This document shows positions 1 to 64,000 of a DNA stretch of 64,000 bases, in pieces. Where the stretch lies: contig NZ_ML660186.1 of NCBI RefSeq assembly GCF_007483665.1, positions 62,001-126,000 on the forward strand. Reading direction: 5' to 3'. The stretch is from Catellatospora sichuanensis. Lineage in GTDB: Bacteria > Actinomycetota > Actinomycetes > Mycobacteriales > Micromonosporaceae. The notes beneath the pieces were generated by a model. The model saw nothing but the letters and a program-made list of their open reading frames with translations, had not been told where the DNA came from and did no database searches. The first letter of the stretch is position 1. The number at the start of each line of letters is the position of its first letter. Both the position numbers and the translations under genes were made by a program.

Positions 1-505
1 CGTGCAGGCCCGCCTTGGCGGCGCCGTACGCGGGCTGGCCGGGCTCGCCGCGGTAGGCCCCGCGGGAGCCGACGTTGACGATCCGGGCGGGCGGCGAACC
101 GGGTGGGCGGCCCAGCATGTGCCGGACCGCGCACCAGGTGACGTTCGCGGGGCCGGTCAGGTTCACCGCGAGCGTGCGCGCCCACAGCTCCTGCCACTCC
201 TGGTAGGAGACCCCGGTGATCGGGTGCGGGTACGCCTGCCCGGCGTTGTTGACGAGCACGTCGAGCCCGCCCAGCGCCTCGGCGGCGGCGTCGACCATCC
301 GGGCGACGGCGTCAGGGTCGGCCAGGTCCGCCTGTACGACCGCATGCCCTTCGCCGGGCAGTTCGGCCCGCAGCGACTCGGCGAGGTCGGCGGAGTCGCG
401 GTGGTGGATCGCGACCCGGTCACCGCGGGCCGCGAACGCGGCGGCGACGGCCCGGCCGACGCCGCGCGACGCTCCGGTCACCAGCACCGCACGTGGCTTT
501 GACAT
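1..505 (-). CDS. SDR-family oxidoreductase, C-terminus cut by window edge
   Basis: Classical short-chain dehydrogenase/reductase with a Rossmann fold, probably NAD(P)H-dependent and cytosolic. The start is an ATG at 503-505. TGASRGVG, the TGxxxGxG cofactor motif, lies at residues 10-17; NNAG is near residues 86-89; the catalytic YxxxK (YGAAK) is at residues 160-164, so the active site is complete. The reading frame runs off the left edge, and about 168 residues of a normal ~240-250 are visible. It resembles FabG-type 3-oxoacyl-ACP reductases, but substrate cannot be inferred from the motifs. It is divergent from the HIT gene, with only 24 bp between the two starts. Confidence 0.85.
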   Translation of the reverse strand, partial: MSKPRAVLVTGASRGVGRAVAAAFAARGDRVAIHHRDSADLAESLRAELPGEGHAVVQADLADPDAVARMVDAAAEALGGLDVLVNNAGQAYPHPITGVSYQEWQELWARTLAVNLTGPANVTWCAVRHMLGRPPGSPPARIVNVGSRGAYRGEPGQPAYGAAKAGLH

Positions 506-516
506 GAGGGTGAGCC

Positions 517-522
517 TACGAT
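517..522 (+). promoter_or_regulatory. -10-like TACGAT, leaderless start of HIT gene
   Basis: TACGAT ends 7 nt before the GTG at 530, and there is no Shine-Dalgarno. This spacing puts the transcription start at the start codon, and the same layout recurs at many genes in this window. Confidence 0.45.
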
Positions 523-529
523 CTGTCTC

Positions 530-883
530 GTGACCGTTGCCGACTGCCTGTTCTGCCGCATCGTGGCGGGGGAGATCCCCGCGACGGTGGTCGCCGAGAC
601 GGAGCGCACCCTCGCGTTCCGTGACATCGCCCCGAAGGCCCCCACGCACGTGCTGGTGATCCCCAAGGAGCACTACGCGGACGTCGCGTCGCTGGCCACG
701 GACGATCCGGCGCTGGCCGGCGAGGTGCTGGGCACCGTGGCCGACGTGGCCACCGCCGAGGGCCTGGCCGGCGAGGGTTTCCGCGTGATCTTCAATACCG
801 GTGCGTCGGTGGGGCAGACCGTGTTCCACGCGCACGCCCACGTGCTCGGCGGTGTGGAGATGGACGGCGACCTCACCGGGTAG
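530..883 (+). CDS. HIT (histidine triad) family protein, HINT-like
   Basis: Small purine-nucleotide-binding hydrolase of the HINT branch, which acts on AMP-linked phosphoramidates; cytosolic, probably a homodimer. The 117 residues match the family's usual ~110-120. The N-terminal CLFCRI motif and the C-terminal histidine triad in FHAHAHVLGG are both visible. The start is a GTG at 530 directly after a -10-like hexamer, which suggests a leaderless message. The stop codon TAG at 881-883 is also part of the -10-like hexamer of the next gene. Confidence 0.93.
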   Translation: MTVADCLFCRIVAGEIPATVVAETERTLAFRDIAPKAPTHVLVIPKEHYADVASLATDDPALAGEVLGTVADVATAEGLAGEGFRVIFNTGASVGQTVFHAHAHVLGGVEMDGDLTG

Positions 884-886
884 TCT
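881..886 (+). promoter_or_regulatory. -10-like TAGTCT before the serine hydrolase
   Basis: TAGTCT overlaps the HIT stop codon and is followed by 7 nt and then the GTG at 894. It is a candidate leaderless promoter. Confidence 0.35.
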
Positions 887-893
887 CGCCGCC

Positions 894-2270
894 GTGGCTG
901 ACCTGAACCGCACTCTCGAACGCCTGGTCCGCGCCGTACAGGCCGAGGCCCGGGTGCCCGCCCTCAGCGTGGCGCTGCGCCGCGACGACCGTCCGTTGTG
1001 GACCTTCCAGGTGGGCGGGTCCGGCAATCCCGGCGCGCCCCTGGATGCCGACACCCCGTTCCGCATCGGGTCGATCACGAAGACCTTCACCGCGGTGCTG
1101 GTGCTGCAGTGCCGCGACGCGGGCCTGCTCGACCTCGACGACCCGATCGGCGGGCACCTCGACGTGCCCGCGCACGGCGAGCTGACGATCCGCCGGCTGC
1201 TGTCGCACACCGCGGGCCTGCAGCGCGAGCCGGTCGGCGACGTGTGGGACACCCTGTCTCCGCCGGACCTGCCCGGCCTGCTCGAGGACCTGGCCCGCAC
1301 CGAGGCGATCCACCCCCCGGCACGCCGCTTCCACTACTCCAACCTGGGCTTCGCGCTGCTCGGCCACCTGGCCGCGCGGCGGCTCGGCGGCGACTGGTGG
1401 GACCTGGTCGACGACCGGATCTGCCGCCCGCTGGGGTTGCGCGACACCACGTACGGCGCACCGGCGCACGCCGCGACCGGTTATCTCGTCGACGAGTACT
1501 CCGACCATGCCCGGCCGGAGCCGCCGACCGACTTCGGCGCGGTCGGCCCGGCCGCGCAGCTGTGGAGCACCGCCGCCGACCAGGCCCGCTGGGCGGCGTT
1601 CCTGACCGACCCGGGCTCGGTGGACCCGGCCGGCACGGTGCTGGCGGCGGACACGCTGGCGGAGGCGCGCTGGCCGCTGACGCCGCGCAACGAGACGCTC
1701 TGGGGCTCCGGCGTCGGCCTGGGCCTGATGCTGTGGCCCCGCGAGGGCCGCGTGCTGCACGTGGGCCACAACGGCGCGATGCCCGGCTTCCTGGCCGCCG
1801 CCTGCGGCCGGCACGGCGGTCCGGGCAATCCCGGGGGTATGGCCGCAGCCGTGCTGGCCTCCTCGGGCACCGCCTCGGCGATCATCGACCTGCCGCACCG
1901 GCTGATCGAGGAGTCGCTGGCCGCCGACCCGGTCGACGTCGCGCCGTGGACCCCGGCCGAGCCCGCCCCCGAGCACCTGCGCAGCGTGCTGGGCCGCTGG
2001 TGGGGCGAGGGCTACGAGTACGTGTTCCGCTGGGCCGACGGCGTACTGACCGGCCGCGGCGCGGACGACCCGGTCGACGCGCCCCCGGCGGTCTTCGGGG
2101 CGCTGCCCGGCGAGCCGGACGTGCTGCGTACCGTCTCGGGCCGGGAGGTGGGCGAGCGGCTGCGGCTGACCCGCGACACGTCCGGCGAAGTGGTCCGGAT
2201 GCACTGGGCGACCTACCGCTTCACCCGCCGCCAGGAGACCTTCGACGGGGTTTGGGTCAGCCGTCCCTGA
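894..2270 (+). CDS. Serine hydrolase of the beta-lactamase (class C / DD-peptidase) superfamily
   Basis: Penicillin-binding-protein-like hydrolase of 458 residues. The catalytic SxxK is SITK at residues 60-63, the second motif is Tyr-Ser-Asn at 148-150, and the third is the HNG-type motif at about 289-294. Family members include D-aminopeptidases, esterases and class C lactamases, and motifs alone do not separate these. No signal peptide is visible from the GTG start, so it may be cytoplasmic. The start at 894 was chosen because it lies 7 nt after TAGTCT and leaves only 10 nt after the HIT stop; an earlier frame opening would sit inside the HIT gene. The C-terminal ~110 residues look like the accessory beta-rich domain common in this family. 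Confidence 0.85.
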   Translation: MADLNRTLERLVRAVQAEARVPALSVALRRDDRPLWTFQVGGSGNPGAPLDADTPFRIGSITKTFTAVLVLQCRDAGLLDLDDPIGGHLDVPAHGELTIRRLLSHTAGLQREPVGDVWDTLSPPDLPGLLEDLARTEAIHPPARRFHYSNLGFALLGHLAARRLGGDWWDLVDDRICRPLGLRDTTYGAPAHAATGYLVDEYSDHARPEPPTDFGAVGPAAQLWSTAADQARWAAFLTDPGSVDPAGTVLAADTLAEARWPLTPRNETLWGSGVGLGLMLWPREGRVLHVGHNGAMPGFLAAACGRHGGPGNPGGMAAAVLASSGTASAIIDLPHRLIEESLAADPVDVAPWTPAEPAPEHLRSVLGRWWGEGYEYVFRWADGVLTGRGADDPVDAPPAVFGALPGEPDVLRTVSGREVGERLRLTRDTSGEVVRMHWATYRFTRRQETFDGVWVSRP

Positions 2271-2320
2271 GGTATGCCCCGCATGCCGAACCCACCACGC
2301 CGTCTTAACCACTGGCGGCG

Positions 2321-3460
2321 ATGGTGGGATCGGTGACTACGATAGGACCAGCGGGCGGCGACCTGAGCCGGTCCGGTGAGCACAGAGAGCGGGTGCGGAA
2401 GGCCGTCGGCCACCTTATGAGCGTTGGTTCCTCTCCGAACGCGGTGCAGACGAAGATCACCGTGTCTGACCCGAGTGTCATGGTCCAGTTGCTGGGCACC
2501 GGCGACCGCGTGCTCAAACTCATCGAGAAGGCCCTGTCCAGCGACATCCTGGTCCGGGGCAACGAGATCACCATCACCGGCCCGGCGGCCGAGAACGCGC
2601 TTGCCGAGCGCGTCTTCGGTGAGCTGCTGGAACTTATCGAGAAGGGCGAGACGCTGACCGAGGACGCCGTCCGACGCACCGTCGGCATGCTGACCGATGA
2701 GGGCACCACCGAACGCCCGGCCGAGGTGCTCACCCTCAACATCCTCTCCCGCCGCGGGCGCACCATCCGCCCCAAGACCCTCGGCCAGAAGAAGTACGTG
2801 GACGCGATCGACGCGAACACGATCGTCTTCGGCATCGGGCCCGCCGGCACCGGTAAGACCTACCTGGCCATGGCCAAGGCGGTCCAGGCGCTGCAGGCCA
2901 AGGAGGTCACCCGGATCGTCCTGACCCGGCCCGCGGTCGAGGCGGGCGAGCGGCTGGGCTTCCTGCCCGGCACGCTCAACGAGAAGATCGACCCGTACCT
3001 GCGCCCGCTCTACGACGCGTTGCACGACATGATGGACCCCGAGTCGATCCCGCGCCTGATGACGCAGGGCACGATCGAGGTGGCTCCGCTGGCGTACATG
3101 CGCGGCCGCACCCTCAACGACGCCTTCATCATCCTGGACGAGGCCCAGAACACCACGCCCGAGCAGATGAAGATGTTCCTGACCCGGCTCGGCTTCAACT
3201 CCAAGGTCGTCGTCACCGGTGACGTCACGCAGGTCGACCTGCCCGGTGACCAGCGCAGCGGCCTGCGGGTCGTGCAGGAGATCCTGGACGGTCTGGACGA
3301 CGTGCACTTCTCCCGGCTCACCAGCGCCGACGTCGTGCGGCACCGGCTGGTCGGGGAGATCGTCGACGCATACGAAAAGTGGGACGAGAACCAGCAGCGC
3401 GAGTCGCTGCCGGCGAACGTTCACCCCGTGCCGCGGCGCGGTGCGGGGCGACGCCGCTGA
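2321..3460 (+). CDS. phoH: PhoH-family ATPase
   Basis: Predicted cytosolic P-loop ATPase/RNA-associated protein. Walker A GPAGTGKT is at about residues 173-180 and the Walker B/DEAQN motif starts near 273. The N-terminal third is a KH-like region. The start is uncertain: ATG 2321, GTG 2333 (preceded by GGTGGGA) and ATG 2417 are all in frame, and the last gives 347 residues, close to typical actinobacterial PhoH length. It is 16 bp upstream of ybeY, a conserved pairing that links PhoH to RNA metabolism and ribosome maturation. Assignment to PhoH is firm; the biochemical role in the family is still loosely defined. Confidence 0.92.
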
Positions 3461-3476
3461 CGACTAGGGAATCAGA

Positions 3477-4028
3477 GTGTCTATCGAGATCGCCAACGAG
3501 TCCGGGTTCGACGTCGACGCTGACAACATCGTCGCCGTCGCCCGGCACGCCCTGGTCCAGATGGGGGTCAACCCGCTCGCCGAGCTGTCGGTGCTGCTGG
3601 TCGACTCCGACTACATGGCGGAGCTGAACCACCGCTGGATGGACAAGGACGGCCCCACGGACGTGCTGGCCTTCCCGATGGACGAGGACACCATCGACCA
3701 CGGCCCGTCGGAGTCCTCCGGCGGGCAGCCGTCGCTGCTCGGCGACATCGTGCTGTGCCCGGAGGTGGCGGCGTCGCAGGCGGCGCGGTACGGCTCCGCG
3801 GATCCCCGCATGCGCACCGGTGATAGCGTGCCGGAGGCGCCCGCCCCCGGGCTGCACGGCGACTACAGCACCGCGGACGAGCTGAGCATGCTCACCATCC
3901 ACGGCGTGCTGCATCTGCTCGGCTACGACCACGCCGAGCCGGAGGAGGAGCGGGAGATGTTCGCCCTGCAGGGCAAACTCCTGGACAGCTGGCAGGCTCG
4001 AACAGCGGGCGGGGCGAGCGGATCATGA
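3477..4028 (+). CDS. ybeY: Endoribonuclease YbeY (rRNA maturation factor)
   Basis: Zinc metalloprotein for 16S rRNA 3'-end maturation and ribosome quality control. The HxxxHxxxxxH zinc motif is H142, H146 and H152. At 183 residues it is longer than the usual ~150. The extra length is a low-complexity stretch (about residues 105-130, rich in Pro, Asp and Gly) inserted before the zinc helix, a pattern common in actinobacteria. The start is a GTG at 3477, 16 nt after the phoH stop. It sits in the phoH-ybeY-corC-like run and is probably co-transcribed with it. Confidence 0.94.
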
Positions 4029-4083
4029 ATCCTGCCCATACCGACCCGGCTCCGCTGACGGCTCGTCCCGGCGGGGCAGTGCG

Positions 4084-5400
4084 GTGACCGAGCTGGGCAG
4101 CCTGCCCGACGTGCCGCTGCTGTGGTCGGCGGCCGGTCTGGTGGTGCTGGCGGGGCTGTTCGCGATGACCGAATCGGCCCTCGCCGTGATCTCTCCCGCC
4201 CGCGCGGCGGAGCTGAACCGCGAAGGGCTGCGGGGCGCGGCGGCGCTGCAGGCGGTGGCGGCCGACGCGGTGCGCCACATCAACCTGCTCCTGCTGTTGC
4301 GGCTGCTGTGCGAGCTGACCGCCACCACGCTGGTGGCCCTGGTCGCCGTCGACACGTTCGGACCCGGCTGGACGGCCGCGCTGGTCACCGCCGGTGCGAT
4401 GAGCGTGATCAGCTTCGTGGTGGTGGGCGTGGCCCCGCGCACCATCGGCCGCCAGCACGCGTACGAGGTGGGTCGGTACACCGCCCCCGTGCTGCGCTGG
4501 CTGGGCCGGGTGCTCGGCCCGCTGGCCAGCCTGCTGATCATCATCGGTAACGCGGTCACCCCCGGCAAGGGCTTCCGCGAGGGGCCGTTCGCCAGCACCC
4601 AGGTCGAGCTGCGCGAGCTGGTCGACCTCGCCGAGCAGCGCGGCGTCGTCGAGCACGGCGAGCGCGAGATGATCCACTCCGTGTTCGCGCTGGGCGACAC
4701 CATCGCCCGCGAGGTCATGGTGCCCCGCACCGAGATGGTGTGGGTCGAATCGAGCAAGACCGCCGAGCAGGCGCTCGCGCTGGCCCTGCGCTCGGGCTTC
4801 TCCCGGGTGCCGGTCATCGGCGAGTCCGTCGACGACGTGCTGGGCGTGGTCTACCTCAAGGACATGGCCCGCCAGGTGCAGGAGGGCGGCGCCGAGACGC
4901 CGGTCGAGCACCTGATGCGGGTGGCGGCGTTCGTGCCGGAGTTCAAGCCCGTCGACGACCTGCTGTCGGAGATGCAGGCGGCCCGCACCCACCTCGCCAT
5001 CGTCATCGACGAGTACGGCGGCACCGCCGGCCTGATCACCATCGAGGACATCCTCGAGGAGATCGTCGGCGAGATCACCGACGAGTACGACGTCGAGCGT
5101 CCCCCGGTCGAGCGGCTGGCGGACGGCGCGGTGCGGGTGACCGGGCGGCTGCCGATCGAGGACCTCGGCGAGCTGTTCGACGTCGAGCTGCCCGCCGACG
5201 AGGTGGAGACCGTCGCCGGGCTGCTCGCCCAGGCGCTGGGCAGGGTGCCGATCCCCGGCGCGCGGGTGTCCGTGGGCGGGCTGACCCTGGTCGCCGAGGG
5301 CACCACCGGCCGGCGTAACCACATCGACACGGTGCTGGTGAAGCGGGAGGAGCCCGCCGACCAGACCACCTCCTCCGAAAGGCACATGGCAGATGTCTGA
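4084..5400 (+). CDS. CNNM/CorC-family hemolysin-like membrane protein with CBS pair
   Basis: Integral membrane protein of the DUF21/CNNM transporter family, linked in other bacteria to Mg2+ or Co2+ homeostasis. The N-terminal ~170 residues hold about four hydrophobic segments (DUF21). A tandem CBS pair follows, including the EVMVPRTEM region around residue 215, and then a CorC_HlyC C-terminal domain with the DEYGGTAGL hallmark near residue 310. Its 438 residues match the family. The start is a GTG at 4084. It overlaps the next gene by 8 bp, so the two are probably translationally linked. The old name 'hemolysin' is historical and not evidence of a toxin. Confidence 0.9.
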   Translation: MTELGSLPDVPLLWSAAGLVVLAGLFAMTESALAVISPARAAELNREGLRGAAALQAVAADAVRHINLLLLLRLLCELTATTLVALVAVDTFGPGWTAALVTAGAMSVISFVVVGVAPRTIGRQHAYEVGRYTAPVLRWLGRVLGPLASLLIIIGNAVTPGKGFREGPFASTQVELRELVDLAEQRGVVEHGEREMIHSVFALGDTIAREVMVPRTEMVWVESSKTAEQALALALRSGFSRVPVIGESVDDVLGVVYLKDMARQVQEGGAETPVEHLMRVAAFVPEFKPVDDLLSEMQAARTHLAIVIDEYGGTAGLITIEDILEEIVGEITDEYDVERPPVERLADGAVRVTGRLPIEDLGELFDVELPADEVETVAGLLAQALGRVPIPGARVSVGGLTLVAEGTTGRRNHIDTVLVKREEPADQTTSSERHMADV

Positions 5401-5746
5401 CGTCACCCTCGAATCCGTCTCGGCCGAGGACCGCAAGCTGCTCACCATGGCCCGCTCGGCCCGCGCCCGGATCGGCGCGATCGAGGGCGCGGCGGTGCGC
5501 GACGGCGACGGGCGCACGTACACCGGGGTCAGCATCAGCCTGCCGTCGTTCTCGGTGTCGGCGCTGCGGCTCGCGGTGGCCTCGGCGGTCGCCGCGGGTG
5601 CGAGCTCGCTGGAGGCGGCACTGGTGGTTACCGAGGCGTCGATGGTCGACGGGCAGGACCTGGCCGCCGTACGCGACGTGACCACCGGCATCCCGGTCTA
5701 CCTGGCGACTCCCGACGGCAGCATCGCCGCGGCCGGCACGGCCTGA
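5393..5746 (+). CDS. Cytidine-deaminase-fold protein lacking the zinc/catalytic motifs
   Basis: A 117-residue protein aligning by eye with short cytidine deaminases, including the GRTYTGVSIS strand that precedes the first motif. Active enzymes have a C/HAE motif and a later PCxxC; here the first position reads SALRL and no cysteine occurs anywhere. It therefore cannot bind the catalytic zinc in the usual way. The start is an ATG at 5393 overlapping the stop of the CorC-like gene. Similar deaminase-annotated proteins lie beside era in actinobacteria, so I infer a conserved non-catalytic role. The family call rests on fold-level similarity and position. Confidence 0.7.
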   Translation: MSDVTLESVSAEDRKLLTMARSARARIGAIEGAAVRDGDGRTYTGVSISLPSFSVSALRLAVASAVAAGASSLEAALVVTEASMVDGQDLAAVRDVTTGIPVYLATPDGSIAAAGTA

Positions 5747-5773
5747 TTCCGCGCCTGGTCACCGCCTCGCAGA

Positions 5774-5825
5774 GTTAAGAAGGGCACCTTCTACAACGCA
5801 TAGCGTTGTGAAGGTGCCCTTCCTT
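5774..5825. repeat. Palindromic element copy 1 (GGGCACCTT / AAGGTGCCC arms)
   Basis: Inverted repeat GTTAAGAAGGGCACCTT ... AAGGTGCCCTTCCTT around a loop that contains a second small inverted repeat (ACAACGC / GCGTTGT). It lies between the convergent stops of the deaminase-like gene and the sugar isomerase, so it can act as a bidirectional terminator. It is one of seven copies in the window. Confidence 0.85.
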
Positions 5826-5829
5826 CGCC

Positions 5830-6639
5830 TCAGACGGGGCCGAGGTGGGTGAGGTGGCGGTCGACGACGGTTTTGACGGTCTCCGCCGGATCCGTGTCCC
5901 AGATGGTCTGGTTGAAGATCTCGACCTCGACGTGGCCGGTGTAGCCGGCGCGCAGGACCGCGTCCGTGATCGGGGCGAAGTCGATGTGGCCGTCGCCGAC
6001 GTGGCCGCGGCCGAGCAGCATGTCGGCGGGCAGCGGAACGACCCAGTCGCAGACCTGGTAGGCCGAGATGCGGCCCTCGGCGCGAGTGATCTGGGTGAAC
6101 AGCTGCGGGTCCCACCACACGTGGTAGGTGTCGACCACGACGCCGACCTCGTGCGGGGCGAACGGCTCGGCCAGGTGCAGGGCCTGCCCGAGGGTGGAGA
6201 CCACCGCACGATCGGCGCAGAACATCGGGTGCAGCGGCTCGATCGCCAGGCGTACGCCGTGGCTGCTCGCGTACGGCACCAGCTGCTCCAGGGCACGGGC
6301 CACGTTGGCGCGGGCCGCGGGCAGGTCCTTGGAACCCTCGGCCAGCCCGCCGACGACCAGCACCAGCTCGCCCGTGCCGAGCTCGGCCGCCTCCTCGATG
6401 GCGCGGCGGTTGTCCTCCAGCGCCTCGGCCGAGCCTGTCGTGACGAAGCCGCCCCGGCACAGGCTGGTGACGGTCAGCTCGTACTGGTCGAGCAGCCGCT
6501 TGGCGGCCTTCGCCCCGCCCGCCGCCTCGACCACGTCCCGCCACGGGCCGATGCCGGTGATGCCGTGCTCGGCACACAGCCGCGCAGCCTGCGCCAGCGT
6601 CGCCTTCTTGACGGTGGCGGTGTTCAGCGACAGCCTCAT
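5830..6639 (-). CDS. Sugar phosphate isomerase/epimerase (xylose isomerase-like TIM barrel)
   Basis: A 269-residue AP-endonuclease-2/xylose-isomerase-like TIM barrel, cytosolic and probably metal-dependent. Likely metal-site residues are in IEPLHPMF (Glu, near residue 145), the DTYHVWWD segment and the final VEVEIF strand. It is the last gene of a leftward three-gene operon; its ATG overlaps the stop of the DUF993 gene (ATGA at 6636-6639). With the neighbouring dehydrogenase and aldolase-like protein it should isomerise or epimerise a sugar, sugar acid or inositol-type substrate; the exact one cannot be told from sequence. Confidence 0.85.
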   Translation of the reverse strand: MRLSLNTATVKKATLAQAARLCAEHGITGIGPWRDVVEAAGGAKAAKRLLDQYELTVTSLCRGGFVTTGSAEALEDNRRAIEEAAELGTGELVLVVGGLAEGSKDLPAARANVARALEQLVPYASSHGVRLAIEPLHPMFCADRAVVSTLGQALHLAEPFAPHEVGVVVDTYHVWWDPQLFTQITRAEGRISAYQVCDWVVPLPADMLLGRGHVGDGHIDFAPITDAVLRAGYTGHVEVEIFNQTIWDTDPAETVKTVVDRHLTHLGPV

Positions 6640-7706
6640 GCCGAGCCGTCCAGGAACTTCGCGAGCCGGTCCGCGGCCAGGTCGGGGTCGTCGAGCACGC
6701 CCGCCTCCCCGGCGAGGCGGTGCAGCTCCAGCAGGTGGTCGCGGGAGCGTGACTGCTCCTGCCCGCCCACCATGACGAACTGCTCCTGGTGGCCGTTGAG
6801 CCAGGCCAGGAACACGATGCCGGTCTTGTAGTGATAGGTCGGCGTGCCGAAGATGTGCTTGGCCAGCGGCACGGTCGGGTCGAGGATCGCGCGGAACCCG
6901 GCGGTGTCACCCGCGTCGAGCAGCTCCAGCGCCTTCGCGGCGGGGACCGCGATGGCGTCGAAGATGCCCAGCAGCGCGTCCGAGTAGCCGACCTCGTCGC
7001 CCGCGATGAGCTGCGGGTAGTTGAAGTCGTCGCCGGTGTAGAGGCGTACGCCGTCGGGCAGCCGCCGCCGGATCGCGACCTCGCGGGCCTCGTCCAGCAG
7101 CGAAACCTTGATGCCGTCGATCTTCGACGCGTTGGCGTGGATCAGCTCCAGCGCGCTCTCGGTCGCCGCGTCCAGGTCGGCCGCACCCCAGTAGCCCGCC
7201 AGCGCCGGGTCGAACATGTCGCCCAGCCAGTGCAGGATCACCGGCTGCTCGGCCTGCGCCAGCAGCTTGCCGTAGACGGCGTGGTAGTCGGCCGGACCGG
7301 TGGCGGCCGCGGCCAGCGCCCGCGACGCCATCAGGATGACCTTCGCACCGGCCTGCTGCACGACCTCGAGTTGCTCGGCGTACGCCGCCTCGATGCCGGC
7401 CAGGCTGTGCGCGCCCGGGGCGAGCTGGTCGGTGCCCGCGCCGCAGGCCAGCCGCCCGCCGACGGACTTGGCCTCGGCACCGCTGCGCCGGATCAGCTCC
7501 GTGGTGGCGGCCCAGTCCAGGCCCATGCCGCGCTGCGCGGTGTCCATCGCGTCGGCGATGCCCAGGCCCAGCGACCACAGGTGGTGCCGGAACGCCATGG
7601 TGGCGTCCCAGTCGACGACCGCCGGGCGGCCCGGCCCGTTGTCGGCGGCCGGATCGGCGACGACGTGCGCCGCCGCGTAGAAGACCCGGCTGCGTGCGCC
7701 GCTCAC
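6636..7706 (-). CDS. DUF993 / dihydrodipicolinate-synthase-like protein
   Basis: A 356-residue cytosolic protein that I recognise as DUF993, a family in the DapA-like class I aldolase superfamily. Visible family-like segments include the VILMASRAL strand, QPVILHWLGDMFDP and KIDGIKVSLLD, whose lysine could be the Schiff-base lysine; that last point is inference. The GTG start at 7706 overlaps the stop of the upstream dehydrogenase (GTGA), and its own stop overlaps the next ATG. It sits mid-operon between a Gfo/Idh/MocA dehydrogenase and a sugar isomerase, a combination typical of sugar or polyol catabolism. Confidence 0.8.
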   Translation of the reverse strand: MSGARSRVFYAAAHVVADPAADNGPGRPAVVDWDATMAFRHHLWSLGLGIADAMDTAQRGMGLDWAATTELIRRSGAEAKSVGGRLACGAGTDQLAPGAHSLAGIEAAYAEQLEVVQQAGAKVILMASRALAAAATGPADYHAVYGKLLAQAEQPVILHWLGDMFDPALAGYWGAADLDAATESALELIHANASKIDGIKVSLLDEAREVAIRRRLPDGVRLYTGDDFNYPQLIAGDEVGYSDALLGIFDAIAVPAAKALELLDAGDTAGFRAILDPTVPLAKHIFGTPTYHYKTGIVFLAWLNGHQEQFVMVGGQEQSRSRDHLLELHRLAGEAGVLDDPDLAADRLAKFLDGSA

Positions 7707-8848
7707 AGGTCACCCACCAGGATCTTGCGGCCCTCGCGGGCGGACTGCAGGCCCAGCTCGGCCAGCTGCACGCCGCGGGCGCCCGCGTAGAGGTCGTGCC
7801 CGTACGGCGCGTCGGCGACCACGTACGCCAGGAACTCCTCCCACTGCCGCTTGAAGCCGTTGTCGTAGGTGTCGTTCTCCGGCAGCTCGCTCCACTGGTC
7901 GCGGAAGTCGTGGCTGACCGGCAGGTCCGGGTTCCACACCGGCTTCGGGGTGGTGGCGCGGTGCTGGATGCGGCAGTTGCGCAGGCCGGCCACGGCGCTG
8001 CCCTCGGTGCCGTCGACGTGGAAGGTCACCAGCTCGGTGCGGTCGACCCGGGTGGTCCAGGAGCTGTTGACCGAGGCGACGATGCCGCCCTCCAGCTCCA
8101 GCACGGCGTACGCGGCGTCGTCGGCGGTGGCCGGGTAGGCGTTGCCCTGCTCGTCCCAGCGCTGCGGGATGTGCGTGGCCATCTGCGCGTAGACCGAGCG
8201 CACCGGGGCGATCACGTGGTCGAGCACGTAACGCCAGTGCGGGAACATGTCGAGGATGATGCCGCCGCCGTCCTCGGACCGGTAGTTCCAGCTCGGACGC
8301 TGCGCGGTCTGCCAGTCGCCCTCGAACACCCAGTAGCCGAACTCGACCCGCACCGACAGGATGCGGCCGAAGAAGCCCGACTCGACCAGGCGGCGCAGCT
8401 TCAGCAGGCCGGGCAGGTAGAGCTTGTCGGCCACCACACCGTGCTTGATGCCCGCGGCCTGGGCCTCGTCGGCCAGCGCGACGGCGTCGGCCAGCGACTC
8501 GGCGGTCGGCTTCTCGGTGTAGATGTGCTTGCCCGCGGCGATGGCCTGGCGCAGCGCGGCGACGCGGGCGGTGGTCACCTGCGCGTCGAAGTAGATCTCG
8601 TTGCTCTCGTCGGCCAGGGCCGCGGCCAGGTCGGTGGTGTAGCGGGTGAGCCCGTGCAGCTCGGCGAGCTGCTCGAGCTTCGCGGCGTTGCGGCCGACGA
8701 GCACCGGCTCCGGCCACACCACGGTGCCGTCGGCGAGGGTGAGGCCGCCCTGCTCCCGAATGGCGAGAATGGACCGCACCAGGTGCTGGCGGTAACCCAT
8801 CCGGCCGGTGACACCGTTCATGACGATGCCGACAGTTCTGCGGTCCAT
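7703..8848 (-). CDS. Gfo/Idh/MocA-family oxidoreductase
   Basis: NAD(P)-dependent sugar or polyol dehydrogenase, 381 residues. An N-terminal Rossmann segment (VGIVMNGVTGRMG, which departs slightly from the usual GxGxxG) is followed by the EKP motif (YTEKPTAES, near residue 108) and a C-terminal alpha/beta domain with GGGIILDMFPHW. The ATG at 8848 was chosen because AGAGG lies 9-13 nt upstream; a longer frame lacks a good ribosome site. It is the first gene of the leftward operon and is divergent from the LacI regulator, with a perfect LacI-type operator between them. I infer repression by that regulator. Confidence 0.88.
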   Translation of the reverse strand: MDRRTVGIVMNGVTGRMGYRQHLVRSILAIREQGGLTLADGTVVWPEPVLVGRNAAKLEQLAELHGLTRYTTDLAAALADESNEIYFDAQVTTARVAALRQAIAAGKHIYTEKPTAESLADAVALADEAQAAGIKHGVVADKLYLPGLLKLRRLVESGFFGRILSVRVEFGYWVFEGDWQTAQRPSWNYRSEDGGGIILDMFPHWRYVLDHVIAPVRSVYAQMATHIPQRWDEQGNAYPATADDAAYAVLELEGGIVASVNSSWTTRVDRTELVTFHVDGTEGSAVAGLRNCRIQHRATTPKPVWNPDLPVSHDFRDQWSELPENDTYDNGFKRQWEEFLAYVVADAPYGHDLYAGARGVQLAELGLQSAREGRKILVGDL

Positions 8849-8946
8849 GCTCGTACCTCTCGGTCTGGCAGGTCGTGACGCGGGCACGACCTGTCGGGAT
8901 CGGGGGAGGCCGCCGCTCGGTGAGAGCCACGGCGAAGGGTGGGGGT

Positions 8947-8960
8947 GGAAAGCGCTTTCC
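8947..8960. promoter_or_regulatory. LacI-family operator, perfect 14-bp palindrome
   Basis: GGAAAGCGCTTTCC is an exact palindrome with the central CG of LacI/GalR operators. It lies in the 137-bp divergent gap, 99 bp upstream of the oxidoreductase and 26 bp before the regulator's ATG, and overlaps the expected promoter of the regulator. Confidence 0.8.
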
Positions 8961-8973
8961 GCCTGCGAGGCGG

Positions 8974-8979
8974 TACCCT
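8974..8979 (+). promoter_or_regulatory. -10-like TACCCT of the LacI regulator
   Basis: TACCCT ends 6 nt before the ATG at 8986 and 14 nt after the operator, so a repressor bound at 8947-8960 would cover the -35 region and the regulator would be autoregulated. Confidence 0.45.
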
Positions 8980-8985
8980 ACGCCC

Positions 8986-10011
8986 ATGCCTCGAACCTCG
9001 TCAACCAGAGCGCCCGGTGGCGCCGTCACGCTGCAGCAGGTCGCCACGGTGGCCGGTGTCTCGCTGGCCACCGCGTCCCGCGTGCTGCACGGCAGCGGGG
9101 GGCGCAAGGTGGCCGAGGCACTGGCCGAGCGGGTGACCGCCGCCGCGGCCGAGCTGCGCTACGTGGCGCACGCTCCGGCGCAGTCGCTGGCCCGCTCCCG
9201 CAGCACCGTCGTGGGGGTGCTGGTGCACGACATCGCCGACCCCTACTTCGCCGCCATCGCGGCCGGCGCGATGGACGTGGCCCGCGAGTACGACCTGATG
9301 GTGCTGGTCGCCAACACCTTCCGCGACCCCGGACTGGAGCGCGACTACCTGGCCCGGCTGCGCGCGCAGCGGGCCCGCGCGGTGCTGCTGGCGGGCTCGG
9401 CGTTCGTGGGCGAGCCGTTCGCCGAGGAAGTGGCGGCGTTCGCCGAGTCGGGCGGGCGGGTCGCGGCGATCGGCGCGCACGGCACCGGCATCGACACCGT
9501 CGAACCCGACCAGTACGGCGGCGGCCGCCTCATCGCCGAGCACCTGGTGGGACTGGGCCACCGCGAGATCGGGGTGATCACCGGACCGGCCGGTCTGGCC
9601 ACGGTCGCGCAGCGGCTGGCGGGTTTCACCTCCGTGGTGGCCGCACCCCGGCTGGGCCATGCCGACTTCACCCGCGAGGGTGGCCGCGCGGCGACCCACG
9701 AGCTGCTGGGCCGCCACCCCGAGCTGACCGCGATCTTCGCACTGAACGACCTGATGGCGGCCGGAGCGCTGGCCGCGCTGCGCGAGCTGGGCCGACCGGT
9801 GCCGGAGCAGCTCTCCGTGGCGGGCTTCGACGACCTGCCCGTCGCGACCGACGTCACCCCCGCGCTGACCACGGTGCGCCTGCAGTTGGCCGACATCGGG
9901 GCGCGGGCCATGCGCCTGCTGCTCGACGACGAGCCGGTCGGCCGTCTCGTGCCGGCCCCGGCCGAGCTGGTGGTACGCGACAGCACCGGGCAGGCCAGCA
10001 CGCTGCACTGA
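8986..10011 (+). CDS. LacI-family transcriptional regulator
   Basis: DNA-binding repressor of 341 residues. The N-terminal HTH (TLQQVATVAGVSLATASRVL, about residues 15-34) carries the family's VSxxTxSRVL pattern with Ala for the first Thr. A short hinge helix (APAQSLARSRS) leads into a periplasmic-binding-protein-like sensor domain, with DIADPYFA and the AIFALNDLMAAGAL segment. The start at 8986 follows a -10-like hexamer by 6 nt. It is divergent from, and almost certainly controls, the three-gene sugar operon at 5830-8848 through the palindrome at 8947-8960. The ligand is unknown, presumably the operon's substrate or a derivative. Confidence 0.92.
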   Translation: MPRTSSTRAPGGAVTLQQVATVAGVSLATASRVLHGSGGRKVAEALAERVTAAAAELRYVAHAPAQSLARSRSTVVGVLVHDIADPYFAAIAAGAMDVAREYDLMVLVANTFRDPGLERDYLARLRAQRARAVLLAGSAFVGEPFAEEVAAFAESGGRVAAIGAHGTGIDTVEPDQYGGGRLIAEHLVGLGHREIGVITGPAGLATVAQRLAGFTSVVAAPRLGHADFTREGGRAATHELLGRHPELTAIFALNDLMAAGALAALRELGRPVPEQLSVAGFDDLPVATDVTPALTTVRLQLADIGARAMRLLLDDEPVGRLVPAPAELVVRDSTGQASTLH

Positions 10012-10104
10012 TCTCCCAATTTTCCCAAATAATATGATTAGTCCGGTTTGAGACGAATAACCATGGGTAGTCCCTGGGCTGCGTCGAGCTCAGTGGAGGT
10101 ATGC

Positions 10105-11427
10105 ATGCGACGTCTCAACTTCCGACTCATCCGGCCGGGAAACCGGCCACTCGCCGCCTGCGGGATGGCAGTGCTGACCTTCGGGATGGCGCTGGTGTTC
10201 GCGGGGACCGACTTCGGCGGGCGGCCCGCGAAAGCGTGGGCGAACGCGCCCGTCGACATCCTGCCGGCGAGCCTCGGCTTCACCGCCGCGGCGTTCGAGA
10301 ACCACGTCTGTGATCCGGCCTTCGGTGGCGGACCGCTGTCGGATCAGGACGTATGGGTCTTCAAGCTGCCCGGCGACCACGCCAAGACGGGCGACTTCGT
10401 CAGCGTCACCGCCACGTTCACCGCCGCCGACGGCACCGAGACGACCGCGGTCGTCCCCGCCGAGGGCGGCGGCGTCGTGCTGCGGGCGAACACGAGCAAG
10501 GCCTGGGTGGCCCTGCCGCAGGGCTGGACCCTCACCGGGGCCAAGGCCGAGATCACCGGCACCGCGCCGCTGTTCGTGCTGGCCCGCACCTGCCCGGCAG
10601 AGGGCTCGGTCGTGCCGCCGGTCGCACCGGAACCGGACCCGTCGGCCAGCGCCGACCCGCACCCGTCGCACTCCGCGAACCCGGACCCGTCGGACACCCC
10701 GAACCCGGACCCGTCGGACACCGCGAACCCGGACCCGTCGGCTTCCGCGGTGCTCCTGCCGTCGGGTGCACCCGAACCCTCGGTTGCGCCGTCGGTGGCA
10801 CCCGAGCCCTCGGTTGCGCCGTCGGTGGTACCCGAACCCTCGGTTGCGCCGTCGGTGGCACCCGAGCCCTCGGTCGCGCCGTCGGTGGCACCCGAGCCCT
10901 CGGTCGCGCCGTCGGTGGCACCCGAGCCCTCGGCGCCGCCGTCCGGTCGGGCGAGGCCCGCGCACGCCAACTCGTCGCTGGAACTGTCCCCGCCGCCCTC
11001 GGCGGAGCCGGTGGAGCCGCCGGTCGTGGACCCGTCAGCGCCGCCGTCCGACCCCATCGTGGACCCGTCGGCACCACCGTCCGACCCGATCGTGGATCCG
11101 TCTGCGCCGCCGTCCGACCCGATCGTGGATCCGTCGGCACCGCCGGTGGATCCGATCGTGGATCCGTCTGCGCCGCCGTCCGACCCGATCGTGGATCCGT
11201 CGGCACCGCCGGTGGATCCGATCGTGGATCCGTCTGCGCCGCCGTCCGACCCGATCGTGGATCCGTCCGCTCCGCCCGTCGACCCGATCGTCGACCCGTC
11301 GGCCGCGCCGGAGCCGTCTGATCCGCCGGTGACCCCGGGGCACCGGCCGCGTCCGGCCGAGCCCGGCCCGCACGTGGCGACCGCCCTCATCGGTCTCTGG
11401 GACGACCTGGTCAACTGGCTCCGCTGA
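10105..11427 (+). CDS. Secreted Pro-rich repeat protein
   Basis: A 440-residue exported protein of no recognised family. GGAGG 6-10 nt upstream of the ATG at 10105 sets the start. The N-terminus is a signal peptide (basic MRRLNFRLIR, then a hydrophobic stretch ending near AKAWA). Residues ~47-175 form a small globular domain with two cysteines. The rest is low complexity: Asp-Pro-Ser units, six 10-residue PEPSVAPSVA units (from residue 223), then eight 11-residue DPSAPPSDPIV-type units (from residue 308). It ends in a short amphipathic tail with no LPXTG motif or membrane anchor. The repeats probably act as a cell-wall-spanning stalk; that is inference. Confidence 0.75.
   Translation: MRRLNFRLIRPGNRPLAACGMAVLTFGMALVFAGTDFGGRPAKAWANAPVDILPASLGFTAAAFENHVCDPAFGGGPLSDQDVWVFKLPGDHAKTGDFVSVTATFTAADGTETTAVVPAEGGGVVLRANTSKAWVALPQGWTLTGAKAEITGTAPLFVLARTCPAEGSVVPPVAPEPDPSASADPHPSHSANPDPSDTPNPDPSDTANPDPSASAVLLPSGAPEPSVAPSVAPEPSVAPSVVPEPSVAPSVAPEPSVAPSVAPEPSVAPSVAPEPSAPPSGRARPAHANSSLELSPPPSAEPVEPPVVDPSAPPSDPIVDPSAPPSDPIVDPSAPPSDPIVDPSAPPVDPIVDPSAPPSDPIVDPSAPPVDPIVDPSAPPSDPIVDPSAPPVDPIVDPSAAPEPSDPPVTPGHRPRPAEPGPHVATALIGLWDDLVNWLR
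10771..10950 (+). repeat. 30-bp coding tandem repeat, six units
   Basis: Units begin at 10771, 10801, 10831, 10861, 10891 and 10921, the last one degenerate. Each encodes PEPSVAPSVA. Units differ by a few synonymous changes and one Ala/Val change, so the array is young and could vary in copy number. Confidence 0.9.
11026..11300 (+). repeat. 33-bp coding tandem repeat, eight units
   Basis: Units begin every 33 bp from 11026 and encode VDPSAPPSDPI or VDPSAPPVDPI. From the fourth unit the Ser and Val forms alternate, which suggests expansion of a 66-bp double unit. Confidence 0.9.
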
Positions 11428-11484
11428 GGCCTTGCGGCCTGAAGCCCGAAGCCCGAGGCGGCGGGCGATGAGGCACTGAGGCTC

Positions 11485-11527
11485 GAGGTCCCGTTTCCGC
11501 CGACCCACGCGGCGGAGACGGGACCTC
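11485..11527. terminator. Hairpin between convergent genes
   Basis: An 18-bp stem, with the left arm at 11485-11502 and the right arm at 11510-11527, and a 7-nt loop. It lies 58 bp after the repeat-protein stop and 32 bp before the propeller stop, so it probably serves both strands. Confidence 0.75.
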
Positions 11528-11558
11528 GTCCTGTGTGGTGGTGCCGGTCCGGGGCGGC

Positions 11559-12848
11559 TCAGGCGGGCGCGGCGACCGGCGGGTACGGGAACAGGCCGAT
11601 GCGGGCGTGGTACTCGCGGGCCAGTTCGTCGGTGTCGGAGCCGACCAGCAGGCCCTGCGGGCAGGTCACGAAGGCGCGTACGCCCTGGCCGCGGCTGCGG
11701 GTGGGGTTCCAGTCCAGGGCCCGGCCGGTCACCGGGTCGAGCGCGGCGATGCCGGGCCGGTCGACCGCGCCGGGGCCTTTCGTCTTCTGCCCGTACGTGT
11801 TGTCCTGCCAGAGCTGGTGCCCGCCGACGTAGACTGCCGGACCGGTGGCGGCCACGGCGTACAGGGAGTGGCCGCCGGTGTGGTTGATCCAGGTGGGATG
11901 GTGCTCGCCGGATCCGGCGGTCTCGAACCGCGCCGCGGCGGTGCAGGGCAGGTCCGGTCCGGAATCGTGGCCGGTGGTGACCACCACGAAGTAGGAGCCG
12001 TCGGGCGAGTGGTCGATGCCGCGTACGTAGCTGTCGAAGCGGGCGTCGCAGCGGTCGACGCCGTAGAAGCCGGTGGACCAGTCGTTCACCACGGCCTGCG
12101 GGCCGGTCACGTCGAGGCTGACCAGCTGCTGGCGGTCCAGGCCCTGGGCCCGGGTGAAGTTTCCGATCACGACGAGCCGGGTGCCGTCGGGGGACAGGCT
12201 CATCGCCTCGGCGCGGGGGTAGTTCTCGACCGCGTCGGAGAGCTCGGCGTCGAAGGCCTCGTCGAGCCGGCCGGACAGCGCGTCGACCCGGGCCAGCCCG
12301 GCGCGCGGCACGCCGCTGACGGAGCGGTAGTAGCCGCCGACGTAGAGCGCGCCGCCCGACACCGCCAGGGTGCGTACGTCACCGTCGACCGGCGCATAGA
12401 AGCCGCGGTGCAGCCAGCCGGTGGCCGGGTCGAGGCGGGCCAGCGAGCGGCGGCTCCGGCCATTGACCTTGGTGAAGTCGCCGCCCACCAGGAGGCTGCC
12501 GTCGGGGCCTTCGGCGAGCGCGTACACGGGCCCGTCCAGCTCCGGCGCGAAATCGGTGATCTGGCCGTCGGACAGGCGGAACGCCATCAGGTGGCGGCGG
12601 GTCACCGGGGCCCGGCGGCGCGCGTCGGTGGTGGCGCTGAAGTCACCGCCCACCACGACCGTGTCGCCGATCAGGGCCATGGCCCAGACCTGCCCGTCGG
12701 TGACGTGCGGGGTCCAGTCCACCGGGTCGGCGGAGACGACCCGGGGCACCGGCGGCCCCGCTCCCGCATCGGCGCCGGCCACCGCGGGTGCGGGGCCGCC
12801 GAGCAGGACGGAAGAGATGACAAGCGACACGCCGAGCAGAGAACGCAT
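11559..12848 (-). CDS. Secreted beta-propeller protein
   Basis: A 429-residue exported protein. The signal peptide is MRSLLGVSLVISSVLL followed by a cleavage region near AVAGADA. The mature part shows repeated propeller-like blades with VVGGDF, LLVGGDF, LYVGGY, LVVIGNF and VYVGG strands followed by a conserved Leu-Asp-Pro/Ala segment, as in the delta-60/DUF5122-type repeat family. The role is unknown, probably extracellular binding. The ATG at 12848 was chosen because the hydrophobic signal begins there. It converges on the repeat-rich secreted protein. Its upstream 70 bp are unusually AT-rich for this genome, as expected of a promoter. Confidence 0.78.
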   Translation of the reverse strand: MRSLLGVSLVISSVLLGGPAPAVAGADAGAGPPVPRVVSADPVDWTPHVTDGQVWAMALIGDTVVVGGDFSATTDARRRAPVTRRHLMAFRLSDGQITDFAPELDGPVYALAEGPDGSLLVGGDFTKVNGRSRRSLARLDPATGWLHRGFYAPVDGDVRTLAVSGGALYVGGYYRSVSGVPRAGLARVDALSGRLDEAFDAELSDAVENYPRAEAMSLSPDGTRLVVIGNFTRAQGLDRQQLVSLDVTGPQAVVNDWSTGFYGVDRCDARFDSYVRGIDHSPDGSYFVVVTTGHDSGPDLPCTAAARFETAGSGEHHPTWINHTGGHSLYAVAATGPAVYVGGHQLWQDNTYGQKTKGPGAVDRPGIAALDPVTGRALDWNPTRSRGQGVRAFVTCPQGLLVGSDTDELAREYHARIGLFPYPPVAAPA

Positions 12849-12917
12849 GTCTCTATGATCGGTGTGATATGGCGCTAATGTGAAGAAATCCGACAAAAGC
12901 CAAAAATAAGTTCGGGT

Positions 12918-13304
12918 TCACACCTCGCGCAGCAGGTCAGCCCCGAGGATCTTGCCCGCCAGTGCCGGTTCGGTGGTCATCAGCGGCACCCGCAGCACCG
13001 CCGCGAGCAGGCAGGCATGGGACAGGCCGAGGGTGCCGAGGTGGTGGGCCAGCCCGCCGACGGCTCGCGCGTCCCTCGCGCTCAGCGGGACGACCTCGAC
13101 CTGCGGCAGCGTGCGCAGCACGTCCAGCATGGGCTCGTCGGCGCGGTCGGCCATCCAGTACGCCTCGCTGAGGCACAGGGCGGGCAGCAGCGCGCTGAAC
13201 CCGCCCGCCTCCAGGCCCGCCAGTGCCGCGCTGACGGTCAGGCTGTCCGCGGCCACGTAACGCCGGATCGCGCCCGTGTCGAGGATGCGGCCCGCCGGCC
13301 TCAC
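12918..13304 (-). CDS. PIN-domain ribonuclease, putative toxin
   Basis: PIN-fold RNase-like protein of 128 residues. The first acidic residue is in ILDTGAIRRY, the second in the ALCLSEAYWM helix, and the later SARDARAVGGLA and MTTEPAL segments match the third and fourth positions; the final acidic residue reads Glu instead of the common Asp. The start is a GTG at 13304 that overlaps the stop of the small upstream gene (GTGA), a translational coupling typical of toxin-antitoxin pairs. The usual role of such toxins is to cut RNA when the antitoxin is lost. Function is inferred from fold and context. Confidence 0.7.
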   Translation of the reverse strand: MRPAGRILDTGAIRRYVAADSLTVSAALAGLEAGGFSALLPALCLSEAYWMADRADEPMLDVLRTLPQVEVVPLSARDARAVGGLAHHLGTLGLSHACLLAAVLRVPLMTTEPALAGKILGADLLREV

Positions 13305-13489
13305 CGGGCCTTCCGCTGCAGCTGTGCCAGCACGGCCTCGTAGTTGGCCTCCTGCTCGGCGATCCACTCCGGATCGTTGCGGCGCTGCTCCTCCAGCTCC
13401 AGCTGGGCGCGGAACTCGTCGAGCAGCTCCTGCGGGATGTCCGGCAGGCCGAGCCGCCGCCGGGTCTCCAGGTAGGTCTCGCGCGCCAT
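13301..13489 (-). CDS. Small acidic/helical protein, putative antitoxin of the PIN toxin
   Basis: A 62-residue, highly charged and mostly helical protein with MARETYLETRRR at the N-terminus and the ELEEQRRN...WIAEQEANYE region near the middle. Its stop overlaps the GTG of the PIN gene by 4 nt, so it is the first gene of a two-gene unit. No clear RHH, AbrB or Phd motif is visible, so antitoxin identity rests on position, size and charge. Similar small proteins upstream of PIN genes in actinobacteria lack a named DNA-binding domain. Confidence 0.6.
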   Translation of the reverse strand: MARETYLETRRRLGLPDIPQELLDEFRAQLELEEQRRNDPEWIAEQEANYEAVLAQLQRKAR

Positions 13490-13536
13490 ACCGCCAGGCT
13501 AGCTCGGCCGTCGTGAGCCGGGCAACGACCGTCGGG

Positions 13537-14379
13537 TCAGGACCAGGCCAGTCCGGTGAGCCGCTCGTACGCCTCGATGTAGCGGGCCCGGGTGGCCGCG
13601 ATGACGTCCTCGGGCACCTCGGGCGCGGGAGCCGTCTTGTTCCAGCCGGTGCCGACCGCCCAGTCGCGTACGTACTGCTTGTCGAAGCTGGGCTGCACCC
13701 GGCCGGGGGCGTATCCGTCGGCGGGCCAGAAGCGCGAGGAGTCGGGGGTGAGCACCTCGTCGCCCAGCACCAGCGTGCCGTCGGCCGCCCAGCCCAGCTC
13801 GATCTTCGTGTCGGCCAGGATGATGCCGCGCTCGGCGGCGATGTCCCGGCCCCGGGCGTACACGGCGAGGGTGATGTCGCGCAGCCGCGCCGCGTCGTCC
13901 GCGCCGACCTTGTCCACGACCTCGGCATAGGTCATCGGCAGGTCCTTCTCGCCGACCGCGGCCTTGGTGCTCGGCGTGAATATCGGCTCGTCCAGCCGCG
14001 ACGCCTCGGTCAGCCCCTCGGGCAGCACCACCCCCGACACCGACCCGCTCGCCCGGTACTCGGTGAGCCCGCCGCCGGTCAGGTAACCGCGCGCCACGCA
14101 CTCCACCGGCACCATGCTCAGCGAGCGGCAGCGCACCGCGCGCCCGGCGAACTCGGCGGGCACGTCGTCACCGGAGATGACGTGGTTCGGCACGATGTCC
14201 TTGAGCTGCTCGAACCACCACAGCGAGAGCTGGGTCAGCACCCGGCCCTTGTCCGGCACCGGCGTCGGCATGATCACGTCGTAGACCGAGAGCCGGTCCG
14301 ACGCGACCAGAACGATGTCCTCGCCGTCGCGGTATACGTCCCTGACCTTGCCTGAATGCAGCAGCTCCACGGAGATCAC
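13537..14379 (-). CDS. purC: Phosphoribosylaminoimidazole-succinocarboxamide synthase (SAICAR synthetase)
   Basis: Purine biosynthesis enzyme joining CAIR with L-aspartate at the cost of ATP; cytosolic. Recognised from HSGKVRDVY at the N-terminus, ASDRLSVYD, PDKGRVLTQLS, the VECVARGYLTG segment, and ADTKIELGW with DEVLTPDSSRFW in the C-terminal half. The GTG at 14379 gives 280 residues and places HSGKVRDVY at the usual distance from the N-terminus; a TTG at 14430 would give 297. No other pur gene is in the window, so it stands alone. Confidence 0.95.
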   Translation of the reverse strand: MISVELLHSGKVRDVYRDGEDIVLVASDRLSVYDVIMPTPVPDKGRVLTQLSLWWFEQLKDIVPNHVISGDDVPAEFAGRAVRCRSLSMVPVECVARGYLTGGGLTEYRASGSVSGVVLPEGLTEASRLDEPIFTPSTKAAVGEKDLPMTYAEVVDKVGADDAARLRDITLAVYARGRDIAAERGIILADTKIELGWAADGTLVLGDEVLTPDSSRFWPADGYAPGRVQPSFDKQYVRDWAVGTGWNKTAPAPEVPEDVIAATRARYIEAYERLTGLAWS

Positions 14380-14447
14380 CGTACCGGAGCCGGGGTGCCC
14401 GGCCGCGAGCACGGGGCGGGCGTGTGTCAACCGGCCCGACGGCCGTT

Positions 14448-14458
14448 GCGATTATCGC
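14448..14458. promoter_or_regulatory. Candidate operator GCGATTATCGC
   Basis: A small perfect palindrome 18 bp before the XRE-type gene, in an otherwise AT-richer patch. It may be an autoregulatory site, but this is supported only by position and symmetry. Confidence 0.3.
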
Positions 14459-14475
14459 GACCGCTTATTACGGTG

Positions 14476-15699
14476 ATGGCCATGGATGAAGGCGTGATCG
14501 ACCGCGTCCGTTCGGTGATCACCCGCGTCTCGTCCAGCCAGGCCGCTTTCAGTGAGCTGGTCGGCATCAGCGCCGACAAACTGTCCAAGTCGCTCAACGC
14601 CGTGCGCCGCTTCACCTCACTGGAGCTGGCGCTCATCGCCGACGCCGGCGACGTCAGCGTGGACTGGCTGCTCACCGGCCGTACCCGGGAGCCCGCCCTG
14701 CCCACCGAGGAGCCGAGCGCGGGTGACGAGATCCGTGCCCTGGTCGACCGCCACGCCGCTGCCTACGAGCGGCTGCGCCTGCTGGGCCGCCGCCCGCCGC
14801 TGCCACGCCTGCCCGAACCGCCCGCAGGGCCGCCCGGAGCCGTGGGCCGGGCGCTGGCCGAGCGAGCCGTCGCCGCGCTGCGCGAAGGCGGGGTGCCGCG
14901 CGTGGGCACGTTGTCCACCGCCGACCTGGCGGCCGCCATCGAGCAGGTCTTCGCCGTGGACGTGGCGATCATCGCGCTGCCCGGCGGTGCGGACGGCCTG
15001 GCCTGGCAGTCCGCACACGGGCGGCTTGTGCTGGGCAACACCACCAGCCAGTTCACCCGGCAGCGCTTCGCGCTCGCGCACGCCCTGGGTCACGTGCTGG
15101 CCGGGGACGCCGAGCAGCCGCTGCTCGACCAGCACCTCGCGCCGGGCCGCCAGCGCGCCGGGCTGGAGCAGCGTGCCGACGCCTTCGCCGCAGCGTTCCT
15201 GCTGCCCGCCGATGAGCTGCGCGCGGTGGCCGCGATGCCGGTCGCCGACGTCGCGTTCGCCGAACTGCGAGCCCCGACGCCGGTCGCCGACGCCGGGCTC
15301 GGCGAGTTGCAGACCCGGGCCTCGGTCAGCGACGCCGGGTTCGCCGAGCTGGTCGCGCTGTTCGGGGTCTCCGCAGGGGCGATGGCGGCCCGGCTGCGCG
15401 TGCTCGGACTGCTCGACGCAGACCGCCAGGCCGAGCTGGGCCCGTGGACGGCCGCCCGCTGCCATCAGGGACCCGCCGGGCGGGAGGCGCTGCTGGCCCG
15501 GATGGGCGCGGCGCAGGCCCCGCGGCTGCCCGCCCGGCTGGTGGGCGAGCTGTTCGGGGCGTACGCCGACGGGGCCACCACCCTGGTCCCGCTGGCCGAC
15601 CTGCTGCAGACCCCGGTCGACGACCTGTTCGCCGCGCTCGTCGCCGAGCCGTCCGCCGCTCGCCGCGGGTACGCCGATGAGCCTGCCTTCCTGCCCTGA
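14476..15699 (+). CDS. XRE-type HTH / ImmA-IrrE protease-like protein with altered zinc motif
   Basis: A 407-residue two-domain protein. Residues ~8-65 resemble an XRE HTH (AFSELVGISADKLSKSLNAV, then WLLTG). Residues ~125-260 follow the ImmA/IrrE metallopeptidase pattern: FTRQRFALAHALGHVLAGD, then LEQRADAFAAAFLLP. The usual HExxH reads HALGH at 202-206, so the catalytic glutamate is Ala while both histidines and the downstream Glu231 remain. Residues ~251-290 contain three tandem copies of a V(A/S)DxxFAEL-type unit. The family couples repressor cleavage to stress or mobile elements; here protease activity is doubtful. Starts at ATG 14476 or 14482 are both possible. Confidence 0.75.
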   Translation: MAMDEGVIDRVRSVITRVSSSQAAFSELVGISADKLSKSLNAVRRFTSLELALIADAGDVSVDWLLTGRTREPALPTEEPSAGDEIRALVDRHAAAYERLRLLGRRPPLPRLPEPPAGPPGAVGRALAERAVAALREGGVPRVGTLSTADLAAAIEQVFAVDVAIIALPGGADGLAWQSAHGRLVLGNTTSQFTRQRFALAHALGHVLAGDAEQPLLDQHLAPGRQRAGLEQRADAFAAAFLLPADELRAVAAMPVADVAFAELRAPTPVADAGLGELQTRASVSDAGFAELVALFGVSAGAMAARLRVLGLLDADRQAELGPWTAARCHQGPAGREALLARMGAAQAPRLPARLVGELFGAYADGATTLVPLADLLQTPVDDLFAALVAEPSAARRGYADEPAFLP

Positions 15700-15702
15700 C
15701 GG

Positions 15703-15708
15703 TAGGTT
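15703..15708 (+). promoter_or_regulatory. -10-like TAGGTT of era
   Basis: TAGGTT ends 6 nt before the GTG of era, and there is no Shine-Dalgarno, so this is another candidate leaderless start. It gives era its own promoter although the usual upstream genes are 10 kb away. Confidence 0.4.
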
Positions 15709-15714
15709 GAGCAG

Positions 15715-16602
15715 GTGGCGGATAACTCATACCGTGCCGGGTTCGCCTGTTTCGTCGGGCGTCCGAACGCGGGCAAGTCGACTCTGACGAACGCGATCAT
15801 CGGGCAGAAGATCGCGATCACGTCGAACAAACCGCAGACCACGCGGCACATCATCCGCGCCGTGCTGCACCGCCCCGACGCGCAGCTGGTGCTGGTGGAC
15901 ACCCCCGGCCTGCACCGCCCGCGCACCCTGCTCGGCGAGCGCCTCAACGACCTGGTCCGGGCCACCTGGAGCGAGGTCGACGTGATCGGCCTGTGCATCC
16001 CGGCCAACGAGCCCGTCGGCAAGGGCGACACCTTCATCGCCGGGGAGATCGCCGCGCTCAAGGCGACCGTGGTCGCCGTGGTCACCAAGACGGACCTGGT
16101 GGACAAGGAGACCCTGGCCAAGCAGCTGCTCGCGGTCAACGCCCTCGGCGCGTTCGCCGATGTGGTGCCGGTCAGCGCGGTGGCCAACTCCCAGCTCGAC
16201 ATGCTGGTCGACGTGATGGTCGGGCACCTGCCGAAGTCCCCGCAGCTCTACCCGGACGACATGCTCACCGACGAGCCCGAGCACGTGCTGATCGCCGAGA
16301 TGATCCGCGAGGCCGCGCTGGAGGGGGTACGCGACGAGCTGCCGCACTCGATCGCGGTGCTGATCCAGGAGATCATCCCCGAGGACAACCTGACCAAGGT
16401 GTACGCCGACATCTACATCGAGCGGCAGAGCCAGAAGGCGATCATGATCGGCGCCCGCGGCTCCCGCCTCAAGGAGGTCGGCACCAAGGCCCGCGTCGAC
16501 ATCCAGGAACTCCTCGGCACCAAGGTCTACCTCGACCTCCACGTCCGCGTCGCCAAAGACTGGCAACGCGACCCCCGCCAACTCCGCCGCCTCGGCTTCT
16601 AG
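15715..16602 (+). CDS. era: GTPase Era
   Basis: Ribosome-assembly GTPase that binds the 3' end of 16S rRNA. The G1 loop GRPNAGKST is at residues 15-23, then DTPGLHRPR (G3) and TKTD (G4). The C-terminal KH domain shows the IMIGARGSRLKEVGTKAR signature, and the QEIIPEDN linker is typical. Its 295 residues match the family. The start is a GTG at 15715, 6 nt after a -10-like hexamer. It is followed by recO and uppS, the normal downstream half of this neighbourhood; the normal upstream half (phoH, ybeY, corC-like, deaminase-like) is at 2.3-5.7 kb, split off by about 10 kb. Confidence 0.97.
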   Translation: MADNSYRAGFACFVGRPNAGKSTLTNAIIGQKIAITSNKPQTTRHIIRAVLHRPDAQLVLVDTPGLHRPRTLLGERLNDLVRATWSEVDVIGLCIPANEPVGKGDTFIAGEIAALKATVVAVVTKTDLVDKETLAKQLLAVNALGAFADVVPVSAVANSQLDMLVDVMVGHLPKSPQLYPDDMLTDEPEHVLIAEMIREAALEGVRDELPHSIAVLIQEIIPEDNLTKVYADIYIERQSQKAIMIGARGSRLKEVGTKARVDIQELLGTKVYLDLHVRVAKDWQRDPRQLRRLGF

Positions 16603-16623
16603 CCCCACTCCTGCAGTCCCACC

Positions 16624-16696
16624 CCTGCCGCAACTCTTGAAGAGTCGCGGCATCGGAGGGCCTGGATGTGCGCAAGCCATCGAGAGTTGCGGCAGG
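16624..16696. repeat. Inverted repeat between era and recO
   Basis: Arms CCTGCCGCAACTCT (16624-16637) and AGAGTTGCGGCAGG (16683-16696) match perfectly over 14 bp, with a 45-bp centre that contains a second partial copy (AGAGTCGCGGC). It could form a long hairpin after era. Confidence 0.7.
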
Positions 16697-16730
16697 AGGC
16701 CGGGCGGGCGGGGGCGTCGGCGGGGGCCGG

Positions 16731-16736
16731 TAGGGT
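16731..16736 (+). promoter_or_regulatory. -10-like TAGGGT of recO
   Basis: TAGGGT ends 7 nt before the ATG at 16744. Together with the inverted repeat upstream it suggests recO is transcribed apart from era. Confidence 0.4.
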
Positions 16737-16743
16737 CGTCGGC

Positions 16744-17499
16744 ATGCCGGGTATGCGTCGACCGCTCTATCGCGATGACGCGCTTGTGCTGCGGGTGCAG
16801 AAGCTGGGTGAGGCCGACCGGATCGTCACGCTGCTGACCCGGCAGCACGGCCGGGTGCGCGCGGTCGCCAAGGGGGTACGCCGCACCACGTCGCGCTTCG
16901 GCGCGCGCCTGGAACCGTTCGGGCACGTCGACGTGCAGTGCAGCGAGGGCAGCTCGCTGGACACCGTCACCCAGGTCGAGGGCCGTGACCTGTTCGGCCG
17001 CCGTTTCCTGACCGACTACCCGCGCTACACCGCGGCCAGCGCGATCGTGGAGCTGGCCGAACGGCTGACGCCGGTCGAGCGGGAGCCCGCGCTGCGGCTC
17101 TACCAGCTCACCCTCGGCGCGCTGCGGGCGCTGTCCGCGGGGGAGCGGCCCAGCTCGCTGGTGCTCGACGCCTACCTGCTGCGGGCCATGGCGCAGGCCG
17201 GCTGGGCCCCGGCGCTGCGCGACTGCGCGGTGTGCGGGGAGGCGGGGCCGCACCGGGCGTTCTCCGTACCCGCCGGGGGTGTCACCTGCCTGAACTGCCG
17301 CCCGCCCGGCGCCGCCCATCCCGACCCGGCCACCCTCGACCTGATGTTCGCCCTACTCGAGGGCGACTGGCCCGCGGCGGAGCGTGCCGAGCCCCCGGTG
17401 CAGCGCGAGTGTGCAGGTTTCGTGGCGGCGCATTTGCAGTGGCACCTGGAACGGCAGCTACGCTCTCTGCCGTTGGTTGATCGCCGGGAACCGGGCTGA
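16744..17499 (+). CDS. recO: DNA repair protein RecO
   Basis: Recombination mediator of the RecFOR pathway that loads RecA on SSB-coated gaps. The N-terminal OB fold shows the hallmark [19 protein letters not shown] start, then [18 protein letters not shown] four-cysteine zinc site is present at C161, C164, C182 and C185. Its 251 residues fit the family. The ATG at 16744 was chosen for its position behind a -10-like hexamer; ATG 16753 is an alternative. It is followed closely by uppS, the standard order in actinobacteria. Confidence 0.96.
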
Positions 17500-17533
17500 G
17501 CCCGCTCCCGCACCCGAACAGGGGAAACGCAAC

Positions 17534-18343
17534 GTGATCCGAACCCGGCGCGAGCCCAAGCCGCCGTCGCTCCACCCGTCCGGCGCGACCCCGCCCAAGC
17601 TGCCCGGCGACGCGCTGCCCAAGCACGTCGCCATCGTCATGGACGGCAACGGGCGCTGGGCCAAGGAACGCGGCCTGCCCCGCACCGAGGGCCACAAGCG
17701 CGGCGAGTTCTCCCTGTTCGACACGATCGAGGGGGCGCTGGAGATCGGCGTGCCCTACCTGTCGGTGTACGCCTTCTCCACGGAGAACTGGAAGCGCTCG
17801 CCGGAGGAGGTCCGCTTCCTGATGGGCTTCAACCGCGACGTCATCCGCCGCCGCCGCGACATGCTCAACGACCTGGGCGTACGCATCGTGTGGTCGGGCC
17901 GGCGCGGGCGGCTGTGGAAGAGCGTCATCGACGAGCTGGAGACGGCCGAGCAGATGAGTCGCGGCAACAGCAAGCTCACCCTGCAGTTCTGCGTGAACTA
18001 CGGCGGCCAGGCCGAGATCGCCGACGCCGCGACCGCGATCGCCCGGGACGTGGCCACGGGCCGCCTGAAGGCCGACAAGGTCAACGAGAAGACCATCGCG
18101 AAGTACCTCTACCACCCCGAGGTGCCGGACGTGGACCTGTTCCTGCGCCCGTCGGGGGAGCAGCGCACCAGCAACTTCCTGCTCTGGCAGTCCGCGTACG
18201 CCGAGCACGTCTACCTGGACACGCTGTGGCCCGACTTCGACCGCCGCCACCTGTGGTACGCCTGCGAGCTGTATGCCCAGCGCGACCGCCGCTTCGGCGG
18301 CGCCCTGCCCAACCCGGTCGCCCCGCCCGCCCCCACCGCCTGA
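17534..18343 (+). CDS. uppS: Isoprenyl transferase (cis-prenyl diphosphate synthase, UPP synthase family)
   Basis: Cis-prenyltransferase that extends allylic diphosphates with IPP for cell-wall lipid carriers; cytosolic or membrane-peripheral. The catalytic Asp lies in MDGNGRWA (D37), followed by [16 protein letters not shown] and, at about residue 205, [20 protein letters not shown]. Its 269 residues match family length. The start is a GTG at 17534 with AGGGGAAA just upstream. It closes the era-recO-uppS run and is followed by a long inverted repeat that may end transcription. Confidence 0.95.
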
Positions 18344-18363
18344 CCCCCGCGCTGCCCACCCTT

Positions 18364-18438
18364 GATCGTTCGACTTGCCTGGCACCTGTGCGTATCAAGA
18401 CCGCGCTTTCCCACAGGTGCCGGGCAAGTCGAACGACC
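18364..18438. repeat. Long inverted repeat after uppS (REP-like)
   Basis: The 27-nt arms (18364-18390 and 18412-18438) are complementary except near the middle and the tip, around a 21-nt loop. The core reads CGACTTGCCTGGCACCTGTG. It lies between convergent uppS and ykoC-like genes and could terminate both. Confidence 0.75.
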
Positions 18439-18485
18439 TTGTGGCCGGGTCGCCGCGACCTTGCGGTCGGGTGACCTCGCGGCGG

Positions 18486-19277
18486 TCAGCGGTGGGCGAT
18501 GAGCTGGATCAGCGCGGCGAGGACCGCACCTGCCGCGACGAGCAGCCAGTCCGCGGGGCGCCAGGGCATCGGGCGCGCCACCGTGCGGGGCAGGCCGGAG
18601 TCGAAGCCGCGGGCGTCCATCGCCACGGCCAGCCGGGTGCCCCGCCGGATCGCTCCGACCAGCAGGCCGAACGCCGTACTGGCGAACAGCGTGAACCAGC
18701 GCACCGGGTTGCGCCCGGCGTCGAGGCCGCGGGCCCGCCGTGCCATCGCGATCATCCGCCACTCGTCGCCGAGCAGCCCGACGAGCCGGAATGCGGCCAG
18801 TGCGCCGATCGCGAAGCGCGGCGAGACGCGGGCGTGCTGGATCAGCGAGTCGGCCAGGTCGGTCGGGTCGGTGGTGCTGAACACCAGGATGCTGGGCAGT
18901 GCGATGGCCAGCAGGCGCAACGCCAGGGACAGGGCGTTGCCCAGCACCGTCGAGGTGATCACGACCGGCCCGAAGTCCACCAGTACGGTGCCCGACCGGT
19001 CCGCCGCGAACAGCGCCAGCGACAGCACCACCGTCGCCGCGCCGAGCAGCGCAGGCCAGCCTCGCCGCAGCAGCCCCCACGGCGTGATCCCGAACAGCGG
19101 CGCGGCCAGGAACGTCACCGTCAGCGCGAAGCCCAGCGCCGCGACCTCCCGTGTGAACAGCGCGGCGGTGGTGAACAGCGCCAGCGCGACGATCTTGGCC
19201 ACGGGTGCCCGCCGCGCCAGTGGCGCGAACCCTGCCGGCGGCACGGTGCTGGACATGGCGATCCCCGGTCCGGTCAT
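18486..19277 (-). CDS. ykoC: ECF transporter transmembrane subunit (EcfT, YkoC-like)
   Basis: Energy-coupling T component, an integral membrane protein of 263 residues with about five to six hydrophobic segments. The C-terminal cytoplasmic helices carry the Ala-Arg-Gly coupling motifs of the family (ARRARGLDAG and AMDARGFDSG). It is the third gene of a leftward operon with a double ATPase (YkoD-like) and a YkoE-like substrate subunit behind a TPP riboswitch. The system therefore imports a thiamine precursor such as hydroxymethylpyrimidine or thiamine itself. The start is uncertain: ATG 19277 or 19256; the frame stays open through an 18-bp repeat array to 19634. Confidence 0.88.
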   Translation of the reverse strand: MTGPGIAMSSTVPPAGFAPLARRAPVAKIVALALFTTAALFTREVAALGFALTVTFLAAPLFGITPWGLLRRGWPALLGAATVVLSLALFAADRSGTVLVDFGPVVITSTVLGNALSLALRLLAIALPSILVFSTTDPTDLADSLIQHARVSPRFAIGALAAFRLVGLLGDEWRMIAMARRARGLDAGRNPVRWFTLFASTAFGLLVGAIRRGTRLAVAMDARGFDSGLPRTVARPMPWRPADWLLVAAGAVLAALIQLIAHR

Positions 19278-19386
19278 GACGTCCCTCCGGACGGGCTCCG
19301 GCCGGGCGCGGTGCGCGCGCGGGCCGATGTGCGAGCGCGGCCGGGCCGCATGGTCGGTGTCAGCGGATGTATGCCGTCCGCGGCTG

Positions 19387-19420
19387 CTCGTTTCGGGACG
19401 CTTTCGCGTCCCGAAACGAG
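19387..19420. repeat. Hairpin inside the ykoD-ykoC gap
   Basis: Perfect 14-bp arms CTCGTTTCGGGACG and CGTCCCGAAACGAG flank a 6-nt loop. It lies in the 376-bp gap between the ATPase and EcfT genes, beside the tandem array, and could act as an attenuator or an mRNA-stabilising stem. Confidence 0.75.
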
Positions 19421-19423
19421 CAC

Positions 19424-19638
19424 GCCGCGGCGGCATGTGGGTTCGCGGCGGCATGTGGGTTCGCGGCGGCATGTGGGTTCGCGGCGGCATGTGGGTTCGC
19501 GGCGGCATGTGGGTTCGCGGCGGCATGTGGGTTCGTGGCGGCATGTGGGTTCGTGGCGGCATGTGGGTTCGTGGCGGCATGTGGGTTCGTGGCGGCATGT
19601 GGGTTCGTGGCGGCACGTGGGTTCGTGGCGGCACGGGC
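19424..19638. repeat. 18-bp tandem repeat array, about 12 units
   Basis: Head-to-tail copies of GGCGGCATGTGGGTTCGC; the later copies carry GTGG for GCGG, and the last two have ACGTGG. There are no spacers, so this is a minisatellite and not CRISPR. It fills most of the 19278-19653 intergenic gap within the thiamine-transport operon. On the minus strand it would read as Met-Pro-Pro-Arg-Thr-His repeated, in frame with the EcfT gene. Confidence 0.92.
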
Positions 19639-19653
19639 GGTCTTGGGCGCGCA

Positions 19654-20991
19654 TCACGGCTGGCCGAGGTCGAGGGTGCGGTCGGCGAGCGCGGTCACGA
19701 CGTCCGGGTCGTGGGTGACGGTGACGATGCCATGGCCGTCGTCGCGCAGCGCGGCCAGCATGTCGACCAGCTCGATCCAGGTGCGCCGGTCCTGGCCGAA
19801 GGTGGGCTCGTCCAGGATCAGCAGCCGGGGCCGGGCGGCCAGCGCGGTGGCCACGGACAGCCGGCGGGCCTCGCCCCCGGAGAGCGTGAACGGATTCGCC
19901 CCGGCCAGGTGGTCCAGCCGCAGCCGCGTCAGCAGTTCGTCGACCCGGCCCGCGGGTGTGCCGCCCAGCGCCAGTTCCTCGCGCACGGTGGCGGCGACGA
20001 ACTGCTGTTCCGGGTTCTGGAACACCGAGCCGATCCGGTCCGCCAGGGCGCGGGCCCGCCACCGGTGCGGCGGCCCGTCGGGGCTGCGCACCTCGCCTCC
20101 GGCGGGCTTGAGCAGGCCGCCCAGGGCGAGCGCGAGCGTCGACTTGCCGCAGCCGTTGGGTCCCGTCACTGCGAGCGCTTCCCCGGCGCGGACCGTGACG
20201 TCGGGGTAGGACAGGTGGCGTACCCGCAGGTCGTGAGTCGAGAGCAGCACGTCGCCGGGCGGGTTCGCGGCGGGGCGGGCGGGCGCGGGGTGGCCGGGCA
20301 CCCAGACCCCGGCGGCGGCCAGCTCCGCGCCGAGTGGGCCGGTCAGCAGGCGGGGTGGCACGTCGTCGCGTACGCCGCCGCCCGGCTCCAGCACCACCAC
20401 CCGGGTGACCAGGTCCAGCACTTCGGCGATGCGGTGCTCGATGAGCACCACGGTGGTGTCGGCGTCGACGGCGTCACGCAGCGCCCTGCGGACCAGGGCG
20501 GCACCGGCCGGGTCGAGGTTGGCCGTGGGCTCGTCGAGCAGCAACAGCTCGGGGCGTGGGGCGAGCGCGCCGGCCAGCACCAGCCGCTGCTGTTCGCCGC
20601 CGGACAGGGCGTCGGTGGCCCGGTCGCGCTCGTAGCCGAAACCGACCTGGCTCAGCACCTCGTCCACACGGGGCCAGACGCGCTCGACGGGCCAGCCGAG
20701 GTTCTCCAGGCCGAACGCGACCTCGTCGCCGGCCCGCGACATCACCAGCTGCGACTGCGGGTCCTGGAACACGATGCCGACATGGTCCGCGTCGATCTTC
20801 CGTACGCCCTCGGCCTCGCCGGAGTCCTCGGGCAGCAGCCCGGCCAGCGCGTGCAGCAGCGTGGACTTGCCCGCGCCCGAGGGGCCGAGCAGCAGCACCC
20901 GCTCGCCGCGCTCGACGCGCAGGTCGAGCCCGCGCACCGCCCATGCGCGGCGGCCGGCGTGCCGCCACCCGTACCCCTCGAGCGTGATCAT
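19654..20991 (-). CDS. ykoD: ECF transporter double ATPase (YkoD-like)
   Basis: Two fused ABC ATPase domains in one 445-residue chain. The first has Walker A GPSGAGKST, Q-loop FQDPQSQ, signature LSGGEQQR and Walker B LLLLDEP. The second has GPNGCGKST, FQNPEQQ, LSGGEARR and LLILDEP. Both look intact. It is the energy module of a cobalamin/thiamine-type ECF importer. The ATG at 20991 touches the ykoE stop (ATGA overlap), so the two are translationally coupled. A 376-bp gap with a tandem repeat then separates it from EcfT. Confidence 0.92.
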   Translation of the reverse strand: MITLEGYGWRHAGRRAWAVRGLDLRVERGERVLLLGPSGAGKSTLLHALAGLLPEDSGEAEGVRKIDADHVGIVFQDPQSQLVMSRAGDEVAFGLENLGWPVERVWPRVDEVLSQVGFGYERDRATDALSGGEQQRLVLAGALAPRPELLLLDEPTANLDPAGAALVRRALRDAVDADTTVVLIEHRIAEVLDLVTRVVVLEPGGGVRDDVPPRLLTGPLGAELAAAGVWVPGHPAPARPAANPPGDVLLSTHDLRVRHLSYPDVTVRAGEALAVTGPNGCGKSTLALALGGLLKPAGGEVRSPDGPPHRWRARALADRIGSVFQNPEQQFVAATVREELALGGTPAGRVDELLTRLRLDHLAGANPFTLSGGEARRLSVATALAARPRLLILDEPTFGQDRRTWIELVDMLAALRDDGHGIVTVTHDPDVVTALADRTLDLGQP

Positions 20992-21575
20992 CAGACCAGG
21001 TCGCGGCTGCGGCCGGACGGGAACCGGTCGAGCACGCCGGTGCCGGCCAGAGCCCTGGTCAGGAAGTACCCGCCGACGCCGGCGAACAGCAGCGTGCTGG
21101 CGACGACGATGGCGACATAGGCGATCTTCCAGCTGAACTGCCAGTCGCCGTAGTAGTAGAACAGGTCGAGCCCGGCCGCCGTGGCGCCCGCGAACGTGGC
21201 CGCGAGCAGCGACTGGCCGAGGTTCCACCGGCGGTAGCCGCCGAGCAGGAAGCCGAGCTCGCCGGCCGCGCCCTGGGCCAGGCCGTACCACAGCACGGAG
21301 ATGCCCCACGAGGTGCCGAGCAGTGCCGACACGATCGCGGCGACCAGCTCGGTGTAGATGGCGGCGCCGGGCTTGCGGATGATGAGCGGGGCCAGCACGG
21401 CGGGCAGCAGCCATACGCCGTAGATGGCGGCCGCGGCCGGCGGGAACGTCGAGCCGAAGATAGCCCCGGCCGGGCCGTTCCAGAGCAGGCCCCAGGCCCA
21501 GAAGACGACGCCGAAGGCGACGGCGAGGATCGAGGCGACGACGATGTCGACGGTCCGCCAGCGATAGTTGTTCAT
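20991..21575 (-). CDS. ykoE: ECF transporter S component, YkoE-like (thiamine-precursor binding)
   Basis: A 194-residue integral membrane substrate-binding subunit with about five to six hydrophobic segments, including the VVFWAWGLLWNG, GAAGELGFLLGGY and YYGDWQFSWK regions that mark the YkoE family. CCAGGAG at 6-12 nt upstream supports the ATG at 21575. It is the first gene after a TPP riboswitch, which fixes the physiological role as uptake of thiamine or its hydroxymethylpyrimidine/thiazole precursors. TPP binding to the leader should shut off the whole ykoE-ykoD-ykoC operon. Confidence 0.92.
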   Translation of the reverse strand: MNNYRWRTVDIVVASILAVAFGVVFWAWGLLWNGPAGAIFGSTFPPAAAAIYGVWLLPAVLAPLIIRKPGAAIYTELVAAIVSALLGTSWGISVLWYGLAQGAAGELGFLLGGYRRWNLGQSLLAATFAGATAAGLDLFYYYGDWQFSWKIAYVAIVVASTLLFAGVGGYFLTRALAGTGVLDRFPSGRSRDLV

Positions 21576-21689
21576 GAATAACTCCTGGTCCGTTGAGGGG
21601 ACGAACGAGGAGAAGTGCACACGTTCGCGTCCGTGACATCCCATTTGGGGGTATCACGAAAGCAGACGTGGCGGTGAGGTGTTGACCGA

Positions 21690-21771
<82 letters not shown>

Positions 21772-21888
21772 CGTTACTTGTTCATATGAGGCCGCTGGAC
21801 AGCGGCGCTTGTGCCGGAAAGGCTAACACCGAACCCGCGCCCGGTAACCTGTGCCGGTCGGCACACCCCGATACCGCGAAGGATCCGC

Positions 21889-22917
21889 GTGACCTCCGTC
21901 GATCAGCGCCCGCCCGCGGCGCCCCCGTCGTCGCCCGCCGGGCGTCCGGCCCGCAAGCCGCTGCTGGGGGGCCGAATCGGCTCCGTCGAGGTGCTCGCGG
22001 TGCTGCTCATCGCGCTGCTCATCTTCCGCGAGCCGATCGCCGCGGCGATCTCCACGCCGCTGCTGCAGACCTGGACCACCGTGTTCGTATCGGTGCTGGT
22101 GCAGGCGATGCCGTTCCTGGTGTTCGGGGTGGCGCTGTCGGCGGTCATCGCGGTGTTCGTGCCGCGCTCGTTCTGGTCCAGGGCGCTGCCGAAGCACCCG
22201 GCCCTCGCCGTGCCGGTGGCCAGCTGCGCGGGCGTGGTGCTGCCCGGCTGCGAGTGCGGCTCGGTGCCGATCGCGGGCTCGCTGATCCGCCGCGGGGTGA
22301 CGCCCGCGGCGGCGCTGGCGTTCCTGCTGGCGGCGCCCGCGATCAACCCCATCGTGCTGACCGCCACCGCGGTCGCGTTCCCGAACAACCCGGAGATGGT
22401 GGTCGGCCGCGGCGTGGCCAGCATCATCGTGGCGATGGTGATGGGCTGGCTCTGGCTGCGGCTGGGCAAGCAGGACTGGATCAGGCTGCCGCACCGGCCC
22501 GAGTTGGACGACCTGTCCCGCTGGCGGGCTTTCTGGGCGGCCTGCCGCCACGACATCGTGCACGCGGGCGGCTTCCTGGTGCTGGGCGCGATGGCCGCGG
22601 CCACCATCAACGTGCTGGTGCCCGAGTCGGTGCTGCAGGCCGTGGCCGACCAGCCGGTGCTGTCCGTGCTGGCGCTCGCGGCGCTGGCCGTGCTGCTGTC
22701 CATCTGCTCCGAGGCCGACGCGTTCGTCGCGGCGTCGCTGAGCCAGTTCTCGCTCACCGCGCGGCTGGCGTTCCTGGTCGTCGGCCCGATGGTCGACCTG
22801 AAGCTGATCTCCATGCAGGCCGGGGTGTTCGGCCGCCGCTTCGCCATGCGCTTCGCCCCGACCACGTTCGTGATGGCTGTGCTGGTCGCCGCCGGAGTCG
22901 GGACGGTGCTGCTGTGA
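21889..22917 (+). CDS. Permease of the DUF318/ArsP-like family
   Basis: A 342-residue inner-membrane permease with about eight hydrophobic segments. The VLPGCECGSVPIAGSLIRRG block with its Cys-Glu-Cys and the LAAPAINPIV segment are the family signature; the second half repeats the fold with SICSEADAFVAAS. Members are linked to export of arsenic species or other metal or organic compounds. The start is a GTG at 21889 after GAAGGA. Its stop overlaps the GTG of a TIGR03943 partner (GTGA), a conserved pair in actinobacteria. Confidence 0.88.
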   Translation: MTSVDQRPPAAPPSSPAGRPARKPLLGGRIGSVEVLAVLLIALLIFREPIAAAISTPLLQTWTTVFVSVLVQAMPFLVFGVALSAVIAVFVPRSFWSRALPKHPALAVPVASCAGVVLPGCECGSVPIAGSLIRRGVTPAAALAFLLAAPAINPIVLTATAVAFPNNPEMVVGRGVASIIVAMVMGWLWLRLGKQDWIRLPHRPELDDLSRWRAFWAACRHDIVHAGGFLVLGAMAAATINVLVPESVLQAVADQPVLSVLALAALAVLLSICSEADAFVAASLSQFSLTARLAFLVVGPMVDLKLISMQAGVFGRRFAMRFAPTTFVMAVLVAAGVGTVLL

Positions 22918-23750
22918 ACCGTCAGGCCCAGGGCGTGGTGATGCTGCTGCTCGGCGGCGCGATCCTCAAGGCGAGCCTCACCGACATGTACCTGCGCTAC
23001 GTCAAGGCGGGCCTGCAGCCGTTCCTCATCGGCGCGGGCGCGCTGCTGGTGATCGCGGCCGTGATGACCCTCTGGTACGACCTGCGCCATGGCACGACCG
23101 TCGACACCGAGTGCGCCGACCACCCCGAGTCCGTCGGCGCAGGCCGGGGCGGCCTCGCCCACGACCACGGTCATGACCATGCGGACAGCGGTCCGGGCGG
23201 CGGGCATGGCGATCACGACCACGGCGGCGACGGCCACGGGCACGGTGCGCACCGCGAGCCGCGGGTCGGCTGGCTGCTGATCTTGCCGGTGCTGGGCCTG
23301 CTGCTGGTGGCCCCGCCCGCGCTCGGTTCGTACGCCGCCGGTCAGGCGGGCTCGGCGCTCTCCGCGCAGCAGGTCTCCGACTTCCCGGCGCTGCCCGACG
23401 GGGACCCCGCCGAGATCAGCGTGCTCGACTACGCCACCCGGGCGATCTTCGACAAGGGACTGTCCATCGGCGACCGCAGGGTTCGGGTGAGCGGCTTCCT
23501 GTCCGACAACTCCGACGGTGGCCAGCTGCTCACCCGCATGATCCTGTCCTGCTGTGCGGCCGACGCCCGCCCGATCAAGGTCGGCATGAGCGGCAGCGTG
23601 CCGACGGGCCTGCCCGCCGACAGCTGGGTGGAGATCACCGGTAAGTACACCGAGCAGCAGGGCGCGGACCCGGTCAACGGGGAGAGCATCCCGTTCATCG
23701 AGGTGCTGGAGTGGCGTGCGATCCAGGCTCCTGCGGAGCAGTACGAATAG
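22914..23750 (+). CDS. TIGR03943-family membrane protein with His-rich loop
   Basis: A 278-residue partner of the upstream permease. Two N-terminal hydrophobic helices are followed by a cytoplasmic or periplasmic loop (about residues 75-115) with more than a dozen His and Asp residues in HDHGHDH-type runs. A third hydrophobic helix then leads into an extracellular domain with DYATRAIFDKG and a CC pair in the MILSCCAADARP segment. The GTG at 22914 overlaps the permease stop, so the two are translationally coupled. The His loop suggests binding of zinc or another divalent metal; the nearby znu operon makes zinc likely but is not proof. Confidence 0.85.
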   Translation: MNRQAQGVVMLLLGGAILKASLTDMYLRYVKAGLQPFLIGAGALLVIAAVMTLWYDLRHGTTVDTECADHPESVGAGRGGLAHDHGHDHADSGPGGGHGDHDHGGDGHGHGAHREPRVGWLLILPVLGLLLVAPPALGSYAAGQAGSALSAQQVSDFPALPDGDPAEISVLDYATRAIFDKGLSIGDRRVRVSGFLSDNSDGGQLLTRMILSCCAADARPIKVGMSGSVPTGLPADSWVEITGKYTEQQGADPVNGESIPFIEVLEWRAIQAPAEQYE

Positions 23751-23775
23751 CCGTTGTCCATCGGTTTGCCAACTG

Positions 23776-23789
23776 CTACCGCTCGGTAG
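23776..23789. promoter_or_regulatory. Candidate operator CTACCGCTCGGTAG
   Basis: Six-base arms CTACCG/CGGTAG around CT, within the 153 bp before the acyl-CoA dehydrogenase. The shape fits a TetR-family fatty-acid regulator site, but no regulator is adjacent. Confidence 0.3.
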
Positions 23790-23903
23790 TACTGCGGAGT
23801 AGCGTGATTTCAGGGCGCAAACCACCGAACACGGCTCGCCGCGGCGCGCTCATGAGGCCCGCCCGGCGATCCCGCGTTCGACCGGACGACAGGGGTGTCG
23901 ACG

Positions 23904-25802
23904 ATGACGACGGTGCAGCGTGAGGTGTCCGCGGAGCAGGCCCGGCAGGTGGCGGAGGCCGCCCGGGAGAGCGAGTGGCGCAAACCCAGTTTCGGCAAGC
24001 AGCTGTTCCTGGGCCGGTTGCGGATGGACCTGATCCACCCGTGGCCGCAGCCCGCCCCGAACCCCGACGCCGAGCAGTTCCTGGCCAAGCTCGGGGAGTA
24101 CGTCGGCACCGAGGTCGACGGGGCCGCCATCGAGCGCGACGCCCGCATCCCGGACGAGGTCTTCCACGGGCTGGCCGAACTCGGCGCCTTCGGCATGAAG
24201 ATCGATCCCGCGTACGGCGGCCTCGGCCTGTCCCACCTGGACTACTGCCGTGCGCTGACGCTGGCCGGCTCGGTCAGCCCGGCCATCGGCGCGCTGCTGT
24301 CGGCGCACCAGTCCATCGGCGTGCCGCAGCCGCTCAAGCTGTTCGGCACCAAGGAGCAGAAGCAGCGCTTCCTGCCGCGGCTGGCCGCGGGCGAGGTGTC
24401 GGCGTTCCTGCTCACCGAGCCCGACGTCGGCTCCGACCCGGCCCGTATGGGCGCCACGGCGACCCCGGTCGAGGGCGGCTACCGCCTGAACGGGGTCAAA
24501 CTGTGGGCCACCAACGGCACCGTGGCGACGCTGCTCGTGGTCATGGCGATGGTGCCGAAGGGGGAGGGCCGCCGCGGGGGCATCACCGCGTTCGTCGTGG
24601 AGGGCGACGCCGAGGGCGTCACCGTCGAGCGGCGCAACGCCTTCCTCGGCCTGCGCGGCCTGGAGAACAGCGTCACCCGATTCCACGACGTCTTCGTGCC
24701 GGCCGAGAACGTCATCGGCGGCGAGGGCCAGGGCCTGAAGATCGCGCTGAGCACCTTGAACACCGGGCGGCTCTCGCTGCCCGCGATGTGCGTCGGCGCG
24801 GCGAAGTGGTGCCTCGCCGTCGCCCGAGGCTGGTCCCAGCAGCGTGTGCAGTGGGGACGGCCGGTCGGGCAGCACGAGGCCGTCGCCACCAAGATCGCGT
24901 TCATCGCGGCCACGGCGTACGGCATGGAGTCCATGCTCGACCTTTGCTGCATGCTCGCCGACGACGACCGCAACGACTTCCGGATCGAGGCCGCGCTGGT
25001 CAAACTGTACGGCTCTGAGCTGGCCTGGCAGGTCGCCGACGAGCTGGTGCAGATCCGGGGCGGGCGCGGCTACGAGAGCGCCGACTCCCTCGCCGCCCGC
25101 GGCGAGAAGGCGATCGGCGTCGAGCAGATCCTGCGCGACCTGCGCATCAACCGCATCTTCGAAGGCTCCACCGAGATCATGCACCTGTTCATCGCCCGCG
25201 AGGCGGTGGACCAGCACCTGTCCGTGGCCGGGGCGCTGATCGACCCGAAGTCGTCCGCCGGGGCCAAGGGCAAGGCGCTGCTGCGCGCCACCGGCTTCTA
25301 CGCCCGCTGGCTGCCCACCCTGGCCGTCGGCCGGGGCACCTTCGGCGGCTACCGCAAGTTCGGCCCGCTCGCCAAGCACGTGCGCTACGCCGAGCGCGCC
25401 GCGCGCCGCCTGGCCCGCAACACGTTCCAGGGCATGGCCCGCTGGCAGGGCAAGCTGGAGCACCGGCAGGCCTTCCTCGGCCGCGTCGTCGACATCGGCG
25501 CCGAACTGTTCGCCATCGCCGCGGTCTGCTCCCGCGCCACCGCCGCCGGCCGCCCCGAGGAGCTCGAACTGGCCGACCTGTTCTGCCACCAGGCCCGCGG
25601 CCGCATCGTCATCCTCGAACACGCCCTCTGGAACAACACCGACGCCGCCGACGTGGCCCTGGCCCGCAAGGTCCTCGCCGGCGCCCACACCACCCTGGAA
25701 CAGGGCATCATCCCCCCACCCGAGCCGGGCGAATGGGTCTCCACCTGGACCCCCGGCCCGTCCACCGCCGCCGACGCCCGCCGTCGCATCCCACCCCGCT
25801 AG
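23904..25802 (+). CDS. Acyl-CoA dehydrogenase, long (VLCAD-like) form
   Basis: FAD enzyme of fatty-acid beta-oxidation, 632 residues, longer than the ~380 of short-chain forms. The catalytic domain (about 60-420) shows AYGGLGLSHLDYCRA, FLLTEPDVGSDPARM, KLWATNGTVA and the IRGGRGYESADS and RINRIFEGSTEI blocks. An extra ~200-residue C-terminal helical domain resembles VLCAD/ACAD9. The ATG at 23904 has AGGGG 9 nt upstream; a GTG at 23895 is the alternative. No beta-oxidation partner is adjacent. Confidence 0.92.
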   Translation: MTTVQREVSAEQARQVAEAARESEWRKPSFGKQLFLGRLRMDLIHPWPQPAPNPDAEQFLAKLGEYVGTEVDGAAIERDARIPDEVFHGLAELGAFGMKIDPAYGGLGLSHLDYCRALTLAGSVSPAIGALLSAHQSIGVPQPLKLFGTKEQKQRFLPRLAAGEVSAFLLTEPDVGSDPARMGATATPVEGGYRLNGVKLWATNGTVATLLVVMAMVPKGEGRRGGITAFVVEGDAEGVTVERRNAFLGLRGLENSVTRFHDVFVPAENVIGGEGQGLKIALSTLNTGRLSLPAMCVGAAKWCLAVARGWSQQRVQWGRPVGQHEAVATKIAFIAATAYGMESMLDLCCMLADDDRNDFRIEAALVKLYGSELAWQVADELVQIRGGRGYESADSLAARGEKAIGVEQILRDLRINRIFEGSTEIMHLFIAREAVDQHLSVAGALIDPKSSAGAKGKALLRATGFYARWLPTLAVGRGTFGGYRKFGPLAKHVRYAERAARRLARNTFQGMARWQGKLEHRQAFLGRVVDIGAELFAIAAVCSRATAAGRPEELELADLFCHQARGRIVILEHALWNNTDAADVALARKVLAGAHTTLEQGIIPPPEPGEWVSTWTPGPSTAADARRRIPPR

Positions 25803-25854
25803 AAGGAAGGGCACCTTCACATCGCTATGCGTAGAGGAAGGTGCCCTTCTTAAC
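25803..25854. repeat. Palindromic element copy 2
   Basis: AAGGAAGGGCACCTT ... AAGGTGCCCTTCTTAAC begins immediately after the dehydrogenase stop. The loop ACATCGCTATGCGTAG is shared almost exactly with copy 7 at 57088. Confidence 0.85.
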
Positions 25855-25878
25855 AGCGACCGGCCAGGTCTCCAGCGG

Positions 25879-25939
25879 GATCGCTGTCTCGTGTCAGAAC
25901 CTGTGGTCAGACCGCACTTTCTGACACGAGACAGCGATC
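25879..25939. repeat. 21-bp perfect inverted repeat
   Basis: The left arm at 25879-25899 and the right arm at 25919-25939 are exactly complementary, with core CGCTGTCTCGTGTCAGAA, around a 19-nt loop. It sits between convergent genes just after palindromic element copy 2, so two strong hairpins stand side by side. Confidence 0.85.
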
Positions 25940-25943
25940 ATCA

Positions 25944-25981
25944 CCGCGAGCCGCGAGCCGCGAGCCGCGAGCCGCGAGCCG
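25944..25981. repeat. 7-bp tandem repeat CCGCGAG
   Basis: Five head-to-tail copies of CCGCGAG next to the 21-bp inverted repeat and just before the stop of the leftward membrane gene. It is a short satellite of unknown role. Confidence 0.8.
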
Positions 25982-25991
25982 GGCCGGGCGG

Positions 25992-26603
25992 TCATCGCCG
26001 TGGGCTGCCGCGTAGGCCGAGGCGGCGTAGCTCGAGCGCGGCGAGCTGCTCCACCGCCTCCGGGTCACCGGTACGCCAGCCCGCGACCACGCCGCTGTCC
26101 AGCGAAGCGAGCCGCCGCAGCGGCGCCGTGGCCAGCGCCCGCAGCGCGAGCAGCTCACCCCCGCCCGGATATCGGCGCACCTTCGCGGCGACGCTGGCCG
26201 CCCGGATCCACGACAGCCGCAACGGCAGCCACAGCGCCAGCGCCATCAGCACCGGGATGCCCGCGGTGAGCCAGGCCAGCACCGTCGCCAGGTTGGCGAC
26301 GGCCTCCTGCTGGTCGCGCCCGGCCTCGGCGATGGAGTTCGCGGCGTTGGCGGCGCTGCCGAACGGCGCGCCCACCTCGTCACCGACCAGCGGGATGCGC
26401 CCCGCGCGCGCCTTGGCCTCCACCATGTCGGCGGCCAGGTTCGTGCCGGCGCTCTCCAGCTTCTGACCGGGCACCGCCAGCTTCTGGACCAGGTCGTACA
26501 GCGTGATCGCGGCCCAGATCCAGACTGCGCTCCAGACCAGGGCGGTCATATCGGCGATGATCTGCCGGGTGAACCGCCACGGCTTCTCCGCATAGAGCTT
26601 CAT
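25992..26603 (-). CDS. Hypothetical two-helix membrane protein
   Basis: A 203-residue protein I do not recognise. A first transmembrane helix (about residues 20-40, ALVWSAVWIWAAITLY) and a second (about 105-125, VLAWLTAGIPVLMALALWL) flank an Ala/Glu-rich segment likely outside the membrane. The C-terminal ~75 residues are basic and probably cytoplasmic (RRYPGGGELLALRALATA). It is the gene after zur in the leftward direction, with about 43 bp between them, so it may be read through from the zinc operon. Similar unannotated proteins occur in Micromonosporaceae, but I cannot name a family. Confidence 0.75.
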   Translation of the reverse strand: MKLYAEKPWRFTRQIIADMTALVWSAVWIWAAITLYDLVQKLAVPGQKLESAGTNLAADMVEAKARAGRIPLVGDEVGAPFGSAANAANSIAEAGRDQQEAVANLATVLAWLTAGIPVLMALALWLPLRLSWIRAASVAAKVRRYPGGGELLALRALATAPLRRLASLDSGVVAGWRTGDPEAVEQLAALELRRLGLRGSPRR

Positions 26604-26646
26604 GAGAGCATTCTGATCGACCGGGGCGATCGATAAACGCCCCGCG

Positions 26647-27057
26647 TCAAGCCCGTGTCGTCGCGCAGCCCTGACAGGTCCCGAAAATCTCCAGCGTATG
26701 GCTGACGTCGACGAACCCGTGCTGCGCCGCGACCCGGTCCGCCCAGGACTCCACGGCCGGTCCGGCCACCTCGACGGTACGGCCGCAGGTGCGGCAAACC
26801 AGGTGGTGGTGGTGCCCGTTGGAGCAGCGCCGGAACAGCTGCTCGCCGCCCGGCGGGCGCATCACGTCGATGTCGCCGGCGTCGGCCAGCGCCTGCAGCG
26901 TGCGATACACGGTGGTCAGACCGACCCGCTCGCCCCGGTCGCGCAGCATGGCGTGCAGCTCCTGCGCGCTGTGGAAGCCCTCCACCTCGGACAGCAGCGT
27001 CGCCACCGCGGACCGCTGGCGCGTGTTGCGGGCCGCGGTGCCCTGTGGGCTGGTCAT
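26647..27057 (-). CDS. zur: Fur-family zinc-uptake regulator Zur
   Basis: Metal-responsive repressor of 136 residues. The winged helix includes the GLTTVYRTLQALADAGDIDV block. The dimer and metal region carries HHHHLVCRTCGRTVEV, with the first CxxC, and a second CxxC near the end (GTCQGC), together the structural zinc site; the His cluster is the regulatory site. It is the last full-size gene of the znu operon, and a Zur-like palindrome precedes znuA, so the operon is probably autoregulated. The ATG at 27057 overlaps the stop of an upstream 24-residue mini-ORF and is preceded by GAGGAGAAGG. Confidence 0.93.
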   Translation of the reverse strand: MTSPQGTAARNTRQRSAVATLLSEVEGFHSAQELHAMLRDRGERVGLTTVYRTLQALADAGDIDVMRPPGGEQLFRRCSNGHHHHLVCRTCGRTVEVAGPAVESWADRVAAQHGFVDVSHTLEIFGTCQGCATTRA

Positions 27058-27128
27058 GCCTTCTCCTCGCTGCGCTCGTCGCCGGCATGACTGCCGAGCC
27101 CGCCGATTCGCTCGCGCTGCTCGCTCAT
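27054..27128 (-). CDS. 24-residue mini-ORF B coupled to zur
   Basis: An ATG at 27128 opens a 25-codon frame (MSEQRERIGG... ending ERSEEKA) whose TGA overlaps the zur ATG. A GAGGAGAAGG ribosome site lies just before its start and again, inside the frame, just before zur. It is about 85% identical in DNA to mini-ORF A and probably arose by a 71-bp tandem duplication of a translation-start region. The peptide is charged, with no membrane segment. It may be a real coupled leader peptide or simply a duplicated ribosome site that happens to be open. Confidence 0.45.
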   Translation of the reverse strand: MSEQRERIGGLGSHAGDERSEEKA

Positions 27129-27199
27129 GCCTTCTCCTCGCTGCGCTCGTCGGCAGCATGCCCGCGGAGCCCGCTGATTCGCTCGCGACGCTCGCTCAT
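27125..27199 (-). CDS. 24-residue mini-ORF A between arsR and zur
   Basis: An ATG at 27199 opens 25 codons (MSERRERISG... ending ERSEEKA), with its TGA overlapping the ATG of mini-ORF B. It starts 22 nt after the arsR stop behind a GCGAGGAGAAGG ribosome site. Same length, same frame relation and same C-terminal EEKA as mini-ORF B. Differences from B are spread over codon positions, so selection on the peptide is not obvious from two copies. Confidence 0.45.
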   Translation of the reverse strand: MSERRERISGLRGHAADERSEEKA

Positions 27200-27221
27200 G
27201 CCTTCTCCTCGCTGCTTTCGG

Positions 27222-27560
27222 TCACGGGCGCTGCTCCGCGGCGTGCGTGACGGCGTCGGCCACGATGTGCGCGACGTGCTCGTCCACCAAGGAGTATGCG
27301 ATCTCGCGGCCGTGCCGTTCGGCGCGGACCACGCCGGCCGCCCGCAGCACCCGCAGGTGCTGGGAGACCAGCGGCTGGGCCACCCGCAGCCGCTCCACCA
27401 GCTCGTGCACGTGGCGTTCGCCGTTCGTCGCCAGCTCGGTCACGATCGCGATCCGTACGGGCGCGGCGAGCGCCCGCAGCAGCTCTCCGGCGCGGACGTA
27501 GGACTGCGTCTGGCTCACATCGACCACCGTAGCCCCGCGCGTCGGTGCATACCCAATCAT
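27222..27560 (-). CDS. ArsR/SmtB-family metalloregulator with complete alpha-5 zinc site
   Basis: Winged-helix repressor, 112 residues. The recognition region is AQPLVSQHLRVLRAAGVV. The C-terminal helix reads DEHVAHIVADAVTHAAE and fits the SmtB/CzrA alpha-5 metal pattern DxHx(10)HxxE exactly, so it should sense zinc (or cobalt) across the dimer interface. No CxC arsenic-type motif is seen. The ATG at 27560 overlaps the znuB stop (ATGA). An ArsR-type sensor co-transcribed with Zur in an uptake operon gives two zinc sensors of opposite metal-binding style in one unit. Confidence 0.88.
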   Translation of the reverse strand: MIGYAPTRGATVVDVSQTQSYVRAGELLRALAAPVRIAIVTELATNGERHVHELVERLRVAQPLVSQHLRVLRAAGVVRAERHGREIAYSLVDEHVAHIVADAVTHAAEQRP

Positions 27561-28441
27561 GAGTCGAGGACGCACTCGGGCGGCTCGCAAACCGCGGCAG
27601 GGCCGGTGTCGGCGCGCCGTCGCCGGCGCAGCGCCGTGCCTACGGCCGCGACCAGGATGAACAGTGCGATGGCGGCGAGCACGATGGTCGCGCCGGGCGC
27701 GGTGTCGTAGCCTGCGGAGACTCCGATGCCGGCTCCGGCGCTGATCACCCCGCCGAGCATGGCCAGGGTCATGGTGCCGCCGAAGCCGCGGGAGACCAGT
27801 TGCGCGGCCGCGACGGGCACCACCATCAGTGCGCTGACCAGCAGCAGGCCGACCGAGCGCATGGCGACGGTGACGGTGACCGCGGTCATCACGGCGAGCA
27901 GCAGGTTCAGCGCCCGCACCGGCAGGCCGGAGACCTTGGCGTACTCCTCGTCCTGGCAGATCGCGAAAAGCCAGGGCCGAAGTCCGACGGTGACCGCGAG
28001 CACGCACCCGCCGAGGATCGCGATCGTGGTCAGGTCCGTGGCGGAGGTGGTCAGCAGCGAGCCGAACAGGTACGACGTGAGGTTGGCGCTGCCCTTGCCG
28101 GGGGCGAGCCCGACCAGGAAGACGCCGCCCGCGATGCCGCCGTAGAACAGGATCGCCAGAGCTATGTCGCCGGAGGTGCGGCCGCGCTCGCGGATCAGCT
28201 CGACCGCGACGGCGCCCAGGGCCGACACGATGATCGCGGTGAGCACCGGCGAGGTGCCGGTGAGCAGGCCGACGCCGACGCCGGTCAGCGCGATGTGGCC
28301 GATGCCGTCGCCGATCAGCGACATGCGCCGCTGCACCAGGTAGATGCCCAGGGAGGGCGCGATCAGGCCGGTGATCAGGGCGCCCAGCAGCGCCCGCTGC
28401 ATGAACGGCAGGGACATGATCTCGATGAGGTTCACGTTCAT
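27557..28441 (-). CDS. znuB: Zinc ABC transporter permease ZnuB
   Basis: A 294-residue inner-membrane permease of the ABC-3 (metal) family with about eight hydrophobic segments. Diagnostic stretches are the MSLIGDGIGHIALTGVG region, with its Asp and His near residue 45, and the later MRSVGLLLVSALMVVPVAAA helix. It pairs with ZnuC and ZnuA for zinc (possibly manganese) import. Its ATG overlaps the znuC stop and its stop overlaps the arsR start, both as ATGA, so the whole run is translationally coupled. Confidence 0.94.
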   Translation of the reverse strand: MNVNLIEIMSLPFMQRALLGALITGLIAPSLGIYLVQRRMSLIGDGIGHIALTGVGVGLLTGTSPVLTAIIVSALGAVAVELIRERGRTSGDIALAILFYGGIAGGVFLVGLAPGKGSANLTSYLFGSLLTTSATDLTTIAILGGCVLAVTVGLRPWLFAICQDEEYAKVSGLPVRALNLLLAVMTAVTVTVAMRSVGLLLVSALMVVPVAAAQLVSRGFGGTMTLAMLGGVISAGAGIGVSAGYDTAPGATIVLAAIALFILVAAVGTALRRRRRADTGPAAVCEPPECVLDS

Positions 28442-29199
28442 TCGCGTCCCCAGATGCTCGGCGGGTCCTGCGGGGCGTGCGGGTGCACGTGGTCGTGGCC
28501 GGGTTCGGCGTGGTGGCCGGCCGGGTGGGGCACCGCGCCGTCGTGCGCGATGACCCCGTCGTGCACGACCACCGCGCGGGTGATGATCGGCTGCAGCGGG
28601 CCCAGCTCGTGCGCGACCAGCAGCACCGTGCCGCCGTGCCGGACGAAGTCGCGCAGTGCCTGCGCGAACGCCTCCTGCGACTTGGCGTCCACGCCCGCCG
28701 TGGGCTCGTCGAGCACCAGCAGGTCCGGTTCCCCGGCCAGCGCCCGCGCGATCAGGGTGCGCTGCTGCTGGCCGCCGGACAGCGAGGCGACCGGGTCGTG
28801 CGTCCGGTCGGTCAGGTCGACCGCGGCGAGGGCCCGCGCGACGGCCTGCCGGTCACCGGCGCGCAGCAGGCCGGGAAAGCCGCGCCGGGCCAGTCGGCCG
28901 GAGGACACGACCTCGCCGACGGTGGCGGGCACGCCGCCGCCCGCGCCGAGCCGCTGCGGCACGTACCCGATGCGCTGCCAGTCGCGGAAGCGCCGCAGCG
29001 GGGCGCCGAACAGCTCGACCTGGCCCTCGGCCAGCGGGACCAGGCCGAGCCCGGCCCGGATCATCGTGGACTTGCCGCTGCCGTTGGCGCCCAGCACGGC
29101 GACCACCTCACCGCTGCGTACGGTGAGATTGACGTCGCGCAGCACCGGCCGGTCGTAGGCGACCGCACCGTGCCTGATCTCGAGAACCGGGGGGTTCAC
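28438..29199 (-). CDS. znuC: Zinc ABC transporter ATPase ZnuC
   Basis: A 253-residue ABC ATPase. Walker A GANGSGKST is at residues 37-45, then the LSGGQQQR signature and LLVLDEPTAGVD Walker B. The C-terminal ~40 residues are a His-rich tail (at least nine His, for example HHAEPGHDHVHPH) that may buffer zinc at the membrane. The start is a GTG at 29199 behind GAGGAGAAGG; it overlaps the stop of a 21-residue mini-ORF that itself overlaps the znuA stop. An upstream in-frame start at 29217 would skip this good ribosome site. Confidence 0.94.
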   Translation of the reverse strand: MNPPVLEIRHGAVAYDRPVLRDVNLTVRSGEVVAVLGANGSGKSTMIRAGLGLVPLAEGQVELFGAPLRRFRDWQRIGYVPQRLGAGGGVPATVGEVVSSGRLARRGFPGLLRAGDRQAVARALAAVDLTDRTHDPVASLSGGQQQRTLIARALAGEPDLLVLDEPTAGVDAKSQEAFAQALRDFVRHGGTVLLVAHELGPLQPIITRAVVVHDGVIAHDGAVPHPAGHHAEPGHDHVHPHAPQDPPSIWGRE

Positions 29200-29261
29200 G
29201 CCTTCTCCTCGTCCCACTCGTCGGCGCCCTGCTCGGCCCGCGCCGTGCTGCGCGGGCTCAC
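29196..29261 (-). CDS. 21-residue mini-ORF C linking znuA and znuC
   Basis: A GTG at 29261 overlaps the znuA stop (GTGA) and opens 22 codons that end DEWDEEKA, with the TGA overlapping the znuC GTG. It is the same architecture and C-terminal EEKA as mini-ORFs A and B, but with a different N-terminal half. The internal GACGAGGAGAAGGC block serves as ribosome site of the next gene, which alone could explain the conserved peptide end. Confidence 0.4.
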   Translation of the reverse strand: MSPRSTARAEQGADEWDEEKA

Positions 29262-30181
29262 GAACAGCCCAACGCGGTGCGCAGCGTCGCGAGATTGGTC
29301 CGCATGACCGAGAAGTAGTCGCCCGTTCCGCCCTCGGCGAGACCCTCCAGCGGGTCGAGCACGGCGGTCTTCGCGCCGACCTGCTCGGCCAGCGTCTCGG
29401 CGACCTTCGGTGACACCAGCGTCTCGAAGAAGATCGTTGTCGCGCCGTACTTGCGCGCCTCCGCGGCGACGGCTGCGACCTGCTGCGGGGTGGGCTCGGT
29501 GTCCGGGGTCAGCCCCGACAGCGCGATCTGCTTGAGCTTGTACCGGTCGGCGAGGTAACCGAACGCGGCGTGGCTGGTCACGATCTCGCGCCGTTGGCAG
29601 TTCGCCAGCCCGTCGGTGAACTCGGCGTCGAGCTTGTTCAGCTCGGCGACCAGGGCGTTGCCGCGCTCGGCGTAGCCCGCCGCGTGCGCCGGGTCGCGTT
29701 CGGCGAGCTGGTGCGAGACGCTGCCGGCGATCGCGGCCAGGCGGGTCGGGTCCAGCCAGACGTGCGGGTCGGGGGCGTTGCCGCCCTCCTCGTTCGCGCC
29801 CTGGTGGTTGGGGCCGCCGGTGAGCGGGGTGACCGTGGCCACGTCGAACGCGCGATCCGCGGCGTTCTGCGCGACGGCTTCGTCGAGCTGCGGCTGGAAG
29901 CCCTTGAGGTAGACGACGAGCCCCGCGTTGGCGACCTGCGCGACCTGGGCGGGGGACAGCTCCATGTCGTGCGGTTCGGCGCCCGGCTGGGCCAGGTTGA
30001 CCACGTCGACGTCGGGACCGCCGACCTTCTCGGAGACGAACTGCAGGGGGTAGAAGCCGGTGACGACGCTGAAACGGCCGGAGTTGTCGGCGGGGGAGTC
30101 GGAGCAGGCGGTGACGGTGCCCAAGGCCAGCAGCGCGGTGGCGCCGGCGACGGCGGCGCGCTGGAGAGATCGGCTCAGCAT
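29258..30181 (-). CDS. znuA: Zinc-binding lipoprotein ZnuA
   Basis: Cluster A-I metal-binding lipoprotein that feeds zinc to ZnuBC, 307 residues. The signal peptide ends in a lipobox (VTAC, Cys26). Metal ligands are likely the histidines in EPHDME, DPHVWLD and SHAAFGY plus a C-terminal acidic residue. The variable acidic/His loop between the first two ligands is short here (GPNHQGANEEGG). It is the first gene of the operon and has a Zur-like palindrome 16-36 nt upstream of the ATG at 30181. Confidence 0.95.
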   Translation of the reverse strand: MLSRSLQRAAVAGATALLALGTVTACSDSPADNSGRFSVVTGFYPLQFVSEKVGGPDVDVVNLAQPGAEPHDMELSPAQVAQVANAGLVVYLKGFQPQLDEAVAQNAADRAFDVATVTPLTGGPNHQGANEEGGNAPDPHVWLDPTRLAAIAGSVSHQLAERDPAHAAGYAERGNALVAELNKLDAEFTDGLANCQRREIVTSHAAFGYLADRYKLKQIALSGLTPDTEPTPQQVAAVAAEARKYGATTIFFETLVSPKVAETLAEQVGAKTAVLDPLEGLAEGGTGDYFSVMRTNLATLRTALGCS

Positions 30182-30196
30182 GGCGTCAACTCTCCC

Positions 30197-30217
30197 TGAA
30201 AATGAGAACGATTGTCA
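30197..30217 (-). promoter_or_regulatory. Zur-box-like operator of the znu operon
   Basis: On the minus strand TGACAATCGTTCTCATTTTCA is an imperfect palindrome of the actinobacterial Zur type (TGA...TCA ends, AT-rich arms). It lies just before znuA, and Zur itself is encoded at the end of the operon. Confidence 0.8.
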
Positions 30218-30252
30218 AAAACGCATAGGTGCATATCCCTGCACCCCACAGC

Positions 30253-30306
30253 AAAGGAAGGGCACCTTCTTAACGCTCTGCGTAGAGGAAGGGCACCTTC
30301 TTAACG
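30253..30306. repeat. Palindromic element copy 3 (direct-repeat variant)
   Basis: It has the same core as other copies, but both halves read GAAGGGCACCTTCTTAACG in one orientation, separated by CTCTGCGTAGAG. The second arm has been converted, so the long stem is lost and only short stems remain. It lies upstream of the Zur box. Confidence 0.8.
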
Positions 30307-30354
30307 GGGTCCGCGGCGCGCCACAGGTGGGAGGACCTGCGGCGGCGAGGCGGG

Positions 30355-30618
30355 TCAGAACAGGCGGGTGAGGGCGGCGGCGGCGAGCAGAGTGAGCACG
30401 ACCACACGCAGGCCGCGGGTCGCCGGAGGCTGGACCGGCCAGGTGGTGACCAGCAGCGCGGCCAGCGCGGCGGCGAGCGCCAGCAGCAGGATCCCGCCGT
30501 ACGGGTTCGGCAGCACCACGGCCGCGACGAGCAGCGCCAGCGTGCCCAGCAGCGCGATGGACTTGGGAACCCGGGCCAGCCGCCGAAACAGCGGGTTGCT
30601 CGCTACATCCTGGCGCAC
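30355..30618 (-). CDS. Small membrane protein (DUF6703-like)
   Basis: An 87-residue protein with about two to three hydrophobic segments (SIALLGTLALLVAAVVLP and ILLLALAAALAALLVTTW) after a basic N-terminus containing NPLFRRLARVP. It resembles small actinobacterial membrane proteins annotated DUF6703; that family name is from memory. The GTG at 30618 has GGAGAGG 9 nt upstream; a TTG at 30639 is the longer alternative. It is flanked on both sides by copies 3 and 4 of the palindromic element. Confidence 0.6.
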   Translation of the reverse strand: MRQDVASNPLFRRLARVPKSIALLGTLALLVAAVVLPNPYGGILLLALAAALAALLVTTWPVQPPATRGLRVVVLTLLAAAALTRLF

Positions 30619-30641
30619 AGCTGCGGTCCTCTCCGGCAAAC

Positions 30642-30694
30642 GTTAAGAAGGGCACCCTCTACCCCGTAAAACGATAAGAAGGTGCCCTTCCTTA
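30642..30694. repeat. Palindromic element copy 4
   Basis: GTTAAGAAGGGCACCCTCT ... AGAAGGTGCCCTTCCTTA. One arm has a C for T change (CACCCT), so the stem carries a mismatch. It lies between divergent genes, close to both starts, unlike most other copies. Confidence 0.8.
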
Positions 30695-30704
30695 CTGTAG
30701 TGAG

Positions 30705-31028
30705 GTGCTGATGCTCAATCGATTCGTGATCGCCGCCAACGAGGAGGCGTTCGTCGAGCGCGCCCACGCGGCGCTGGCGGCCCTCGCGGCCCGGCCCGGC
30801 TACCTGCGGGGGGAGCTGACCCGGTCGCTGGACGAGCCGGAGCACTGGTGCCTGCTCACCGAGTGGGAGAGCGTCGGGGCGTACCGGCGGGCGCTGGGCG
30901 GTTTCGACGTGAAGATGACGGCCACGCCCCTGCTGGCCGAATCGCTGATGGAGCCGTGCGCGTTCGAGACGCTGGCGCAGGCCGAGCCCGGCGGCGAGGT
31001 GCAGACCCGCGCCAGCGATAGGGCGTGA
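30705..31028 (+). CDS. Antibiotic biosynthesis monooxygenase (ABM)-fold protein
   Basis: A 107-residue ferredoxin-like alpha+beta barrel protein. The pattern NRFVIAANEEAFVERAHAAL, then GYLRGELTRSLDEPEHWCLLTEWES, matches the ABM/DUF4188-like stress-response enzymes, usually small dimeric oxygenases or heme-degradation-like proteins. No function can be assigned. The start is a GTG at 30705 or an ATG at 30711, only 11-17 nt after palindromic element copy 4. Confidence 0.7.
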   Translation: MLMLNRFVIAANEEAFVERAHAALAALAARPGYLRGELTRSLDEPEHWCLLTEWESVGAYRRALGGFDVKMTATPLLAESLMEPCAFETLAQAEPGGEVQTRASDRA

Positions 31029-31122
31029 CCGGGTAGGCGGCGAGCAGGTCTGAGCGCTGTCGGCCAAGTCGGGTTTCGGGCGCGGCGGCGGAGGGTGGGG
31101 CGTACGCAATATGATCGCGGCC

Positions 31123-31626
31123 ATGACCCACGCGCCCGCGCCCTCGCCCGTGCCACCCGGTCCGGGCGTCGCGCCGCCGTTCCCGGCCGCGCCCTCGGAG
31201 GGCGGCGGTACCCGTCTGGGCTGGGCGCTCGGCATCGCGGGCGGGCTGGTGGCGCTGTGCTGCGGCGGCGGCCTGGTGGCCGGGGTCGGTCTGGCCGTCA
31301 CCGGGGTGCAGGCGATCAACGAGCGGGCCCACGTCGCGGTGGGGTCCTACCTCGACGCGCTGAAGGCCAAGAAGTACGACCGGGCCTACGAGCTGCTCTG
31401 CGAGGACGAGCAGCGGCGGCTGGACCTGGCGCGATTCACCAGCCGGGAGGAGTCCCGGCCGGAGCGCATCCAGACGTACGAGCTGGGCGAGGTCGAGCTG
31501 CAGGGGACCTCGGGAATCACCCTGCCGGTCACCGAGCGCTACGCCGACGGCGACACCGAGCAGGTCGTGTACCGCCTCGCGCAGGACCCGAAGACCACCG
31601 ACCTGGAAGTCTGCGGGCGCGAGTAG
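31123..31626 (+). CDS. Pro-rich single-pass membrane protein
   Basis: A 167-residue protein I do not recognise by name. A Pro/Ala-rich cytoplasmic N-terminus (about 30 residues) precedes one strong hydrophobic helix (WALGIAGGLVALCCGGGLVAG). The extracellular domain (SYLDALKAKKYDRAYELLC...) looks like the DUF4878/NTF2-like fold common in actinobacteria. Two Cys residues in the domain could form a disulfide. The start is ATG 31123; an ATG at 31111 is also in frame. Confidence 0.75.
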   Translation: MTHAPAPSPVPPGPGVAPPFPAAPSEGGGTRLGWALGIAGGLVALCCGGGLVAGVGLAVTGVQAINERAHVAVGSYLDALKAKKYDRAYELLCEDEQRRLDLARFTSREESRPERIQTYELGEVELQGTSGITLPVTERYADGDTEQVVYRLAQDPKTTDLEVCGRE

Positions 31627-31800
31627 CCGGGGTGTCGGCGCGGCGCACCGGCGGGCTCACCACGTTCCGTGTGCAGTAGCGTTTAACCGAATGCGGGTGA
31701 CCAGAGGTGGCCCGTACCGTATCCACGTCGCGCGGATCTTCCGCCGACCCTCCGCCGACAGCCAGCCGGCGGCAACCTCCAACGGAATGGAGACCTGATC

Positions 31801-33180
<1,380 letters not shown>

Positions 33181-33195
33181 ACCCGCTGAGGTGGT

Positions 33196-33231
33196 GAGAG
33201 GTCCCCGAATCGGGTGGTTCGGGGACTTCTC
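33196..33231 (+). terminator. Hairpin terminator after glyS
   Basis: GAGAGGTCCCCGAA pairs with TTCGGGGACTTCTC across an 8-nt loop (one mismatch). It begins 16 bp after the glyS stop. Confidence 0.8.
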
Positions 33232-33278
33232 ATCCCGGCACTGCGACGTTTGCCGAGTTTGATTCGGGTCCTCCCCGG

Positions 33279-33284
33279 TAACAT
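33279..33284 (+). promoter_or_regulatory. -10-like TAACAT of the endonuclease-like gene
   Basis: TAACAT ends 7 nt before the GTG at 33292 and no ribosome site is visible. It is a candidate leaderless promoter. Confidence 0.4.
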
Positions 33285-33291
33285 ACGGACA

Positions 33292-34251
33292 GTGACCACC
33301 ATCGAGCTGAAGAAGACGCCCGGAGGCCCGGCCGAGCCGCCGCCCCGGCGCCCGGCGTGGCGGGCGGGGCTGGTCATCGCGGCCGCCCTGCTGCTGGCGG
33401 CCGTACTGGTAGGTCACCGGCTCGTGCCCAACGTGCACGGCATCGGCAGCGTGCTCGACACCATCGCCCCGTTGTTCGGCCTGGCCGTGCCGGTGCTGGC
33501 CGTCGCCGCGCTGCTGGCCCGCTCGGGCAAGGCGCTCTTGGCGGTGCTGCTGCCCGCGGTGATCTGGGCGGCGATGTTCGGCCGCGCCCTGCTGCCGCCG
33601 CCGGGCGGCCCGGTGCAGCTGCAGGTGGTAACCCAGAACCTGTACGCGGACAACCCCGACCCGCAGACCACGGTGCGGGCGCTCGCCGACGGCGGTCCCG
33701 ACCTGATCGCGCTGCAGGAGGCCTCCGGCGGCACCATCGAGACGGTCGCCGAGCAGCTCGCGAAGACCTACCCGCACTACGCGGTCCGGTCGACGGTGGG
33801 CCTGCTCAGCAAGTATCCGATCGTGGACGTCGTCGGCGTCGACACCGGTCTGGAATGGACCCGGGCGCTGCGCGCGGTCGTGCAGGCCCCGCAGGGCGAC
33901 GTCGCGGTGTATGTCGTGCACCTCGGCTCGGCGCGGATCAACGACACGGCGACCCGCGATCACACCATCGAGATGCTGGCCCAGGCGGTCCGGGCGGACA
34001 AGGCGCAGCGGGTCCTGGTGCTGGGCGATCTCAACACCGCCGCCACCGACCGGGCCATCGCGCCGCTGTCCGCGCTGCTGGACGACGCGCAGGCCGAGGC
34101 CGGCTGGGGCTACGGCTTCACGTGGCCGTCCTCGCTGCCGGTGATGCGGCCCGATCACGTGCTGTACCGGGGACTGACCGCGACGCAGGCCGGGGTGCTG
34201 CGTACCCCCGGCACCGACCATCGGGCCGTGACCTCGGGTTTCTCCTTCTGA
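33292..34251 (+). CDS. Endonuclease/exonuclease/phosphatase (EEP) domain membrane protein
   Basis: A 319-residue protein with three N-terminal hydrophobic helices (about residues 25-105) and an EEP domain outside the membrane. EEP motifs seen are TQNLYADNP, LIALQEAS (catalytic Glu), VLGDLNTAATD (Asp/Asn), MRPDHVLYRG (Asp-His) and GTDHRAV (final Asp-His). The active site looks intact, so it is a Mg2+-dependent phosphodiesterase, possibly acting on extracellular DNA or lipids. The start is a GTG at 33292, placed by the -10-like hexamer. Confidence 0.85.
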   Translation: MTTIELKKTPGGPAEPPPRRPAWRAGLVIAAALLLAAVLVGHRLVPNVHGIGSVLDTIAPLFGLAVPVLAVAALLARSGKALLAVLLPAVIWAAMFGRALLPPPGGPVQLQVVTQNLYADNPDPQTTVRALADGGPDLIALQEASGGTIETVAEQLAKTYPHYAVRSTVGLLSKYPIVDVVGVDTGLEWTRALRAVVQAPQGDVAVYVVHLGSARINDTATRDHTIEMLAQAVRADKAQRVLVLGDLNTAATDRAIAPLSALLDDAQAEAGWGYGFTWPSSLPVMRPDHVLYRGLTATQAGVLRTPGTDHRAVTSGFSF

Positions 34252-34472
34252 CTCCACCGGCCATGCACCCGTAACGTGTACGTTCCTCTTCTTGGACTAG
34301 TACTTTCGGGCAACCCCTTGGTAAGGTCTCAGTGCTCGGCTTGCCGAGTCGGCTGCCAAGCCGTCCATCAGCGCTCAAGAAACGGGTGCTGTGTCCGTCA
34401 CAGGCGAACCGTGTCCGAGGACGACCCCCGTCGCCCCGGAACACACGCGGTTCACTGCGCCGGAGGCCTGCA

Positions 34473-35291
34473 ATGACTGCAACACTCGTTCGCGAGACCG
34501 TCGTGTCCGCGTCCCCCTCGTCCCTGACCGACACCCTCGACGCGACTGCCGGCGATGTTCTGCTGCGCCGTCTCGGTGAGCTGAGCGAGCAAGACCCCGC
34601 ACATGAGGACGTGCGGCAGGAGGCCATCTGTGCCTGGCTGCCGCTGGCCGAACGCCTGGCCCGCCGCTTCCGCCATCGCGGCGTGGATGGCGACGACCTC
34701 GTGCAGGTGGCGACCATCGGCCTGATCCAGGCCGTGGACCGTTTCGACCCCTCCCGCGGCAGTGCTTTCGTGCACTTCGCGGTGCCGACCATCGTCGGCG
34801 AACTCAAGCGCTACTTCCGTGACCGGGGCTGGAGCATGCGGGTCAGTCGCCGCATGCAGGAGCTGTACCTGGACATCAACCGGGTGTCCCCGCAGCTCTG
34901 CCAGGACCTGGGCCGGTGGCCGACCGCCGACGACCTCGCCGCGCATCTCAACGTCACCGTCGAAGACGTGGTGGCCGGGATGCACTGCGCGCAGGCGTAC
35001 CGCATCAACTCCCTCAACGTCGCGGTGAGCGGCGAGGACGGCGATGTGGAGCTCGGCGAGCTGATCGGGGAGACCGACACCGTGCTGGAGTCCATTCCGG
35101 ACGTGCACGCGGTCCGGCAGTACGTCAAGGAACTGCCGGAACGTGAGCAGAAGATCCTCATGCTGCGCTTCGTTCAGGGCCACAACCAGGCCCAGATCGC
35201 GGAGCAGATCGGGGTCTCCCAGATGCACGTGTCGCGTCTGCTCAGCCGGTGCCTCGCGCAGCTGCGCGAGCGCATGCTGGCTGAGGACTGA
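34473..35291 (+). CDS. RNA polymerase sigma factor, SigB/SigF family
   Basis: A group 3 sigma-70 factor of 272 residues. Region 2 contains DDLVQVATIGLIQAVDRFDP, region 3 is the RRMQELYLDINRV...LGRWPTADDLAAHL stretch, and region 4 is REQKILMLRFVQGHNQAQIAE with an HTH. CGGAGG upstream of the ATG at 34473 sets the start. No anti-sigma or anti-anti-sigma gene is adjacent, unlike most sigB/F loci. The 221-bp upstream leader has no ORF I trust. The next gene, a GPGG-motif microprotein, is 55 bp downstream on the same strand. Confidence 0.93.
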   Translation: MTATLVRETVVSASPSSLTDTLDATAGDVLLRRLGELSEQDPAHEDVRQEAICAWLPLAERLARRFRHRGVDGDDLVQVATIGLIQAVDRFDPSRGSAFVHFAVPTIVGELKRYFRDRGWSMRVSRRMQELYLDINRVSPQLCQDLGRWPTADDLAAHLNVTVEDVVAGMHCAQAYRINSLNVAVSGEDGDVELGELIGETDTVLESIPDVHAVRQYVKELPEREQKILMLRFVQGHNQAQIAEQIGVSQMHVSRLLSRCLAQLRERMLAED

Positions 35292-35346
35292 ATCAGCAAC
35301 GGGCAGTAGCGGTTTCGTCACCGAGTTCGTGGGGCAGGAAGGAACC

Positions 35347-35490
35347 ATGGAGCTTTTACTGTGGATCCTCGCCGTGGTCCTGGTCGTTTCCGGGATCGTC
35401 TCGCTGGCACGACGCCAGATCCTGTGGGGCATCGTGCTGATCGTCATCGGTCTGCTGGTCGGACCGGGGGGCGTGAGCATGTTCTCGTAG
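35347..35490 (+). CDS. GPGG-motif small membrane protein
   Basis: A 47-residue, almost entirely hydrophobic protein with two short helices (LLLWILAVVLVVSGIV and ILWGIVLIVIGLLV) joined by ARRQ and ending in GPGGVSMFS. The GPGG box is the name-giving feature of a small actinobacterial family of unknown role. GGAAGGAACC just before the ATG supports the start. Its place directly after a stress-type sigma factor suggests joint regulation, which is inference. A strong terminator follows. Confidence 0.85.
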   Translation: MELLLWILAVVLVVSGIVSLARRQILWGIVLIVIGLLVGPGGVSMFS

Positions 35491-35510
35491 AACATCCACG
35501 CAAGGAAGCC

Positions 35511-35546
35511 GAAGGGCCGGGAAGACCATGGTCTCCCCGGCCCTTC
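35511..35546 (+). terminator. Hairpin terminator after the GPGG gene
   Basis: GAAGGGCCGGGAAGAC pairs with GTCTCCCCGGCCCTTC (one bulge) around CATG. It is 20 bp past the stop, with no U-tract, as usual here. Confidence 0.8.
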
Positions 35547-35609
35547 ACCATGTGCGGACCGAGCCGGCGGGTGCGACCCGCATCACAGGACGACACCCGC
35601 GGCCGACCG

Positions 35610-35615
35610 TACTGT
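35610..35615 (+). promoter_or_regulatory. -10-like TACTGT of the OYE gene
   Basis: TACTGT ends 6 nt before the GTG at 35622, with no ribosome site. A leaderless start is likely. Confidence 0.4.
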
Positions 35616-35621
35616 TGCGCC

Positions 35622-36689
35622 GTGACGGTACTCGGCCAGCCCCTCGAACTGCGCAGCGTGACGCTGCCCAACCGCATCGCGATGTCGCCGATGTGCCAGT
35701 ACTCGGCCGGGCCGGACGGCCTGCCCACCGACTGGCATCTGACCCACCTGGGCGCTCGCGCGGTCGGCGGGGCCGGGCTGGTCATGGCCGAGGCCAGCGC
35801 CGTGCTGCCGGAGGGCCGGATCTCGCCCCGCGACGCCGGCATCTGGTCACCGGCGCATGTGGACGCCTGGCGGCCGGTCACCGCATTCGTGGCCGCGCAC
35901 GGCGCGGTGCCCGCGATCCAGCTCGCCCACGCCGGGTTCAAGGCGTCCACCTGGTGGCCGTTCGCGCAGGAGCGGGGCGGAGTGCCCGACGCCGACGGCG
36001 GCTGGCAGCCGGTCGGGCCGGGCGCAGAGCCGTTCGTGCCGGCGTACCGCACGCCCCGGGCCCTCGACGAGGCCGGCATCGCCGCGGTGATCGCCGCATT
36101 CGCACAGGCCGCGGTGTACGCGGTCGACGCCGGTTTCCAGGCCGTGGAGATCCATGCGGCGCACGGCTACCTGCTCCACGAGTTCTACTCGCCGCTGACC
36201 AACCAGCGCACCGACGGCTGGGGCGGCGACCGCGCCGCGCGCATGCGCCTGGCCGTGGCGGTCGCGACGGCGGTACGCGACGCCGTCGGCCCCGACGTGC
36301 CGGTGCTGGCCCGGGTCTCCGCGACCGACTGGGTCGACGGCGGCTGGGACGTCACCGACACCGTCGCCCTGGCCCGCGAGCTGGCCGCGGCCGGGGTCGA
36401 CCTGATCGACTGCTCCTCGGGCGGTGCCGCCCCGCACGCCGACATCCCGGTCGGCCCCGGCTACCAGGCCCCGCTGGCGGAGCAGGTGCGCCGCGACGCC
36501 GGGGTGCCCACCGGCGCGGTCGGCCTGATCACCGAACCCGAGCAGGCCGAGCGCATCGTCGAGGACGGTCAGGCCGATCTCGTGCTGATCGGGCGGGAAC
36601 TGCTGCGCGACCCGTATTGGCCGCGCCGGGCGCTGGCCAAGCTCGGCGGGCAGCCGCACTGGCCGGACCAGTACGCCCGCGCCTTCTGA
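35622..36689 (+). CDS. Old Yellow Enzyme (YqjM-type NADH:flavin oxidoreductase)
   Basis: FMN-dependent ene-reductase TIM barrel, 355 residues. The redox-tuning cysteine of YqjM-type enzymes is C25 in MSPMCQYSA. Other family blocks are IQLAHAG, HAAHGYLLHEFYSPLTNQR (substrate-binding His and His) and VGLITEPEQAE, with the FMN phosphate site IGRELLRDPYWP near the end. Such enzymes reduce C=C bonds of enones and nitro compounds with NAD(P)H. The start is a GTG at 35622 behind TACTGT. It is not visibly linked to neighbours. Confidence 0.93.
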   Translation: MTVLGQPLELRSVTLPNRIAMSPMCQYSAGPDGLPTDWHLTHLGARAVGGAGLVMAEASAVLPEGRISPRDAGIWSPAHVDAWRPVTAFVAAHGAVPAIQLAHAGFKASTWWPFAQERGGVPDADGGWQPVGPGAEPFVPAYRTPRALDEAGIAAVIAAFAQAAVYAVDAGFQAVEIHAAHGYLLHEFYSPLTNQRTDGWGGDRAARMRLAVAVATAVRDAVGPDVPVLARVSATDWVDGGWDVTDTVALARELAAAGVDLIDCSSGGAAPHADIPVGPGYQAPLAEQVRRDAGVPTGAVGLITEPEQAERIVEDGQADLVLIGRELLRDPYWPRRALAKLGGQPHWPDQYARAF

Positions 36690-36878
36690 CGACCGTCGGC
36701 CCGCAGCCGGGTCGCGACCGCGCTCAGGTGGCCGGAACGCCGCCGTCAGCGCCGTCCTGGTTCCTGTGCTCGCCTTCGGCAGATCAGGGCAAGGACGGAG
36801 TGGCCGCCCAACCTCGGGCCGGCGGTATTGCCAGGCGCGAGCCGGATGCCGGGGCTGCGCTGTGTCGGTGCGCCCGCC

Positions 36879-36884
36879 TAGCGT
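36879..36884 (+). promoter_or_regulatory. -10-like TAGCGT of the alpha/beta hydrolase
   Basis: TAGCGT ends 7 nt before the ATG at 36892. The preceding 200 bp show no ORF or repeat of note. Confidence 0.4.
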
Positions 36885-36891
36885 GGCGGGC

Positions 36892-37614
36892 ATGACGACA
36901 TTCGTACTCGTGCCCGGAATGTGGCTCGGCGCGTGGGCCTGGCGCGACGTGGCGTCGCGGCTGGCCGAAGCAGGCCACGATCCGCGACCGGTGACGCTGA
37001 CGGGCGTCGCCGAGCGGGCCGCCGAGGTGACGCCGCAGACCGACCTGGACACCCACGTCGCCGATGTCGTCGCGCTGGTCGAGGGCGCGGACCTGCGGGA
37101 CGTGGTGCTGGTCGGGCACAGCTACGGCGGCATGGTGGTCTCCGTGGCGGCGGGACAGCTGGCCGCGCGGCTGCGCCGGGTGGTGTACATCGACAGCGGG
37201 CCGCTGCCCGAGGGCACGTCGCAGTTCGACACGAACTCACCCGAGCAGCAGGAACGCATCCTCGCCGAGATCGGTGACGGCTTCCTGGCCCCCGTGCCGC
37301 CGTTCCTGCCGGACCCGGACGACCCGTCCCTGGCCGGCCTCGACGCCGACCTGCTCGCCCTGCTGCGCGAACGCGGCACCCCGCACCCGTTCGCCGCGGC
37401 CCGCCAGCCCGTCCACTACCACCCGGGCTCCTTCTCGGTGCCGTCCGCCCTGATCACCTGCGTGTTCCCGGCGGCCCAGGTGCACGAGATGATCGCCGCC
37501 GGCCACCCGTACTTTGCCCTGCTCGCCGAGGCCGACGTACTCGAACTCCCCACCGGCCACTGGCCCATGCTCAGCCGCCCCACCGACCTGGCCACCCTCC
37601 TCACCCCGCTATGA
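36892..37614 (+). CDS. Alpha/beta hydrolase
   Basis: A 240-residue esterase/hydrolase-fold enzyme, cytosolic. The oxyanion-hole region is LVPGMWLGAW, the nucleophile elbow is GHSYGG (Ser near residue 79), and the catalytic His is in LPTGHWPM at the C-terminus; the acidic residue is probably in the CVFPA...HEM strand region. It resembles small carboxylesterases of the MhpC/EstC type; the substrate is unknown. The start ATG follows a -10-like hexamer. The stop is 4 bp before palindromic element copy 5. Confidence 0.88.
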   Translation: MTTFVLVPGMWLGAWAWRDVASRLAEAGHDPRPVTLTGVAERAAEVTPQTDLDTHVADVVALVEGADLRDVVLVGHSYGGMVVSVAAGQLAARLRRVVYIDSGPLPEGTSQFDTNSPEQQERILAEIGDGFLAPVPPFLPDPDDPSLAGLDADLLALLRERGTPHPFAAARQPVHYHPGSFSVPSALITCVFPAAQVHEMIAAGHPYFALLAEADVLELPTGHWPMLSRPTDLATLLTPL

Positions 37615-37617
37615 GCA

Positions 37618-37671
37618 AAGGAAGGGCACCTTCTTAACGCTCCACGTTATAGAAGGTGCCCTTCTTAACGG
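37618..37671. repeat. Palindromic element copy 5
   Basis: AAAGGAAGGGCACCTTCTTAACG ... AGAAGGTGCCCTTCTTAACGG, with full arms, starts 4 bp after the hydrolase stop. The loop includes GCTCCACGTTAT. Confidence 0.85.
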
Positions 37672-37794
37672 TTTACCGGGGTTGAGCTGCTCGGATGCGA
37701 GTGAATTCGGGTGCAGACCGGTGTCCGGCGGGGAACTGCGGCAGCCCGGCGGTGCGGAGACGTAGGTTGATCGCCGGACGAGGGGAGGCGGGCG

Positions 37795-38310
37795 GTGGAC
37801 GATCGGATCGTGATTCGCCGGGCCGGGCCGGACGACATTCCGGCCGTGCTGGCGCTGATGGACGTGGCCGGGGACTGGCTCGTGGCGCAGGGGCGGCCCG
37901 GACAGTGGGGCACCGGGCGGCAGTCGGCGAACCCGCGGCGCCAGGCGCAGGCCCGGGACTGGGGCGAGGCCGACGGCTTCCACATCGCCGAGATCGACGG
38001 TGTCGTGGTGGGTGCGCTGGTGGTGGGCCTGCCTGCCGACTTCGCGCCGCAGCCGTCCGAACCGGACCTGTACGTGAACCTGCTGCTGGCCGACGTCCGC
38101 CGGCGCGGGCAGGGGATCGGCGCGCTGCTGCTCGACCACGCCCGCGAGCTCGCCCGCGCGACCGGGATCGGCCTGCTGCGACTGGACTGCTACGACGGCG
38201 ACGACCGCAAGCTGGTGCGCTACTACGAAGGCCAGGGCTTCACCGCGACCGCTCCGCTGACGTTCGGAGCCTGGACCGGGCGGGTGATGGAGCAGTCACT
38301 GCACAGCTGA
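37795..38310 (+). CDS. GNAT-family N-acetyltransferase
   Basis: A 171-residue acetyl-CoA-dependent acyltransferase. The acetyl-CoA loop is the DVRRRGQGIGALLLDHA block (Q/RxxGxG/A pattern, near residues 102-118), with LLRLDCYDGDDRKLVRYYEGQGF as the C-terminal strand and helix. The substrate is not predictable. The start is a GTG at 37795. It sits between palindromic element copies 5 and 6. Confidence 0.88.
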   Translation: MDDRIVIRRAGPDDIPAVLALMDVAGDWLVAQGRPGQWGTGRQSANPRRQAQARDWGEADGFHIAEIDGVVVGALVVGLPADFAPQPSEPDLYVNLLLADVRRRGQGIGALLLDHARELARATGIGLLRLDCYDGDDRKLVRYYEGQGFTATAPLTFGAWTGRVMEQSLHS

Positions 38311-38399
38311 GGCCAGCCGGCGCACGGGTGACCGCGCGTCCATGCCTGATCCGTGGCTCAGCAACCGCGATATGCGCAGGCAGCGCCGCTGTCGCGTTT

Positions 38400-38448
38400 G
38401 GAAGGGCACCTTCTATAACGCGGAGCGTTAAGAAGGTGCCCTTCCTTG
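38400..38448. repeat. Palindromic element copy 6
   Basis: GGAAGGGCACCTTCTATAACG / CGTTAAGAAGGTGCCCTTCCTT with loop CGGAG. It is the most compact copy and folds as one near-perfect stem. It is 90 bp after the GNAT stop and 84 bp before the isoprenoid synthase. Confidence 0.85.
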
Positions 38449-38531
38449 CTTCTGTCCGGGCGGGGGTTGGCGCGGGGGTGGGATCATGGGGCTGCGGGGT
38501 CGTCAGGGTCCGCGGGGAGGTGGTCAGCCTC

Positions 38532-40877
38532 ATGAGTGTCGCTACGGAGCTGTTGGAGCCGTTTCCGTTCCGGCAGGAGGATCTCGAGCACCGCAGGCTC
38601 GAGGAGGGTGTGCGGCACACGCTGGCGCACTACGCCGGTTGGCGTGATGCGAACCCGGCAGCGATCGGGTCGCATGTGGAGCTGTACACCGAGCAGCTGC
38701 GGGCGATCGCCGGGCGGCACACGCCCGCGGCCGCGCTGCTGCGCGGGCTCTACGCGCCGCGCCGACGGCGGGAGCTGCGCGAGCAGGCGCTGCTGGAGCT
38801 GAACTACTTCGGCGTCTACAACCTCAGCGAGGTGCCCGACCCGGCCGACGTGGCCCGCGGCGAGGTGCTCGCGCGGGCACACGCCCGTACGGTGCGCGAG
38901 GTCGTCGAGGGCATCGAGCGCGGGCGGGGCGTGGCCGGGGTGGTGGAGTCGCTGGAGCGGCGCTTTCCGACGCTGCGCGGGGTCGCCGAGACGCGCTGGC
39001 TGGCCGAGCGGCTGGACCGGCTGCACCGCACCCTGCCGGAGACGGTCGTGCAGGCGGGGGCGATGGGCAAGGTGGTCCGCACGCTGGTGGGGGTGCTGGC
39101 CATCGGGGGGTACGACACCCGCGACGCGGGACGGGCCGCGGTGCGCGAACACCTCACCCGGATCCTGCCCGGCGCGTACGCGTACGGGGCCGCGTACGCG
39201 GTGATCGACGACAGCTTCCAGGACCTGCCCGGCGAGCACATGCTGCCGCGCGAGCGGGACCGGCTGCACCGGCTGATCCTGCACGGCCTGTCCACCGGCG
39301 GCGCGATCGACCCCGGCGACGTGCCCGACCATCCGCTCGCCGAGGAGATGCACGACCTGTACGGCATCGCGCTGCAGGTCTACCCGTTCGGCACGCACCG
39401 GCACCTCTACCACGCGGCCGAGTCGATGTACCTGGCCCAGCACCGCGACGCGGCCCGCCGCCCGGACGAGCTGCTGGAGGGCGGGCTGGAGTCGGCGTAC
39501 CCGGACATCTTCCTCAAGGCCGGGCTGAGCCGGGTGGTGGCGAACATCCTCGGCCGCCGCAGCCTCGACGACGGCTTCTACGCCCGCTGCCTCAATACGA
39601 TCTTCCTGAGCCAGTTCAAGGACGACCTCGCCGACCGCGAAGAGGACCGCAAGGCCGGGCGGATGACCCCGTTCACGCACCCCGGTGACGGCCGGACCAA
39701 CCCGCTGCTCGACCTGTTCGCCTACGACGCGTACGTCGTGGACCAGGTGTACGGCGGCGACCCGGTCGCCCGCGACGCGCTGACCGGTGTCGGCGCGATC
39801 AAGCTGGCCACGCACCTGTGCGCGGATCCACCGGGCACGCTGCGGCTGCTCGACCAGTACCCGGTCACCCCGGAGATCGCCGTGTTCCTGCGTACCGCGG
39901 CCGGGGTGCCCCGGCGGGTGCTGCCCCAGCTGACCACCTCGGACCTGCGCCTCAAGCGGGAGGCGGCCGCGGTGATGGGGCGCCGCGACCCGAACAGCGT
40001 CGACGCGCGCACCTTCGTGCTCGACCGGCTGCCGCGCATCAACGAGATCGTGCACAACTGCCACGCCGAGGTCAACGCGGCCGAGCTGGCGCCGATCCTG
40101 GCGTACACGATGGACGGTCCCGCCAAGCGGCTGCGGCCCGCGCTGACCCTGATGCTGGCCGAAGGCCTGGGCGTACGCGGCGAGATGCCCGAGTCGCTGC
40201 TCGGCGCGATCGAGCTGTTCCACACCGCCAGCCTGATCTTCGACGACCTGCCCGCCCAGGACGACGCCACGCTGCGCCGGGGCCGCCCGGCCGCGCACAC
40301 CGTGTTCGACGAGGGCAGCGTGCAGCTCGCCGCGATCTCGATGCTGTCCTCGGGCTTCGGCATGCTGGCCCGGCTCGACCGGCACTACCCGGCGCACCGG
40401 GTCACCGACGTCGTCGCGTACGTCGGCACGGTGCTCGGTCCGCAGCGGCTGTGCCGCGGCCAGTATCTCGACCTGCGCTACGCCCGCGACGCGTCGCCGG
40501 TCACCGGCGAGGACATCCTGGAGATGTACCGGCTGAAGACGTCGACCATGGTGGAGGCCGCGCTGGTGCCGCTGCTGATGCTGCTGGACCGGCCCCGGGT
40601 CGAGATCGAGCTGGTCACCCGGTATGCCGACCATGCGGGCATCGTGTTCCAGGCCCGCGACGACATCCTCGACGCGACCGCGTCCAGCGAGCAGCTCGGC
40701 AAGGACTCGGGCAACGACGTGGGCAAGGCCAACCTGGTCCGGGTGTACGGGCTCGCGCAGGCGCGGCGGCTCATGGAGCAGCACCGCGACGCCGCGGTGG
40801 ACAGCTGCGCCGCGCTGCCCTTCGACACCCGCCTGCTGCAGGGCATCGTCGAGCACTTCGCCGCCCGCGGCCGGTGA
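38532..40877 (+). CDS. Two-module isoprenoid synthase (polyprenyl synthetase family fused to a second class I module)
   Basis: A 781-residue protein, roughly twice normal length. The C-terminal half (about 500-781) is a recognisable trans-prenyl diphosphate synthase: first Asp-rich motif DDLPAQDD at 571, RRGRPAAH next, and second motif DDILD at 710. The N-terminal half has a weaker but parallel pair: IDDSFQD at 225-231 and KDDLADREED at 363-372. The motif spacing is about 139 residues in both halves, as expected for the class I isoprenoid fold. I infer an N-terminal terpenoid-synthase or second prenyltransferase module feeding on the C-terminal product. No NSE cyclase motif is obvious. The ATG at 38532 has a weak ribosome site. 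A DoxX gene follows. Confidence 0.85.
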   Translation: MSVATELLEPFPFRQEDLEHRRLEEGVRHTLAHYAGWRDANPAAIGSHVELYTEQLRAIAGRHTPAAALLRGLYAPRRRRELREQALLELNYFGVYNLSEVPDPADVARGEVLARAHARTVREVVEGIERGRGVAGVVESLERRFPTLRGVAETRWLAERLDRLHRTLPETVVQAGAMGKVVRTLVGVLAIGGYDTRDAGRAAVREHLTRILPGAYAYGAAYAVIDDSFQDLPGEHMLPRERDRLHRLILHGLSTGGAIDPGDVPDHPLAEEMHDLYGIALQVYPFGTHRHLYHAAESMYLAQHRDAARRPDELLEGGLESAYPDIFLKAGLSRVVANILGRRSLDDGFYARCLNTIFLSQFKDDLADREEDRKAGRMTPFTHPGDGRTNPLLDLFAYDAYVVDQVYGGDPVARDALTGVGAIKLATHLCADPPGTLRLLDQYPVTPEIAVFLRTAAGVPRRVLPQLTTSDLRLKREAAAVMGRRDPNSVDARTFVLDRLPRINEIVHNCHAEVNAAELAPILAYTMDGPAKRLRPALTLMLAEGLGVRGEMPESLLGAIELFHTASLIFDDLPAQDDATLRRGRPAAHTVFDEGSVQLAAISMLSSGFGMLARLDRHYPAHRVTDVVAYVGTVLGPQRLCRGQYLDLRYARDASPVTGEDILEMYRLKTSTMVEAALVPLLMLLDRPRVEIELVTRYADHAGIVFQARDDILDATASSEQLGKDSGNDVGKANLVRVYGLAQARRLMEQHRDAAVDSCAALPFDTRLLQGIVEHFAARGR

Positions 40878-40975
40878 CACGGCGAAATCCGTCCCGCCCG
40901 GACCGATGAGTTCACCGCGCGGCATCCGTCTACACGGATGAACGCGATGACAGAACTTCGGGAAGGGAACCCGCT

Positions 40976-41389
40976 ATGACCACGTACGCCGCCCCCGCCG
41001 TCCGCCCCCGCCGCGCCGTCCACATCGCCACGTGGACCGGGCAGGTGCTGCTCGGCCTGTTCTTCATCACCGTCGGGGCGACCAAGTATCTGCCCGCTTT
41101 CGAGGCGCCGGCGAGCTTCGGCGAGGTGGGCCTGGGGATGTGGTTCATCTACTTCGTCGGCGCCTGCGAGCTGGCCGGCGGTATCGGGCTGCTGATCCCC
41201 CGGCTGTCGGGGGTGGCGGCGATCGGCCTGGTCGGCCTGATGACCGGAGCGACGATCATGAACCTGTTCGTGCTGCCCGGCGCGGCGTCGAACGCGATCA
41301 TGTCCGGTGCGCTGATCGTGGTCTTCGCGCTGATCGCGCGGGTCCGGGGTCCGTACACCCAGGCCCTGGTCCGCAGCTTCCGCCGCTGA
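40976..41389 (+). CDS. DoxX-family membrane protein
   Basis: A 137-residue four-helix membrane protein. The family start is WTGQVLLGLFFITVGATKYL, followed by IYFVGACELAGGIGLLIP and two more helices. DoxX proteins occur with quinone or redox enzymes, but the role of this subfamily is unclear. GGGAAGGGAACCCGCT precedes the ATG. It lies 98 bp after the isoprenoid synthase and just before a poly-G/poly-C tract, so its downstream region is not reliable. Confidence 0.85.
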   Translation: MTTYAAPAVRPRRAVHIATWTGQVLLGLFFITVGATKYLPAFEAPASFGEVGLGMWFIYFVGACELAGGIGLLIPRLSGVAAIGLVGLMTGATIMNLFVLPGAASNAIMSGALIVVFALIARVRGPYTQALVRSFRR

Positions 41390-41410
41390 GGGCGGCAGGG
41401 TTCACTGTGC

Positions 41411-41519
41411 GGCGTGGGGGGGTGGGGGGGGGGGGGGGGGGGGGGGGGGGGAGAGGCCCGGGGGGGGGGGGGGGGGGGCCCCCCCCGCGCCCCGCCCGCC
41501 CCCCCCCCCCCCCCCCCGC
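41411..41519. other. Extreme poly-G then poly-C tract, probable assembly artefact
   Basis: Starting near 41411 there are runs of G up to about 30 long, broken only by single T, A or AGAGGCCC interruptions, then abruptly runs of C up to about 20. A long G run facing a long C run is what joining two read ends that both carry poly-G tails would give. It fills most of the 209-bp gap between the convergent doxX and dusB genes. A real G-quadruplex-forming locus is possible but less likely. Confidence 0.8.
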
Positions 41520-41598
41520 CGCAACGGTGGGTTCGCGCCGGCCCCCCGCTCCGACGGCAGACCCGCCGGCCCGCCGAAAGCGGGTCGGCGGTGGCGGG

Positions 41599-42726
41599 TC
41601 AGCCGCCGGAGTCGTCGTGTTCGGCGTCCTCGGGGACGGCTTGGGAGTCGCGGTCGTCGAGCCAGCCGTAGGGCAGCACCACCTTGGCGGGGGAGTTGGT
41701 GCGGCCGCGCGGCTGGCCCAGGTTGGCCACCGGGAACGGCGCGTCGTGGTCCAGCTTGCCGAGCAGGTCGTCCAGCTCCATCAGCGACGACGCCATGGCC
41801 ATCGAGCGGCGCAGCTCCGACCCCGCCGGGAAGCCCTTGAGATACCACGCGACGTGCTTGCGGAAGTCGGTGACGGCTTCGCGTTCGGCGCCCCACCAGT
41901 GCACCAGCAGTTCGGCATGGCGGCGCATGACCTGTGCGACCTCACCCAGGTCGGGCATGACCCGCTCGGGGCGGCCGGCGAACGCGGCGGCCAGGTCGGC
42001 GAACAGCCACGGCCGGCCCAGGCAGCCCCGGCCCACCACGACGCCGTCGCAGCCGGTCTCGGCGACCATGCGCAGCGCGTCGTCGGCCTCCCAGATGTCG
42101 CCGTTGCCGAGCACCGGCACGTCCAGCGCCTGCTTGAGGGTCGCGATGGACTCCCAGTCGGCCTCGCCGGAGTAGCGCTGGGCGGCGGTGCGCGCGTGCA
42201 GGGCCACCCACTTCACGCCGGCCTCCTGCGCGATCAGCCCGGCCTCGACGTACGTCAGGTGGTCGTCGTCGATGCCCTTGCGCATCTTGATGGTGACCGG
42301 GATGCCGGCGGGCGCGGCCGCGTCCACGGCGGCCTTGATGATCGAGCCGAACAGGCGGCGCTTCCACGGGATCGCCGAGCCGCCGCCCTTGCTGGTGATC
42401 TTCTTGACGCTGCACCCGAAGTTGAGGTCGATGTGATCGGCGAGGTTCTCGTCCACCACCCGCCGCACCGCCTTGGCGGTGATCTCCGGGTCGACGCCGT
42501 AGAGCTGCATGCTGCGGGGGTGCTCGTCCGGACCGAACTCGATCATCTTGTCGGTCTTCGGGTTGCGCACCGCCAGCGCGACCGTGGTGATCATCTCGCA
42601 CACGTAGATGCCGGCCCCCTGCTCGCGGCAGAGCTGCCGGAACGCGACATTGGTGATGCCCGCCATCGGCGCCAGCACCACCGGCGGATCGACGGGATAC
42701 CGCCCCAACATCAACGTCGCAGTCAC
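41599..42726 (-). CDS. dusB: tRNA-dihydrouridine synthase DusB-like
   Basis: FMN/NADPH enzyme that reduces uridine to dihydrouridine in tRNA, 375 residues. The barrel opens with APMAGITNVAFRQL. The LNFGCSVKKITSKGGGSA block carries the catalytic Cys, followed by TIKMRKG, WVALHARTAAQRYSG, VLGNGDIW and GVVVGRGCLGRPWLF. A GTG at 42726 starts the normal N-terminus; longer reading opens into Gly-rich sequence and is unlikely. The C-terminal ~25 residues are acidic and end close to the suspect poly-G/poly-C tract. Confidence 0.94.
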   Translation of the reverse strand: MTATLMLGRYPVDPPVVLAPMAGITNVAFRQLCREQGAGIYVCEMITTVALAVRNPKTDKMIEFGPDEHPRSMQLYGVDPEITAKAVRRVVDENLADHIDLNFGCSVKKITSKGGGSAIPWKRRLFGSIIKAAVDAAAPAGIPVTIKMRKGIDDDHLTYVEAGLIAQEAGVKWVALHARTAAQRYSGEADWESIATLKQALDVPVLGNGDIWEADDALRMVAETGCDGVVVGRGCLGRPWLFADLAAAFAGRPERVMPDLGEVAQVMRRHAELLVHWWGAEREAVTDFRKHVAWYLKGFPAGSELRRSMAMASSLMELDDLLGKLDHDAPFPVANLGQPRGRTNSPAKVVLPYGWLDDRDSQAVPEDAEHDDSGG

Positions 42727-42802
42727 GCCCCCAAGAATCTCACGCCCACCCCCACCACCCCGACCCCCCGTAACCCACCCCACACCCCGTTGCCAGGGCC
42801 AC

Positions 42803-42893
42803 CTGCAAGATCGCGACGATCTTGCGCGAACTGTTGACCTTATGACCGTTTTGCGCGTGTCGTCAGCGCAGTTTCCGCAAGATCGTCGCGATC
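42803..42893. repeat. Inverted repeat with self-complementary arms
   Basis: GATCGCGACGATCTTGC (42809-42825) is exactly complementary to 42877-42893. The left arm with its flank also folds on itself (GCAAGATCG-CGA-CGATCTTGC), so one long hairpin and a short hairpin compete. It lies between two leftward genes and overlaps the stop region of the upstream one. Confidence 0.8.
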
Positions 42894-43164
42894 ATGCGGC
42901 CTGGTCGGGGCGTAGGCGGGCCGGGTCGATTTCGCGGGTGGGGTGGCGGCGGAGGTAGTCGGCCTCCAGCTCGATCATGCGTTCGGTGTGGTGGGCCAGG
43001 GACTGGTCGGAGCCGTGGCGCAGGGTGTCGTGGCGGGTGCGGTGGATCGCCGCCAGTTCGCGGAGCAGGTCTTCGTCGGGGAGGTCCCGGGCGGGTATGC
43101 CGCCGGCCGGCTCGGGCTGCTGCCAGGCGTAGACGACCTCCACCACTTCGTCGTAGTCGCGCAT
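42892..43164 (-). CDS. DUF6158-family small protein
   Basis: A 90-residue acidic helical protein of the family I recall as DUF6158, found in Micromonosporaceae and relatives. The conserved core is LPDEDLLRELAAIHRTRHDTL, then HGSDQSLAHHTERMIELEADYL. No catalytic motif is clear, and the function is unknown. It starts at ATG 43164, with TAACCC six nucleotides before it. The end overlaps the right arm of the inverted repeat at 42877-42893. Confidence 0.75.
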   Translation of the reverse strand: MRDYDEVVEVVYAWQQPEPAGGIPARDLPDEDLLRELAAIHRTRHDTLRHGSDQSLAHHTERMIELEADYLRRHPTREIDPARLRPDQAA

Positions 43165-43237
43165 GGGGGAGGGTTACCCGGAGTTCGGGCAGTTCAACCG
43201 TCTCGCCCGGTTTCGTCGCAGTAGTGACGGGTAAGAG

Positions 43238-43912
43238 TCAGCGCTTGCCGCGCAGCACGGTCTGCACGGCTTGGGCCTCGTACGCGGCGTCGGCCGCCTC
43301 CTGGGTGAGCGCGTGCGAGGAGACGCGGGCCACCTCGGCGGTGCGCCGGGCGTGGCGGGCCCGGGAAGCGGCCACGTGGTAGAGCCGGGCCGCCTCGGCG
43401 TCCTCGGCGCGCAGCCGGGACAGCTCGTGCGAGCGGTCCTGGCGGGACTGGTCCCAACCGTCGACCTGCTGCCACACCGCGCGCAGCTGCTCCATGGACA
43501 GGTCGCCGCGCTTGTACGCGGCACGTGCGGCGCGGGAGACCTCGCGCAGGTTCTCCGCGGAGACCACGGCCTCGCTCGTCTCGGGCGGCAGTGCCTCGGT
43601 TGCCTCCTCCAGCACCTGTGCGGCCGCCAGGTGGGCCTGCCAGGCGGCGTCGCGCTCGGCCTCGGCGGCCGCCAGCTCGGCCGCGGTGCGTTCGGCGAGC
43701 AGCACCGCGGTGCGGGCCGCCTCGAGCACCTCGGCGGCGACCTCCTCCAGCTCGCGGGCCTCGGCGGTCAGCTTCGCGCGCGCGGTCGCGCTGAGCCGCC
43801 CTGGGCGCACGCCGTCGCGCCGGGACTGCGCCTGCGCCAGCAGCCCCAGGAAAAGCACCGCGAGCAGCGTGAACGGCAGCCCGCCGAGCAGGACCACGGC
43901 GGATGAGGACAC
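43238..43912 (-). CDS. Single-pass membrane protein with coiled coil
   Basis: A 224-residue protein with an N-terminal hydrophobic helix (VVLLGGLPFTLLAVLFLGLL) and then a long Ala/Glu-rich coiled coil (about residues 45-120, for example EVAAEVLEAARTAVLLAERT). The C-terminal part is helical and charged. I know of no named family. The start is a GTG at 43912 placed 6 nt after a minus-strand TAGGGT. It is divergent from the FAD oxidoreductase. Confidence 0.75.
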   Translation of the reverse strand: MSSSAVVLLGGLPFTLLAVLFLGLLAQAQSRRDGVRPGRLSATARAKLTAEARELEEVAAEVLEAARTAVLLAERTAAELAAAEAERDAAWQAHLAAAQVLEEATEALPPETSEAVVSAENLREVSRAARAAYKRGDLSMEQLRAVWQQVDGWDQSRQDRSHELSRLRAEDAEAARLYHVAASRARHARRTAEVARVSSHALTQEAADAAYEAQAVQTVLRGKR

Positions 43913-43918
43913 ACCAGC

Positions 43919-43924
43919 ACCCTA
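43919..43924 (-). promoter_or_regulatory. -10-like TAGGGT of the coiled-coil protein
   Basis: On the minus strand TAGGGT ends 6 nt before the GTG at 43912. Same layout as the recO promoter. Confidence 0.4.
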
Positions 43925-44030
43925 GTATCGATCCTCGTTGATCGTTAGGGCTGGCGGAAAATCGTCACATCCGCCGCGTGAATCGCCACCCGGGTCGGCG
44001 AGGTCGGCGCGCGGCGTCGAAGATGGACGG

Positions 44031-45383
44031 ATGACCGAGAGCGCCCCGAGCATGTCCGCGTCCACGGCCGTCGTGATCGGTGCCGGCATCGCGGGCCTGT
44101 GCGCCGCGCGGGTGCTGGCCGACCGGTACGCCCGGGTGGTCGTGCTGGACCGGGACCAGCTGCCGCCGTCGGCGGCGCCGCGCCGCGGCGTGCCGCAGGG
44201 CAACCATGGCGCGGTGTTGCTCGCGGCCGGGCAGCGGGCGCTCGGGGAACTGTTCGAGGGCCTGGTGGACGAGTTGGTCGGGGCGGGCGCGGTGCCGTTC
44301 GAGCCGGGCACCGAGATGATCTTCTACCGGTACGGCGGTGTCTGGGCGAAGTCGCCGACCGGGATCACCCTGATGTCGTTCAGCCGCCCGCTGCTGGAGC
44401 ACACCGTGCGCGGCCGGGTGTCGGCGCTGCCCGGCGTCGAGATCCGGGCCGGGGTCGCGGTCGCCGGGCTGGCGGGCGCGGACGGCGTGGTCACCGGGGT
44501 GGTGCTGGACAGCGGCGAGACGCTGCCGTGCGCGCTGGTGGTCGACTGCTCGGGCCGGGGCAGCCGCTCCGACCGCTGGCTCGCCGAGCTGGGCCACGCC
44601 GCCCCGGCGGTCACCGAGATCAAGATCGGCGTCGGCTACACCACCCGCCTCTTCCAGCGCAAACCTGGCGACCTGAGCGACGCCACCGCGGTGTTCGTGC
44701 TGCCCGCCGCGCCGCGCGAGACCCGGGTGGGGCTGGCCCTGCCGATCGAGGACGATCGCTGGCTGATCTCGATGGGCGGCTGGCACGGCGACTTCCCGGC
44801 GCCGGGCGACCCGGACGCGTTCGCCGCGCACGCCCGCAGCCTGCCCCACCCCGGCATCGCGCAGCTCATCGACAAGTGCGAGCCGGTGACCGAGGCCGTC
44901 TCGTTCACCTTCCCGTCCAACCGCCGCCGCCACTTCGAGAACCTGCCCGCCCACCCGGCCGGCTACCTCGCCCTCGGTGACGCGATCTGCAGCTTCAACC
45001 CGATCTACGGCCAGGGCATGACCTGTGCCGCGCTGGAGGCCCAGGCCCTGGCCCGGCAGCTCGACGCGCACGGCCTGGCCGACGCCGCGCTCGCCGCCGA
45101 CTATTACCAGGAGGCAGCTCACATCCTGACCACCCCCTGGGGCTTCGCCGCGGGCGGCGACTTCGCCTACCCGCAGACCCAGGGCGAGCGCCCGCGCGGT
45201 ATCGCCCTGCGCAACCGCTACTCCCGTCGCATTCAACTCGCCGCCCAGGTCGACCCGGAGGTCCGGCGCATCTTCACCGCCGTCCAGCACCTGCTCACCC
45301 CGCCAGGCGTCCTCCGCAAACCTGCCATGGTCCTGCGCGTCCTGCGCCTCTCCCGCCGAGCCCCCGGCGCCCGCACCCGCTGA
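44031..45383 (+). CDS. FAD-dependent monooxygenase/epoxidase-like oxidoreductase
   Basis: A 450-residue flavoprotein. The dinucleotide motif is VVIGAGIAGLCAARVL (residues 13-28), followed by the DRDQLP strand end. GDAICSFNPIYGQGMTCAALEA is the second FAD-binding block of the PHBH-like group. Related proteins include epoxidases on polyether pathways and halogenase-like enzymes; no halogenase motif (WxWxIP) is seen. It starts at ATG 44031. It is the only oxidative tailoring-type enzyme within 6 kb of the isoprenoid synthase at 38532, but four unrelated genes separate them, so linkage is not argued. Confidence 0.85.
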   Translation: MTESAPSMSASTAVVIGAGIAGLCAARVLADRYARVVVLDRDQLPPSAAPRRGVPQGNHGAVLLAAGQRALGELFEGLVDELVGAGAVPFEPGTEMIFYRYGGVWAKSPTGITLMSFSRPLLEHTVRGRVSALPGVEIRAGVAVAGLAGADGVVTGVVLDSGETLPCALVVDCSGRGSRSDRWLAELGHAAPAVTEIKIGVGYTTRLFQRKPGDLSDATAVFVLPAAPRETRVGLALPIEDDRWLISMGGWHGDFPAPGDPDAFAAHARSLPHPGIAQLIDKCEPVTEAVSFTFPSNRRRHFENLPAHPAGYLALGDAICSFNPIYGQGMTCAALEAQALARQLDAHGLADAALAADYYQEAAHILTTPWGFAAGGDFAYPQTQGERPRGIALRNRYSRRIQLAAQVDPEVRRIFTAVQHLLTPPGVLRKPAMVLRVLRLSRRAPGARTR

Positions 45384-45403
45384 CACCCCGCGGGGCGCAC
45401 GCG

Positions 45404-45463
45404 GCAGTTTCGGGGAAACTGCGTCCATGGGCGAGGTCGTTGGTGCAGTTTCCCCGAAACTGC
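45404..45463. repeat. 19-bp perfect inverted repeat, arms self-complementary
   Basis: GCAGTTTCGGGGAAACTGC (45404-45422) and its complement (45445-45463) are separated by 22 nt. Each arm is itself a hairpin (GCAGTTT / AAACTGC). It lies between convergent genes, 21 bp after the FAD enzyme stop and 36 bp before the stop of the F420 enzyme. Confidence 0.85.
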
Positions 45464-45498
45464 AGGCAGTGCAGCGCTCCGCGCAGGCGCGGAGCGGG

Positions 45499-46458
45499 TC
45501 AGGCCGCGCTGAGGGCGGGCAGGAGTTGCTTCTCGGCGAAATCGAGGAAGTCGGCCTGGCTGTCTCCGCCGATCTGGACCAGGGCCACTTCGGTGAACCC
45601 GGCGTCGGCGAACTTCCGCACCGCCGCGACGTGCTTGTCCAGGTCGGGGCCGCAGGAGATCTTCTCGGCGACCTGCTCCGGAGTCATCGAGGCGGTCGCC
45701 GCGGCGAACGAGCGCGGGTGCGGCATCTCGGCGTTGACCGCCCAGCCCAGGTCGAACCAGCGGAACTGGTCGTGGGCGATCCGGGCGCACTCGTCGGCGT
45801 CCGGACCCCAGCAGATCGCGACCTGGCCGTAGCGGGGCCCGGTGCCGCCGGCGCGCTCGTACTGCTCGATCAGCTCTGCTTTCGGCTCGGTCGCGATCAG
45901 CGCCGCGTCGTGGCGGGCGGCCAGCCGGATCGAGGACGGCCCGGAGACCGCGACGCCGATCGGCACCCGCTCGTCGGGCAGGTCCCACAGCCGCGCCTCG
46001 GGCACCTCGAAGTACTCGCCGAGGTGGTGCACGACCTCGCCGGCCAGCAGCGGGCCGATGATCTCCAGGGCCTCGGACAGCATCGCGTGGCGCTGCACCG
46101 CCTGCGGGTACGCCCCCACCACGTGCTCGTTGAGGTTCTCCCCGGCGCCCAGCCCGAGTGTGAACCGGCCCCGCGACATGACGCCCACGGTCGCCGCCAT
46201 CTGCGCCACGACCGTCGGGTGATAACGCATGGTGGGGCAGGTGACGAAGGAGACCAGCGGGATCCGCTCGGTGGCGTGGGCGGCCGCACCCAGCACCGAC
46301 CAGGCGAACGGGGCGTGCCCCTGCTCGGCCAGCCACGGGTAGTAGTGGTCGGAGCAGACCGCGAAGTCGAACCCGGCCGCCTCGGCGCGTACCGCGTCGT
46401 CGACCAGTTCCCGCGGCCCGCGCTGCTCGGTCATGAGCGTGTAACCGATGTTGGTCAT
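45499..46458 (-). CDS. F420-dependent LLM-class oxidoreductase (TIGR03557/FGD-like)
   Basis: A 319-residue luciferase-like monooxygenase-fold TIM barrel. IGYTLMTEQRGPRELVD opens the chain, then FAVCSDHYYPWLAEQGHAPFAW and GLGAGENLNEHVVG, motifs of the F420-dependent glucose-6-phosphate dehydrogenase-like subgroup. It should use cofactor F420 to oxidise or reduce a small substrate that is not predictable here. It starts at ATG 46458 with TAATCA 6 nt before it. It is divergent from the RecQ-like helicase, with only 57 bp between the starts. Confidence 0.9.
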   Translation of the reverse strand: MTNIGYTLMTEQRGPRELVDDAVRAEAAGFDFAVCSDHYYPWLAEQGHAPFAWSVLGAAAHATERIPLVSFVTCPTMRYHPTVVAQMAATVGVMSRGRFTLGLGAGENLNEHVVGAYPQAVQRHAMLSEALEIIGPLLAGEVVHHLGEYFEVPEARLWDLPDERVPIGVAVSGPSSIRLAARHDAALIATEPKAELIEQYERAGGTGPRYGQVAICWGPDADECARIAHDQFRWFDLGWAVNAEMPHPRSFAAATASMTPEQVAEKISCGPDLDKHVAAVRKFADAGFTEVALVQIGGDSQADFLDFAEKQLLPALSAA

Positions 46459-46515
46459 TTGCCCTGATTACCCGCCAGCCGCCAGGCTGACACCCCCGGC
46501 TGGTAGAACTGCGGA

Positions 46516-48651
46516 ATGGCTGACGACAGGACGGAACTGCGCGAACGTGCCGAAACGGTGTTGCGGCGGCTCGCGGGTGACCATGCCGAGCTGCGGCCGG
46601 ACCAGTGGCGGGCGATCGAGGCGCTGGTCGCCGACGCCCGGCGGGTGCTGTGCGTGCAGCGCACCGGCTGGGGCAAGTCCGCGGTGTACTTCGTGGCCAC
46701 CGCACTGCTGCGCGAGCGCGGCCACGGCCCGACGGTGATCGTGTCGCCGCTGCTGGCGCTGATGCGCAACCAGGTCGAGGCGGCGGCCCGGGCGGGCATC
46801 CACGCCCGCACCATCAACTCGGCCAACCTCGAAGACTGGGACCAGATCACCACCGAGATCGCGGGCGGCGCGGTGGACGTGCTGCTGATCAGCCCGGAGC
46901 GGCTCAACAACCCGGACTTCCGCGACAGCGTGCTGCCCCGGCTGGCCGCCACCACCGGCCTGCTCGTGGTCGACGAGGCGCACTGCGTCTCCGACTGGGG
47001 CCACGACTTCCGCCCCGACTACCGGCGGCTGCGCACCATGCTGGCCGAGCTGCCCGCGGGCACGCCGGTGCTGGCCACCACCGCCACCGCCAACGAGCGC
47101 GTCACCACCGACGTCGCCGAGCAGCTCGGCGGGGGCCAGCCGGCCGACCACGAGCCGCTGGTGCTGCGCGGCCCGCTGGACCGCGAGTCGCTGCGGCTGG
47201 CCGCGCTGGAGCTGCCCAGCCCGGCGCATCGCCTGGCCTGGCTCGCCGACCACCTGGACCAGATCCCCGGCTCCGGCATCATCTACACGCTGACCGTCGC
47301 CGCCGCCCAGGAGACCGCCCAGTTCCTGGCCACCCGCGGCTACGCCGTCGCCTCCTACACCGGCCAGGCCGAGGACGCCGACCGCCGCTCCGCCGAACAG
47401 GACCTGCTCGACAACAAGCTCAAGGCGCTGGTGGCCACCTCCGCCCTGGGCATGGGCTTCGACAAGCCCGACCTCGGCTTCGTGGTCCACCTGGGCGCGC
47501 CCGCCTCGCCGATCGCGTACTACCAGCAGGTCGGCCGCGCGGGTCGCGCCGTGGCCGGGGCCGACGTGATGCTGCTGCCCGGCCCCGAGGACGCCGCCAT
47601 CTGGCGCTACTTCGCCTCCCTGGCCTTCCCGCCCGAGGACCAGGTCCGCCGCGTGCTCGACGTGCTCGACACGGCCGGCCGCCCGGTGTCCACCCAGGCC
47701 CTCGAGGTCCAGGTGGACCTACGCCGCAACCGCCTCGAAATGATGCTCAAGGTCCTGGACGTGGACGGCGCGGTAAAACGCGTACGCGGCGGCTGGGAGG
47801 CCACCGGCCAACCCTGGGCCTACGACACCGAGCGCTACACCCGCATCGCCAAGGCCCGGCAGTCCGAACAGGACTCCATGCGCGACTACACCACCACGAC
47901 CCGCTGCCGCATGGAGTTCCTCCGGCACACCCTCGACGACCCCGAGGCGCGACGCTGCGGCCGCTGCGACAACTGCGCCGGCCCCGCGTACACCAAGGAC
48001 GTCTCCGCCGAAGCCCTCGACGCCGCCCACACCTTCCTCGGCCGTCCCGGCGTCCAGATCGAACCCCGCAAGATGTGGCCCACCGGCCTCGCCGCCGCCG
48101 GCGTACCCCTGACGGGCAAGATCCCCCCAGCCGAACAGACCCTCCCCGGCCGCGCCGTCGGCCGCCTCTCCGACCTCGGCTGGGGCACCCGGCTCCGCGA
48201 ACTCCTGGCCGAGGGCACCCCCGACACCACCCCACCCCAGGACCTGCTCGACGTGCTCGTCGAAGTCCTCAAGGACTGGTCCCACGGCACCGACCCCTGG
48301 CCCTCCCGCCCTGCCGCCGTAGTAGCCGTCAACTCCCGCACCCGCCCCCGCCTCATCACCGGCGTAGCCGAACACGTGGCCCGAGTAGGTCGGCTGGATC
48401 TCCTCGGCACTGTCGCGGGCGGCCCGCCCCCGGACCAGCCCCGCGCCAACAGCGCCCAGCGCGTCAAAGCCCTACACGACGCCTTCACGATTCCCGAGGA
48501 CATGGCTGACAGACTCCGGAACCTGCCCGGCCCTGTCCTCCTCGTCGACGACCAGCTCGACTCAGGCTGGACCATGGCCGTCGTGGCCCGCCAGCTACTG
48601 CAAGCAGGCGCTCCCGGAGTACTCCCACTCGTCTTGGCCACCACGTCCTGA
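46516..48651 (+). CDS. RecQ-family ATP-dependent helicase with C-terminal phosphoribosyltransferase-like domain
   Basis: A 711-residue 3'-5' DNA helicase. Walker A RTGWGKS is at about 48-54, the DEAH box with CVSDWGHDFRPDY starts at 153, motif IV-VI blocks include QQVGRAGRA, and the RecQ zinc site is C464, C481, C484 and C487. There is no HRDC domain. The C-terminal ~60 residues carry PVLLVDDQLDSGWTM (D678-D679), which resembles the PRPP-binding loop of ComF/phosphoribosyltransferases, followed by ALATTS-like hydrophobic strands. This fusion is seen in actinobacteria, but its meaning is unknown. ATG 46516 sits 6 nt after TAGAAC. Confidence 0.9.
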   Translation: MADDRTELRERAETVLRRLAGDHAELRPDQWRAIEALVADARRVLCVQRTGWGKSAVYFVATALLRERGHGPTVIVSPLLALMRNQVEAAARAGIHARTINSANLEDWDQITTEIAGGAVDVLLISPERLNNPDFRDSVLPRLAATTGLLVVDEAHCVSDWGHDFRPDYRRLRTMLAELPAGTPVLATTATANERVTTDVAEQLGGGQPADHEPLVLRGPLDRESLRLAALELPSPAHRLAWLADHLDQIPGSGIIYTLTVAAAQETAQFLATRGYAVASYTGQAEDADRRSAEQDLLDNKLKALVATSALGMGFDKPDLGFVVHLGAPASPIAYYQQVGRAGRAVAGADVMLLPGPEDAAIWRYFASLAFPPEDQVRRVLDVLDTAGRPVSTQALEVQVDLRRNRLEMMLKVLDVDGAVKRVRGGWEATGQPWAYDTERYTRIAKARQSEQDSMRDYTTTTRCRMEFLRHTLDDPEARRCGRCDNCAGPAYTKDVSAEALDAAHTFLGRPGVQIEPRKMWPTGLAAAGVPLTGKIPPAEQTLPGRAVGRLSDLGWGTRLRELLAEGTPDTTPPQDLLDVLVEVLKDWSHGTDPWPSRPAAVVAVNSRTRPRLITGVAEHVARVGRLDLLGTVAGGPPPDQPRANSAQRVKALHDAFTIPEDMADRLRNLPGPVLLVDDQLDSGWTMAVVARQLLQAGAPGVLPLVLATTS

Positions 48652-48664
48652 CGCGAAGCGGAGC

Positions 48665-48726
48665 GGGGTGGTGCCCGGCGGAGCGTAAAAGGGCCGAAGG
48701 CCCCCAGCGCAGCCGGGCATCACCCC
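48665..48726. terminator. Bidirectional hairpin with nested stem
   Basis: GGGGTGGTGCCCGGC (48665-48679) pairs with GCCGGGCATCACCCC (48712-48726), with one mismatch; inside, GGGCC-GAA-GGCCC forms a second stem. It lies between the convergent helicase and DUF1876 genes. Confidence 0.8.
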
Positions 48727-48754
48727 GCGGAGCGACCCACCGACAAAGCGGAAG

Positions 48755-49030
48755 CTAAACGACCGGATCACCCCCGTGCACATTCGTCTCGACCTCGTCC
48801 GCGGCAGCCTCCAACAACCGGTGCGCCAACCCTGACAACGCCCGCGCCCCCGCCATCTCCTCACCGATCGACGCCCGCGGCCGATCGACCGGATTGCGCC
48901 GGGCCTGCCCCTCAGCGGTCAGCAACCGCCCCGACGGCAGCCGCATGGACGCGATCGCCCTGGTCAGATCCGCGTCCTCCTCATACCGCAGCTCCACCAT
49001 CAAGGTCTTGGTCATCGTCGCGGTGGTCAT
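48755..49030 (-). CDS. DUF1876 domain protein
   Basis: A 91-residue protein of the DUF1876 (dsRBD-like) family. The characteristic parts are VELRYEEDADLTRAIA, EGQARRNPVDRP and IGEEMAGARALSGLAHRLLEAAADEVE. It is common in actinobacteria and of unknown function. It starts at ATG 49030 (MTTATMTKT) and is divergent from the quinone oxidoreductase gene. Confidence 0.9.
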   Translation of the reverse strand: MTTATMTKTLMVELRYEEDADLTRAIASMRLPSGRLLTAEGQARRNPVDRPRASIGEEMAGARALSGLAHRLLEAAADEVETNVHGGDPVV

Positions 49031-49127
49031 GACGCGCCTCCTCCCGTTCCTGCGATGCTGCTCTCATTGTCCCTCCGCAGGCGTGCCCCGACCCCCGCAT
49101 CCGGCCCCGATGAGGCAGGCTCGGACC

Positions 49128-50099
49128 ATGCAGGCTGTTCAGATCACGCAGTACGGCGGATCCGAGGTGCTCACCCCCGCCGACGTCGACCTGCCCGTGC
49201 CGGGTCCGGGTCAGGCGGTCGTCGAGATCGCCGCGGCGGGCGTCAACTTCATCGACGTGTACCACCGCATGGGCCGCTATCCGACGCCCCTGCCGTTCAT
49301 CCCCGGGGTGGAGGCGGCGGGCCGGGTCGTCGCGCTGGGGCCGGACGTGGCCGGGGTGGCGATCGGCGACCGGGTCGGCTGGGCCATGACGCCCGGGGCG
49401 TACGCGCAGGCCGCGGCCGTGCCGGTGGACCGGCTGGTGCCGCTGCCCGACGGGGTGTCCGACGAGACCGCGGCGGCGGTGCTGCTGCAGGGCATGACCG
49501 CGCACTTCCTGACCCACGACGTGCATCCGGTGCGGGCCGGCGACACGGTGCTGGTGCACGCGGCGGCGGGCGGTATGGGTCTGCTGCTGACGCAGCTGGT
49601 CACGCACCTGGGCGGCCGGGTGGTCGGCACGGTGTCCACGGAGGCGAAGGAGCACCTGGCCCGGAACGCGGGCGCGGCCGAGGTCATCCGCTACGACCAG
49701 GTCGACGACCTGGCGGCGCAGGTGCGCGCGCTGACCGGCGGCGAGGGCGTGGCCGCGGTGTACGACGGGGTCGGCGCGTCCACGTTCGACGCGAGCCTGG
49801 CCTCGCTGCGCCGCCGCGGCGTGCTGGCCCTGTACGGCGCGGCCAGCGGCCCGGTGCCGCCGGTGGACCCGCTGCGGCTGATGCAGGCCGGTTCGGTGGT
49901 GCTGACCCGGCCGACGCTCGGCGACTTCGTGGTATCGCGGCAGGAGCTGCTGGAACGGGCCACGGACGTGCTGGGCCGGGTCGACGCGGGCACCCTGCAC
50001 GTGTCCATCGGCGGCCGGTATCCGCTGGCCGAGGCGGCACGGGCGCACGATGACCTGACGTCGCGGCGCACCACGGGCAAGCTGCTGCTGATTCCGTGA
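49128..50099 (+). CDS. NADPH:quinone oxidoreductase, MDR superfamily
   Basis: A 323-residue zinc-independent medium-chain reductase. The GroES-like half opens MQAVQITQYGGSEVL and has GVNFIDVYHRMGRYP; the Rossmann half has VLVHAAAGGMGLLLTQL (AAxGGxG type) followed by TVSTEAKEHLARNAGA. It should reduce quinones or enones with NADPH. No structural or catalytic Cys-rich zinc sites are seen, which is normal for QOR. It starts at ATG 49128. It converges on the CBM protein, with only one base between the two stops. Confidence 0.93.
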   Translation: MQAVQITQYGGSEVLTPADVDLPVPGPGQAVVEIAAAGVNFIDVYHRMGRYPTPLPFIPGVEAAGRVVALGPDVAGVAIGDRVGWAMTPGAYAQAAAVPVDRLVPLPDGVSDETAAAVLLQGMTAHFLTHDVHPVRAGDTVLVHAAAGGMGLLLTQLVTHLGGRVVGTVSTEAKEHLARNAGAAEVIRYDQVDDLAAQVRALTGGEGVAAVYDGVGASTFDASLASLRRRGVLALYGAASGPVPPVDPLRLMQAGSVVLTRPTLGDFVVSRQELLERATDVLGRVDAGTLHVSIGGRYPLAEAARAHDDLTSRRTTGKLLLIP

Positions 50100-50100
50100 G

Positions 50101-50814
50101 CTACTGCACGACCTCGAGGTAGTCGATGTTCGGGCCGCCCTCACCGCTGGTGGCGGTGGCCCGGACGGTGTTCGTGCCCGCGGTGAGGGTGACGGTGACG
50201 GTGACCGTGTTCCAGTCGTCCCAGGTGCGCATCGGGTCGAACCGCACGTCGCGGAGCACGGTGCCGCCGTTGACGCTGATTTCCATGGCGCGGTTGCAGC
50301 AGCTGGCGTTGGCGAAGCGCAGCCGCAGCGTGGCCCTCCCGGCCGTGCCCCGCACGCTCCACTGCAGGTATGCGCCGGAGGCGTTGTCGTAGTCCACGAA
50401 GCCCGAGCCGCTGTAGCCGCTGTGGTCGTTGGCGGTGCGGGCCTGGGAACGGCTCGCCGACTCGGCCTCGTAGCGCATGGTGCGCTGCTGCAGCCGGGCC
50501 GCCGGGGACGGGGAGGCAGCCGGTGCCGGCGCCGAGCCCCTGGTCGTCGAGGGCCGGGCGGCGGGCGTACGCGGTCCCGGGCTGTGCGCCGCCGGGGCGT
50601 CCGGGTAGATCGGCGCGGCGACGGGCTCGGCGCTCGGCTGGTCGTCCCACGGCAGCGCGTCGTTCCAGGTCGCCGGCCGGTGAATGGTGGTGAGGAGGAG
50701 CAGGATCAGCGCGGCGGTGAACACCCCGGCGGCCACCAGGGGCAGGACGCGCAACCGCTCCAGCAGCGGCACGCGAATCCGCCGCCGGCCCTCGTACCCG
50801 AAATCATCCTCCAC
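50101..50814 (-). CDS. Membrane-anchored carbohydrate-binding (CBM6/35-like) protein
   Basis: A 237-residue protein with a cytoplasmic basic segment, one transmembrane helix (about 27-43, LVAAGVFTAALILLLLT), a Pro/Ala/Ser-rich linker (45-110) and a C-terminal beta-sandwich (112-237). The domain opens YEAESASRS, with FVDYDNASGAYLQW and NTVRATATSGEGGPNIDYLEV, as in CBM35/CBM6 carbohydrate-binding modules. No catalytic domain is attached. It probably binds a polysaccharide at the cell surface. The start is a GTG at 50814. The 206 bp to the divergent lipoprotein hold only short inverted motifs. Confidence 0.8.
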   Translation of the reverse strand: MEDDFGYEGRRRIRVPLLERLRVLPLVAAGVFTAALILLLLTTIHRPATWNDALPWDDQPSAEPVAAPIYPDAPAAHSPGPRTPAARPSTTRGSAPAPAASPSPAARLQQRTMRYEAESASRSQARTANDHSGYSGSGFVDYDNASGAYLQWSVRGTAGRATLRLRFANASCCNRAMEISVNGGTVLRDVRFDPMRTWDDWNTVTVTVTLTAGTNTVRATATSGEGGPNIDYLEVVQ

Positions 50815-51020
50815 CGCCGAATGCCCGCCGTCTCTCGTCTGCCGTCAGTCACGGTTACGAGCGTGAAACGTAGTGGGCGGGTGCGTGTCGCGCACCGGCC
50901 GCTCGGTCAGCAAATCCGGAGCCGACGGTCAACCCGACCAACCGGCGCGGCTTGGCATGCCACTCCATATCGATCGCGATCGTGCGGGAACCGGGGTGCG
51001 GTCCGGCGACTCGACCGGGC

Positions 51021-52244
51021 ATGACGACGAGACGTGACGTGCTGGCCCTGTTCGGGGTGGGTGCGGCAACGGCGCTGGCGGGATGCCGTGCCGGGACGCC
51101 GACCGCGCCGACGGCCGCACCGGACCTGCTGCTGGTGCAGGCCGAGGGTGGACTGACCGTGCTGCGGCCGTCCGGGGTGGAGCGGATCGGGACCGGTCTG
51201 GCCACCCCGGACGGTGCGACCGTGTACGCGGTCGCCGCGGCGGGCGTGGACACCGAGCTGGCCGCGATCGATACCCGGACCGGGCGGCGCACCGCGGGGC
51301 CGCGGCTGGCCGGGGCGTGGGTGCCCCGGGTGGCCTCGGCGGACGGGCGGCTGGTGGTGCTGGCCGCACCGGGCTCCGGCGAGGCCACCCATGTGCCCTC
51401 GGGCCGGACGCGCACCCCGCTGGTGGTCGCGGACACGGCACGTGAGGTGGCCCGGCTGGAGCTGGCCGGCAACATCGTGCCCGACGCGCTGCCGACCGGC
51501 GGTGAGCGCCTGTACGTGCTGGACTGGCTGCCCGCCACCGCGCCGGACCGTTACCGGGTGCGCCAGGTCGACGTGGCCACCGGTCAGAGTTCGGGGCTGC
51601 TGACCCGGCTGAAGGCGGCGGTGCCGCCGGGAGCCGAGGAGGAGATGAGCGGCGAGGGGCGGATGGCGGTGTACGCGCCGAACCGGCAGGTCCTCTACAC
51701 CCTCTACACGCACCAGCCGGACCACCGGCACACCCGCGACCTGGTCGCGGGGCGCCCCGGCAATGTGCACGCCTTCGTGCACACGCTGCACCTGGGTGAG
51801 CAGTGGGCGTTCTGCGTCGACCTGCCCGCGCCCTTCGGCGAGGGCCCGGGGGCGGGGCACGCGCTGGCGATCGCCCCGGAGGGCGGCGAGTTCTACGTCG
51901 CGGACGTGACCAGCGGGAGGTTCGCGGTGGTCGGGACGGAGCAGCTCGACATCCGCGAGATCGTCGACGGCCCGAAGGGCGCGGGCGTCGCGTTCGCCGC
52001 GGCGACGTTCCGGCAGATGCTGGTGGCGGTCGGCAGCACCGTGCACGTGCTGCCGCGCGACGCCGCGCCGGTGTGGCGCAGCTGGGACGCCGGGGGAGTG
52101 GTGCGGGGCCTGGGCGTCAGCGCCGACGGCAAGCGCGTGTACGCGGGCCTGCCCGACGCCGTGGCCTGGTTCGACGCCGAGACCGGACAGCGCCTGGGCA
52201 CGGTGGCCGTCCCGGGCCTCAGCGCCCTGAACCGGGTCCTGTGA
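51021..52244 (+). CDS. Beta-propeller-like lipoprotein
   Basis: A 407-residue exported lipoprotein. MTTRRDVLALFGVGAATALAG is followed by the lipobox ALAGC (Cys22) and an RR pair near the start, so Tat export is possible. The rest has repeated blades such as LLLVQAEGGLTVL, VYAVAAAG and AVDVLPRD-type strands, typical of WD40/YVTN-like propellers, and a GHALAIAP...FYVADV blade near residue 280. No enzyme motif is seen. It starts at ATG 51021. Its last 26 bp overlap the 3' end of the convergent gene at 52219. Confidence 0.82.
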   Translation: MTTRRDVLALFGVGAATALAGCRAGTPTAPTAAPDLLLVQAEGGLTVLRPSGVERIGTGLATPDGATVYAVAAAGVDTELAAIDTRTGRRTAGPRLAGAWVPRVASADGRLVVLAAPGSGEATHVPSGRTRTPLVVADTAREVARLELAGNIVPDALPTGGERLYVLDWLPATAPDRYRVRQVDVATGQSSGLLTRLKAAVPPGAEEEMSGEGRMAVYAPNRQVLYTLYTHQPDHRHTRDLVAGRPGNVHAFVHTLHLGEQWAFCVDLPAPFGEGPGAGHALAIAPEGGEFYVADVTSGRFAVVGTEQLDIREIVDGPKGAGVAFAAATFRQMLVAVGSTVHVLPRDAAPVWRSWDAGGVVRGLGVSADGKRVYAGLPDAVAWFDAETGQRLGTVAVPGLSALNRVL

Positions 52245-53625
52245 CCGGAGGCGCGTCGGCAGGGGACGCGGCGTCCTGCACCGGGTCCGGCCGTGAGTCG
52301 GCGGGGGACGCGGCGTCCCGCACCCGGTCCGGCGGTGCGTCGGCGGGACGGGATGCCGGGCCCTGACGCGCCCGCCGGGCCCGGCCGAACGGGGGGATCC
52401 GGGCCGCGACCAGGGCCAGCAGCCAGGCCGGGGCGAGCAGTGCGGTCAGTGCGGCGTACCAGGGCAGGCGCCAGGTCCACGACGGGCCGGTGGCGGCGGT
52501 GACGTCGCCGCCGGTCCACGGACGTGCGGCCAGTGACCAGGCCAGGAAGGCGTCGCCGACGGGCAGCGTGCCGCCCAGGTAGCGGCGTGTGCCGTCCCAC
52601 TGCACGGCCAGCCCGGCGGCCTCGGCCAGGCCGGCGAGCGCCGCGGCCGCCTCGGCGTCGCCGTAGACGACGGCGTCGCCGAGGGCGACCGCGCTCGCCG
52701 ACGTGCTCAGCCCCCACAGCAGCGGCCCGGAGTCGACGTCGCCCGCCAGGTCCACGCCGCGCGGGTGCTCGCGGATGCCGGGTGCGCCGGGCACGGTCGA
52801 GGCGAACTGCTCGCGGAACGCCGCCCAGTCGCGCGCGCCCGCCGCCGGGTCCACCTCGCGCAGGAAGCGCAGCACCATCACCTGCGAGGTGGCGCGCGCG
52901 CCGCTGGTCGGCTGCCCGGTGGCCGGGTCGACGGTGTGCGGCAGCAGCCCGGTCGCGGGGTCGCGGCGGGTGTCTGCGGCAGCCAGCCAGTCGCGGACCA
53001 GGCCCGCGCGGTCGACGCCGGTCAGGGTGCCGGCCAGCCGCACCGCGGCGATGCCGACGGCGCTGTCACAGGGCCAGGCCTGCCCCGGGTATGCGGTCAG
53101 GAACGGCGACCCGGTCGCGTCGAGCTGTCGCCGGAACGCGGCGGCCAGCGCGTCGGCGTCGGCGGTCAGCCGGGCCCGCTCCGGCGCGCCCGGCCCGTCG
53201 AGCGCGACCACGCCGCCCCGCAGCCAGGTGGCCCAGCCCTGGTAGAACACGCCGTACGGCGGGTCGAGCGAGGCGTCGAAGACCGCGCTGCCCGCTGCGG
53301 AGTCCACGTGCGACAGTGCCCAGCGTGCCTCGGCCAGCGCCCGTTCCTTGAGCTGCGTGCTGCGCGTGCCCACGTCGAGCCAGGTCAGGCCGTAGAGCGT
53401 GTAGCTGAAGAACCAGCCCTCGGGGAACAGCTGCTGCATCCGTGCGGCGCTGCCGCCGTCGAGCGCCTCGCGCTGGAAGGCCAGGCGCGGCAGCGCGTCC
53501 GCGACGATCTCCGCGTCGGTGCGCGCCAGCGGGCTCGTCGTGTGCAGCCGCGACACCTCGATCACCGCGAGCCCGGTCAGCAGCAGGACGAGAAACACCG
53601 TGAACGACCGCACCAGCCTGCGCAT
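52219..53625 (-). CDS. Membrane protein with helical-toroid-like domain
   Basis: A 468-residue protein I cannot place in a family. It begins with a transmembrane helix (SFTVFLVLLLTGLAVIEV), has a large extracytoplasmic domain of paired helices (FFSYTLYGLTWLDVG, PPYGVFYQGWATWLRGG and YPGQAWPCDSAVGIAA segments, alpha/alpha-barrel-like), and a second hydrophobic segment near residue 395 (WYAALTALLAPAWLLALVAA). The short Pro/Ala/Asp-rich tail contains repeated DAASPAD units encoded by a 42-bp tandem repeat. The layout resembles linalool-dehydratase-like proteins, but this is only a weak resemblance. Confidence 0.75.
   Translation of the reverse strand: MRRLVRSFTVFLVLLLTGLAVIEVSRLHTTSPLARTDAEIVADALPRLAFQREALDGGSAARMQQLFPEGWFFSYTLYGLTWLDVGTRSTQLKERALAEARWALSHVDSAAGSAVFDASLDPPYGVFYQGWATWLRGGVVALDGPGAPERARLTADADALAAAFRRQLDATGSPFLTAYPGQAWPCDSAVGIAAVRLAGTLTGVDRAGLVRDWLAAADTRRDPATGLLPHTVDPATGQPTSGARATSQVMVLRFLREVDPAAGARDWAAFREQFASTVPGAPGIREHPRGVDLAGDVDSGPLLWGLSTSASAVALGDAVVYGDAEAAAALAGLAEAAGLAVQWDGTRRYLGGTLPVGDAFLAWSLAARPWTGGDVTAATGPSWTWRLPWYAALTALLAPAWLLALVAARIPPFGRARRARQGPASRPADAPPDRVRDAASPADSRPDPVQDAASPADAPPVTGPGSGR
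52253..52350. repeat. 42-bp tandem repeat in a C-terminal tail
   Basis: Units start at 52253, 52295 and 52337 (the last partial) with the shared core GTCGGCGGGGGACGCGGCGT. They encode the DAASPAD tail of the leftward membrane protein, directly beside the overlap with the convergent lipoprotein gene. Confidence 0.8.
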
Positions 53626-53672
53626 CCGGTGATCGTAGACGGGCGTGCATGCGTAGCGTCGTCCCGCGGGCC

Positions 53673-53678
53673 TACTAT
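53673..53678 (+). promoter_or_regulatory. -10-like TACTAT, suggests GTG 53685 as start
   Basis: TACTAT ends 6 nt before the GTG at 53685, with no ribosome site near the upstream ATG at 53649. It supports a leaderless start at the GTG. Confidence 0.45.
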
Positions 53679-53684
53679 CAGTCG

Positions 53685-55352
53685 GTGACCCAGGGTGTGG
53701 AACCAGTGGACCTGTTGCGGCTCATCGGATCCGCGGCGCACGACTACGACAGCATGGACGAGCTGGAGCAGGTGCTGCTGCCCGCAGACGGCCTGCATCC
53801 GCTGGCCGCGCAGCTGGTCGCGCCGATCCTGGCGTTCGCCGCGGACCCCAAGACGCGCCTGCCCGACCAGCTGCTGATGCTGGTCCGCGAGCTGGCCGCC
53901 CATCCCGGCGGCGAGCCGGTACGCGTGCAGTTGCGCGCCTTCACCGTCACGCTGCGTAGTCTGTCCGATCTCGACGACCACAGCGTCGTCGAGGAGTCCA
54001 CCGCCCTGCTCGGCTGGTGCGGGCCCGACCCGCAGCTGTCGGCGGTGCTGCTGGCCCGCGCCCGGGACTATGCCGACGACTACCGCCGGGTCACCCCGCT
54101 GGTGACCGCGGCGCAGCTCGACCCGGCCGCCGCCGCGGGCTGGCTGCCGGAGTTCCTCGACCCGTCGCGCTCGTCCGCGGTCCGGGTCGCGGCGGTGCTC
54201 GCGATGCGCGAGGCCGGGCTGGCGCCCACCGCGCAGGCGGCCGCGGCGCTGGCCGCGGGCTGGTCCGCCGACCCGGACGCGCTGCGCTGGACGACCCGCC
54301 GGGGCAGACTGGCCGACCTGGTCGAGTACGCCGCCGGCGGCGACGCGCGGCGTGACGCCGACCTGCTCACCACGATCGCACGCGACGGGCAGGCGCAGGC
54401 GCGCCGCGACGTCGCGCAGACCCTCGCCGACCGTGCCGCCGAGCAGCGCCTGCCGGTGGAGCTGCAGGCCCTGCTCTGCTCGTTCCTGGACGACCCGGAG
54501 GAGCGGGTGCGCCGCGGCGCGTACCGAGCCGTGGTCGCCGACGACGCGCTGACCCGCCGCCAGGCCGACTGGCTGGCCGACGCGGTGGCGCGCGGGGCCC
54601 GCATGCGCCGTTCGGCGCTCGATGCGCTGATCCGCGTCGGCGACCCGCGCTGGCGTCAGCACGCCGAGGCCGCGCTGCGCGAAGGGTGGACCCCGCCCCG
54701 GCTGCCCGGCGCCCTGGCCGAGCTCCCGACCCTGTCCGAATCCCTGCGCGAGGCGGTGCTCGACCGGGTGGTGGCGCTGGCCACCACGATCGACGTCAAC
54801 CGCTCGCCCAAGGCCACCGCCAAGGAGCAGCGCGAACTGGTGGGGCTGCTACGGGTGCTCGGTGCCGCCGCCGATCCGGCGGTGGTCGGCACGCTGGCCC
54901 GGCACCTGGCCCAGATGACCTGGCCGGCCCGGCTGTGGGTGGCCGAGTTCCTGGCCGAGGCGGGCCGCGGCAACCCCGAGGTGCTCGCCGCGATCGGCGC
55001 GATGGCCAATGGCGAGGTCATCTACCTGCGCCTGCTGTGGCTGGCCGGCGGCGACGACGCGCCGCTGCGGGCCGCCATCGCGGTGGCTCCGCGCCGGGAC
55101 GTGCTGGCCGCGGTCGCCGCGGCCGAGGTGTTCGGCGACGCCGATCCCGATGTGGCGGCCCGGCTGCGCGAGATCCGGGACAGCGACGCCGATGTGAAGG
55201 ACCGGTTCGCGGCCGCGGGTGCCCTGTGGGAGCTGACCGGCGACCCGGCGGAGGCGGCGGCGACGGTCCGGGAGGCGCTGACCGCGCCGTGGCTGCGCAC
55301 CCGGCAGCGCGCCGGTGAACTGGCCGACCAGCTCGGACTTGAGCGCGGCTGA
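53685..55352 (+). CDS. HEAT-repeat-like helical protein
   Basis: A 555-residue protein with no recognised catalytic motif. Repeating amphipathic helix pairs (for example DPERRVRRGAYRAVV-type and WPARLWVAEFLAEAG segments) give the HEAT/ARM-like alpha-solenoid look through the whole chain. Such proteins usually serve as binding scaffolds. GTG 53685 was chosen from the -10-like hexamer; an ATG at 53649 adds 12 residues. It is divergent from the membrane protein at 52219-53625 with a short gap. Confidence 0.75.
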   Translation: MTQGVEPVDLLRLIGSAAHDYDSMDELEQVLLPADGLHPLAAQLVAPILAFAADPKTRLPDQLLMLVRELAAHPGGEPVRVQLRAFTVTLRSLSDLDDHSVVEESTALLGWCGPDPQLSAVLLARARDYADDYRRVTPLVTAAQLDPAAAAGWLPEFLDPSRSSAVRVAAVLAMREAGLAPTAQAAAALAAGWSADPDALRWTTRRGRLADLVEYAAGGDARRDADLLTTIARDGQAQARRDVAQTLADRAAEQRLPVELQALLCSFLDDPEERVRRGAYRAVVADDALTRRQADWLADAVARGARMRRSALDALIRVGDPRWRQHAEAALREGWTPPRLPGALAELPTLSESLREAVLDRVVALATTIDVNRSPKATAKEQRELVGLLRVLGAAADPAVVGTLARHLAQMTWPARLWVAEFLAEAGRGNPEVLAAIGAMANGEVIYLRLLWLAGGDDAPLRAAIAVAPRRDVLAAVAAAEVFGDADPDVAARLREIRDSDADVKDRFAAAGALWELTGDPAEAAATVREALTAPWLRTRQRAGELADQLGLERG

Positions 55353-55534
55353 CCGGGAAAGCGCTCCATAGCACAGTTCCGACCGCGTGGCGTCCACTGA
55401 GGAGCCAGATGCATCTCGATTGTTGACGAATGGTTGCGATCTCGTAACCAGCGCTATGGTGCCGGTTCGGATGCGCGCCATGCCAACGTCGCCAGGATGC
55501 GCCAGTGATCGGTCGAGCCACAGGAGTGTCCGTC

Positions 55535-57085
55535 ATGGACCTGCGCGACCAGGAAAACTACGCGGCCCAGGCGCTCGCCGTCTTCGACGGATACGGCACG
55601 GCCGAGGCGATCGTGCACGGGGCCCGCCGGCTCACGTACGCCGACCTGGCCACCGGGATCCGGGACATGGCCGCGACGCTGTACGAGCACGGCGTGCGCT
55701 CCTCCTCGGCGGTCGGCATCCTCGCCGGCAACCCGCCGGAGTCGATCCAGGCCCAGTTCGCCCTGCACCTGCTGGGCAGCCGATCGGTGTGGCTGGCCCC
55801 GAACGCGCCGCCGCAGCTGTGCGCCGACTACCTGGCCCTGGCCGACGTCGACGCGTTCGCGTACGACGCACGCACCCACGCCGCGCTGGGCGAGCAGCTC
55901 GCGTCGGGGGCGGGCGACCTGTCGGTGTTCTGCTTCGGCGCGGGCGCGGGGATCGATCTGGCCGCGCCGCGGCGGCCCGGCGCGCCGCAGCTCGGGCTGC
56001 CGCCGTCGGTGCGCGAACCGCAGTCGCTGTTCCAGACCGGCGGGACCACCGGGCGGCCGAAGCTGGTGCACCACCGGCACACCTTCTTCAAGGCGGTGCA
56101 GGCGGTCGCGGCCAGCTACCAGGTCACCGACGGCCGCCCGCTGCGGCACCTGGCCGTGGGCGGGTTCTGGCACTCCAGCCAGCAGGTCGCCGCGATGATC
56201 ACGCTGTTCACCGGTGGGGTGCTGGTGCTGCACGACCGCTTCGTCGCCGAGGACTTCCTGGCCACCCTGGAGCAGGAGCGCATCACCAGCGCGATCCTGC
56301 CGCCGCCGATGCTCTACCAGGTGCTCGACCATCCGCGGCTGGCCAAGACCGACACCGGCAGCCTGCTCACGCTGTCCTGCGCGGGCAGCGCCGCCGCGCC
56401 GTCGCGCCTGGCGGAGGCCGTCGAACGCTTCGGGCCGGTGCTGCGCCCGGTGTACGGCATGAGCGAGGCGACCTTCATCGCCGCGTACCCGAACCTGACC
56501 CACGACCCGGCGCACCCGGAGCGGCTCGGCTCGTGCGGGCGGCCCTACCCGGGGGTGCGGGTCGAGATCCGGGACGGCCACGGCGCGGTCGTCCCGACCG
56601 GGGAGATCGGCGAGGTGTGGGTGTCCGCGGCGCTGATGACCGCCGGCTACTGGGGCCAGGCCGAGCTGACCAGCCGCACCATCGTGGACGGCTGGCTGCG
56701 TACCGGCGACCTGGGCCGGGTCGACGCCGACGGCTACCTGTTCCTGGTCGACCGGCTCAAGGACATGATCGTCACCGGCACGACCTCGACCAACGTGTAC
56801 TCGCGTACCGTCGAGGACACGCTGCTGAGCCACCCGCAGGTGCGGGCCGCGGCGGTGATCGGGGTGCCGCACCAGAGCATGGGCGAGGCGGTGTACGCCT
56901 TCGTGGTCCCCGCCCCCGACGCCGTGATCACCGCCTCCCAGCTGCGCGAATGGGCGGTCGGCGAACTCAACGAACTCTGGGCCCCCTACGCCGTCGAGTT
57001 CATCCGAGAACTCCCCCTCACCGAAGTCGGCAAGGTCGACAAGAAGGCCCTCCGCGCCCGCCGCGTAGCCGGCGCCACCGGCTGA
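55535..57085 (+). CDS. AMP-binding acyl/aryl-CoA ligase-like enzyme
   Basis: Adenylate-forming enzyme of 516 residues, which activates a carboxylic acid as an acyl-AMP. The P-loop motif FQTGGTTGRPKLV is near residue 168, followed by VYGMSEATF, GWLRTGDLGRVDADGYLFLVDR and the catalytic Lys in PLTEVGKVDKKAL at the C-terminus. It is probably a fatty-acid or aromatic CoA ligase; the natural acid is unknown. AGGAG 8 nt upstream sets the ATG at 55535; a GTG at 55505 is also open. It lies between a HEAT-like gene and palindromic element copy 7, so it is probably monocistronic. Confidence 0.9.
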   Translation: MDLRDQENYAAQALAVFDGYGTAEAIVHGARRLTYADLATGIRDMAATLYEHGVRSSSAVGILAGNPPESIQAQFALHLLGSRSVWLAPNAPPQLCADYLALADVDAFAYDARTHAALGEQLASGAGDLSVFCFGAGAGIDLAAPRRPGAPQLGLPPSVREPQSLFQTGGTTGRPKLVHHRHTFFKAVQAVAASYQVTDGRPLRHLAVGGFWHSSQQVAAMITLFTGGVLVLHDRFVAEDFLATLEQERITSAILPPPMLYQVLDHPRLAKTDTGSLLTLSCAGSAAAPSRLAEAVERFGPVLRPVYGMSEATFIAAYPNLTHDPAHPERLGSCGRPYPGVRVEIRDGHGAVVPTGEIGEVWVSAALMTAGYWGQAELTSRTIVDGWLRTGDLGRVDADGYLFLVDRLKDMIVTGTTSTNVYSRTVEDTLLSHPQVRAAAVIGVPHQSMGEAVYAFVVPAPDAVITASQLREWAVGELNELWAPYAVEFIRELPLTEVGKVDKKALRARRVAGATG

Positions 57086-57087
57086 CG

Positions 57088-57140
57088 AAAGGAAGGGCAC
57101 CTTCACATCGCTATGCGTAGAGGAAGGTGCCCTTGTTAAC
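57088..57140. repeat. Palindromic element copy 7
   Basis: AAAGGAAGGGCACCTT ... AAGGTGCCCTTGTTAAC starts 2 bp after the ligase stop. Its loop, CACATCGCTATGCGTAGAG, matches copy 2 at 25803 base for base. It lies between convergent genes. Confidence 0.85.
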
Positions 57141-57162
57141 ACTCCCTTACCGTTGCTGCAGG

Positions 57163-58341
57163 TCAGGGGAGGGCGGCTTCGATGACGTCGGCGGCCTCGG
57201 GCGTACCGCCGCAGGTGCGGATCTCGGCGTGCAGGCGCGTCAGCGCTTCGCGTACCCCCTGGTCGGTGACAAGTTCTTCGACGGCGGCGCGCAGCGCGCC
57301 CGCGGTCGGCTCGGCCGTGTCCAGCGGCCGCCCCGCGCCCAGCTCGGCCACCCGCAACGCGTTGACCTCCTGTTCGGGGGTCTGCGGCACGGTCAGCATC
57401 GGCACCCCGGCCTGGATCGCCTCCAGGATGCCGCCCATGCCGGCGTGCGTGACGAAGGCGGCCGCGTGCGCCAGCACGTCCAGTTGCGGCACGGTCGCCG
57501 CCACGGTTACGTTGCCGGGCACGGGACCCAGCTCGGCGGGGTCGGTGCGCTCGCCCACGGCCAGTACGGCCTGCCAGCGCGTGCCCGCGAACGCCTCGAC
57601 ACAGGTGCGGTAGAAGCCGGGCAGGTGGTTGTAGACGGTGCCGAGCGAGACCAGCACGACCGGCCGGTCCGGGTCGGGCGGCGTCCAGCGTGGCTGGAAC
57701 GGCCGCGGCCCGGTGCACGGCCCGACGAAGTGGCACCGCTCGCCGAACGTCTCCGCGCGGAACTGCATGAAGCGGGGATAGAGCAGGAGCTGGGCCGACG
57801 GCGCAAAGGCGCGGACCGCGTCAGGGTCGACGCCCTGGGCTGCCACGAAGTCGTCGAGCTGCACCTGGTGGTCGGGCAGACCCGGGCGGGGGGTGACGGT
57901 CAGGCCCAGATGCCGGGCGATGGACCAGTGCTCGTTGGCGGCCTGGAAGCTCTGGAACTGCACGGCGGGCAGGCCGTCGCGGATCGCGATGAGCCGCCCG
58001 GCGAGGCTCTGCATGCCGAACACGATGAGGGCGGGGCGATCGTCGCGCAGGTATGGCGCGAGCTGCGGCAGGGTGGCGCGGGCCTCGCCGAGGAAACCCT
58101 CCCGCACGGCGGTGATGTAGTCGGCGCGCTCGGGCCGCCGCAGCCCGCGGTCGCTCTCGCCGGGCAGGCTGGAGGTGTACGGCACCACCAGCGCCCCCGT
58201 GGCCGCCACCGCCTCGGCACGCGCCGCCACGGTGGCGTAACCGACCCGGTGGCCGCGCCGGACCAGCTCCGCCACGATCGGCAGGGTCGGATAGACCTCG
58301 CCGACCGTGGGCGCGTTGACGAAAGCGATGTGTCGACCCAT
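57163..58341 (-). CDS. MGT/UGT-family glycosyltransferase (GT1)
   Basis: A 392-residue GT-B glycosyltransferase of the macrolide-glycosyltransferase type. FVNAPTVGEVYPTLPIVAELVRRGH opens the N-terminal domain, and the nucleotide-sugar site is VVLVSLGTVYNHLPG...VTHAGMGGILEAIQAGVPMLTVPQTPEQ. It probably transfers a sugar from an NDP-sugar to a small hydrophobic acceptor; a resistance or self-protection role is possible in this family. The ATG at 58341 follows a GTG-CGG reading that gives the longer alternative. No other glycosylation or secondary-metabolite gene is adjacent. Confidence 0.88.
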   Translation of the reverse strand: MGRHIAFVNAPTVGEVYPTLPIVAELVRRGHRVGYATVAARAEAVAATGALVVPYTSSLPGESDRGLRRPERADYITAVREGFLGEARATLPQLAPYLRDDRPALIVFGMQSLAGRLIAIRDGLPAVQFQSFQAANEHWSIARHLGLTVTPRPGLPDHQVQLDDFVAAQGVDPDAVRAFAPSAQLLLYPRFMQFRAETFGERCHFVGPCTGPRPFQPRWTPPDPDRPVVLVSLGTVYNHLPGFYRTCVEAFAGTRWQAVLAVGERTDPAELGPVPGNVTVAATVPQLDVLAHAAAFVTHAGMGGILEAIQAGVPMLTVPQTPEQEVNALRVAELGAGRPLDTAEPTAGALRAAVEELVTDQGVREALTRLHAEIRTCGGTPEAADVIEAALP

Positions 58342-58423
58342 CCGCACAGCGTCGGGGCGGCGGCAGGCCCGCTCAAGCCACCATCGGACCGTCTACTGTG
58401 GCGTAACGGTCGATGGACGTCGA

Positions 58424-59032
58424 TCAGACCTTGAGGCCGAGGTAGGTCAGCGGCCCCGAGTCGGGCACGTCGATCACATGCATGCCGAGCCGGTCGTAGA
58501 AGGCGCGCGCCGCGGTGTTCTCGCTGACCATGCCCAGGTGCACCGCGGGCACGCCGGCCTCCTGCAGCGCCAGCACGAGCCGGCCCATCAGCGCCCGGCC
58601 GTGGCCCTGCCGCTGGTGCTCGGGCAGCAGATCGATGTGCAGGTGCGCCGGGTACGCCGCGAGCGCGGGCACGACCATGCGCTCCGGTCGGTGCAGTAGA
58701 TGCCGCATGACCTCGTCGCCGTCGCGGGGCTCCGCGTCGTCCAGCGGCGGGTAGCGGTCGGCGACCAGCGGCAGCCATTCGTGCCGGAAGCGCTCCACGA
58801 ACGACCCGGTGTCGCCGGTGGCCAGTACGTATCCGACGGCGCGGTCGTCGGCGTCGGCCAGCACGAAGGCGAACTGGGGCTCCAGGTGGGCGTAGGGGAG
58901 GGCGAAGATCTCCGGGAGGATGCCCGGGTCGCGGTAGTGCGGCCGGGCGTCGCCGCCGTGGTGGGCGGTGCGGATGCAGATGTCGTACACCGCGTCGTGG
59001 TCGCTCGGCCGGTACGGACGGATGATCGTCAT
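58424..59032 (-). CDS. GNAT-family N-acetyltransferase
   Basis: A 202-residue acetyltransferase, longer than the window's other GNAT. IRPYRPSDHDAVYDICIRTAHHGGDAR opens it, the acetyl-CoA loop is PEHQRQGHGRALMGRLVLAL (near residues 145-165), and VSENTAARAFYDRLGM is the C-terminal part. The long N-terminal extension resembles acetyltransferases of the O-GlcNAcase-linked type, but the substrate is unknown. The ATG at 59032 is 7 nt after minus-strand TACTCT. Confidence 0.88.
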   Translation of the reverse strand: MTIIRPYRPSDHDAVYDICIRTAHHGGDARPHYRDPGILPEIFALPYAHLEPQFAFVLADADDRAVGYVLATGDTGSFVERFRHEWLPLVADRYPPLDDAEPRDGDEVMRHLLHRPERMVVPALAAYPAHLHIDLLPEHQRQGHGRALMGRLVLALQEAGVPAVHLGMVSENTAARAFYDRLGMHVIDVPDSGPLTYLGLKV

Positions 59033-59039
59033 GCGTGGG

Positions 59040-59045
59040 AGAGTA
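59040..59045 (-). promoter_or_regulatory. -10-like TACTCT of the GNAT gene
   Basis: On the minus strand TACTCT ends 7 nt before the ATG at 59032. It overlaps the edge of the neighbouring operator-like palindrome. Confidence 0.4.
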
Positions 59046-59048
59046 CCT

Positions 59049-59062
59049 TGGAAGCGCTCCCA
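59049..59062. promoter_or_regulatory. LacI-family (CebR-like) operator-like site
   Basis: TGGAAGCGCTCCCA is one mismatch from the TGGGAGCGCTCCCA palindrome that binds CebR-type sugar regulators in Streptomyces. It lies between the divergent GNAT and PLP decarboxylase genes. No sugar gene is adjacent except ppgK 2.6 kb away. Confidence 0.5.
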
Positions 59063-59120
59063 GATGCGCGCCTGTCGATCGCGTTCCCGCAGCGGAGGTC
59101 CGATGTAGCAGAGTGCAGGT

Positions 59121-60500
59121 ATGACCGCACGACCCGAGGACTACGCGCCCGCGCTGGATCACGCCGTCGCCCACACCCTCGCCTGGCTGGCCTCGCTGCC
59201 CGACCGCCCGGTGCGGCCCCGCGCCGACGCCGACGAGCTGGCGGCCGCGTTCGGCGGCCCGCTGCCGGACGGTCCCACCGACGCCGCCGAGGTCGTCGAC
59301 CAGCTCGCCCGCCGGGCCGAACCCGGCCTGATGGCGATGCCGTCGGGACGCTTCTTCGGCTGGGTCATCGGCGGCACGCTGCCCGCCGCGCTCGCCGCGG
59401 ACTGGCTGGTCAGCGCCTGGGACCAGAACGCCACGCTGCGCTACGCCACGCCCGCCGTCGCCGCGATCGAGGAGGCCGCCGCGGCCTGGGTGCTCGACCT
59501 GCTGGGCCTGCCCGGCCACGCCGACGTCGGGTTCGTCACCGGCGCGACCATGGCCAACTTCACCGGCCTGGCCGCCGGCCGCCAGCACGTGCTGGCCGAG
59601 GCCGGCTGGGACCTCGACACGCTCGGCCTGGCCGGCGCGCCCCGGGTGCGCGTCCTCGCGGGCGCGGAACGCCACGCCACCGTCGACCAGGCGCTTCGCT
59701 ATCTCGGGCTGGGCGCGCCGACCCCGGTCCCCGCCGACGGCCAGGGCCGCATCCGCCTCGACGCGCTCGCCGAGGAACTGGCCCGCGGCACCGGGCCGAC
59801 GATCGTGTGCCTGCAGGCAGGCAACATCCACTCCGGGGCGTACGACGACGTCGGCGCGGCCTGCGCGCTCGCCCGGCAGCACGGCGCATGGGTGCACGTG
59901 GACGGCGCGTTCGGGCTCTGGGCGGCCGCCTCCCCGGCCACCAGGCACCTGCTCACCGGGCACGAACTCGCCGACTCCTGGGCCACCGACGCGCACAAGA
60001 CCCTCAACGTGCCCTACGACTGCGGCATCGTCGTGGTCGCGCACCCCGCCGCGCTGCGGGCCGCGATGGGCACACAGGCCAGCTATCTGGTACGCGCCGA
60101 AGCCGGCCCCGCCGACCCGCAGGACAAGGTCCCCGAGCTGTCCCGCCGCGCCCGCAGCGTGCCGGTGTGGGCGGCGCTGCGCTCGCTCGGCCGCACCGGC
60201 GTCGCCGACCTGGTCGAGCGGCTCACCCGGCACGCCCGCGCGCTCGCGGAGGGCATCGGCGCGATCGACGGCGCGACGATCCGCAACGACGTGGTGTTCA
60301 CCCAGGTCTGTGCCACGTTCGGCGACGACGCCCAGACCCGCGAGGTCACCGCCCGGCTGCTCGCCGACGGCACCGCCTGGATGTCCGGCTCCCGCTGGCA
60401 GGACCGCGACGTGCTGCGGGTGTCGGTCAGCAACTGGTCCACCGACGACGACGACGTGGCCGCCTCGGTCACCGCGGTACGCCGCGCCGCCGCCCGATGA
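59121..60500 (+). CDS. PLP-dependent decarboxylase family protein
   Basis: A 459-residue fold-type I PLP enzyme of the group II amino-acid decarboxylase family. GYVIGGTLPAALAADWL and GFVTGATMANFTGLAAGR are the substrate and phosphate-binding segments; the PLP lysine is K293 in WATDAHKTLN. Substrates of relatives include aromatic amino acids, glutamate and cysteine sulfinate, and this one cannot be told apart. ATG 59121. The next gene, an APH-like kinase, starts inside its stop (ATGA), so the two are translationally coupled. Confidence 0.92.
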   Translation: MTARPEDYAPALDHAVAHTLAWLASLPDRPVRPRADADELAAAFGGPLPDGPTDAAEVVDQLARRAEPGLMAMPSGRFFGWVIGGTLPAALAADWLVSAWDQNATLRYATPAVAAIEEAAAAWVLDLLGLPGHADVGFVTGATMANFTGLAAGRQHVLAEAGWDLDTLGLAGAPRVRVLAGAERHATVDQALRYLGLGAPTPVPADGQGRIRLDALAEELARGTGPTIVCLQAGNIHSGAYDDVGAACALARQHGAWVHVDGAFGLWAAASPATRHLLTGHELADSWATDAHKTLNVPYDCGIVVVAHPAALRAAMGTQASYLVRAEAGPADPQDKVPELSRRARSVPVWAALRSLGRTGVADLVERLTRHARALAEGIGAIDGATIRNDVVFTQVCATFGDDAQTREVTARLLADGTAWMSGSRWQDRDVLRVSVSNWSTDDDDVAASVTAVRRAAAR

Positions 60501-61603
60501 CCGCCCACACCGTGCCACCCGCGCACGAGGCCGACAGCCGCGGAGGCCCGCTGACCGCACCCGCCTGGACGCCCGAACACGAGGTCGACGCCGAGCAGGC
60601 GGCCGTGCTGATCGCCGAGCAGTTCCCGGCGCTGCGCGCGGCTCCCGTGACGCTGCTCGCCACCGGCTGGGACAACACCGTGCACCTGGTCGGCGGCGAG
60701 TGGGTGTTCCGGTTCCCGCGCCGCGCCATCGCCCTGCGGCTGCTTGCCCACGAGACCGCGGTGCTGCCCCGGCTCGCCGGGAGGCTGCCGCTGCCGATCC
60801 CGTTCCCCGAGCTGATCGGCGTGCCGTCGGCTCACTTCCCGTGGCCGTTCTGGGGCGCCAGACTGGTGCCGGGGGTGGAACTGGCCGATACCGGCCTGCC
60901 CGACGACCAGCGCTCCCGCGCCGCCGCCGACCTGGGCGGTTTCCTGCGCGCGCTGCATGAACCGGCCCTGGCCGAGCTGGCCGTGGCCGGTTCCGCACCG
61001 CCGAGTACGCCGCCGATCGGAGCTGCGCCGTCAGAAGGGCTCGCCGCGGCGGGTGCGTCGAGGCCGCCCGCCGCGCCGCCGCCGGGCAGCTCGGCGAGCT
61101 CGGCCGCCGAGGCGACGGCGGCGGTGTTGCCGCACGATCCGATGCGGCGCGGGGACCCCGGCGTGCGGGGGCCGCAGGCGCGGGAGCGGCTGGCCCAGCT
61201 CGCCGCGTCGGGTCTGTGGCTGCCCGACCCGGCCGTGTTCCGGCTGCTCGACGAGGCGGAGCCGCTCGGCCCGGCGGACGGCCCGCCGGTGCTGGTCCAC
61301 GGCGACCTGCACCAGCGGCACCTGCTGCTCGGCGACGACGGGCGGGCGACGGGCGTCATCGACTGGGGTGACGTCTGCCTGGCCGACCCGGCTGTGGACC
61401 TCTCCCTGGCATACAGCGGCTTCGCCGGTCCGGCCCGGGCCGCCCTGCTCGACGCCTACGGCCCCGTCGCGGCCGAGCGTGCGGCGCGGGCGCGGGTGCT
61501 GGCCGTGAACATCAGCGCGGTGCTGGCCGAGTACGCCCACGCCGAGGGCCGTGCCGCCCTGCTCCGAGAGGCGCTGGCGGGAGTCTCCCGCGCGGCCCGC
61601 TGA
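60497..61603 (+). CDS. Aminoglycoside phosphotransferase-family kinase with a low-complexity insert
   Basis: A 368-residue APH/choline-kinase-fold protein. The N-terminal lobe includes LLATGWDNTVHLVGGEWVFRFPRR. The catalytic loop is HGDLHQRHLLLGDDG (H268, D270), followed by VIDWGD. Between the lobes, about residues 160-215 are an Ala/Pro/Ser-rich low-complexity insert (PPSTPPIG..., PPAAPPPGSS) absent from most relatives. The start ATG at 60497 overlaps the stop of the PLP decarboxylase. Coupling to a decarboxylase argues for a metabolic kinase (an amino or sugar substrate) more than for antibiotic resistance, but that is inference. Confidence 0.85.
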   Translation: MTAHTVPPAHEADSRGGPLTAPAWTPEHEVDAEQAAVLIAEQFPALRAAPVTLLATGWDNTVHLVGGEWVFRFPRRAIALRLLAHETAVLPRLAGRLPLPIPFPELIGVPSAHFPWPFWGARLVPGVELADTGLPDDQRSRAAADLGGFLRALHEPALAELAVAGSAPPSTPPIGAAPSEGLAAAGASRPPAAPPPGSSASSAAEATAAVLPHDPMRRGDPGVRGPQARERLAQLAASGLWLPDPAVFRLLDEAEPLGPADGPPVLVHGDLHQRHLLLGDDGRATGVIDWGDVCLADPAVDLSLAYSGFAGPARAALLDAYGPVAAERAARARVLAVNISAVLAEYAHAEGRAALLREALAGVSRAAR

Positions 61604-61669
61604 CCTGGGCACGCCGTTTTCTGCGGAGCGCTGGTCGCTTGTGGGACGTGGACGCGGGGGTGTGCGGCC

Positions 61670-61675
61670 TAGACT
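61670..61675 (+). promoter_or_regulatory. -10-like TAGACT of ppgK
   Basis: TAGACT ends 6 nt before the ATG at 61682, with no ribosome site. A leaderless start is likely. Confidence 0.4.
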
Positions 61676-61681
61676 GGGTCA

Positions 61682-62434
61682 ATGGCGATTCTGGGCATCG
61701 ACATCGGCGGCTCCGGCATCAAAGGAGCCCCGGTGGACGTCAGCACCGGCACCCTGGTCGAGGAGCGGTTCCGGGTGGAGACGCCGCAACCGTCCGACGT
61801 GACCAGTGTGGTGGCCGCGGTCGCCGAGGTGGCCGCCCACTTCGACGCGACCGAGCGGATCGGGGTCACCTTTCCCGGCGTGGTGCTCCACGGGGTGACC
61901 CGCACCGCCGCCAACGTGGACAAGTCCTGGCTCGGCGCGCCCGCCCGCGACCTGTTCAGCCAGGCCGTCGGCGTGCCGGTGACGGTGCTCAACGACGCCG
62001 ACGCGGCCGGCGTCGCGGAGATGACCTTCGGCGCGGGTCGCGGCCGCAAGGGCGTCACGATCATGCTCACGCTGGGCACCGGCATCGGCAGTGCGGTCTT
62101 CATCGACGACCGGCTCGTGCCGAACACCGAGTTCGGGCACCTGAAGATCAAGGGTGAGGACGCCGAGGAGCGGGCGTCGGCGCACGCGCGCGAGGTGGAC
62201 AAGCTCGGCTGGAGCAAGTGGGCCAGGCACGTCGAGGAATACCTGCGCGAGATGGAGAACCTGTTCAATCCCGACCTGTTCATCATCGGCGGCGGCATCA
62301 GCAAGAAGTCGGAGAAGTTCCTCCCGCTGATCGACATCCGGACCCCGGCGGTGCCCGCGGTCCTGCTCAACGAGGCCGGGATCGTCGGCGCGGCGCTCGC
62401 CGCGGCCGGATCCGAGCCCGCCGGCGAGGCCTGA
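61682..62434 (+). CDS. ppgK: Polyphosphate glucokinase (PPGK), ROK family
   Basis: Phosphorylates glucose using inorganic polyphosphate (and often ATP), a hallmark actinobacterial enzyme, 250 residues. The ATPase-like phosphate loop is [17 protein letters not shown], followed by [29 protein letters not shown] and the [11 protein letters not shown] segment; ROK zinc motifs are absent, which is normal for PPGK. ATG 61682 sits just after TAGACT. It is followed by a strong inverted repeat and then short membrane-protein genes. Confidence 0.95.
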
Positions 62435-62461
62435 CGGCCCGCGAGTCCACGCCTCGAAGTC

Positions 62462-62502
62462 TCGTGTCGTGATCCGCGGTCCGAGCGCGGATCACGACAC
62501 GA
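62462..62502. repeat. Perfect 17-bp inverted repeat after ppgK
   Basis: TCGTGTCGTGATCCGCG (62462-62478) and its exact complement (62486-62502) flank a 7-nt loop. It starts 28 bp after the ppgK stop and is a good terminator candidate. Confidence 0.85.
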
Positions 62503-62570
62503 AATGCCGATCTTGACGTATGCGGCAGCCGCACGTGGGCATGATGGCGGGGAGGAAGGGACGGTCGCGG

Positions 62571-62693
62571 ATGCGCATCGGCAACACCGAGATCAGGCCG
62601 CTCGGCGGGGCGTGGGGCTGCCTCGCCATGATCGCTGTTTCGATCCTGCTCTCCATCTTCTGCACGATCGGGCTCAATCTGATCGCCCGGTGA
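62571..62693 (+). CDS. Small single-helix membrane protein
   Basis: A 40-residue protein, too short for most ORF callers. A polar N-terminus ([13 protein letters not shown]) precedes one hydrophobic helix ([22 protein letters not shown]) and ends in Ala-Arg. GGAGGAAGGG lies 11-20 nt upstream of the ATG at 62571. I do not recognise a family; small helices of this kind are frequent in actinobacteria. It is followed 95 bp later by a slightly larger membrane protein on the same strand. Confidence 0.6.
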
Positions 62694-62787
62694 CCGGAGT
62701 ACGCATACCTGCCGCGCGCGGGGCCATCGCCGTTGGACAATGTGCGCAGCACCGGTGCCGTGCCGCCGGGCGAGGCGAGGAGTCGCG

Positions 62788-63186
62788 ATGGCTTTTCAGG
62801 ACCGCATGACCCTGCGCAACATGTACCTGTACCTGGTCTGCCTGATCACCCTCGTGATTTCGATCTTCGCCGCGGTCAACCTGGTCCGCAGCACGGTCGA
62901 GCTGCTCTACCCCGACCCGGGCTACTACGGATACGTGCCCCGCTGTGCGGAGAGCAAGCCCGGTCAGGCGTGCACGCCCGCGGAGGAGGCGGCGTTCGCC
63001 GTGGAGCAGAAGCGCATCGAGAAGCTCACCCGCGACTCGCAGCGCCGCCAGGCGGTGCTGAGCATCGTCGGCTCGGCGACCACGCTGGCCATCGCGGTGC
63101 CGGTCTACATCTACCACTGGAAGCGCATTCAGGACGAACTTCCGACGCGCGCCCAGGTGACCAGCGGGGAGCCGCCGACGGTGTGA
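62788..63186 (+). CDS. Small two-helix membrane protein
   Basis: A 132-residue protein of unknown family. The N-terminal helix is YLYLVCLITLVISIFAAVNLV, followed by an extracytoplasmic region with two Cys in RCAESKPGQACTP, probably a disulfide, and then a second helix (ATTLAIAVPVYIYHW) and a short polar tail. AGGAG 7 nt upstream sets ATG 62788. It converges on the P450 gene, with 9 bp between stops. Confidence 0.7.
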   Translation: MAFQDRMTLRNMYLYLVCLITLVISIFAAVNLVRSTVELLYPDPGYYGYVPRCAESKPGQACTPAEEAAFAVEQKRIEKLTRDSQRRQAVLSIVGSATTLAIAVPVYIYHWKRIQDELPTRAQVTSGEPPTV

Positions 63187-63195
63187 GCGGACTGC

Positions 63196-64000
63196 TCAGG
63201 CCAGGTTCAGCCAGAGCTGTTCGTGCCCGCGCAGCATCAGCTGCCGTGGCGTGCCGGGCGGCTCGGCCAGCCGGATGTCGCCGAAGCGGTCCAGCAGCAT
63301 GGCCAGGCCGCGCTGCCCCTCCAGCCGGGCCAGCGCCGCGCCGAGGCAGTAGTGCGCGCCCGCGCCGAAGCTGAGCGTGGACGTCTCGGTCCGGTCGGGG
63401 TCGAACACGTCCGGGTGCGCGAAGTGCGCCGGGTCGCGGTTGGCGGCCGCCAGCAGCACCAGCACCCAGCACCCGGCCGGGATCGGCACCCCGGCGACCT
63501 CGGTGTCCTGCGCCACCCAGCGCACCGAGAAGTGGGTGGGCACCTCGTAGCGGAGGATCTCCTCGACGTATCGCGGGGTCAGCGACAGGTCGGCGCGCAG
63601 CCGGGCCAGCGCCTCGGGCCGCTCCAGCAGCAGGGTGAGGCCGTTGCCGAGCAGGTGGGTGGTGGTGACGAAGCCGGCGTTGAACACCACGATCAGGTTG
63701 GCGGTCAGCTCCTCCTCGGACAGCTGCCCGCCGTCGGACTCCAGCGCCTGCACCAGTGCCGTGACCAGGTCGTCGCGCGGGTCCGCGCGCCGCCGCGCGG
63801 CCAGGTCGGCGAAGTATGCCGTGATCTGTTCGGCGGCGGTGTTCGCGGCGGCGGTGTTGTCGGCGGTCGCGCCGCCGAGTTCCAGGATCGCGCCCAGGGC
63901 CAGCGCCCGGGGGCGGTACCAGGCGCGGTCGGCCGCCGGCACACCGAGCAGCTCGCCGAGCACGTCGGCGGGCAGCGGGAAGGCGAACTCGCTCATGAAG
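63196..64000 (-). CDS. Cytochrome P450, N-terminus beyond the right edge
   Basis: C-terminal two thirds of a P450 monooxygenase, about 268 residues visible. Motifs: I-helix with FNAGFVTTTH (the usual AGxxT), the ExxR motif in EEILR, and the heme-thiolate loop FGAGAHYCLGAALARLE (Cys ligand). The open frame continues past the right edge, so the true start is not in the window. It is probably a secondary-metabolite or xenobiotic oxidase. No redox partner (ferredoxin) is next to the stop. Confidence 0.92.
   Translation of the reverse strand, partial: FMSEFAFPLPADVLGELLGVPAADRAWYRPRALALGAILELGGATADNTAAANTAAEQITAYFADLAARRRADPRDDLVTALVQALESDGGQLSEEELTANLIVVFNAGFVTTTHLLGNGLTLLLERPEALARLRADLSLTPRYVEEILRYEVPTHFSVRWVAQDTEVAGVPIPAGCWVLVLLAAANRDPAHFAHPDVFDPDRTETSTLSFGAGAHYCLGAALARLEGQRGLAMLLDRFGDIRLAEPPGTPRQLMLRGHEQLWLNLA

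Follow-up and report, generated by a model that had tools for sequence, protein, structure and literature searches.

A bacterial two-module isoprenoid synthase that fuses a previously unclassified class I-fold module to a predicted prenyl diphosphate synthase

Introduction

The closest described counterparts of the protein reported here are the fungal PTTSs, in which a class I-fold module precedes a prenyltransferase within a single chain of about 700 to 800 residues. For fusicoccadiene synthase (PaFS), a published excerpt describes an N-terminal cyclase joined to a C-terminal, GGPP-making prenyltransferase by a flexible linker some 70 residues long (PMC8190136). PTTSs are characterized in one passage as "occurring only in fungi" (PMC8307374), and another passage describes bifunctional enzymes as fungal (PMC10509563); a different kind of fusion, joining a cyclase to a truncated reductase, appears in a further excerpt (PMC11574762).

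Other relevant precedents come from terpene synthases derived from IDS. According to a section of PMC7484799, such an enzyme can do without the NSE triad, and a change of R81 in a Melampsora GGPP synthase, equated there with the Arg of KKxR and with an IPP contact, removed IDS activity while terpene synthase activity was gained. Termite GGPPS-like proteins, as excerpted from PMC13143122, retain just the FARM and one other motif. In addition, an extract of PMC11234867 reports actinomycete non-canonical terpene synthases that are invisible to sequence and were found by structure, with PeuTPS lying away from terpene genes.

Here, we describe a bacterial fusion that carries an unclassified class I-fold module, a new combination given that fused prenyltransferase-cyclases have so far been described as fungal. 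Titles and abstract openings in the open-licence PMC literature yielded no report of a bacterial prenyltransferase-terpene synthase fusion, which is a weak negative. Similarly, a bacterial family already described for this architecture, which would have spoken against the original prediction, was found neither in profile searches nor in the open-licence literature searched, a survey of weak scope.

A two-module gene with a predicted prenyl diphosphate synthase at its C terminus

The window, that is, the whole stretch of DNA analysed (64,000 nucleotides), comes from Catellatospora sichuanensis, whose assembly comprises 9.45 Mb in 65 contigs. The gene of interest, at 38532..40877 on the + strand like all of its parts given below, encodes a two-module isoprenoid synthase of 781 residues. 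An open frame extends upstream as far as 37695 (1060 aa in the ORF listing), but we take the ATG at 38532 as the start, where relatives also begin in the locus comparison. The ORF, its length, and the Asp-rich motifs on which the original prediction was built (DDSFQD at 226, DDLAD at 364, DDLPAQDD at 571, and DDILD at 710) were all re-found in the translation. The equal spacing of 138-139 residues to which it drew attention does hold in the window protein, but is coincidental, since the distance varies from 130 to 138 across the 15 N-halves scanned. Motif type, too, differs by half: DDxxxD and DDxxDxxxD occur in 15/15 N-halves and in 0/15 C-halves.

Judged by profile, motifs, and predicted fold, which all agree with the earlier view of a normal trans-prenyl diphosphate synthase, the C-module (residues 489-781; 39996..40874) is an E-type prenyl diphosphate synthase. 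Residues 519-742 match PF00348 with 131.6 bits against a cut-off of 27 in a Pfam profile search, and a motif scan found a FARM of the type DDxxxxD, a SARM of the type DDxxD, RRGxPxxH, and KT[SGA] in 15/15 C-halves. In the window protein, these are DDLPAQDD (571-578; 40242..40265; with A566/S567 at -5/-4), DDILD (710-714; 40659..40673), RRGRPAAH (582-589; 40275..40298), which is missing from the N-module, and KTS (669-671; 40536..40544). With the divergent member L090 (see below) set apart, the alignment shows K532/R535 of helix B and the motif residues D571, D572, D577, D710, D711, and D714 to be identical in 17/17 members, and T670 to be present in 15/17, the remaining two having Ser. The product is most likely GGPP, activity and chain length both being deduced. 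In family match, motifs, and predicted fold, the C-module thus behaves as a PF00348 FPPS/GGPPS; unlike these, it is fused behind a module to which it has no detectable sequence kinship.

The N-module has a predicted class I fold that sequence profiles do not flag

The N-module consists of an N-terminal extension that is helical in the models (residues 1-138; 38532..38945) and a core (residues 139-477; 38946..39962) to which we assign, from the predicted structure together with Foldseek and VIA comparisons, a class I isoprenoid synthase fold and a probable terpene synthase identity. Its model is all-helical, with the metal motifs close to helix ends: DDSFQD (226-231; 39207..39224; DDxxxD type) lies close to the end of helix 201-230, and DDLADREED (364-372; 39621..39647; DDxxDxxxD) begins close to the end of helix 349-367. 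The N-half therefore does not lack a class I fold in prediction, the outcome that would have overturned the original proposal, and the order of a class I-fold module before a prenyltransferase, likened there to the fungal fusions, is borne out as far as predicted folds go. Among the 50 VIA matches listed, 45 were terpene synthases (11 of them one tobacco enzyme) and 5 were IDS; terpene synthases ranked first, with a gap of just 2 Z units. Forty of these matches started at model residue 85-151 and 10 earlier. Foldseek gave weaker support: no match reached E <= 0.001, and the matches listed included membrane proteins with no relation to this fold.

Sequence searches of the two halves gave a clear divide, with PF00348 matching the C-half and none of 14 N-halves matching PF00348 (E <= 10 in HMMER, whose filters drop most matches above 0.1), PF00494 (squalene/phytoene synthase; E <= 10), or the canonical class I terpene synthase profiles PF19086/PF03936. 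In the host genome, PF19086 does detect four domains, spread over three frames other than this one. Motif scans of 15 N-halves likewise found no RRGxPxxH or KT[SGA], no class IB motif (DYLDNLxD or DY(F/L/W)IDxxED), and no RxxKD of class ID (PeuTPS). The canonical NSE triad, already noted as not evident in the N-half, was found in 0/15, and so was the NSE/DTE triad of the fungal PTTS type. DDxxDxxxD does place Asp at 0, +4, and +8, a spacing equal to that of the NSE/DTE triad; since IDS SARMs often also have Asp at +8, this likeness is not decisive.

What the N-halves do share is GKxxR (15/15 in the motif scan; GKVVR, 179-183, 39066..39080, in the window protein), which resembles the IPP-binding helix of IDS. 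In two of three MAFFT modes, K180/R183 of this motif fell on KRLR (K532/R535) of the C-module and D231 on D577, and all three modes placed Q361, D364, D365, and D368 on Q707, D710, D711, and D714; K329 met K669 in none of the three. Profile-profile comparison with hhalign gave no significant result for the N-half (P 0.14 against C-halves and 0.082 against the IDS set, the profiles being shallow) or for the N-core (0.043 for the IDS set, 0.065 for C-halves, 0.11 for SQS/PSY, and 0.19 for terpene synthases). Control comparisons succeeded for the C-half with IDS paralogues (4e-25) and for IDS paralogues with SQS/PSY (3e-4), but missed the C-half with SQS/PSY (0.018) or terpene synthases (0.09), as well as terpene synthases with SQS/PSY (0.49). 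As the method also misses accepted kinships of the superfamily, the failures of the N-half weigh little. The sets behind these values were shallow and uneven: SQS/PSY comprised the 18/30 loci that passed a motif filter, some perhaps in the wrong frame, and the terpene synthase set used 2/4 loci, both representing one 772-residue frame seen twice. A resemblance of the second motif of the N-half to that of SQS/PSY, spotted by eye, was unsupported.

For the cyclase assignment of the N-half, the outcome is mixed, with terpene synthases slightly above IDS in the structural ranking and an IDS-type GKxxR retained. Nothing speaks more strongly against a plain cyclase than this retention. Set against Pfam, NCBIfam, and the canonical, IB, and ID classes, the modelled N-module is probably a terpene synthase of a previously unclassified family. 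A class I-like fold hidden from sequence is also found in non-canonical terpene synthases of classes IB and ID-IF, of which PeuTPS likewise lies away from terpene genes; unlike these, the N-module lacks the IB and ID motifs and is fused to an IDS, a fusion that the available extract does not mention for them (PMC11234867). With IDS-like terpene synthases (fungal ILTPS, insect IDS-type TPS), the N-module shares an Asp-rich second motif, for which an NSE triad is dispensable, and the absence of most IPP-contact motifs. Those enzymes are, however, recognizable GGPPS/FPPS relatives, whereas any such kinship of the N-module goes undetected by sequence and GKxxR is kept. The ILTPS feature of having lost the IPP-contacting Arg of helix B is not seen here, R183 being kept in 17/17 members, if R183 is indeed, as we infer, its equivalent.

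The fusion is conserved in a small actinobacterial family

Sequence identity to the window protein is 51-96% in thirteen of the other members, and an N-half query matched six named loci, all from Catellatospora species, at 57-94% identity. The N-half was found in 14/101 nearest genomes, 9/11 of the host genus, and 17/300 of the host family (16 after removal of a chance match, one of them partial); sampling of the class gave 4/394, host included, and that of the order (1/397, single-sequence query) and phylum (1/396) returned the host only. As the larger searches scored no more than the best 4 or 5 candidates of each genome, these absences are not firm. With overlaps removed, 19 genomes from 8 genera and 3 families carry the N-half, with 18 full-length copies. 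In each of these 18, the C-half follows in frame, and the genome searches brought up no N-module standing alone. A tblastn search of plasmids yielded no match. The chance match, G915 (E 6.8e-4), was rejected as a short match in an open frame unlike the family, and G834, whose match covers about query residues 10-149, was left out of the full-length counts.

In the alignment, again apart from L090, the N-half Asp residues D226, D227, D231, D364, D365, D368, and D372 are identical in 17/17 members, the window protein included. Together with the identity of the C-half motif Asp, this argues that the motifs of both halves are not there by chance. With L090 set apart, K180, R183, Q303, D306, K329, S333, R334, Q361, and R377 are also invariant (17/17), and KAGLSR (329-334; 39516..39533), between both metal motifs, supplies a K/S/R pocket candidate. 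dN/dS was below 1 in 21/21 pair-by-region estimates (0 to 0.70; seven pairs, each with N-extension, N-core, and C-module). Of the three regions, the C-module had the lowest value in each of the four closest pairs; third positions are GC-saturated, which makes these values crude.

Divergent members are found in other actinobacterial families. In L088 and L089, two related genomes from one of them, the first C-module helix is followed by a low-complexity insertion rich in Thr/Ser/Gln/Pro, which differs in length between the two and might be a flexible tether. L090 (G1287:C35; L093:8251-10377), from a third family, has an intact 708-codon frame from its first Met and a GC3 of 0.97-0.99 in each of four blocks. 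In an alignment that is uncertain around gaps, its N-half has undergone K180R, Q303R, D306A, K329E, S333G, R334A, N338T, Q361R, and D364H and is missing D227 and D231, but still has R183, D226, D365, D368, D372, and R377. Its C-half shows K532G, Q644R, K669T, Q707R, and D710A and is missing the FARM-RRG-H block, D714, and K724, but still has R535, H564, D571, and D711. This paired loss points to a mutual dependence of the two modules, but we have one such case, and plain decay could also explain it; L090 is a possible paired pseudoenzyme. Its changes, including those at K329, S333, and R334, which are kept in 17/17 elsewhere, nominate a catalytic residue set for the N-half. By eye, its translated neighbours resemble ftsK and rimO.

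A self-feeding terpene synthase is the favoured reading

Building on the sequence, its conservation, the predicted folds, and the fusion, we propose substrates, order of steps, and product as follows. The C-module would catalyse the head-to-tail condensation of DMAPP with IPP, giving an all-trans prenyl diphosphate that is most likely GGPP. The N-module would then hold the diphosphate through Mg2+ bound by DDxxxD (226-231) and DDxxDxxxD (364-372), with help from basic residues (K329, R334, and R377 among them), and would expel pyrophosphate, the resulting carbocation collapsing to a cyclic or linear terpene. As fusion puts the consumer beside the producer, one solitary gene could constitute a complete pathway from C5 units. 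That the protein is such a bifunctional terpene synthase, the C-module making what the N-module converts, we hold to be probable, albeit with considerable reserve. For the more specific version, we see roughly even chances: a bacterial assembly-line enzyme, of an origin independent of the fungal PTTSs, whose N-module represents a non-canonical class of its own among class I terpene synthases (marked by GKxxR, DDxxxD, and DDxxDxxxD), so far seen fused only, and with which a single gene suffices to turn C5 units into a diterpene or sesterterpene. The protein most likely works like a PTTS. We do not file it as one, since it fails the NSE feature; it also differs from PTTSs in its bacterial host, in having DDxxxD and DDxxDxxxD in place of DDXXD/E plus NSE/DTE, and in lacking a terpene synthase family match by sequence.

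Several observations run against the self-feeding reading, namely, the missing NSE triad (0/15), the Foldseek null, the narrow VIA gap, the lack of profile-profile support for any family, and the absence of conserved tailoring genes at the loci compared. The degraded N-half of L090, moreover, still has D226, D365, D368, D372, and R377. Above all, 17/17 N-halves have GKxxR, which in IDS belongs to the IPP site; given that the Melampsora R81 change removed IDS activity and gave terpene synthase activity, the persistence of this motif speaks against the view that the use of IPP was simply lost. The same motif would suit a second prenyltransferase that adds IPP to the C-module product or performs an irregular allylic coupling (head to head or head to middle). 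This alternative also draws on the second motif, QFKDDLADREEDRKAGR, which by eye recalls the IDS SARM and the second motif of SQS/PSY (hhalign put it on both, not significantly), and on the 5 IDS among the 50 VIA matches listed. We nevertheless consider it unlikely, as RRGxPxxH and KT[SGA] occur in 0/15 N-halves, G219 stands where His is expected, PF00348 and PF00494 find no N-half, and terpene synthases come first in the structural ranking; the hhalign values of 0.043 (IDS) and 0.11 (SQS/PSY) point the same way, though from a method that misses accepted kinships.

The loss of RRG and His with retention of the cationic GKxxR could fit an anionic acceptor other than a diphosphate, onto which the N-module would move the prenyl chain. 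A precedent is MoeN5 of moenomycin biosynthesis, whose IDS-like fold serves such a different transfer, as described in an excerpt of PMC7839719. No acceptor-making neighbour recurs across genera in the loci compared (with rough gene calling), and we regard such a transfer as improbable. The intact ORF of L090, kept despite the loss of catalytic residues in both modules, would be in keeping with a non-catalytic regulatory or scaffold partner, akin to the small subunit in heteromeric prenyl diphosphate synthases, which exist to judge by the structure titles of 3krf and 5xn6. Such a partner would not need seven invariant motif Asp plus K180, R183, Q303, D306, K329, R334, Q361, and R377 (17/17), and we regard this as the least plausible of the readings.

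If the self-feeding terpene synthase is confirmed, tethering of producer and consumer evolved more than once, given that the cyclase is unrelated by sequence, and a class unflagged by Pfam and NCBIfam profiles joins the non-canonical terpene synthases. A whole pathway in a single gene is easily tested in Escherichia coli, with the degenerate L090 as a natural guide to important residues.

Genomic neighbourhood

The gene is solitary, its window neighbours being housekeeping or unrelated genes, and no biosynthetic gene cluster was found among these neighbours or at the loci compared. According to Pfam, the ten neighbour ORFs scanned between 33214 and 46458 encode an endonuclease/phosphatase, a sigma factor, an alpha/beta hydrolase, and GNAT, DoxX, Dus, FAD oxidoreductase, and luciferase-like proteins, with two having no match. 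Candidates for tailoring enzymes are the FAD oxidoreductase and the luciferase-like protein, but both lie 3 to 5 kb off and beyond Dus; conserved tailoring genes were not seen in the loci compared, for which gene calling was rough and missed genes at several loci. Dus lies beside the gene in Catellatospora and one other genus (L025) and is alone among directly adjacent genes in recurring in this way, other neighbours varying between genera. One more gene cluster, unassigned, also recurs in L025, and two others are each represented elsewhere in L028. PADLOC gave no match, and neither did Rfam at gathering scores for window positions 30000-43500.

Some minor observations concern the surrounding sequence. 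A gene for a DoxX-like small membrane protein (40976-41389, same strand) begins about 100 bp downstream of the two-module gene, as it does in L004 and L030; in L002 and L003 the distance is about 1.75 kb, and at other loci the gene was not called. The gap between DoxX and Dus (about 41390-41600) gives very Gly/Pro-rich translations in several frames, suggestive of long G/C runs and possibly of poor assembly. A dispersed palindromic repeat with the core TTAAGAAGGTGCCCTTC or its complement occurs at 5779, 30257-30302, 30676, 37621-37664, and 38401-38445, some copies being partial and one lying directly upstream of the two-module gene; the core has 72 exact copies in the genome (35 forward, 37 reverse) compared to 0 for a reversed control. 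As for other terpene synthase domains, two of the PF19086 type sit in one 772-aa frame (G000:C2:497352-499040), and single ones are found on C7 and C11. The double-domain frame is plausibly a geosmin-type synthase.
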